A stretch of DNA of 26,849 nt from a bacterium (lineage in GTDB: Bacteria; Joyebacterota; Joyebacteria; Joyebacterales; Joyebacteraceae), in the NCBI GenBank assembly GCA_025774935.1, contig JALGZK010000025.1, positions 1 to 26,849 of the forward strand. Direction: 5' to 3'. Each line of letters starts with the position of its first letter. Position 1 is the first letter of the stretch. The translations under genes were made by a program, and so were the position numbers. Shown here one piece after another: positions 1 to 26,849 of the stretch. Under the pieces are notes generated by a model. The model was not told where the DNA came from and ran no database searches. It worked only from the letters and a program-made list of their open reading frames with translations.

Positions 1-1803
1 TACACGTCGTACCCGCCCGCGAGCGTGAATCCCATGGCAGCGAGGGTCGCGCATGACGGAACGGTGCTTGATCCCGCCGGAATCGACCTCGCGGCCGGCT
101 CCGGCTTCGGAGCGAACAGGGTCCCGAGGGTTGCTTGGGACGGAACGAACTGGGTCGCGGGATGGACCGACAACCTCGGCGCCAGGCTGGCCCGCGTGAC
201 GCCTGACGGCACGCTCCTCGATCCGGGCGGCGAGAGCCTCCCGTGGCTCGGCGTGGACGAGCTCGCCGAGTCCCCGGGTGGCGGAGTTCGGATGGTATGG
301 ACCAGCGAGTTGGCCGGCGGTGAGCTTCCCGATGATATCTACTCGACGTACGTCTCGCCGGGCCTCGAGGCTGATGAGGAGGCACCGATCTCGCTCGGCG
401 CGCCCTCGCACACGCACGTCGACATCGCCCTCGCAGGAGAGGACGGCATGCTCGTCTTCCGGAGCGACGTCTCGGGTGATCGACATGTTTTGGCGCAGGA
501 CGTCGCGGGCTACTTAGGAGCGGGGAGCGGTGAGCCGGTGCTCCTGGCGAGCGGGACCGGCGTCTCGGATCCCGCGGTCGCGTGGAACGGAAGCCTGTAC
601 CTCGCGGTCTGGAGCGACGATGACGCCGAGGCGATCTACGGGACGAGACTTCTCCAGGACGGGACGGTCCTCGACGATCCCGCGATCCTCGTCATGTCAG
701 GGCTCGAGCCGGACGTCTCGGCCGTCGGCACGGACTTCCTGGTCGTCGGAACCGACGAGGTCGGGAGCTTCGCGACGCGGAAGCCCTTCGGGGCGCGCGT
801 GCGCGGCTCGGACGGCGTCGTGCTGGACGCCCCCCCGATCCTCCTCGGGCAGTCGTATGCTCGCGGACCGGAGGTCGCGGGGATGAGCACTCGGTGGCTC
901 GTCACGTGGGGGAGGTACCCCTCGTACGACGATCCAGCCGCCACCGTTCAGGCGGCGTTCGTCGACGCCGACGGGAGCACGCCGGGCGAGTTCGGCATCG
1001 CGACAAGCTCCGCGTTCACGGACGAACACCTGAGCCCCGCGATCGGAGCGAACCTCGGCATCGCGCTGATCGTCTGGGAGGAGACCCGGCTCACGCACGG
1101 GGAGGACTGGAACCTCTACGGGCGGAGGGTGCTGGTCGACGGCACGGTCTTCGACGACCCCGGCGGCTTCCAGATCACGGAGCTTCCCGCCGACGAGCGT
1201 AACGCCGCGGTCGGGTGGAACGGCTCCACGTTCCAGCTCGCGTTCGAGGTCTCGGAGCAGCTCGGCTGGTTCGACCACAGCGCGACCGACGTCTACGGCA
1301 CGCGTGTCGACCAGTACGGTGAAGTCCTCTCGCCCTTGGGCTTCCCGATCGAAATCGGGGAGGGGCCGGACGTGATGCCGGCCGTCGGGAGCGGCGTCGA
1401 CCACGCGACCGTCGCGTCGTCCGTCTTCGTGAGCGAGGCCCCGTACGCGGCGTACCGTATCGGGGCTAGGGCGTTCGACGACGGGACGACGGGCGTTCCC
1501 GACACGCCGGACGATCCTGTGGTCTCCGCAATCCACCTGGCCGGGGCGTTCCCGAACCCGACTCCGGGCCCGACGCGGGTTCGGTTCATCCTGCCGGAGA
1601 CGACGCGCGTGTCGCTTCGGGTCTACGACGTCGCCGGACGGGTCGTGCGCGAGCTCGTCGACTCGGTGACACCCGCCGGTGAGCACGACGTCCGCTGGGA
1701 TGGCAGGGACAACTCCGGCGAGGCGGTGGCGAACGGCATGTACCTCTACCGGATGGAGGCAGGCGGTTACCAGGGCACAGGCAAGCTCGTGGTGCTGCGG
1801 TAG
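1..1803 (+). CDS. Secreted repeat protein with FlgD/T9SS-like C-terminal tail (5' end outside window)
   Basis: The reading frame is open from base 1, so the N-terminus and any signal peptide lie upstream; a GTG at 25 is only an internal codon. The protein is built of roughly 60-residue repeats of the form AWNGxxYLxxW...IYGxRxxxDGTVLDDP, of which at least six copies can be seen, suggesting a beta-propeller-like extracellular domain. The last 80 or so residues form a FlgD-Ig-like sorting domain: LPETTRVSLRVYDVAGRVVREL, then HDVRWDGRDNSGEAVANGMY, ending LVVLR. In related phyla such tails direct export and surface attachment. No enzymatic motif is visible. It is followed 80 nt later by another secreted protein with the same type of tail. 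The sorting domain is clear; the role is unknown. Confidence 0.8.
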   Translation, partial: YTSYPPASVNPMAARVAHDGTVLDPAGIDLAAGSGFGANRVPRVAWDGTNWVAGWTDNLGARLARVTPDGTLLDPGGESLPWLGVDELAESPGGGVRMVWTSELAGGELPDDIYSTYVSPGLEADEEAPISLGAPSHTHVDIALAGEDGMLVFRSDVSGDRHVLAQDVAGYLGAGSGEPVLLASGTGVSDPAVAWNGSLYLAVWSDDDAEAIYGTRLLQDGTVLDDPAILVMSGLEPDVSAVGTDFLVVGTDEVGSFATRKPFGARVRGSDGVVLDAPPILLGQSYARGPEVAGMSTRWLVTWGRYPSYDDPAATVQAAFVDADGSTPGEFGIATSSAFTDEHLSPAIGANLGIALIVWEETRLTHGEDWNLYGRRVLVDGTVFDDPGGFQITELPADERNAAVGWNGSTFQLAFEVSEQLGWFDHSATDVYGTRVDQYGEVLSPLGFPIEIGEGPDVMPAVGSGVDHATVASSVFVSEAPYAAYRIGARAFDDGTTGVPDTPDDPVVSAIHLAGAFPNPTPGPTRVRFILPETTRVSLRVYDVAGRVVRELVDSVTPAGEHDVRWDGRDNSGEAVANGMYLYRMEAGGYQGTGKLVVLR

Positions 1804-1883
1804 AGCACCACTTCTCCCCGCGGAACGCCGGACGCCTCAGAGCGACACAGTGCTCGTGCTAGTCGATGAAGGGGGATGTGACG

Positions 1884-3365
1884 ATGAAGAACGAAGAGCG
1901 CAGACGCGCACCGATTTGGGGACTCGGGTATGCGGCGCTTCTGCTCTTCGTGTGCGCAGGCCTGAGCCAGGCACAGGGCCTCTTCGACACGCCGGTGCAC
2001 TACGACGTGGGATCCCGACCCCGAGACGTGACGGCCGCGGACCTGGACCGTGACGGGAGCCAGGACCTGGTGGTAGCCAACTCCCTGTCCAGCACCGTTT
2101 CGGTCCTGCTGAACGGCGGGGACGGTACCTTTGGACCGGCGCTCTCCTATCCCGTTGGAGCCTCACCGTACGCGGCCGTGACCGCCAGGATGGACGCCGA
2201 CCTCTATCCGGACGTCATCGCCTCCGGCTACGACGCCGGCACGATCTCCGTGCTCCTCAACGACGGGGCCGGGGGATTGCTTCCGGCCGTTCACTATCCG
2301 GTGGGCGATTCGCCGATGGGCCTGGTCGCGGTCGACCTGTCCGGCGACGGGATCCCCGACGTGGCCGTGGTGAACCGGGAGTCGCGCACGTTCTCGGTGC
2401 TTGTCAACGACGGGACCGGCGCCCTCACGCTGTCCGCTGTCTATGCCGCGAGCGGGTTCTCCATCAAGCCTTCCTGGATCACCGCAGGGGACTTCGACGG
2501 TGACGAGGCAATCGACCTCGCGGTGGTCAAGAACTACCACAATCTCTACTTCACGGCCGCCTACGTTCAGGTGTTCCCGAACGACGGGACCGGGCACTTC
2601 CCTGTGAGCCGGACGTACGACCTGGGTGCCCCGGGGACTGCGACGACACCCATGGCTGCGGACTTCGACGGCGATGAGGACATCGATCTCATCGCGTCAG
2701 GCTTCGTCGTGAACTCGTATCGCGTCAGCGTTCTCCTGAACGACGGAACGGGGAACTTCGCGGATCCCCTCACGTACTCCGCCGGGGCAAGTGGGAGGGC
2801 CTGTTACGGCGACTTCGACTTCGACCAGGACCTCGACCTTGCCGTTTCGGAGCAGGGCGTCTCTTCGTACAGCTTCAGCGTGCTCGAGAACAACGGCGAC
2901 GCGACGTTCGAATCCCCATACACGGTCGCGGTCGGCCCGGATCCTATGGGAATCGTCTCCCGCGACTTCGACTCCGATGGCGACGGTGACCTCGCGGTCG
3001 CTGTCTTCGACGACGACTCGGTCGCGGTGGTGGGCTGCAACGCCGACCCGACGGCCGTCGGTGGCGGCGTGATCGGGGGGGTAGACGTGCTGCGGCTATA
3101 TCGCGCTCATCCCAACCCGTTCGCGTCGGAGACAGCGCTCGCGTTCGAGCTTTCCGAGCCGGCGAGGGTCGCCGTGAGGATCTACGATGTGTCCGGCAGG
3201 TTGGTGAGGACGCTGACCGAAGGTGAGTTCCGTGCGCCGGGACGGCATGAGCTCACGTGGGACGGACGCGACGGCAGAGGCCTCAACGTCGCGTCGGGAG
3301 TCTACCTGTGCCGTACAGAGGCCTCAGGGGCCGAGCGGACGCAGCGGATGGTGCTCATCCGATAG
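1884..3365 (+). CDS. Secreted FG-GAP/VCBS-repeat protein with FlgD-like C-terminal tail
   Basis: The frame also offers an ATG at 1866, but a purine-rich GAAGGGGG at about 1868-1875 sits 8 nt before the ATG at 1884, so 1884 is preferred (493 residues). The N-terminus MKNEERRRAPIW followed by GYAALLLFVCAGLSQAQG is a typical signal peptide with an AQ/G-type cleavage site. The body holds about seven repeats of some 48 residues. Each carries an acidic calcium-binding-like loop (DLDRDGSQDL, DLSGDGIPDV, DFDGDEAIDL, DFDGDEDIDL, DFDFDQDLDL, DFDSDGDGDL) and an SVLLNDGTGxF strand, as in FG-GAP/VCBS propellers of surface proteins. The final 75 residues are a FlgD-Ig-like domain (VAVRIYDVSGRLVRTL...WDGRDGRG) ending MVLIR. 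A cell-surface or secreted role is likely; the ligand is unknown. Confidence 0.85.
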   Translation: MKNEERRRAPIWGLGYAALLLFVCAGLSQAQGLFDTPVHYDVGSRPRDVTAADLDRDGSQDLVVANSLSSTVSVLLNGGDGTFGPALSYPVGASPYAAVTARMDADLYPDVIASGYDAGTISVLLNDGAGGLLPAVHYPVGDSPMGLVAVDLSGDGIPDVAVVNRESRTFSVLVNDGTGALTLSAVYAASGFSIKPSWITAGDFDGDEAIDLAVVKNYHNLYFTAAYVQVFPNDGTGHFPVSRTYDLGAPGTATTPMAADFDGDEDIDLIASGFVVNSYRVSVLLNDGTGNFADPLTYSAGASGRACYGDFDFDQDLDLAVSEQGVSSYSFSVLENNGDATFESPYTVAVGPDPMGIVSRDFDSDGDGDLAVAVFDDDSVAVVGCNADPTAVGGGVIGGVDVLRLYRAHPNPFASETALAFELSEPARVAVRIYDVSGRLVRTLTEGEFRAPGRHELTWDGRDGRGLNVASGVYLCRTEASGAERTQRMVLIR

Positions 3366-3406
3366 CCGCACCGGTCCCGACTTGCGAGCGCCGGACGACA
3401 AAGGAC

Positions 3407-3444
3407 GAGCCCGGGAATCCTCAGGATCCCCGGGCTCCTTGCTT
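3407..3444. terminator. Bidirectional terminator hairpin between convergent genes
   Basis: GAGCCCGGG at 3407-3415 pairs with CCCGGGCTC at 3429-3437, extended inward by TCC/GGA around a short loop. CTTGCTT follows on the plus strand, and GTCCTTT follows on the minus strand. It lies 42 nt after the stop of the VCBS-repeat gene and between two convergent genes, so it could serve both. Confidence 0.6.
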
Positions 3445-3465
3445 GCACCATCCGCCAGTCCTGGA

Positions 3466-4077
3466 CTACCTGTACAGCCCCTTGATCGAACCCCACGTCG
3501 CGTGCTCGACTGGTGTCGACGGGCAGAAGTGGACGCCCGTCATGATGATCGAGTACGGTCCGGTGGCGAACCCGGACGTTCCCCACGATGCGACGGGGCC
3601 GGGCGCGCCGGGTCCGTCCGGCGCCCTCTCGAAGTTGAAGGGGGTGTTCTGCCAGATGAGGTTGCCGGCTGCGTCGTAGGGGTCCCAGTTGTACTGGCTG
3701 ACGGCCAGGAGGTAGTCGCCGGGCCCCGGAACGAAGGCCCCGGTGATCGAGGACTGGAGTCCGCACCCGCCTGGGTCGTCGTCGTCGTGCGTCACCCCGA
3801 GGCCCGTAGGATCGAAGAGCCAGAGCTGGGTGTCGGCGGTCGTCCCGCCGCACGTCGTCGCCACGAAGACCCCCGGGTTCGGGATGTGGATGCAGTACAT
3901 GTCAGCATCGCCACCCGAGAGCAACGTTCCGTTGATCTGATTGAACGTTCCGGTCCCCTGAGGCAGCTGGGCAGAAGCCGGCAGATCGCCCGCGTCGCCT
4001 ATCTCGTTCCACGTCTGTGCTGCTGCCGGTACGGCAGCGAGAACGAACGCGGCGCTCAGGATCAGTAGCAGTCTCAT
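3466..4077 (-). CDS. Secreted PPC-like protein ending in WGSIKGLYR
   Basis: This 203-residue protein starts at ATG 4077, preceded on the minus strand by AAAGGAG with about 9 nt spacing. Residues 1-21 (MRLLLILSAAFVLAAVPAAA) are a clear signal peptide with cleavage near AAAQ. The mature part resembles bacterial pre-peptidase C-terminal (PPC)/DVUA0089-type beta-sandwich domains: the stretch GGDADMYCIHIPNPGVFVATT, then DTQLWLFDPTGLGV, then PGDYLLAVSQYN. Four cysteines are present and no catalytic motif is seen. The last residues, PVEHATWGSIKGLYR, closely match the end of the remnant at 10162-10623 (PVERSSWGSIKGLYR), so the tail is a shared C-terminal element. The gene stands alone, with a near-consensus promoter at 4341-4369. 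Function unknown; secretion is well supported. Confidence 0.8.
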   Translation of the reverse strand: MRLLLILSAAFVLAAVPAAAQTWNEIGDAGDLPASAQLPQGTGTFNQINGTLLSGGDADMYCIHIPNPGVFVATTCGGTTADTQLWLFDPTGLGVTHDDDDPGGCGLQSSITGAFVPGPGDYLLAVSQYNWDPYDAAGNLIWQNTPFNFERAPDGPGAPGPVASWGTSGFATGPYSIIMTGVHFCPSTPVEHATWGSIKGLYR

Positions 4078-4334
4078 CGTTCCGCACTCCTTTCGAGGCG
4101 CTCAGACGGCCGCACAGCCGCTCGAGCGCGTTCCTCGTCGGATGGTGCACGACGGAATCTCACTGACCGCCGGCGCGGAACATCGGCACCGTCCCGTTGC
4201 CCGCATCGAGCGGCCCCGCTCAGGTGAGCTCCTTTTTTCCCTGCCCGCCCAGGGCAGCAGCTTCCATGCACGACCTTCACGCCGGTCGCCCCCGTGGGGC
4301 TGCCGGCGCTTCCGTCCATTGCGCGTAGCGAGGA
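4078..4334 (-). other. Long structured 5' leader of the minus-strand gene
   Basis: Between the promoter and the start codon at 4077 lie about 257 nt with no convincing gene. On the minus strand the leader can form a stacked hairpin, GCCGG-CA-GCCCC-ACG-GGGGC-GA-CCGGC, at about 4277-4303. Further on are a CTGCCC/GGGCAG hairpin followed by an A6 run and a GGAG, and two small hairpins (GCTCA/TGAGC and GAGCGG/CCGCTC). I could not match it to a riboswitch class I know. The rest of the 4078-4518 gap, towards the methyltransferase, shows no gene. Confidence 0.35.
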
Positions 4335-4340
4335 TGGCGA

Positions 4341-4369
4341 ATTATACCGCTTCTCTGAGCCACAGTCAA
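4341..4369 (-). promoter_or_regulatory. Sigma70-type promoter for the minus-strand secreted protein
   Basis: Read on the minus strand, TTGACT (4364-4369) is separated by exactly 17 nt from a perfect TATAAT (4341-4346). The expected transcript start is near 4334, giving a leader of about 257 nt before the ATG at 4077. No other gene intervenes. Confidence 0.75.
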
Positions 4370-4518
4370 TCGGAATCCGCTTCTCCCGTCGATCCGGCTG
4401 CGTTCGCTCCCCGGGCAGACGCGTGGAGACGGTTCACCTCAACGTGCATCGGAATACACGTATCGGCCGCAACCCAGAGGAGTTCGGCGAGGCCCCCGCT
4501 ACACGAAGGAGCGCGACC

Positions 4519-5604
4519 ATGCCCGATCAGAGGACCGCAACGGCGATCGACGAGTCGAAGGTCGAGGCGCTCGGTGAGCGGATACTCGATGAGGTCAACG
4601 CGGGGATGAGCTGCCTGAACCTGTACGTCGGGCACCGTCTCGGTCTCTTCCGGGCTCTGCGGGAGACGGGCGACGTGACGCCCGCCGACCTCACGAGGAT
4701 CACGGGCTACGACGAGAGGTACCTCCGCGAGTGGCTGGAGTGCATGGCCGCCAACGGGTATCTCGATCATCGTCCCGAGACCGCGTCGTTCTCGCTCTCC
4801 GACGAGCACGCGGCCGTGCTGGCGGACGACGAGCATCCCGGCTACGCGAGCCCGCTCGTCTGCTGGATCCCGAGCCTGGCGTCGATCCTGCCCGAGCTCT
4901 TGGACGCCTTCGGCTCAGGGGGAGGGGTACCGTACGAGGCCTACGGCGAGGACACTCTCGAGGCGGTGGGCGCCGGCAACAAGGCGATGTTCATGAACGA
5001 ATACGCGACGACCTGGCTTCCCACGATGCCGGACGTCGAGTCCAGGCTGAAGGCGGGCGGGCGCGTTGCGGACATCGGGTGCGGCGTGGGGTGGTCGAGC
5101 ATCTGTCTCGCGCAGGCGTTCCCGGACATCGCGATCGACGCCGTCGATCTCGACCAGGAGTCGATCTCAAAGGCTCGAAACAACGCCAAGGCGTCCGGCG
5201 TTCACGATCTCATCACGTTCCACACCGCGGACGCCGAGGAGGCCCCCCTCGAGGGCCCGTACGACCTCGTCACCGCGTTCGAGTGCATCCACGACATGGC
5301 GCACCCGGTTGCGGCGCTCGAACGCATGCGCGAGCTCGCCGCAGAGGACGGCGCCGCGCTCGTCGCCGACGAAGCCGTCGGCGACGGCGTCGAGGAGAAC
5401 CGGCACTTCATGGGGAGAATCTGCTACAACTTCAGCGTGCTGCACTGCCTTCCGCAGGCGCGCGTGTTCCCCGAGTCCGCGGCTACCGGAACCGTGATGG
5501 GCCCGCGGAAGCTCGAGGCGTATGCGCGAGACGCGGGCTTCCGTCGCATGGAGATCCTGCCGATCGAGCACCCGATCTGGCGTTTCTACCGGCTCTTCCC
5601 GTAG
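4519..5604 (+). CDS. Class I SAM-dependent methyltransferase with N-terminal winged-helix domain
   Basis: The frame extends upstream to 4294, but the ATG at 4519 has a GAAGGA ribosome site 8 nt before it and starts a normal family-length protein of 361 residues. Residues 25-105 form a winged-helix dimerisation region (NLYVGHRLGLFRAL, then ITGYDERYLREWLECMAANGYL), as in small-molecule O-/C-methyltransferases. The Rossmann-fold SAM-binding motif I, VADIGCGVG, is at about 183-191, and the acidic end of strand 2 is D210 (AVDLD). A post-I DLVTAFECIHDM and the loop after it are also present. The fold matches Rv2258c/UbiE-like transcription-factor-type methyltransferases; the substrate cannot be read from sequence. 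It is monocistronic. A weak plus-strand promoter (TTGCGC-N18-TATACC, 4319-4348) overlaps the divergent minus-strand promoter. Confidence 0.85.
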   Translation: MPDQRTATAIDESKVEALGERILDEVNAGMSCLNLYVGHRLGLFRALRETGDVTPADLTRITGYDERYLREWLECMAANGYLDHRPETASFSLSDEHAAVLADDEHPGYASPLVCWIPSLASILPELLDAFGSGGGVPYEAYGEDTLEAVGAGNKAMFMNEYATTWLPTMPDVESRLKAGGRVADIGCGVGWSSICLAQAFPDIAIDAVDLDQESISKARNNAKASGVHDLITFHTADAEEAPLEGPYDLVTAFECIHDMAHPVAALERMRELAAEDGAALVADEAVGDGVEENRHFMGRICYNFSVLHCLPQARVFPESAATGTVMGPRKLEAYARDAGFRRMEILPIEHPIWRFYRLFP

Positions 5605-5791
5605 CCGTCTTTACGTTGTTCCCAGCCTGTGCGTCGACCTCGAGGGGCCGACCCGAGGCCTGGTTTCCTGTCTCGACTCCAGCCTGTTACCTCCGCTCTG
5701 TCACAGATTCGTGGAACGGTCTATGCCACCACATAGTAAGTAGTATTACATAGGGGAGCCTGCGTTCAGTGGGGAGGAAGGATGCCACGAA

Positions 5792-6865
5792 ATGCGTACG
5801 CTCCCTGTTCTTTTGACCGCGGTCGCCCTCGCCTTCCCGTTCGCCGCCTCCGCTGAAGAGTCCTACACAACTCTCGACGCCCTCTGGGGCGACGACTACG
5901 GGACGTTCAACGACACCGCTATTCCACTGCTTCTGGATGAACTGATCGCGCCCACAGATCCGCTCGCCATCGGCGTGCCGGGCCGGTCGGTATCGTTCGA
6001 GGACGGCTCCGAGCAGTGCATTCTCGACGGCCTGCCCGCGGTGGGCAGGATCATCCCTCTGCCGGGCGGAATCGGCGACGCGACCGTCGGGGCCGATTGC
6101 GTCCTGCCGACCTCGTTCCCCGCGAACCGCCGCGGGAGGTTCAAGAACCGCCTCATCGGCGAAGTCGTCAAGCTCTCCCTGAACGTCCGCCTGGACCCCG
6201 ATCTTGAGGACCTCGTGCTGGTCCCCACGATCAAGGCCATCGACGCTCTTCCCGGGACGGACGGGCTCTACGGCACGGAAGACGACGAGATCTGTGCCGA
6301 TTGCGACACCCTGACGTTCGACATTCCCGAACGACTCATGACCGCGCTCGACAGCTACATGCCCGTCGCTCCCACGGTCGGTGGGCTGCTCGGGTTCGCG
6401 AACTCCACGCTGGGCGATGGAGAGACCTACGGTGCCAGGCAACGCGATGTGTGGCAGGGCGTTGCGGAGATCAACCGCGCCTTCGAAGGCGGTCGCTTTT
6501 ACGCCAACGCTCCTGAGGACTCGGTGATCATCCCTATCATCTTCTTCAAGGAAGGTGCCGGTGAAGAGGAGGACTCTGTTTCAGGATCCCGGATCCAGTT
6601 CGCCGCTCGGAACACGCCCGGTCACGCTCCCACATTCCACGTGACGCTGCCCGAACCGAGTATGGTTCGCATTGACGCCTTCGCCATCTCCGGGCGGAGG
6701 GTGGCAGCTCTCGTGGACCGCCTCTTTCCAGCGGGGGAGAATGTGATCGACTTCGACTACGCTCGCGTGCTTCCGAGCGGCGTCTACTTCGTACGGGCCG
6801 TCTCCACGGGCGTCGGATCGGGGGAGATCGCGGTCAGGACGACGAAGGCCGTCGTCGTACGGTAG
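5792..6865 (+). CDS. Secreted protein of unknown function with FlgD-like C-terminal tail
   Basis: This 357-residue protein begins at ATG 5792, with GGAGGAAGG about 11 nt upstream. Residues 1-21 (MRTLPVLLTAVALAFPFAASA, then EE) are a signal peptide. The central part (about 25-265) is not recognised; it contains four Cys residues, including a CADC motif, and a DGLYGTEDDE loop that looks calcium-binding. The last 80 residues are a shortened FlgD/T9SS-like sorting domain: LPEPSMVRIDAFAISGRRVAAL, then FPAGENVIDFD, then LPSGVYFVR, ending VVVR. An AT-rich patch just upstream (5731-5756) may hold the promoter, though no clear -35/-10 pair can be named. Export and surface attachment are likely; molecular function is unknown. 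Confidence 0.8.
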   Translation: MRTLPVLLTAVALAFPFAASAEESYTTLDALWGDDYGTFNDTAIPLLLDELIAPTDPLAIGVPGRSVSFEDGSEQCILDGLPAVGRIIPLPGGIGDATVGADCVLPTSFPANRRGRFKNRLIGEVVKLSLNVRLDPDLEDLVLVPTIKAIDALPGTDGLYGTEDDEICADCDTLTFDIPERLMTALDSYMPVAPTVGGLLGFANSTLGDGETYGARQRDVWQGVAEINRAFEGGRFYANAPEDSVIIPIIFFKEGAGEEEDSVSGSRIQFAARNTPGHAPTFHVTLPEPSMVRIDAFAISGRRVAALVDRLFPAGENVIDFDYARVLPSGVYFVRAVSTGVGSGEIAVRTTKAVVVR

Positions 6866-6921
6866 GAGCATCTCGAGAGCCCTGACCTGACGCCGACCGA
6901 TCGAATGCACAGGAGCACAGA

Positions 6922-6962
6922 AGGCTGAGAGGCCGTCCCTCGCCGGGGCGACTTCTCAGCCT
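6922..6962 (+). terminator. Terminator-like hairpin after the secreted-protein gene
   Basis: AGGCTGAGA (6922-6930) pairs perfectly with TCTCAGCCT (6954-6962); the 23-nt loop contains further GC pairing. There is no T-run after the stem, so termination may be factor-aided. It begins 57 nt after the stop codon at 6865. Confidence 0.5.
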
Positions 6963-6975
6963 GTAGCGTCGCCGC

Positions 6976-7005
6976 TTGACACGTCCCCCCGCGCGAGACT
7001 ACCAT
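6976..7005 (+). promoter_or_regulatory. Sigma70-like promoter upstream of the sulfatase remnant
   Basis: TTGACA at 6976-6981 and TACCAT at 7000-7005 are separated by 18 nt. Downstream there is no intact gene, only the C-terminal scrap of a sulfatase and a terminator. This may be the surviving promoter of a deleted gene. Confidence 0.4.
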
Positions 7006-7084
7006 CCCAGTTGCCGCAGGTACGCAGACAAGACACAACATGTCACGCAAGCAGTTCTGTGCCGAACGGAACGACTCCGGGTCT

Positions 7085-7217
7085 ACGAGGGTCTTCGCGT
7101 ACCTTCCGCGTCTCGTCCGACGGCGGGCAGGACACCGGCACGCCGGTCTCCGACCACTACGACGACCACTTCCACTTCAAGGGCGAGCTCGACAAGGTGG
7201 TCTTCACGCTCGATTAG
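7085..7217 (+). pseudogene. C-terminal remnant of an arylsulfatase
   Basis: In the frame that ends with the TAG at 7215-7217, the residues FRVSSDGGQDTGTPVSDHY followed by HFHFKGELDKVVFTLD match the C-terminal signature of arylsulfatase A-type enzymes (RFS.DE..DVG.DTGTPVS.DY..PF.FTG...KV.V.L). Nothing upstream in any frame resembles the catalytic sulfatase domain or its CxPxR formylglycine site. In-frame upstream codons can start only at TTG 7011 and give unrelated residues. About 40 of some 500 codons are left, so the gene has been deleted rather than merely frameshifted. The family is recognised from memory of its tail motif. Confidence 0.55.
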
Positions 7218-7244
7218 CCGACAGTCTGACGCGAGGCAGTGCTG

Positions 7245-7277
7245 GGGGCCGCCCGGATCCGGGCGGCCCCTCGTCTT
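7245..7277 (+). terminator. Strong terminator after the sulfatase remnant
   Basis: GGGGCCGCCCG (7245-7255), loop GATC, and CGGGCGGCCCC (7260-7270) make a perfect 11-bp stem followed by TCGTCTT. It lies 28 nt after the remnant's stop codon and is presumably the original terminator of the lost gene. Confidence 0.7.
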
Positions 7278-7442
7278 GAGGGGCGGAGCGCCCCCTGAGG
7301 ACCGCGCGTCCAAGCCGGAATCGAAACCGGAGGGCCGGCATCAGACCGCATATGGCAGTGGCTGTCACTCGTCCGCCGGAAGTCGATGTCGGCGGATTGG
7401 ACCTCCGCGGCACGGCCGCGGACCAAAGAGGGAGGTCTGAGC

Positions 7443-7724
7443 GTGGCCTATCTTATGGTGAAGCAAAAGGTGGAGGATTACGGTCGCTGGAAGTCCGTCT
7501 TCGACAACGCGTCTGAGATGCGGAAGAACGGGGGGGAGAGGGGCGTCCGGCTCTTCCACTACGGCGAGGACACCGGCCAGGTGATGGTGCTGGCCGAGTG
7601 GGACACCCTCGAGAGGGCGAGGAGCTACGTCAACAGCCCCGAGGTGGCGGAGGCCATGCGAAAGGCCGGCGTCACTGAGAAGCCCGAGATCTACTTCCTC
7701 GACGAGATCCCGGCCGACGGCTAG
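7443..7724 (+). CDS. Dimeric alpha-beta-barrel 'cyclase-like' small protein, copy 1
   Basis: The frame is open from 7386, but alignment with the neighbour at 7994 (MPYLMVRHKVEDFGRWK against MAYLMVKQKVEDYGRWK) places the start at GTG 7443, preceded by AGAGGGAGGT with 7-8 nt spacing. That gives 93 residues. The pattern VEDYGRWKSVFD...VRLFHYGEDTGQVMVLAEWDTLERARSYV...EAMRKAGVTEKPEIYFLDEI is typical of small ferredoxin-fold proteins of the dimeric alpha-beta-barrel/antibiotic-monooxygenase superfamily, often annotated as cyclases. No cofactor site is visible and the substrate is unknown. It lies 269 nt before its paralogue. The start codon choice is well supported; the function is only a fold-level call. 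Confidence 0.8.
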   Translation: MAYLMVKQKVEDYGRWKSVFDNASEMRKNGGERGVRLFHYGEDTGQVMVLAEWDTLERARSYVNSPEVAEAMRKAGVTEKPEIYFLDEIPADG

Positions 7725-7832
7725 CCGGCTCGTCAGAAGCAGGATGATCGATCGCCACATCTGCGTGGGCGGGCCGGCAGGGCGACCTACCGGTGGGATC
7801 AGGACGCTCTGAACCGCAGGTGTGGTGCGAAC

Positions 7833-7868
7833 GGGGCTGTTCCCGCGGGGGCGGCCCCTTCGCGTTTC
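7833..7868 (+). terminator. Probable terminator between the two cyclase-like genes
   Basis: GGGGCTG (7833-7839) pairs with CGGCCCC (7852-7858), with one G-T pair, around a 12-nt loop; TTCGCGTTT follows. It suggests that copy 1 and copy 2 are separate transcription units. The rest of 7725-7993 holds nothing recognisable. Confidence 0.4.
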
Positions 7869-7993
7869 CGGTCTTTCGGGGGCCCCGCGGGAACCACTTC
7901 CTCTGAGCCCGCATCAGAAACGTACAGAGACCCGAAGAACACGCTCGCGGCGGCTCGCGGCGCCTTGTCGCGTCGCCTGAAAGGAGGAGGGAA

Positions 7994-8281
7994 TTGCCCT
8001 ACCTGATGGTGAGGCACAAGGTCGAGGACTTCGGGCGGTGGAAGGCGGCGTTCGACAGGAGCCTCGACCAGCGCCACGTATGCGGCCACAAGGCGAGCCG
8101 GCTCTTCGATGTCGACGTCGACGGCAGCAGCGTGGTTGTGTATTCCCAGTGGGACAGCATCGAGAGAGCCCGGAGCTTCGTCGAGAGCGAAGAGCTCAAG
8201 GAGGCGATGAAGCAGGAGGGGTTCTCCGAGCGTCCCGATTTCTACTTCCTGAAAGAGGTACCGCTGGAGGAGAGAGCATGA
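7994..8281 (+). CDS. Dimeric alpha-beta-barrel 'cyclase-like' small protein, copy 2
   Basis: This 95-residue protein starts at a TTG codon, preceded by a strong AAAGGAGGAGGG ribosome site. The TTG start is supported by alignment with copy 1 at 7443, with which it shares YLMV..KVED.GRWK..FD, the W(D)(S/T)(I/L)ERAR(S)(F/Y)V block, and the end (S/T)E(R/K)P(D/E)(F/I)YFL.E(V/I). Its stop TGA overlaps the start ATG of the SnoaL-like gene by 4 nt (ATGA), so the two are probably translated in a coupled way. A small-molecule-binding or cyclase-type role is inferred from the fold and the SnoaL neighbour only. Confidence 0.85.
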   Translation: MPYLMVRHKVEDFGRWKAAFDRSLDQRHVCGHKASRLFDVDVDGSSVVVYSQWDSIERARSFVESEELKEAMKQEGFSERPDFYFLKEVPLEERA

Positions 8282-8712
8282 CAACAGACAACAAGGCGAC
8301 AGCGCGTCGGATGTACGAGGAGTGCTTCAACAAGGGCGACCTCAGCATGGTGGACGATGTCATCTCCGAGAACTTCGTGTCGAGAACTCCCAATCCCGGA
8401 GGACTGCCGCCGGATCGTGAGGGGTTCAAGCAGACGGTCAATCTACTCCGGTCCGGGTTCCCGGACCTCAACATGACCGTCGACGGGATGGTCGCCGAGG
8501 GCGACACGGTCGCCGCCCGTGTCACTGCGCGCGGCACGCACACGAACGAGTTCATGGGCATTCCCCCGACCGGCAAGCAGGTGACCATGACCGGCATGGA
8601 CTTCGTGCGCTTCGAGAACGGGAAGGTGGTCGAGCGCTGGGGAGCGTGGGACCAGCTGGGCATGATGCAGCAGCTCGGCGTGATTCCCGCTGAGGCTCCT
8701 GCAGGGGCGTAG
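8278..8712 (+). CDS. SnoaL-like polyketide/ester cyclase family protein
   Basis: The ATG at 8278 overlaps the preceding stop by 4 nt and gives 144 residues, normal for the family; a longer open frame from 8038 overlaps copy 2 and is not used. The sequence follows the SnoaL pattern of the NTF2-like fold: ARRMYEECFNKGDLSMVDDVISENFV, then PDREGFKQTVNLLRSGFPDLNMTVDGMVAEGDTVAARVTARGTH, then GIPPTGKQVTMTGMDFVRFENGKVVERWGAWD. The segment FPDLNMTVD and the WD near the end are family hallmarks. SnoaL proteins catalyse aldol ring closures or act as small-molecule isomerases, but most environmental members are uncharacterised. It is translationally coupled to copy 2 of the alpha-beta-barrel protein. Confidence 0.88.
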   Translation: MTTDNKATARRMYEECFNKGDLSMVDDVISENFVSRTPNPGGLPPDREGFKQTVNLLRSGFPDLNMTVDGMVAEGDTVAARVTARGTHTNEFMGIPPTGKQVTMTGMDFVRFENGKVVERWGAWDQLGMMQQLGVIPAEAPAGA

Positions 8713-8743
8713 CACCCGAGACACACCCACGCACGGATAGAAG

Positions 8744-8770
8744 AAGGCCCGCCGCGAGGCGGGCCTTTCT
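8744..8770 (+). terminator. Intrinsic terminator after the SnoaL-like gene
   Basis: AAGGCCCGCC (8744-8753), loop GCGA, and GGCGGGCCTT (8758-8767) form a perfect 10-bp stem running into TTTCT. It starts 32 nt after the stop at 8712. Confidence 0.8.
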
Positions 8771-8846
8771 GCGTCTCTCTGCCTCGCGGGTCGGCCGGCT
8801 TCGGGTCTCGCGGTCCAACCATCGCCGCGGGCGGCCAGTTCCACAA

Positions 8847-8875
8847 CTGACACGGGCCCGTCGTTCCGATAGAAT
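8847..8875 (+). promoter_or_regulatory. Sigma70-type promoter for the aldo/keto reductase
   Basis: CTGACA (8847-8852), a 17-nt spacer and TAGAAT (8870-8875) each match the consensus at 5 of 6 positions. The predicted transcript start near 8882 gives a leader of about 50 nt before the ATG at 8933. Confidence 0.65.
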
Positions 8876-8932
8876 GGAGCGACGGGCTTCGTACGTCCGC
8901 TGACCCCCGGTTCCGGAACGGAAGGACCTCCG

Positions 8933-10153
8933 ATGCTCTACCGCAGGATGCCAAGCACCGGTGACGAGCTCTCGATCCTCGGATTCGGATGCATGCGCCT
9001 TCCCGAAAAGGGAGGGAAGATCGACGAGGAACGCGCGACGCGACAGCTAAGGGACGCCATCGACCGCGGCCTGAATTACGTCGACACGGCCGCGCCGTAC
9101 CACATGGGCACGAGCGAGCCGTTCGTGGGAAGGGCGCTCGGGGACGGGTACCGCGAGAGGGTCTTCCTCGCGACGAAGCTCCCACCGTGGAAGACGAACG
9201 CGCCCGACGACATGGAGCGGATCCTCGGCGAGCAGCTCGAGAAGCTCCGGACCGACCACGTCGACTACTACCTCGTACACGCGCTGAACGGCGACAGCTG
9301 GAAGAAGATGAGGGACTTCGGCGTGCGGGAGTTTCTCGACAAGGCGAAGTCAGACGGGCGGATCGCGCACGCCGGCTTCTCGTTCCACGGGGTCCTGCCC
9401 GACTTCAAGCAGATCGTCGACGCGTACGACTGGGAGTTCTGCCAGCTCCAGTACAACTACCTCGACGAGAAACGGCAGGCCGGCACCGAGGGGCTCGAGT
9501 ACGCGGCAGGTAAGGGGCTCGGCGTCATCGCGATGGAGGGGCTGCGGGGCGGGAACCTCGGAAAGAGCGTGCCGCCCGAAGTCCAGGCAGTCTGGGACGA
9601 GGCCCACACGGAGCGCTCCGCTGCCGAGTGGGCGCTCCGGTGGATCTGGAACCGCCCGGAGATTCAGGTGAACCTCTCGGGCATGAACGACGAGAAGCAC
9701 ATCGAGGAGAACCTGCGCATCGCCGGGGAGGCGTTTCCGAACTCGCTCGGGTCGGAGGAACTCGAGCTAGTGCGCCGGGCGGCGGACGCGTACCGCTCGA
9801 TCATGAAGGCCGACTGCACGGGATGCCAGTACTGCCTGCCGTGCCCGTCAGGAGTCAACATCCCCGGGTGCTTCGGAAGCTACAACAGCAAGTACATCTT
9901 CCGTGACAGGAAGGCGCGGTTCCTCTACCTCTTCTGGTGTGGAGGTCTCATGGGCGGCCCCCCCGCCCTCGCCTCGCAGTGCACCGACTGCGGCCAATGC
10001 GTCCCCAAGTGTCCGCAGGAACTCGCCATTCCCGAGCTTCTGAAGGACGTCGCCGGGGAGTTCGACGGCCCGACTCTCAAGCCCACGCTCTGGTTCATGA
10101 AGGGCAGGATGGCCCTGAAGCGGTGGCTGGCGCAGCGCGGACAGCCCGCGTGA
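8933..10153 (+). CDS. Aldo/keto reductase with C-terminal 4Fe-4S ferredoxin-like domain
   Basis: The 406-residue protein starts at ATG 8933, with a GGAAGGA site upstream. Residues 1-285 are an AKR TIM barrel with the full catalytic tetrad D51 and Y56 (YVDTAAPY), K82 (ATKLPPW) and H116 (YYLVHALN). The C-terminal part carries C295-x2-C298-x2-C301-x2-C304-P, followed by C350-x2-C353-x2-C356-x3-C360-P, a ferredoxin-like cysteine set that would bind one or two iron-sulfur clusters. This architecture is the COG1453 'predicted oxidoreductase' family; the physiological substrate is unknown, and electrons probably pass between the cluster and a bound nicotinamide. It has its own promoter (8847-8875). 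The stop is followed within 8 nt by the remnant of an unrelated secreted protein. Confidence 0.92.
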   Translation: MLYRRMPSTGDELSILGFGCMRLPEKGGKIDEERATRQLRDAIDRGLNYVDTAAPYHMGTSEPFVGRALGDGYRERVFLATKLPPWKTNAPDDMERILGEQLEKLRTDHVDYYLVHALNGDSWKKMRDFGVREFLDKAKSDGRIAHAGFSFHGVLPDFKQIVDAYDWEFCQLQYNYLDEKRQAGTEGLEYAAGKGLGVIAMEGLRGGNLGKSVPPEVQAVWDEAHTERSAAEWALRWIWNRPEIQVNLSGMNDEKHIEENLRIAGEAFPNSLGSEELELVRRAADAYRSIMKADCTGCQYCLPCPSGVNIPGCFGSYNSKYIFRDRKARFLYLFWCGGLMGGPPALASQCTDCGQCVPKCPQELAIPELLKDVAGEFDGPTLKPTLWFMKGRMALKRWLAQRGQPA

Positions 10154-10161
10154 TGTCCTGA

Positions 10162-10623
10162 CCGTTCCCGGGTTGGGGGATCTCCGGCTCATACCCGCAC
10201 GACGCCAGCGAGGTCGCGATCATCGGACCGGCCGACATCACCGCCAGCTGCTACTGCCTCGAGCTCTGCCACTTCTACGTCATCGAAGAGTGGTGGGACG
10301 GCGCGTTCGTCTCGGTATCGACCGACGAGGGCTTGACCTGGCACCTCCTGACTCCCGCCGGCGGTTACGACCTCATCGGAGAGTGGGACAACTACTGCGT
10401 CGGTCCGTTGCCCAGCTACTCCGACGAGAACAGCTCCGCGTTCAGGGTCGACTGCTTCGACCTCTCGGAGTTCATCGGGAACGAGGTCAAAATCGGGTTC
10501 AACTTCGGCTCGGACAGCAGCGTCACGTACGCCGGCTGGAGCATCCTGTGGGCGGCCCTCAGCGGTCCCGAGTCCCCGGTCGAGCGGTCGAGCTGGGGTT
10601 CGATCAAGGGGCTCTACCGGTAG
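10162..10623 (+). pseudogene. 5'-truncated secreted beta-sandwich protein ending in WGSIKGLYR
   Basis: A frame of 153 codons is open from just after an in-frame TGA (10159-10161) to the TAG at 10621-10623. It has no ATG or GTG near its 5' end; the only in-frame candidate is a TTG at 10333, in the middle of a domain. The translation (FYVIEEWWDGAFVSVSTDEG, then TWHLLTPAGGYD, and later KIGFNFGSDSS...YAGWSILWAAL) resembles the jelly-roll domain found after the catalytic domain in immune-inhibitor-A/M6-type peptidases and similar secreted proteins (WDGG.V.ISTDGG.TW..LTP.GGY). It ends PVERSSWGSIKGLYR, matching the tail of the secreted protein at 3466-4077. No signal peptide or catalytic part remains, so it is probably a gene remnant. 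Confidence 0.6.
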
Positions 10624-10694
10624 AGGGCGAGCCGACTCGGACGCGCGGGGTCGCACCGCCGACCGCACGCTATTCCTGAGGGGATTCACGAACT

Positions 10695-10728
10695 CGGCCC
10701 GGTGCCTTCCCGCGCCGGGCCGTGTATT
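10695..10728 (+). terminator. Terminator-like hairpin after the remnant
   Basis: CGGCCCGG (10695-10702) pairs with CCGGGCCG (10715-10722) around a 12-nt loop and is followed by TGTATT. It isolates the octaheme cytochrome gene from upstream transcription. Confidence 0.55.
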
Positions 10729-10749
10729 CCGGGTGCCCGCACAACGCGG

Positions 10750-10779
10750 TTGCGCTCGCCGCGGAGCGGGTGCTAGACT
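10750..10779 (+). promoter_or_regulatory. Possible promoter of the octaheme cytochrome gene
   Basis: TTGCGC (10750-10755) and TAGACT (10774-10779) are 18 nt apart. The predicted leader before the ATG at 10913 is about 127 nt. The match is moderate (4 of 6 at each box). Confidence 0.4.
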
Positions 10780-10912
10780 CTCAGCTCACCAAACGCTCAC
10801 GACACCATTGACACAGGGGCCCGCTTACCGGGGAGGGCCCTCGGATTCGGCGGCGCGCGCTCGCGGGCAGCAGTCCGGTGCGTCGCGGCGCCAGGGCATG
10901 GAAGGGGGGACC

Positions 10913-12190
10913 ATGACGCATCGGGTCGGCATCACAGCCGTCCTTGCTGTCTTCGTCGTCGTGGCCTTCGCGGGCCTCGTGTCCGCGCAGGAGGAGTCCT
11001 GCATTACCTGTCACCGGGGGCTGAGTCCGGGGCAGGTTCAGGACTGGGAGACGAGCAAGCACTCGAGGGCCAGAGTGACGTGCTCCGTCTGTCACGGCGA
11101 CGCGCACATGAGCGCGCAGGACGTCGACATGGTGAGCTTCCCGGACGAGGCGCTGTGCGGGGAGTGCCACGAGGAGCAGTTCGAGCAGTTCGGGAGGGGC
11201 AAGCACAACTTCGGCTGGACGTCGATGAACGCCCTGCCCGTCACGCACCTCGAGCCCGACGTCCTGATCGAAGGCGGCCGAGGCTGCGGCGGATGCCACA
11301 ACATGGGCATCAAGACCGCCGAGCAGAAGCAGGCACAGCTCGACAAGGGCTACCGCTACCAGACGAACTCGTGCGACGAGTGCCACACGCGGCACGCGTT
11401 CTCCGAGAAGGAGGCGAAGAGCCCGCACGCCTGCCAGCAGTGCCACATGGGCTTCGACCACCCCCAGTGGGAGATGTGGGAGAGCTCGAAGCACGGCGAG
11501 CGGTGGCACGCGAAGGTCACGGGCTACCTGCCCGAGGGCGCCGTGGCGCCGACGTGCCAGACCTGCCACATGCCCGACGGCGACCACGAGAACAGGACCG
11601 CCTGGGGATTCCTGGGCGTCAGGCTTCCGATGCCCGAGAACGAGCAGTGGGCCTCGGACAGGGCGACGATCCTGAAGGCGCTCGGCGTGCTCCATCCGGA
11701 GACCGGCGAGCCGACTGAGCTGGTCGGTGCCGTTCAGGCGGTCGACATGGCGCGCCTGACGGAGGAGGCGTGGCAGACCGAGCGCGACAAGATGCTCAAG
11801 ACGTGCAGCGGCTGCCACTCCGAGACGTACGCCCGGCAGCAGCTCGAGATGGGCGACCAGATCCTCAAGGACGCCGACCGTCTCATGGCCCAGGCCATCG
11901 ACATCGTGGCGGAGCTCTACGCTGACGGCATCATCGAGAAGCCCGAGGGTTACCCGTACAACTACCCGATGCTTCTGTTCTTCAACAGGACGGGTGGCGG
12001 CGACATGGACAGCCTGTCCTACATCGACCAGGTGCTCCTCGAGATGTACCTCAAGCACCGGATGAGGACATTCCAGGCCTTCTTCCATGTCAACCCGGAC
12101 TACGCGTACTGGTACGGGTGGGCGCAGATGACGAAGGACCTGGGCGAGATCCAGGAGCTCGCGAAGACGATGCGCGCCACGCACGGCTAG
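10913..12190 (+). CDS. Octaheme c-type cytochrome, hydroxylamine oxidoreductase-like
   Basis: The start is ATG 10913, just after AAGGGGGGA; the open frame runs on upstream to 10733 without a signal sequence. Residues 1-25 (HRVGITAVLAVFVVVAFAGL, then VSA/Q) are a signal peptide for export to the periplasm. Eight CxxCH haem sites begin at residues 30, 57, 82, 125, 154, 174, 215 and 298 (CITCH, CSVCH, CGECH, CGGCH, CDECH, CQQCH, CQTCH, CSGCH). Count, spacing and the block CQTCHMPDG...R match the hydroxylamine oxidoreductase (HAO)/Multi-haem_cyto family, whose members oxidise hydroxylamine or hydrazine, or reduce nitrite. At 425 residues it is shorter than classical HAO. A PDYAYWYGW motif at about 395-403 may correspond to the region of the P460 cross-linking tyrosine, which needs alignment. 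No quinol-dehydrogenase partner is adjacent; two outer-membrane barrels follow. Confidence 0.85.
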   Translation: MTHRVGITAVLAVFVVVAFAGLVSAQEESCITCHRGLSPGQVQDWETSKHSRARVTCSVCHGDAHMSAQDVDMVSFPDEALCGECHEEQFEQFGRGKHNFGWTSMNALPVTHLEPDVLIEGGRGCGGCHNMGIKTAEQKQAQLDKGYRYQTNSCDECHTRHAFSEKEAKSPHACQQCHMGFDHPQWEMWESSKHGERWHAKVTGYLPEGAVAPTCQTCHMPDGDHENRTAWGFLGVRLPMPENEQWASDRATILKALGVLHPETGEPTELVGAVQAVDMARLTEEAWQTERDKMLKTCSGCHSETYARQQLEMGDQILKDADRLMAQAIDIVAELYADGIIEKPEGYPYNYPMLLFFNRTGGGDMDSLSYIDQVLLEMYLKHRMRTFQAFFHVNPDYAYWYGWAQMTKDLGEIQELAKTMRATHG

Positions 12191-12215
12191 CCGGGCTCGC
12201 TGAGCAGGAGTTACG

Positions 12216-12252
12216 GAGGGGACGACCGAACCCGGTCGTCCCCTCGCTCTTT
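12216..12252 (+). terminator. Intrinsic terminator after the octaheme cytochrome gene
   Basis: GAGGGGACGACCG (12216-12228), loop AACC, and CGGTCGTCCCCTC (12233-12245) form a perfect 13-bp stem followed by GCTCTTT. A second 11-bp stem, GGCCCCGGGAG/CTCCCGGGGCC (12268-12278 with 12292-12302), follows but lacks a T-run. The rest of the gap up to 12468 holds no gene. Confidence 0.8.
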
Positions 12253-12468
12253 GGAGGGGCAGCGGAAGGCCCCGGGAGTGTCCAGGAAGGCCTCCCGGGG
12301 CCTCTCGCGGGGGCGCGACAGGCCGCGCGGGGACCCCTCAGAGGCCCACAGAGGCCCCACGCAGACCGATAAACGGAGAGGCGGGGGCGGGTGTCAAAGA
12401 CGGCGTAGATGGCATGAAGCCCCCTGTTTCCTGGTAGCGCCCGATCACGTTTCCTGCGCGGAGGTACC

Positions 12469-14724
12469 GTGAGAGCGACCACCGTCCTCATTGCCGTGGC
12501 CTGTCTCGTTGCGACGGCCGTCCCCCTGGCGACGGCCCTGGCGGCAGCACACACCGGCGAGGTGACCAAAGAGACGACGGGCCGCCCCGAGAAGATCCCG
12601 CACCGCATCCCGAAGGTCGACACCCCCGTCGAGGTCGACGGCGTCCTCGACGAGCAGGTCTGGAACGAAGCGCTCGTAATGGGCGTGAACACCGAGGTCC
12701 GCCCGGGGGAGAACGTCCCCGCCCCGGTCGAGACCGACATGTACCTCGCCTACAGCGAGACGCACTTCTTCGTGGCCTTCAAGGCGAACGATCCCGACCC
12801 CTCGAAGATCCGGGCGCGCCTCTGCGACCGTGACCGGATTTGGGACGACGAGTACGTCATCATCGGAATCGACACATTCAATGACCAGCGCGGGTCGTTC
12901 GAGTTCGCGTGCAACCCCCTCGGCATCCAGGCCGACGTCGCGGAGGGCGTCTACGGCTCCGGGATGTCGTGGGACGCGATCTGGGACTCGGCGGGTCAGA
13001 TCAACGGCGAGGGGTACGTCGTCGAGATGGCGATCCCGTTCAGCTCTCTCCGCTTCCAGCGGGCCGAGGGCGAGCAGACCTGGGGCTTGGACGCCGTGAG
13101 AAGCTACCCTCGGGACGTCCGCCACCACATTGGGCTCTACGCGCGCGACCGCGACGACGCCTGCTACTTCTGCCAGATGGAGAAGCTCGTCGGATTCGAG
13201 GGCGCGACGCCCGGGCGGAACATCGAGATCGACCCCACGGTCTCCGCGATCCGCGCGCAGGAGCGCGAGGACTTCCCCGACGGGGACTTCGTCGACTCGG
13301 AGTCGAGTGAGGAGCTCGGCCTCACCGGACATTGGGGGATAACGCCGAACATCATGTTCTCGGGAGCCGTGAATCCGGACTTCTCCCAGATCGAGGCCGA
13401 CGTCTTCCAGCTCGACGTCAACAGACGCTATGCGTTTTGGTACCCCGAGCGTCGCCCGTTCTTCCTGAAGGGCGCCGGCATCTTCGAGCGTCTCTACACA
13501 CGCTCGATCGCCGACCCTCTCTGGGGCGCGAAGATCTCCGGCAAGGAAGGGAAGAACGGCATGGGCGCCCTCGCTGCGGAGGACGCGATGACGAACCTCA
13601 TCTTCCCGTCCGCCCAGGGCTCGGACGTCACGTCGCTCGACCAGCGCTCGACAGCCGTCGCACTGAGGTACACCCGGGACTTCGGCGAGTCCTCGAACCT
13701 CGGCGTGGTCCTGGACGGGCGCTCCGGCACCGACTACTACAACGGCATGGGCGGGCTCCAGGGCGACATCTGGTTCACGAAGAGCCACGCGCTCTTCTTC
13801 CACGCGCTCGGCTCGTTGACCGACTACCCCGACTCGGTCGCGGTCGAATACGACCAGCCGCTCGAGGAGTTCGACGGCTCCTCGTTCGCGTTCTCGCTCA
13901 ATCAGATGACGAGCGGGCTCGACTGGTACATAAGCGGCGGCCAGCGGGACACCGGGTTCCGCCACGACCTCGGCTACGTGCCGTCGGTCGGGTACCGCGA
14001 CGCGGATCTCGGCTGGGGCTACACGTGGCAGGAGGACTCGACGAACTGGTGGACTATGCTGAACCTGGGCTCCGGCTACGAGTACCAGGAGGAGACCGAC
14101 GGCACCCTCATGGAACAGGGCTACACGTTCTGGGGGAACTACCAGGGCCAGAAGCAGTCGTTCCTGAACGTCCACGGCTGGATCGGCGAGGACGTGTACT
14201 CCGGGGAGAAGTTCGACACCTGGAACGTCGGCTACGACACCGGCTTCTGGCCGACGGGTTCGGTCTTCCTGCTCGTCTACGGCAGATTCGCCCACACGAT
14301 CGACTACTCCAACGTTCAGCCAGGAGACCAGATCAGGATCACCCCGAACGTCGAGTGGAAGCTCGGCAAGCACCTCGAGTTCGACGTCGCGTACACCTAC
14401 GAGCGCATGGACGTCGACGGCGGCAGGCTCTACACCGCCGGGCTCGCATACGCGAAGGTGATCTACCAGTTCACGAGCCGCGCGTTCCTCCGGGGCATCG
14501 TTCAGCACGCCGACTACCGGTACAACCTGAGCCTCTATGACGACGAGGACATGCTTCCGAGAGAGCAGAGCCTCGCGAGCCAGCTCCTCTTCTCTTACAA
14601 GGTCAACCCGCGGACCGTGTTCTACCTCGGGTACTCCGACGGGTACTACGGCGACAGCGAGACCGTGCTCACGCAGTCCGGGCGCACGGTCTTCGCGAAG
14701 ATCGGGTACGCGTGGGTGCTCTAG
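12469..14724 (+). CDS. DUF5916 protein: CBM9-like domain plus outer-membrane beta-barrel, copy 1
   Basis: The GTG at 12469 is preceded by GGAGGT (4-nt spacing from its end) and begins a signal peptide (about 1-26, MRATTVLIAVACLVATAV then ALAA). The total is 751 residues. Residues about 44-240 form a carbohydrate-binding family 9-like domain (VEVDGVLDEQVWNEA at 54-68, YVVEMAIPFSSLRFQ near 190). The rest is the DUF5916 barrel with its hallmarks NPDFSQIEADVFQLDVN, YPERRPFFLKG and YTRSIADPLWGAKISGK, and alternating aromatic strands to the end (FAKIGYAWVL). Such proteins sit in the outer membrane; their substrate is not established. A paralogue follows directly. The GNAT-like long open frame on the opposite strand is a codon-bias shadow. 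Confidence 0.9.
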   Translation: MRATTVLIAVACLVATAVPLATALAAAHTGEVTKETTGRPEKIPHRIPKVDTPVEVDGVLDEQVWNEALVMGVNTEVRPGENVPAPVETDMYLAYSETHFFVAFKANDPDPSKIRARLCDRDRIWDDEYVIIGIDTFNDQRGSFEFACNPLGIQADVAEGVYGSGMSWDAIWDSAGQINGEGYVVEMAIPFSSLRFQRAEGEQTWGLDAVRSYPRDVRHHIGLYARDRDDACYFCQMEKLVGFEGATPGRNIEIDPTVSAIRAQEREDFPDGDFVDSESSEELGLTGHWGITPNIMFSGAVNPDFSQIEADVFQLDVNRRYAFWYPERRPFFLKGAGIFERLYTRSIADPLWGAKISGKEGKNGMGALAAEDAMTNLIFPSAQGSDVTSLDQRSTAVALRYTRDFGESSNLGVVLDGRSGTDYYNGMGGLQGDIWFTKSHALFFHALGSLTDYPDSVAVEYDQPLEEFDGSSFAFSLNQMTSGLDWYISGGQRDTGFRHDLGYVPSVGYRDADLGWGYTWQEDSTNWWTMLNLGSGYEYQEETDGTLMEQGYTFWGNYQGQKQSFLNVHGWIGEDVYSGEKFDTWNVGYDTGFWPTGSVFLLVYGRFAHTIDYSNVQPGDQIRITPNVEWKLGKHLEFDVAYTYERMDVDGGRLYTAGLAYAKVIYQFTSRAFLRGIVQHADYRYNLSLYDDEDMLPREQSLASQLLFSYKVNPRTVFYLGYSDGYYGDSETVLTQSGRTVFAKIGYAWVL

Positions 14725-14777
14725 CCACCTGCTCGCCCGCCGCACGGGGCGCCGCCGCTCACGACGCAGGCTTCCTC

Positions 14778-17036
14778 ATGTCGATCCGCATCCCTCTCGC
14801 GGTCGCCGCGGCGGCCGCGATCCTCATGGTGGTCAGTGCGAATGCCATCGCGGCCTTCGCGAACGACGACCGCGGCGACGGTTCCCCCGAGTCGCCCTAT
14901 CGCGTGCCCGAGCTGACATCCGAGATCAGGGTCGACGGAGTCCTCGACGAGGACGCGTGGAGCGAAGCGCTGCAGCTGGAGCTGGCGTACGAGACCAATC
15001 CCGGCGAGAACACACCGGCGCCCGTCAGGACGGATCTCCTGCTCTTCTCGAACAACACGCATCTCTATGCTGCATTTAGGGCCTTCGACCCGGACCCGTC
15101 GGCCATCTGCGCGAACGTCACGGACCGTGACCGCATGTTCGACGACGACCGGGTCTCGATCATCTTCGATACGTTCAACGACCAGCGCCGGTCGTACATG
15201 TTCTTCGCGAACCCCTACGGGATACAGGGCGACGCTCTCGACTCCTACGGGATGGGTGGCGGAGATCCCTCATGGGACGCCATCTGGGACTCGGCCGGGC
15301 GGATCACCGGGGAGGGGTACGTCGTCGAGATCGCGATTCCGTTCAGCTCGCTCAGATTCCAGCAGGTGGACGGCGAGCAGGTGTGGGGGATGGGGGCCGG
15401 GCGGAAGTACTCCCGTTCCATCGACTACCGCACGGCTCTCACGAAGACGGACAGAAACGAGAGCTGTTATCTCTGCCGGGTCGCGAAGATCGTCGGTTTC
15501 GAGAACGCCACGCCCGGCAGGAACATCGAGTTCGATCCGACGGTCTCGGGGTTCCTCACGCAGGAGCGGAAGGACTTCCCCGAAGGCGAGCTCGAGGAGC
15601 GCGAGAAGGACTGGGAGGCGGGAGTCACAGCCCGGTGGGGAATCACCCCGAACCTCGTTCTCTCCGGGACCCTGAACCCGGACTTCTCTCAGGTGGAGGC
15701 TGACGCGTTCCAGCTCGAGGTGAACACGCAGTTCGCGCTCTACTATGAGGAGAAGCGCCCATTCTTCCTCGAGGGCATGGAGTTCTTCACGACGCAGCTC
15801 GACGCAGTCTACACGAGGACGATCGCGGATCCCGCGTGGGGCGGGAAGCTGACCGGGAAGATCGGGGAGAACGCGCTCGGTGCCTTCGTGACCGAGGACG
15901 AGGTGACGAACGTCCTTCTCCCGGGAAGCCAGGGATCGATCACGACCTCGCTCCCTGGGAGGAGCACCGGGACGGTACTCAGGTACCGGCGCGATGTCGG
16001 CTCGGCGTCGACGGCCGGGCTCATCGGCACGAACAGAGAGGGCACGGGCTATCACAACCGTGTCGGAGGACTCGACGCGAACATCAGGATCACGCCGTCG
16101 GACCGACTCGAGGCGCAGATCCTGGGATCGCGGACGCAGTACCCCTATCAGTTCGCGGACGACTTCGGACAGCCTCTCGACGAGTTCGACGGGCTCGCGT
16201 ATCAGATCGAGTACGGCCACGACACTTCGAGCTGGGACTGGTTCCTTGATTACACGGAGATCGACGACGGGTTCCGGGCAGACCTCGGCTTCCGTCCGCA
16301 GGTCGACTTCCGCGAGCTTGGTCTTGGGTGGGGGCACACGTGGCGCGCCGAAGCGGGACACTGGTACAGCTCGCTCAACGTCGGTTCGGGCTACACCCAC
16401 GAGGAAGAACTAAGCGGGGAGATTCTCGACGACGGGTTCACTTTCTGGTTCGACTACAACGGAGAGATGCGCTCGTGGCTGAATGCGTGGGGCATCGTCG
16501 GGACCGAGGGCTATCAGGGAGTCGAGTACGACAACACCCACATGTGGATGGGGGGCGGCCTGTGGCCGACGGGAACGACGCAGGTTGCGCTCGAGACCGT
16601 CTTCGGGAACGCCATCGATTACGACAACGCTCGGCCGGGTCGCATTCTCATGCTGTCCCCGTCTCTCGACCTGAAGATCTTCGGTAGGCTCGCTCTCACA
16701 CCCGCTCACACGTACGAACGCCTGGACGTGGATGAGGGGCGGCTCTACACCGCCAACATCTCGTACCTGCGGATCTCCTACAACTTCACGAGGCGGACGT
16801 TCCTGCGGGCGATCCTCCAGTACGTGAATTACGAATTCAACACGGACCTGTACGACGACGAGCGGCCCCCGCGCTACGAGCAGCTCGCGAGCCAGATTCT
16901 CTTCTCCTACAAGATCAACCCGCAGACCGTGCTCTACCTCGGCTACAACGACAACCACTTCGGCGACCAGACGATCGATCTCACTCAGAGCGATCGGACG
17001 TTCTTCGCGAAGATCGGGTACGCGTGGGTGCTCTGA
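14778..17036 (+). CDS. DUF5916 protein: CBM9-like domain plus outer-membrane beta-barrel, copy 2
   Basis: The frame is open from 14712, inside the previous gene, but the signal peptide (MSIRIPLAVAAAAAILMVV, cleaved after ANAIA) begins at ATG 14778, so this start is preferred (752 residues against 751 in copy 1); the ribosome site is weak (GCAGG). Domain order is the same: CBM9-like (VDGVLDEDAWSEA, YVVEIAIPFSSLRFQ), then the DUF5916 barrel (NPDFSQVEADAFQLEVN, YEEKRPFFLEG, YTRTIADPAWGGKLTGK). The two copies look roughly half identical in protein overall, but their last 33 coding bases before the stop are identical. The 53-nt gap to copy 1 suggests one transcript. Substrate unknown; an outer-membrane location is well supported. 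Confidence 0.9.
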   Translation: MSIRIPLAVAAAAAILMVVSANAIAAFANDDRGDGSPESPYRVPELTSEIRVDGVLDEDAWSEALQLELAYETNPGENTPAPVRTDLLLFSNNTHLYAAFRAFDPDPSAICANVTDRDRMFDDDRVSIIFDTFNDQRRSYMFFANPYGIQGDALDSYGMGGGDPSWDAIWDSAGRITGEGYVVEIAIPFSSLRFQQVDGEQVWGMGAGRKYSRSIDYRTALTKTDRNESCYLCRVAKIVGFENATPGRNIEFDPTVSGFLTQERKDFPEGELEEREKDWEAGVTARWGITPNLVLSGTLNPDFSQVEADAFQLEVNTQFALYYEEKRPFFLEGMEFFTTQLDAVYTRTIADPAWGGKLTGKIGENALGAFVTEDEVTNVLLPGSQGSITTSLPGRSTGTVLRYRRDVGSASTAGLIGTNREGTGYHNRVGGLDANIRITPSDRLEAQILGSRTQYPYQFADDFGQPLDEFDGLAYQIEYGHDTSSWDWFLDYTEIDDGFRADLGFRPQVDFRELGLGWGHTWRAEAGHWYSSLNVGSGYTHEEELSGEILDDGFTFWFDYNGEMRSWLNAWGIVGTEGYQGVEYDNTHMWMGGGLWPTGTTQVALETVFGNAIDYDNARPGRILMLSPSLDLKIFGRLALTPAHTYERLDVDEGRLYTANISYLRISYNFTRRTFLRAILQYVNYEFNTDLYDDERPPRYEQLASQILFSYKINPQTVLYLGYNDNHFGDQTIDLTQSDRTFFAKIGYAWVL

Positions 17037-17096
17037 CGTCGCGCCCACGCGGATCGGACGAGCGGTAGCGTCCCGAGAGGCGCCCGCCGGATGAAC

Positions 17097-17122
17097 GGGG
17101 CCGCTCCATGAGGAGCGGCCCC
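17097..17122 (+). terminator. Perfect hairpin after the DUF5916 pair
   Basis: GGGGCCGCTCC (17097-17107), loop ATGA, and GGAGCGGCCCC (17112-17122) make an 11-bp stem. No T-run follows (GACCTGCG), so it may be a factor-aided terminator or an mRNA 3' end stabiliser. An in-frame ATG in its loop is not a plausible gene start. Confidence 0.45.
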
Positions 17123-17218
17123 GACCTGCGTTCGGGCCAGGTCGGCGGCGATGGATTCCGGAGCCCGGGCCGTGGTAGTGTTGCCGAACGTCCACGAGCA
17201 GAGGAGGGTGGAGGAGTC

Positions 17219-18169
17219 ATGGTGGGGCCGCGCGACAGGATGCACACGACCACGGGCCGATGGAGGCTCGGGCTCGGGCTCACGCTCGGCGCCGTGCTCA
17301 TGTGGGGCCTTCTCCCCGTCGCGCTCAAGGCCGTCCTCCGGCAGATGGACGCGGCCACCATCTCGTGGTACCGCTTCGTGGGCGCGGCCGCGGTGATGGC
17401 GGTCCCGGTGATTCGCTCCGGGGAGCTGGCGACGCTCTGGCGGCTCCGCGGAACGCGTCTCCTGATTCTCGCGGCCGCCTCCCTCGCGCTCTCCGCCAAC
17501 TACATCCTCTACGTCGTCGGCCTCGATCACATGCCGCCCGGAGCCGCGCAGGTCGTCATCCAGCTCGCGCCGATGTTCATGCTCCTGGGCGGGCTCGCCG
17601 TCTTCGGCGAGCGATTCAGCCGCTGGCAGTGGATGGGGCTCGCCGCGGTCGTAATCGGGCTCCTCATGTTCTTCCACCAGAACCTCGCGTCGATCTTCGG
17701 CGCAATGTCGGTGCTCACGCGCGGGCTCCTCTTCATGGTCGCGGCGGCCCTCGCGTGGGCCGTCTACGCGCTCTCGCAGAAGCAGCTCCTCAAGTCGTTC
17801 CAGTCGTCGACCGTCCTGTTCGTCGTCTACCTGACCGGCACGATCGTGTTCCTTCCGGTAACGAAGCCGTCGCAGATCCTCGGGCTCGACGTCCCCGGGC
17901 TCTGGCTCCTCGCGTTCCTTGCGTTCAACACTCTTGCCGCCTACGGCTGCTTCGCCGAGGCGCTCGACCACCTCGAGGCGTCGCGCATCGGGATCGTGAT
18001 CGCGCTCACCCCTCTCTTCACGCTGACGTTCGTGGCGCTCGGCGCGCGCTACGTGCCCGGCATCGTCGACGCCGAGCCCCGCGATCCCCTCAGCATCCTC
18101 GGGGCGCTCCTCGTGGTCGGCGGGTCGATGCTCGGCGCGCTGAGCCGCGGGAACGACGGGCCCGCTTGA
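17219..18169 (+). CDS. EamA/DMT-family inner-membrane transporter
   Basis: The frame extends to 17108, inside a hairpin, but the ATG at 17219 follows GAGGAGGGTGGAGGAG and gives 316 residues, normal for the family. About ten hydrophobic helices are visible, in two EamA repeats. The first includes LTLGAVLMWGLLPVALKAV, an ISWYRFVGAAAVMAV helix and PPGAAQVVIQLAPMFMLLGGLAVFGERF. The second includes LEASRIGIVIALTPLFTLTFVALGARY and a closing ILGALLVVGGSMLGAL helix. Members of this drug/metabolite transporter superfamily export or import small metabolites; the substrate cannot be predicted here. A promoter for the next gene overlaps its stop codon. Confident family call, no substrate. Confidence 0.9.
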   Translation: MVGPRDRMHTTTGRWRLGLGLTLGAVLMWGLLPVALKAVLRQMDAATISWYRFVGAAAVMAVPVIRSGELATLWRLRGTRLLILAAASLALSANYILYVVGLDHMPPGAAQVVIQLAPMFMLLGGLAVFGERFSRWQWMGLAAVVIGLLMFFHQNLASIFGAMSVLTRGLLFMVAAALAWAVYALSQKQLLKSFQSSTVLFVVYLTGTIVFLPVTKPSQILGLDVPGLWLLAFLAFNTLAAYGCFAEALDHLEASRIGIVIALTPLFTLTFVALGARYVPGIVDAEPRDPLSILGALLVVGGSMLGALSRGNDGPA

Positions 18170-18194
18170 CCGGCGCGCGGAGCGAGGCTAGGGT
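18166..18194 (+). promoter_or_regulatory. Sigma70-type promoter overlapping the EamA stop codon
   Basis: TTGACC (18166-18171), 17 nt, then TAGGGT (18189-18194). The EamA stop TGA (18167-18169) lies within the -35 box. The predicted transcript start near 18202 precedes the GTG at 18238 by about 36 nt. Confidence 0.5.
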
Positions 18195-18237
18195 GAATGG
18201 AGAGGCGCACGGGCGGCTGTCCGCGGGAGGGAACGTC

Positions 18238-19374
18238 GTGTCTGGACGGAGGGGGAAGACGGTCCTCAGGGGCGCGGCGGGCGGACTCGCCGCCGCAGCG
18301 CTCCTGTACGTCTCCTGCGGTCCTATCGCCGGGCCGGGGGGGGGTGGCGGACTCGAGACGTTCATGTTCCACGTCACCCCGGCCGCGCACGACCGCGTCC
18401 TCGGCGTACTCTACGCGCAGCACCTCAAGGACGCGCTCGGGGAGAGCATGGAGTGGACGGCGCCCATGCTCTTCTGGGCGGACCTCGAACCGGTCGACAA
18501 CTGGTTCGACTGGACGGAGCTCGACGACTTCTTCATCGAGAACTCCGGCGTCTATCGCGTGCTGAACCTTGGCCCGCAGCTCGTCCCGATCGGCGGGAAC
18601 GACTACGCGATCGCCGGGGACGTCCCCGGGTGGATCGACAACCGGTACTCGAACGAAGAGCTCTGGACGCAGTACGGCGAGCTCGTGGCCAACATCGTCG
18701 CGCGGTACCGCGGTGTCGTCGACATGTGGTGGGTCGGGCACGAGACCAACGCCGGCGGCGACGGCCTCCCGTGGGAGGAGTGGAAGGACCTGCTCTGGTG
18801 GCAGGTCGACCTCGTGCGGACGGTCGACGCCGGCGCCGACATCGCGGTCTCGCTCGTCTCGTGGACCGACTACAATTGGGCGCTCCCGATCGGCGCCGTT
18901 CACGAGATCGACGGCGCGCTCGAGCTCGAGTACACGGGCGTCGACTACGACGTGATCGCAATCGAGTACCGCTACGGGACGATCCAGGACGGTGACGTCG
19001 ACGACCTCGCCCGCGCGATCTCGGATCTCGAAACGGTCGGGCGACCGCTCTTCATCGGGGGGATCTTCTACCCGGCGAGCACCGACCCCGCGCACGACGA
19101 GGAAGACTGGGGCTGGTACGAGGCTCCGTTCTCGGGCTACAGCGAGCTCTGGCAGGCGGACATGTGGGAGGAAACGCTGGAACTCCTCTACGCCGACCCG
19201 TCCATCGTGGGCCTGAACGCGGTCCACTTCCAGGACATCACGTACGCCTACATCGACCCCTCGAGCCCCGAGGCCGGCTGGCGGACGCACGCGGGAATCC
19301 TCGAGAGCGACGGGACTCCGAAGGAGGCCTACTTCAGGCTCCGGGACTCCTGGGCCCTCTTGACGGGGAGGTGA
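18238..19374 (+). CDS. GH10-like TIM-barrel lipoprotein, probably catalytically altered
   Basis: The GTG at 18238 follows GGGAGG by 7 nt and begins a lipoprotein-type leader: RRGKTVLRGAAGG, a hydrophobic core, and a lipobox ending YVSC with Cys27. The very long open frame running upstream overlaps EamA and is not coding. The 378-residue protein reads like a clan-A glycoside hydrolase close to GH10 xylanases. Residues 160-170 (VVDMWWVGHET) occupy the place of WDVVNE, with E169 as candidate acid/base. ADIAVSLVSWTDYN resembles the following strand, and YDVIAIEYRYG stands for DGIGLQSH. The strand that should give the nucleophile (ITELD in GH10) reads PLFIGGIFYP, with no glutamate. It may be a non-hydrolytic binding protein or a distinct family. 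The radical SAM gene starts 8 nt after its stop. Confidence 0.5.
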   Translation: MSGRRGKTVLRGAAGGLAAAALLYVSCGPIAGPGGGGGLETFMFHVTPAAHDRVLGVLYAQHLKDALGESMEWTAPMLFWADLEPVDNWFDWTELDDFFIENSGVYRVLNLGPQLVPIGGNDYAIAGDVPGWIDNRYSNEELWTQYGELVANIVARYRGVVDMWWVGHETNAGGDGLPWEEWKDLLWWQVDLVRTVDAGADIAVSLVSWTDYNWALPIGAVHEIDGALELEYTGVDYDVIAIEYRYGTIQDGDVDDLARAISDLETVGRPLFIGGIFYPASTDPAHDEEDWGWYEAPFSGYSELWQADMWEETLELLYADPSIVGLNAVHFQDITYAYIDPSSPEAGWRTHAGILESDGTPKEAYFRLRDSWALLTGR

Positions 19375-19381
19375 CGGGGGC

Positions 19382-20206
19382 GTGGCGAAGGTGAACGTGT
19401 TCTCCATCGAGTGCAAGAGCCTGATGACGAAGTCGGGGATCGAGTCGATCGACTATGCGGTGAACCCGTACTTCGGGTGCCAGCACGGCTGCGTCTACTG
19501 CTACGCGACGTTCATGGCGAGGTTCCGGAAGGCGCCGGGCGAGTGGGGGAGCTTCGTCGGCGTGAAGGAGAACGCGCCCGAGGTCATCGCGAAGGAGGTC
19601 GGGCGCCGGCGTCCCGGGGTGGTCACGTTCGGAACGGTCTGCGACGCGTACCAGCCGGTGGAGAAGCGCACGCGCATATCGCGCGCGTGCCTGGAAGCTT
19701 TCGTGGGCGCGGAGGGGTTCGACGTCGGCGTCCTCACGAAGTCGGATCTCGTGGTCCGCGACGTCGACGTCCTCGAGAGGCTCGAGAGCCCGGACGTCGG
19801 GTTCTCGATCACCTGTCTCGACGCCGGACTCGCGAAGCTGGTCGAGCCGGGGGCGTCCACGCCGTCCGCGCGCCTCGCCGCGATGCGGGAGCTCGCGGAG
19901 CGCGGCATCGCCGTCTGGGGGTTCTTCGGCCCGATCCTCCCGACGCTCACCGACTCCGAGGACGCCATCGAGGAGGTCCTGAGAGAGATGGATCGGGCGG
20001 GAGCCTCGCGCGTCCTCGTCGACAGGATGAACCTCTACCCGAAGCCCTGGTCCCGGTTCAGGAGCGCGCTCGAGCGCGCCTTCCCCGAGCGCGTGGAGGA
20101 CGCCCGCGCCATCAAGGCGGACCCCGGCGCCTACGAGGAGGAACTCAGGGAGCGCGTCGGGGTCGCCGTGGCCCGGGTGGGCGTGGAGGCCGAGATCTGC
20201 TTCTAG
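19382..20206 (+). CDS. SPL-family radical SAM protein
   Basis: The GTG at 19382 lies 8 nt after the previous stop and has GGGGAGG upstream, so it is probably co-transcribed with the GH10-like gene. The 274-residue protein carries the radical SAM cluster motif C33-x3-C37-x2-C40 (GCQHGCVYCYA), in the early position typical of the spore photoproduct lyase-like COG1533 family, with NPYFGC just before it. Later motifs fit the partial TIM barrel: TFGTVCDAYQPVE, VGVLTKSDLVVRD, VGFSITCLD and PGASTPSARLAAM. COG1533 members are mostly uncharacterised; they are annotated as DNA-repair photolyase-like proteins, but the DNA-binding end of true spore photoproduct lyase is not seen. The family is certain; the reaction is unknown. 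Confidence 0.88.
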   Translation: MAKVNVFSIECKSLMTKSGIESIDYAVNPYFGCQHGCVYCYATFMARFRKAPGEWGSFVGVKENAPEVIAKEVGRRRPGVVTFGTVCDAYQPVEKRTRISRACLEAFVGAEGFDVGVLTKSDLVVRDVDVLERLESPDVGFSITCLDAGLAKLVEPGASTPSARLAAMRELAERGIAVWGFFGPILPTLTDSEDAIEEVLREMDRAGASRVLVDRMNLYPKPWSRFRSALERAFPERVEDARAIKADPGAYEEELRERVGVAVARVGVEAEICF

Positions 20207-20334
20207 GGACCTCAGAGGGGGTTCAGGGGCCTCTCGAGGCCACTTCTGGAGCTTGCGCGCGTCCGAACTGGGTGCGAATATCCGGCGGCGCACGGGGTAG
20301 TGACTATGAAGGCCGCCGATTCCGGAGAAGCTCG

Positions 20335-20973
20335 ATGCTGAGCGACGCAGAACTTGCCATCAAGGCGAAGCACGGAGATGTCCAGGCGTTCGGCCTGTTG
20401 GTCGAGCGCTACAAGGAGCGGGCGTACATGATCGCGCTCGGGTTCCTGGGCAACCCTGACGATGCCATGGACATCTCGCAGGAGGCCTTCGTCAAGGCGT
20501 TCAAGGCGATGAGGAGGTTTAAGGAGGGGCGCGAGTTCTACCCGTGGTTCTACGCGATCCTCCGGAACACCTGTTTCAACCATCTCAGGAAGGCCAAGGT
20601 CCGGAAGGAGCGTTCTCTCGACGAGGCGCGGGAGTACGGGTTCCAGGTCCCCGACAGCGGGCCGAACCCGGCGGCGATCGCCGAGCTCCGCGAGCGGAAG
20701 ATGCTCGTCAGAAGGGAGCTCGAGAACCTCGCTCCGGTTCACAGAGAGATCATCCTTCTCAGGCACTTCGAGTGCCTGAGCTACAAGGAGATAGCCCGGG
20801 TGCTCGAATGCCCGGTGGGCACGGTGATGTCGCGTCTCTACGCCGCAAGGCGGGCGCTGAGGGCGCTGCTTGCGCCACACCTCGACGAGGCGTCCGTGGT
20901 GGGCTCCGCTCACGAGGCTGGCGACGGGAGACGCGGGGGCGAACGCGGCAGCGCCCCGGGAGGACGACGGTGA
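20335..20973 (+). CDS. ECF-type RNA polymerase sigma factor
   Basis: ATG 20335 has GGAG 7 nt before it and gives 212 residues; an open frame running back to 19411 is a shadow of the radical SAM gene. Residues 5-85 are sigma region 2 (FGLLVERYKERAYMIALGFLGNPDDAMDISQEAF, ending FYPWFYAILRNTCFNHLRK). Residues about 125-180 are region 4 (LENLAPVHREIILLRHFECLSYKEIARVLECPVGTVMSRLYAARR) with its helix-turn-helix. The sigma-3 domain is absent, as in all ECF factors. A Gly/Arg-rich tail of about 25 residues follows. Its TGA overlaps the GTG of the anti-sigma gene by 4 nt. No self-recognised GGAAC-type promoter is evident upstream. Confidence 0.93.
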   Translation: MLSDAELAIKAKHGDVQAFGLLVERYKERAYMIALGFLGNPDDAMDISQEAFVKAFKAMRRFKEGREFYPWFYAILRNTCFNHLRKAKVRKERSLDEAREYGFQVPDSGPNPAAIAELRERKMLVRRELENLAPVHREIILLRHFECLSYKEIARVLECPVGTVMSRLYAARRALRALLAPHLDEASVVGSAHEAGDGRRGGERGSAPGGRR

Positions 20974-21404
20974 AGTGCGGGCGATTCAGAGATCTTATGA
21001 TGGCGAGCCTCGACGGGGAGCTCACCCTCGAGGATCGCAGGCAGCTCGAGGAGCATCTCGAGCACTGCCCCGGTTGCAGGCAGGAGCTGGAACAGATGAA
21101 GGAACTCACGGACCTCGTGGGCAGGATCGAGCTGCCCAGGCCGTCCGAGGAGGACATGATGAAGTACTGGCCGAGCGTCTACGCGAAGGTCGAGAGGGGA
21201 GCCGGGTGGGGGCTCCTAATCATCGGGGTCGTGATCTGGGTCGGCTACGGAGTCTACCTCTTCGTCACCGACCCGTCTGTCGGCGCTCTCGTGAAGCTCC
21301 TGATCGCGCTTCCGATCGTCGGCGTGCTGATGCTCTTGATCAGCGTCATCCGCGAGCGCTGCATCGTGGGGAGGACCGAACGTTACAAGGAGGTCGAGCG
21401 ATGA
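20970..21404 (+). CDS. Membrane-anchored zinc-finger anti-sigma factor
   Basis: GTG 20970 overlaps the sigma stop (GTGA) and gives 144 residues. The zinc-binding anti-sigma (ZAS) motif H29-x3-C33-x2-C36 is present in EEHLEHCPGC, with C3 (MKCGRF) as a probable fourth ligand. After a linker of about 40 residues come two membrane helices, about 79-99 (WGLLIIGVVIWVGYGVYLFV) and 106-127 (ALVKLLIALPIVGVLMLLISV). The N-terminal domain would hold the sigma factor in the cytoplasm. The two-helix hairpin leaves almost no periplasmic domain, so sensing would be through the membrane or a partner. The gene ends with ATGA overlap into the YbjQ gene. Family call confident, signal unknown. Confidence 0.9.
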   Translation: MKCGRFRDLMMASLDGELTLEDRRQLEEHLEHCPGCRQELEQMKELTDLVGRIELPRPSEEDMMKYWPSVYAKVERGAGWGLLIIGVVIWVGYGVYLFVTDPSVGALVKLLIALPIVGVLMLLISVIRERCIVGRTERYKEVER

Positions 21405-21721
21405 TTGTCTCTACGACGGGCCACATCGCGGGGAAGAGGGTCATCCGGACGCTCGGGCTGGCGAGGGGGAACTCGATCCGCGCCCGGCACATCGGGAAGG
21501 ACATCCTCGCCGGGCTCAAGGGCGTGGTGGGGGGCGAGATCTCCGAGTACACGAAGATGATCGCGGAGTCGCGCGAGCAGGCCCTCGACCGGCTCATCGA
21601 GGACGCCGAGTCGAAGGGCGCGAACGCGGTCATTGGTCTCCGCTTCACGACGGCGAGCATGATGCAGGGGGCTGCGGAGCTTCTCGCATACGGGACGGCG
21701 GTCATCGTCGAGGACGAGTAG
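21401..21721 (+). CDS. YbjQ/UPF0145 family protein
   Basis: ATG 21401 overlaps the anti-sigma stop by 4 nt, with AAGGAGG upstream. The 106-residue protein follows the YbjQ family closely: MIVSTTGHIAGKRVIRTLG, then RGNSIRARHIGKDILAGLK, VVGGEISEYTKMIAESREQA, ESKGANAVIGLRF and AAELLAYGTAVIVE. These proteins form pentameric rings and were once called heavy-metal-binding, but their function is not settled. Here the gene is the third in a translationally coupled chain with an ECF sigma and its anti-sigma, which suggests a role tied to that response. Confidence 0.93.
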   Translation: MIVSTTGHIAGKRVIRTLGLARGNSIRARHIGKDILAGLKGVVGGEISEYTKMIAESREQALDRLIEDAESKGANAVIGLRFTTASMMQGAAELLAYGTAVIVEDE

Positions 21722-21782
21722 CCTCCTGCACATAGACGGCGCATCCGGGGACCGTCCCGTACCTCGGCGGCGCCAGACGTAG

Positions 21783-21818
21783 ACCGGCGGCGTCGTGGTC
21801 GACGCCGCCGGTGTCTGT
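21783..21818. terminator. Bidirectional terminator between YbjQ and the subtilisin gene
   Basis: ACCGGCGGCGTC (21783-21794) pairs perfectly with GACGCCGCCGGT (21801-21812) around a 6-nt loop and is followed by GTCTGTT on the plus strand. It lies between the YbjQ stop (21721) and the stop of the convergent minus-strand gene (21843). Confidence 0.6.
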
Positions 21819-21842
21819 TCCAGCCGTCCGTGACGGGGGCCG

Positions 21843-24800
21843 CTACCTGAGGACGATCGCCGCCCTCGAGTCGACGGTCTCGCCGTACGCGAGCCTCACG
21901 AAGTAGACCCCCGCGGGCTGCCCCGTCGCGTCCCATCTCACGCTGTGCTCTCCGGCCCCGAAGCCGCGGTCGGCCAGGAGGGCGATCCTCCGCCCGGCGA
22001 CGTTGAAGACCTCGAGCCTCACGTCGGCCGGTTCAGGCAGCGCGAAGACCACGTCCGTGGCCACCCTGAACGGGTTCGGTCGGTTGAATCGGAGTCCGGA
22101 CTCCGAGATCCCGGAGGATCCCGGCTCGATCGGGTCTTCCTGATGTCCGCTCTCGCAGGACGTCGTCACGACGTTCGCTCCCGGATCGTACGGGTAGCCC
22201 GCGATCGCGATGTCCGTCACCGTGAAGCAGAAGTCGACCGGGGGCGTCTTCGTCCTGTCCCCGGTGATCCCGGCGACTCCGCCCGCTCCCGTTACCCCGG
22301 TCTTCGTGCCTGTGTTCGGCGCGTTGAAGAAGCCCGAGACCGTCGCGTTCGCTATCGGCGTGCCGTCCTGGTCGACGACGGTCACGTCGGCGGTCCCGCG
22401 GTACGACTTGCCAGTCCTCCTCCTCGAAACGGAGATGTCCGAGACGTGCACCGACTGCTGCGGGGCGTCGGTCACCGATACGTAGCCGACCTTCGTCTCG
22501 GTGTCGGACCCGTACGCGTTCGCGGCGACGAGGCTCACGGTGTACGTTCCCGCGTCGGCGTAGGAGTACGATGGGCTCTGCGCGGTCGAGGTGCCGACTC
22601 CGTCGCCGAAGTCCCAGCTCCACGAGGTCGGAACGCCGGTCGACTGATCGGCGAAGCTCACGGAGAGCGGCGCGTAGCCGGACGTCGGCGACCCGACGAA
22701 GTCTGCCACCGGCGGTTCCGGAATCCCGCCCTCCGTCTCGAAGTACATCTCGTCGATGTGGACGGCGTCGAGCGAGGTCTTCCTCCACGAGCGGTTCGTG
22801 TCGACGACGCGCACGCGGACGATGCCGCTCGTGCTCGCCGGGATCGACGCCGAGTAGCCCTGCTCCGTCGCGCTCGCGACGGTGAAGAGCGGGAGGTACG
22901 TCACACCGTCCGTCGAGTACTCGAAGCTGAAGTTGTCGCCGTCGGAGTTGCTCTCGCGATACGCCTCCGCGTGGAACGTGACCGACGACCCGCTCGACAC
23001 GCTGAAGTCCCACCCGTGCTGGTAGAGGACCTCGGTGATCGCCTCGCGGACGTCGTCGCTCGAGTGCGTGTCCGTGAAGCTCCCCGCGACCGTTCCGTCG
23101 CCAGGGACGTCGTTCAGGGCGTAGGCCCTGGAGGCGGCGGCGACCGTGATGTAGTCGACCTTCGTCTCGGTGTCCGTGTCGTACGCGTTCGTCACCGTGA
23201 GCGAGACCGTGTAGGTCCCGGCCGCAGTGTAGGTGTACGACGGGTCCTGGGCCGTCGAGGTCCCGACTCCGTCGCCGAAGTCCCAGCTCCACGAGGTCGG
23301 GTCGTTCGTCGAGAGGTCCGTGAAATCGACGCTCAGAGGCGGCGCGCCCGACGTCGGGTCTGCCGTGAACTCGGCGGTAGGCGGGTAGTAGGGTTCTGCG
23401 GCAGTCACGTAGTCGACCTTGGTCTCTCCGTCGGAGCCGAAGGCGTTCGTGGCCGTGAGCGTGACCGTGTAGGTCCCCGCGGTCGTGTACGTGTAAGAGG
23501 GGTTCTGAGCCGTCGAGGTGCCGATGCCGTCCCCGAAGTCCCAGCTCCACGAGGTGGGGCCGCCGGTCGAGAGGTCGGTGAAGTCCACCAGAAGAGGCAC
23601 GTCGCCCGAGGTAGGGCTGCCTGAGAACTCGGCGGTCGGCGGAATATCGCTGTCCCCGACGGCCGCGTCGGCGTCGACCATCCCGTAGCCCGCGTAGCGG
23701 TCCCAGCCGGCGCCGGACTCGACGCTCACGACGTCCTGCGCCGACTCGACGAGCCTGGTGCGGACCTCGGCAGGGGTCAGGGTCGGGTCCGCCGAGAGGA
23801 TGAGCGCGCAGACGCCGGCGGCGTAGGGTGTTGCGCACGACGTCCCGTTGAACCACATGGAGTAGTCGCCCGACGCGTAGCCGCCGCTCCCGCCGATGTC
23901 GGTCGTCGGCATGATCGTCGGCGCTATCACGTCGACCGCGCCGCCGGCGTCCTGCGTCGTCGATCCGTAGTTCGAGCCCCACCAGCGCTCGCCGTCGCAC
24001 GTGAAGCCGTTCGGGTCGGTGTAGACCCCGGGGTTGCACTCGGCGGAGTTGCTGCTGCTCCGCTTGCGCTCGCCGCACGGAGATGCTGCGCCGACCCCGA
24101 TCACGTACGCGTTGATCGCCGGGTAGTGGATCACGTTGTCGTTGTCGTTCCCGGTCGCCGCGAGCATCGTGACGCCGGCGTTGTGAGCGTAGAGGATCGC
24201 GCTGTCGGTCGCCGGGTCGCTCGAGATTCGGGCGCCGATGCTCATGCTAACGATGTCCGCGCCGTTGTCCGCCGCGTGGTAGAGCGCGTTCTGGAGCGAG
24301 GAGAAGTACATCGTGCCCGCGCTGTTGGCGATCTTGAGCGGCATGACGCTCGCGCCGCCCGCGATCCCGGAGACGCCGAGGCCGTTCCCTGCGACCGCCG
24401 CGGCCACTCCCGCGCACGCGGTGCCGTGGCCGGGGCTCGCGCTGTTGTCGTCCGGGTTGCCGTCGTTGTCGCCGTAGTCGTATCCCGCAACGAGCCTGAG
24501 GTCCGGGTGGTCGACGTCGACTCCGCTGTCGGTGACGGCGATGATCACGCTCGCCGCGCCGTAGCCCTGGCCCTTGTCCCACGCGGCCTCCGCATTCGAG
24601 TCGAACCCGACCGTTCCCACGGGGCTGCCGTTCCAGTGGCTGTGCGTCGACCAGTCGTACGAGAGCATCTGGGCCGTGTTGTTGTGGCCCCACTGGTCCG
24701 GATACATCGGATCGTTCGGGACGGCGGCGGGGAATAGACGCCAGTCGGGCGTCGCGTGCTCCACGCTCGGGTCCGCGGCCAGGCGCGCCGCGGCCTCCAC

Positions 24801-25196
24801 GACGTTCCCTTCCACGTGGAAGACGAACCACCGGTCGACGCCGAGTTCGGCGGCAACGCGCTCGTTCGCGGGAGCATCGTACGGGCGCTCGATTCCGGTG
24901 AGCCCGATCTCGAGTGCGGCCGAGTCGAGAGAGGGGAGGCCCGTGGCCGCACGGGCCGCCGCGCCTCTTCTCATCTCGATGTCGAACGACGAGCCTTCGA
25001 GAGCCGCCACGGTGAGCTTCACCATGACCCTGCCGGGAGCGAACCGTGGCACGGCAGTGGTGGTCTGGGTGAACCCGTCCTGCACCGGAGCGAACGCCCG
25101 GAGGTCGGAACCCCGGACCGTCGCAGCCGCGGCGAGGACGATGAAGAACGTCACGAGCAAGCATGAATGTACAGAGCGTCGTCCGGTCGCGCGCAT
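21843..25196 (-). CDS. Secreted subtilisin-like (S8) protease with three PKD domains and FlgD-like tail
   Basis: Of two adjacent starts, the ATG at 25196 is favoured over the GTG at 25199 because GGAGG lies 7 nt before it (1117 residues). A signal peptide spans about 1-29 (HSCLLVTFFIVLAAAATVRG). A propeptide region leads to an S8 domain (about 160-510) with a complete triad D223 (VTDSGVD), H257 (GHGTACAG) and S453 (GTSCATP), and oxyanion N350 (AATGND). Then come PKD1 and PKD2 (about 519-686), a jelly-roll-like region (about 690-825), PKD3 (about 828-910), an Ig-like domain (VTVVDQDGTPIANATVSG) and a FlgD-like sorting domain (VRLEVFNVAGRRIALL, GVYFVRLAYG, ending IVLR). PKD domains usually bind polymers or other proteins. 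A near-consensus promoter lies 147 nt upstream. An extracellular protease role is well supported. Confidence 0.93.
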   Translation of the reverse strand: MRATGRRSVHSCLLVTFFIVLAAAATVRGSDLRAFAPVQDGFTQTTTAVPRFAPGRVMVKLTVAALEGSSFDIEMRRGAAARAATGLPSLDSAALEIGLTGIERPYDAPANERVAAELGVDRWFVFHVEGNVVEAAARLAADPSVEHATPDWRLFPAAVPNDPMYPDQWGHNNTAQMLSYDWSTHSHWNGSPVGTVGFDSNAEAAWDKGQGYGAASVIIAVTDSGVDVDHPDLRLVAGYDYGDNDGNPDDNSASPGHGTACAGVAAAVAGNGLGVSGIAGGASVMPLKIANSAGTMYFSSLQNALYHAADNGADIVSMSIGARISSDPATDSAILYAHNAGVTMLAATGNDNDNVIHYPAINAYVIGVGAASPCGERKRSSSNSAECNPGVYTDPNGFTCDGERWWGSNYGSTTQDAGGAVDVIAPTIMPTTDIGGSGGYASGDYSMWFNGTSCATPYAAGVCALILSADPTLTPAEVRTRLVESAQDVVSVESGAGWDRYAGYGMVDADAAVGDSDIPPTAEFSGSPTSGDVPLLVDFTDLSTGGPTSWSWDFGDGIGTSTAQNPSYTYTTAGTYTVTLTATNAFGSDGETKVDYVTAAEPYYPPTAEFTADPTSGAPPLSVDFTDLSTNDPTSWSWDFGDGVGTSTAQDPSYTYTAAGTYTVSLTVTNAYDTDTETKVDYITVAAASRAYALNDVPGDGTVAGSFTDTHSSDDVREAITEVLYQHGWDFSVSSGSSVTFHAEAYRESNSDGDNFSFEYSTDGVTYLPLFTVASATEQGYSASIPASTSGIVRVRVVDTNRSWRKTSLDAVHIDEMYFETEGGIPEPPVADFVGSPTSGYAPLSVSFADQSTGVPTSWSWDFGDGVGTSTAQSPSYSYADAGTYTVSLVAANAYGSDTETKVGYVSVTDAPQQSVHVSDISVSRRRTGKSYRGTADVTVVDQDGTPIANATVSGFFNAPNTGTKTGVTGAGGVAGITGDRTKTPPVDFCFTVTDIAIAGYPYDPGANVVTTSCESGHQEDPIEPGSSGISESGLRFNRPNPFRVATDVVFALPEPADVRLEVFNVAGRRIALLADRGFGAGEHSVRWDATGQPAGVYFVRLAYGETVDSRAAIVLR
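22467..22715 (-). repeat. PKD repeat unit 3 of the subtilisin gene
   Basis: Encodes PPVADFVGSPTSGYAPLS, then SWSWDFGDGVGTSTAQ and AGTYTVSL. Its central stretch at about 22584-22631 is nearly identical in DNA to the other two PKD units. Confidence 0.8.
23139..23384 (-). repeat. PKD repeat unit 2 of the subtilisin gene
   Basis: Encodes PPTAEFTADPTSGAPPLSVDF, SWSWDFGDGVGTSTAQDPSY and GTYTVSLTVTNAY. The stretch 23253-23300 matches units 1 and 3 almost exactly in DNA. Confidence 0.8.
23397..23642 (-). repeat. PKD repeat unit 1 of the subtilisin gene
   Basis: Encodes PPTAEFSGSPTSGDVPLL, SWSWDFGDGIGTSTAQNPSY and GTYTVTLTATNAF. The stretch 23512-23557 matches units 2 and 3 with few differences. Confidence 0.8.
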
Positions 25197-25342
25197 CACA
25201 ACGCCTCCTCAGGTGCCGGCTGCCCGGGGGCCGGTGTGCCGGGTGGTGTGTCCTTCGCTGTTCAATGGAAGCAGACGGCAGGACGCCCCATGAGGGGGGG
25301 CGCTGCTCTGCCGCCGCTGTCGCGCCTCTTCCACGTTCTTCG

Positions 25343-25371
25343 AGTATATCACCGTTACGCGATGTTGTCAA
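25343..25371 (-). promoter_or_regulatory. Near-consensus sigma70 promoter of the subtilisin gene
   Basis: On the minus strand a perfect TTGACA (25366-25371) is followed after 17 nt by TATACT (25343-25348). Transcription from about 25336 gives a leader of about 140 nt. This leader can form a GC hairpin (GGCAG..GCGCCCC / GGGGCGT..CTGCC, about 25290-25320). Confidence 0.8.
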
Positions 25372-25393
25372 GAATACGGGACGGGATGTGAAT

Positions 25394-25419
25394 CTGCCCG
25401 GCAGGGTGCCGCCGGGCAG
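25394..25419 (-). terminator. Hairpin after the PEP-CTERM gene
   Basis: CTGCCCGGC and GCCGGGCAG (25394-25402 and 25411-25419) form a 9-bp stem with an 8-nt loop, 42 nt after the stop of the minus-strand gene at 25462. On the minus strand it is followed by ATTCAC, so no true T-run is present. Confidence 0.5.
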
Positions 25420-25461
25420 AGGAGTGATCGCTCAACTTGATTGGACGTTCGGCACGCTCTC

Positions 25462-26157
25462 TCAGAAGCGCTTCCGGACGACGACCGCAAGTCCCATAAG
25501 TCCGCTCCCGAGAAGCAACAGCGTCGACGGCTCGGGTACGGGTGACGGCGGAGTCGGGAGGAGGGTCGGGACGAGCACGTGCTTCTCGAGCGATCCGCTC
25601 GAGGCCCCATCGCACGGGTCCCAGTCGTCCGGCGTGAACCCGGCGTTCCAGACGGTGTTCACGCTCAGTCCCTTGCTGCTCCCGTTCATCGCGTAGAAGT
25701 CGCCCCAGCAGGGCGCGTACTCGGTGGTGAACTCGACCGTGGCGACCTCGTCCGGCATACTCTCGACCTCGATCCCGTAGCCTTCGGTCGGCATCTCCCT
25801 GGCTGAGAACCGGAGGTGGTGTGTCCCGACCTCGAAGGTGCGGAAGTTGCCTTCGGCGTTCGAGATGTCGGCCGCGGTGATCTCAGTCGGCAACTCGAGA
25901 ACGAGGCGCGCGGCGCCTCCCGTCGAGCTGCTGAAGCTGTACGAGTAGTTCCAGAGACCGTCCGCGTTCTGACTCACCGTCCACTCGATCATCGTCGGTC
26001 CAGACGTGACCCACTCGCCCGTTCCGATCACGCCGAAGTCGGTCGTGAGGAGACTCCCCGTGTAGGCGGAGCACGCGAGTGGAAGTGACGCAAGAGCGAA
26101 GAGGACGGAAGCTGCCGCGAGGAGCGCAGTCGGACGTCGGCGAAGAGGTGTCTTCAT
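25462..26157 (-). CDS. PEP-CTERM-sorted secreted protein, copy 1
   Basis: This 231-residue protein has a signal peptide at about 1-31 (MKTPLRRRPTALLAAASVLFA, then SLPLACSA). The middle is a beta-rich domain without recognised catalytic motifs (MIEWTVSQNADGLWNYSYSFS, RLVLELPTEITAADI, VEFTTEYAPCWGDFYAMNG, NTVWNAGFTPDDWDP). The C-terminus is a canonical PEP-CTERM signal: VPEPST, a hydrophobic helix (LLLLGSGLMGLAVVV) and RKRF. Such tails are cut and transferred by an exosortase, which is not in this window. The next gene on the same strand is a paralogue with the same WGDFYA(M/K)NG and VWNAGFTP-type blocks. A promoter close to consensus lies 62 nt upstream. Ligand and role unknown. Confidence 0.88.
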   Translation of the reverse strand: MKTPLRRRPTALLAAASVLFALASLPLACSAYTGSLLTTDFGVIGTGEWVTSGPTMIEWTVSQNADGLWNYSYSFSSSTGGAARLVLELPTEITAADISNAEGNFRTFEVGTHHLRFSAREMPTEGYGIEVESMPDEVATVEFTTEYAPCWGDFYAMNGSSKGLSVNTVWNAGFTPDDWDPCDGASSGSLEKHVLVPTLLPTPPSPVPEPSTLLLLGSGLMGLAVVVRKRF

Positions 26158-26218
26158 CGTTGCTCTCCGTTCCGTGGCTTACGCACACGCGTACGAGACT
26201 GACGGGACAGTCTACTTC

Positions 26219-26247
26219 ATCGTACGCCCGAGCCGCTCAGCTGTCAA
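26219..26247 (-). promoter_or_regulatory. Near-consensus sigma70 promoter of the PEP-CTERM gene
   Basis: On the minus strand a perfect TTGACA (26242-26247), 17 nt, then TACGAT (26219-26224). The predicted leader to the ATG at 26157 is about 55 nt. Confidence 0.75.
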
Positions 26248-26268
26248 GGAAATAATGAGCATACTCAT

Positions 26269-26302
26269 AAAAACCACCCGGCGGCAAGAGCCACCGGGTG
26301 GC
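26269..26302 (-). terminator. Intrinsic terminator of the partial PEP-CTERM gene
   Basis: On the minus strand CCACCCGG (26294-26301) pairs with CCGGGTGG (26274-26281) and is followed directly by a run of five T (26269-26273). It lies 27 nt after the stop at 26329 and upstream of the promoter of the next gene, so the two paralogues are separate units. Confidence 0.85.
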
Positions 26303-26328
26303 CATTGTGTCGATTCCGTCGCGCGCAA

Positions 26329-26849
26329 CTACCTGCGCTTGCGCACCACGAGCGCAGTGCCGAGGAGCCCGCTCCCGAGGAGCAGCATCGTGGAGGGCTC
26401 CGGGATCGGCGGCGGCGGGTTATCCGTGTCGGGCACGAGGATGTGGAAGTCGAGCGAGCCGTTCATCGGCGGGGCGTCCGGGTCCGTGTCGTTCGGTGTG
26501 AAGCCCGCGTTCCACGCGACGTTCGTACCCAGTCCGCCTGCGTCCCCGTTCTTCGCGTAGAAGTCGCCCCACATCGGCCCGCGGTCGATGTCCCACTCCA
26601 CGTGAGTGACGGTGCCGGACGTCTCGTCGAGCTTGATGCCGAAGATATCGTCCGGCATCAGAGGATTGCCCGGTCCAGCTGAGTGGTTCCCCACGTCGAT
26701 CGGCCCGACGTCTCCACTCACGTTCATGAAGTCAGCGGCCGTGAGTCCCTTCGACGTCTCGAGGATCCAGTGACTCGTGGCCCCGACGGGGTGGCCGAAG
26801 TTGTAGTCGTAGTGCCACGTGTTGTCCGGATTCTGCGTGACCGTCCACT
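26329..26849 (-). CDS. PEP-CTERM-sorted secreted protein, copy 2 (5' end outside window)
   Basis: The minus-strand frame is open to the window edge. The ATG at 26727 is internal, because the residues before it (WTVTQNPDNTWHYDYNF, then SHWILETSKGLTAADF) align with copy 1 at 25462-26157 (WTVSQNADGLWNYSYSF, RLVLELPTEITAADI). The shared blocks continue as PMWGDFYAKNGD and AWNAGFTPND, and the protein ends in a PEP-CTERM signal: IPEPST, MLLLGSGLLGTALVV, RKRR. The N-terminus and signal peptide are not in the window. It would be anchored by an exosortase system like copy 1. Function unknown. Confidence 0.85.
   Translation of the reverse strand, partial: WTVTQNPDNTWHYDYNFGHPVGATSHWILETSKGLTAADFMNVSGDVGPIDVGNHSAGPGNPLMPDDIFGIKLDETSGTVTHVEWDIDRGPMWGDFYAKNGDAGGLGTNVAWNAGFTPNDTDPDAPPMNGSLDFHILVPDTDNPPPPIPEPSTMLLLGSGLLGTALVVRKRR

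Follow-up and report, generated by a model that had tools for sequence, protein, structure and literature searches.

A short C-terminal WGxIKxLYR tail on Sec-exported proteins of Joyebacterota is very probably a sorting signal

The known C-terminal signals of the type IX secretion system (T9SS) are β-structured domains, about 40 residues long or longer. The type A domain is an Ig-like β-sandwich of 70-90 residues with motifs A-E (PMC10202324, PMC11285876). Shorter C-terminal domains (CTDs) of 43-55 residues, with three β-strands and motifs B, D and E, are carried by many cargoes of Prevotella intermedia and are thought to retain only what the PorV shuttle requires (PMC11969387), while type B CTDs need about 100-200 residues and have dedicated PorP/SprF-like shuttles (PMC12618676, PMC9143113). 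The tails of the PEP-CTERM/exosortase, MYXO-CTERM/myxosortase and GlyGly-CTERM/rhombosortase systems are tripartite, with a motif, a membrane helix and a basic end (PMC1569441, PMC11980579, PMC3237569). The tail described here, WGxIKxLYR-COOH (the WG tail), resembles the type A domain (TIGR04183/PF18962, PF13860-like) in standing at the exact C-terminus of unrelated Sec-exported bodies, behind a flexible linker and with a basic last residue; the two occur in the same genomes, in adjacent genes, and interchangeably on the same body. In contrast to the type A domain, the WG tail has about 15 residues, is predicted to be helical and was matched by none of the listed models. Like the short CTDs of P. 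intermedia it would be a reduced signal on many cargoes, but it lacks β-strands and motifs B, D and E. With the tripartite tails it shares the many-to-one logic of a tag that recurs genome-wide on unrelated secreted bodies, with choice-of-anchor families in common; unlike them, it lacks a membrane helix and can do without an exosortase. Type B systems provide the precedent of dedicated shuttles for different T9SS signals, which fits the many PorV paralogues found here, although in our genomes no shuttle gene adjoins the tag genes, one case excepted.

The window, a stretch of 26,849 nucleotides from a Joyebacterota genome (contig JALGZK010000025.1), contains two genes that end in the WG tail. 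The first-pass annotation had claimed tails of identical type at both C-termini, and ORF translation and DNA-pattern matching found them there. The first gene (3466-4077, minus strand) encodes a tagged secreted protein of 203 aa that begins MRLLLILSAAFVLAAVPAAAQ and consists of a signal peptide, a PPC-like/DVUA0089-family body and the tail PVEHATWGSIKGLYR (3469-3513, minus strand), followed by the stop codon at 3466-3468. The signal peptide, MRLLLILSAAFVLAAVPAAA (4018-4077, minus strand), was identified with our own signal-peptide heuristic and by reading the sequence, which places the predicted cleavage after A20. The NCBIfam model NF038127 matched this protein with 30.3 bits (cut-off 29), the PPC match was weak (E 0.04) and the AlphaFold model was unusable (mean pLDDT 36). 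The orthologue in G002 is 84% identical and has the same tail. In a sister genome the orthologue is broken by a stop codon before the tail (L158, G001:C113) and is probably a pseudogene or an assembly error. The second tagged ORF (10162-10623, plus strand) ends in PVERSSWGSIKGLYR (10576-10620, plus strand) and has a body that we read from the sequence as that of a jelly-roll/choice-of-anchor J-like secreted protein. No start codon or signal peptide was present upstream, and because the frame opens at a stop codon, a few bases past the upstream gene, and lacks a signal peptide, we regard this ORF as a 5′-truncated remnant. The window also encodes a T9SS type A cargo with a FlgD-Ig-like/TIGR04183 tail (25-1803, plus strand; TIGR04183 29 bits, cut-off 23; PF13860 E 2.8e-12), and two proteins whose tail sequences are type A-like, one adjoining the tagged gene (1866-3365, plus strand) and one subtilisin-like/PKD protein (21843-25199, minus strand), its enzyme class being our reading of the sequence.

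The genome from which the window comes (G000, 3.24 Mb) was searched at the DNA level for WGxIKx(L)YR with the pattern TGGGGNNNNATHAARNNNYTNTAYMGN, in which the stop codon was not required, and with the reversed pattern as control. Results showed 40 exact matches and none with the reversed control, so the WG tail is not a chance occurrence. Per-gene statistics were obtained on 30 stretches, the window and 29 more around matches, which together cover 382 kb of this genome. A relaxed protein pattern gave 50 matches in these stretches, 49 of which end exactly at the stop codon; occurrence inside proteins, set beforehand as the finding that would speak against a tag, was thus hardly ever seen. The consensus was [ST]PVExx[ST]WGxIKxLYR-COOH, with a short linker that is usually [ST]PVExx; SPVEDATWGSIK is one of the tail peptides. 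A logo of 199 non-redundant tails read [ST]-P-V-E-x-x-[ST]-W-G-x-I-K-[ASG]-L-Y-R, and conservation was limited to the last 15-16 residues, with little upstream of position -16. When single positions were relaxed in the own-genome stretches, W and K were retained in 39/39 cases, R in 39/40, and G and I in 39/41, figures that are biased towards invariance because the stretches had been picked with the full pattern. Some tails deviate, with extra residues past YR (L014, at L014:6596-8233, L161 and L170), a final K or H in place of R (L200 and L201) or an eroded sequence (ELGAIEALYRW at L160); these are either variants that occur naturally or copies in decay. No Pfam or NCBIfam model for the WG tail emerged from a scan of 116 tagged proteins, since a dedicated model would match most of them and the widest family matched had ten members. 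A tail of 31 residues matched no sequence in the PDB, and we found no publication describing the tag in the literature on sorting signals and T9SS; literature matches to the letters of the motif concerned SOD1 and other unrelated subjects only.

All 20 genomes examined from the phylum of the window were tagged, with 3-40 matches each and no control matches. They span eight genera of one family, Joyebacterota being a phylum of one family (PMC13271369). Outside the phylum, 2 of 41 genomes had a single match each. The single match in G052, in an open frame of 20 residues that runs one residue past the motif, was rejected as chance. A scan of named genomes in which the stop codon was required gave, among the matches listed, MAGs of Eisenbacteria, Krumholzibacteriota, Latescibacterota, Gemmatimonadota (DHS20C21), Aegiribacteria and Coatesbacteria and others, as well as M3-44_Bin_119, which belongs to Orphanbacterota (PMC9727166). 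In whole-genome counts without the stop requirement many named genomes were multi-copy (10, 13, 9 and 12 matches, for example) and controls were zero. Judged by these pattern matches, the tag is found in the phylum of the window and in other FCB lineages.

A signal peptide was predicted, with a lax home-made test, in 45 of 50 tagged ORFs of the own genome compared to 81 of 236 other genes, and with the same kind of test in 75 of the 82 complete tagged ORFs from named-genome loci. Pfam and NCBIfam scans placed the tails on many unrelated bodies: β-helix, NHL propeller, InhA-MAM/cleaved adhesin, lamin tail, CBM20, plastocyanin-like and thioester domains, choice-of-anchor J and V, ScyF-like proteins, and others; cohesin-fold proteins, recognised from a structural model, are tagged as well. 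Several of these families, the choice-of-anchor ones among them, bear PEP-CTERM, MYXO-CTERM or rhombosortase tails elsewhere. The contrast first drawn between the PPC-like and jelly-roll bodies of the window therefore extends over many families, and the motif is not restricted to one of them. Tagged proteins were smaller than type A proteins (median 218.5 versus 558.5 aa). The proposal of a C-terminal tag on Sec-exported proteins is borne out by the exact C-terminal position, the signal peptides and the unrelated bodies, and WGxIKxLYR-COOH is, from its sequence pattern, very probably a sorting signal.

To place this signal, we compared tagged genomes with the distribution of T9SS components. 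A SprA match was present in 19 of the 20 phylum genomes and in 27 of 28 named tag genomes (at least three of which duplicate phylum genomes); among tag-free genomes the count was 12/39 at the same threshold and 6/39 above the curated cut-off. Tags without a SprA match occurred in G012 (three tags; genome 57% complete) and G073 (one tag). PorU was matched in all 20 phylum genomes, above cut-off in 15. SprA is not sufficient for the tag, since SprA-positive, tag-free genomes exist and 39 genomes from the phylum of the SprA-bearing G026 have no tag, and the association of tag and SprA is confounded by common ancestry in the FCB group. It is conceivable, though we consider it unlikely, that the tail serves as the sorting signal of another outer-membrane pathway in FCB phyla, for export or anchoring, which is unrelated to T9SS and co-occurs with it by ancestry only: SprA is widespread in FCB, so that co-occurrence is expected from ancestry, T9SS bacteria can be tagless, and motifs of types A, B and C are absent from the WG tail. 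A separate pathway leaves unexplained, however, three observations on the genes themselves, namely tail exchange on the same body, the adjacency of type A genes and the linkage to a PorU-type peptidase. Regarding exchange, sequence comparison indicates that, after a common junction, one body domain can be followed by either a WG tail or a T9SS type A domain. Adjacent paralogues at L067 are homologous up to this junction, where one ends SATEPTTWGGIKQLYR and the other continues with AGVEDD... and a complete type A domain; L032 and L063/L082 also have related pairs. The WG tag and the type A domain never occurred in one protein. Regarding adjacency, type A cargo was encoded by 15 of the 107 genes no more than two genes away from a tag gene, versus 4 of 154 further off (Fisher p 0.001), and in tag regions of other phyla the counts were 3/29 adjacent versus 0/119 further. 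Among 99 neighbour proteins scanned against Pfam and NCBIfam, type A cargo was the sole strongly recurrent family group.

PorV-family proteins were matched in all 20 phylum genomes, 9-19 times each; these shuttle proteins are unusually expanded in G000 and its 19 relatives. Comparison of the positions of PorV paralogues and tag genes showed no adjacency except for one close pair (G011:C177), and for this reason we claim no PorV linkage.

The first-pass annotation had suggested looking for a co-occurring peptidase or translocase gene, and besides the T9SS the search yielded a second PorU-type sortase. In the own genome PorU adjoins PorV (G000:C22:320-325 kb). A further C25 peptidase resembling PorU, the second PorU, is encoded at C15:2.7-6.5 kb in the same orientation as four tagged genes, a dockerin-like gene and an UshA-like selenoprotein gene. 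All 11 genomes whose contigs are long enough to be informative, from five genera, have it next to the tandem tag cluster. The protein has a C25 domain and a C25 propeptide (PF01364 E 6e-60; PF08126), scores below the cut-offs of NF033707 (258 bits, cut-off 420) and of NF052324 'PorU2' (105 bits, cut-off 450), and retains the catalytic His/Cys (GHG ... SC) in 9/9 copies. In addition, 4 of the 6 listed non-PorU C25 matches of the own genome lie less than 2 kb from a tag gene, and further C25 proteins, which themselves have type A tails, adjoin tag genes; no linkage to C25 genes was observed in the regions around tags that were fetched from other phyla. Gene linkage makes the second PorU a candidate enzyme for the WG tail.

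The cluster beside this peptidase contains small cohesin-fold WG-tailed proteins in tandem (L183:8253-12462, G000:C15), with equivalents at L186, L187, L188, L192, L197, L201 and L202. The model of a cluster protein had a mean pLDDT of 84, its top Foldseek matches were cohesins throughout, and it aligned with 2vo8 at Z 12.4 and an rmsd of 2.5 over 125 residues. A neighbour of the cluster carries two dockerin-like repeats, matched by PF00404 below cut-off in two of eight copies (E 0.007-0.014). On the basis of the model, a cohesin-dockerin pairing would agree with a role of the tag at the surface, although a shared fold is no proof of binding, and this uncultured, Gram-negative phylum may possess a surface system of cohesins and dockerins. 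The UshA-like selenoprotein gene (NF041198) within the tag cluster (L183:6613-7692, upstream to about 7890, minus strand) has a conserved in-frame TGA after EPCG (EPCGU), beyond which about 400 codons remain open in ten genomes; it was also found at L186, L187, L188, L191, L192, L194, L198, L200 and L202.

Taken together, tail exchange, type A adjacency, the nesting of the tag among SprA genomes and the linkage to the second PorU lead us to favour, at somewhat better than even chances, a minimal helical C-terminal sorting signal linked to T9SS, whose recognition and cleavage we infer. Sec would export the tagged protein first, and the tail would then fold as a short amphipathic helix with W, I, L and Y on one face and K and R beside them. 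A T9SS-linked outer-membrane receptor, most likely a PorV-family shuttle (one of approximately 15 paralogues) acting at the SprA translocon, would read this helix and carry the small cargo to the cell surface. There a PorU-type C25 cysteine peptidase, for which the second PorU from the neighbourhood of the tandem tag cluster is the candidate, may release the protein or cut it in the PVE linker and attach it. Tagged proteins share with T9SS cargo a Sec signal peptide, a C-terminal signal on unrelated bodies and a T9SS in the genome. This T9SS-linked reading is weakened by the tail itself, a predicted 15-residue helix compared with β-structured known signals: with its conservation confined to the last 15-16 residues, it does not show the folded β-structured CTD, some 40 residues or more in length, of those signals, and none of the described CTD families (TIGR04183, TIGR04131, PF18962, type C) was among those listed for the 116 tagged proteins. 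The WG tail thus falls outside the known T9SS CTDs by sequence and fold, but may work like one.

The helix can also be read as a docking peptide. In the model of a tagged cohesin-fold protein, residues 191-203 form a helix apart from the folded domain, with low confidence (about 50), which suits the T9SS-linked reading as well, and the helical moment at 100 degrees was 0.56 for the tails versus 0.40 for shuffled sequences. If export took another route, such an amphipathic tail might bind a surface receptor or insert into the membrane, in the manner of a very small dockerin or SLH domain, and the tailed cohesin-fold proteins of the cluster with their dockerin-like partner would suit an anchor. 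Membrane insertion, however, is at odds with the invariant W and K, the nearly invariant R and the exact C-terminus, which suggest a specific binding pocket instead, and docking overlaps with the T9SS reading, since many T9SS cargoes also become anchored. We consider a docking peptide improbable.

A variant PEP-CTERM/exosortase-type tail was also weighed, since the own genome has a single exosortase (G000:C32:17807-18562) and PEP-CTERM proteins, two of them at the window end (25462-26157 and 26329-26727, both on the minus strand). PEP-CTERM, type A and WG tails coexist in this genome as three C-terminal sorting signals. Membrane helix, hydrophobic stretch and basic cluster are all absent from the WG tail, which thus does not have the combination of motif, transmembrane helix and basic cluster that marks PEP-CTERM tails; with the absence of any type A model match, this upholds the view that the tag is unlike both PEP-CTERM and FlgD-like T9SS tails. 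Moreover, no exosortase was detected in G011 (98% complete) or G014 (90%), which keep 11-13 tags, mostly C-terminal, on signal-peptide proteins. On account of these two fairly complete genomes, which keep the tag without a detected cognate exosortase, we reject exosortase as the partner of the tag, and a PEP-CTERM variant is extremely unlikely. Equally hard to credit is shared descent, in which recombination, or the duplication of one family, would have spread the 3′ ends of genes without any signal function: one cohesin-fold family does account for 50 of 228 tagged sequences, but the other 178 have other bodies, the tail is invariant across phyla where bodies and flanks are not, and tail codons differ (36 distinct 27-mers in 38 WGxIKxLYR tails, using all four Gly and six Arg codons), which points to selection on the peptide.

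A bolder extension of the T9SS-linked reading, which we put forward tentatively and hold to be rather doubtful, is a distinct T9SS branch in non-Bacteroidota FCB phyla. In such a branch a helical peptide of 9-15 residues would replace the folded domain and would have its own PorV-type shuttle and PorU-type sortase, displaying, among others, cohesin-fold proteins that hold dockerin-bearing partners. Looking at the last nine residues provides a one-line test by which exported proteins of a new class, probably located at the surface, can be predicted in several uncultured phyla; many of these proteins match no family at present. If T9SS reads the WG tail, a folded CTD would not be required for T9SS export, which would bear on what the PorV/SprA translocon recognises in a CTD and would offer a far smaller tag for surface display.
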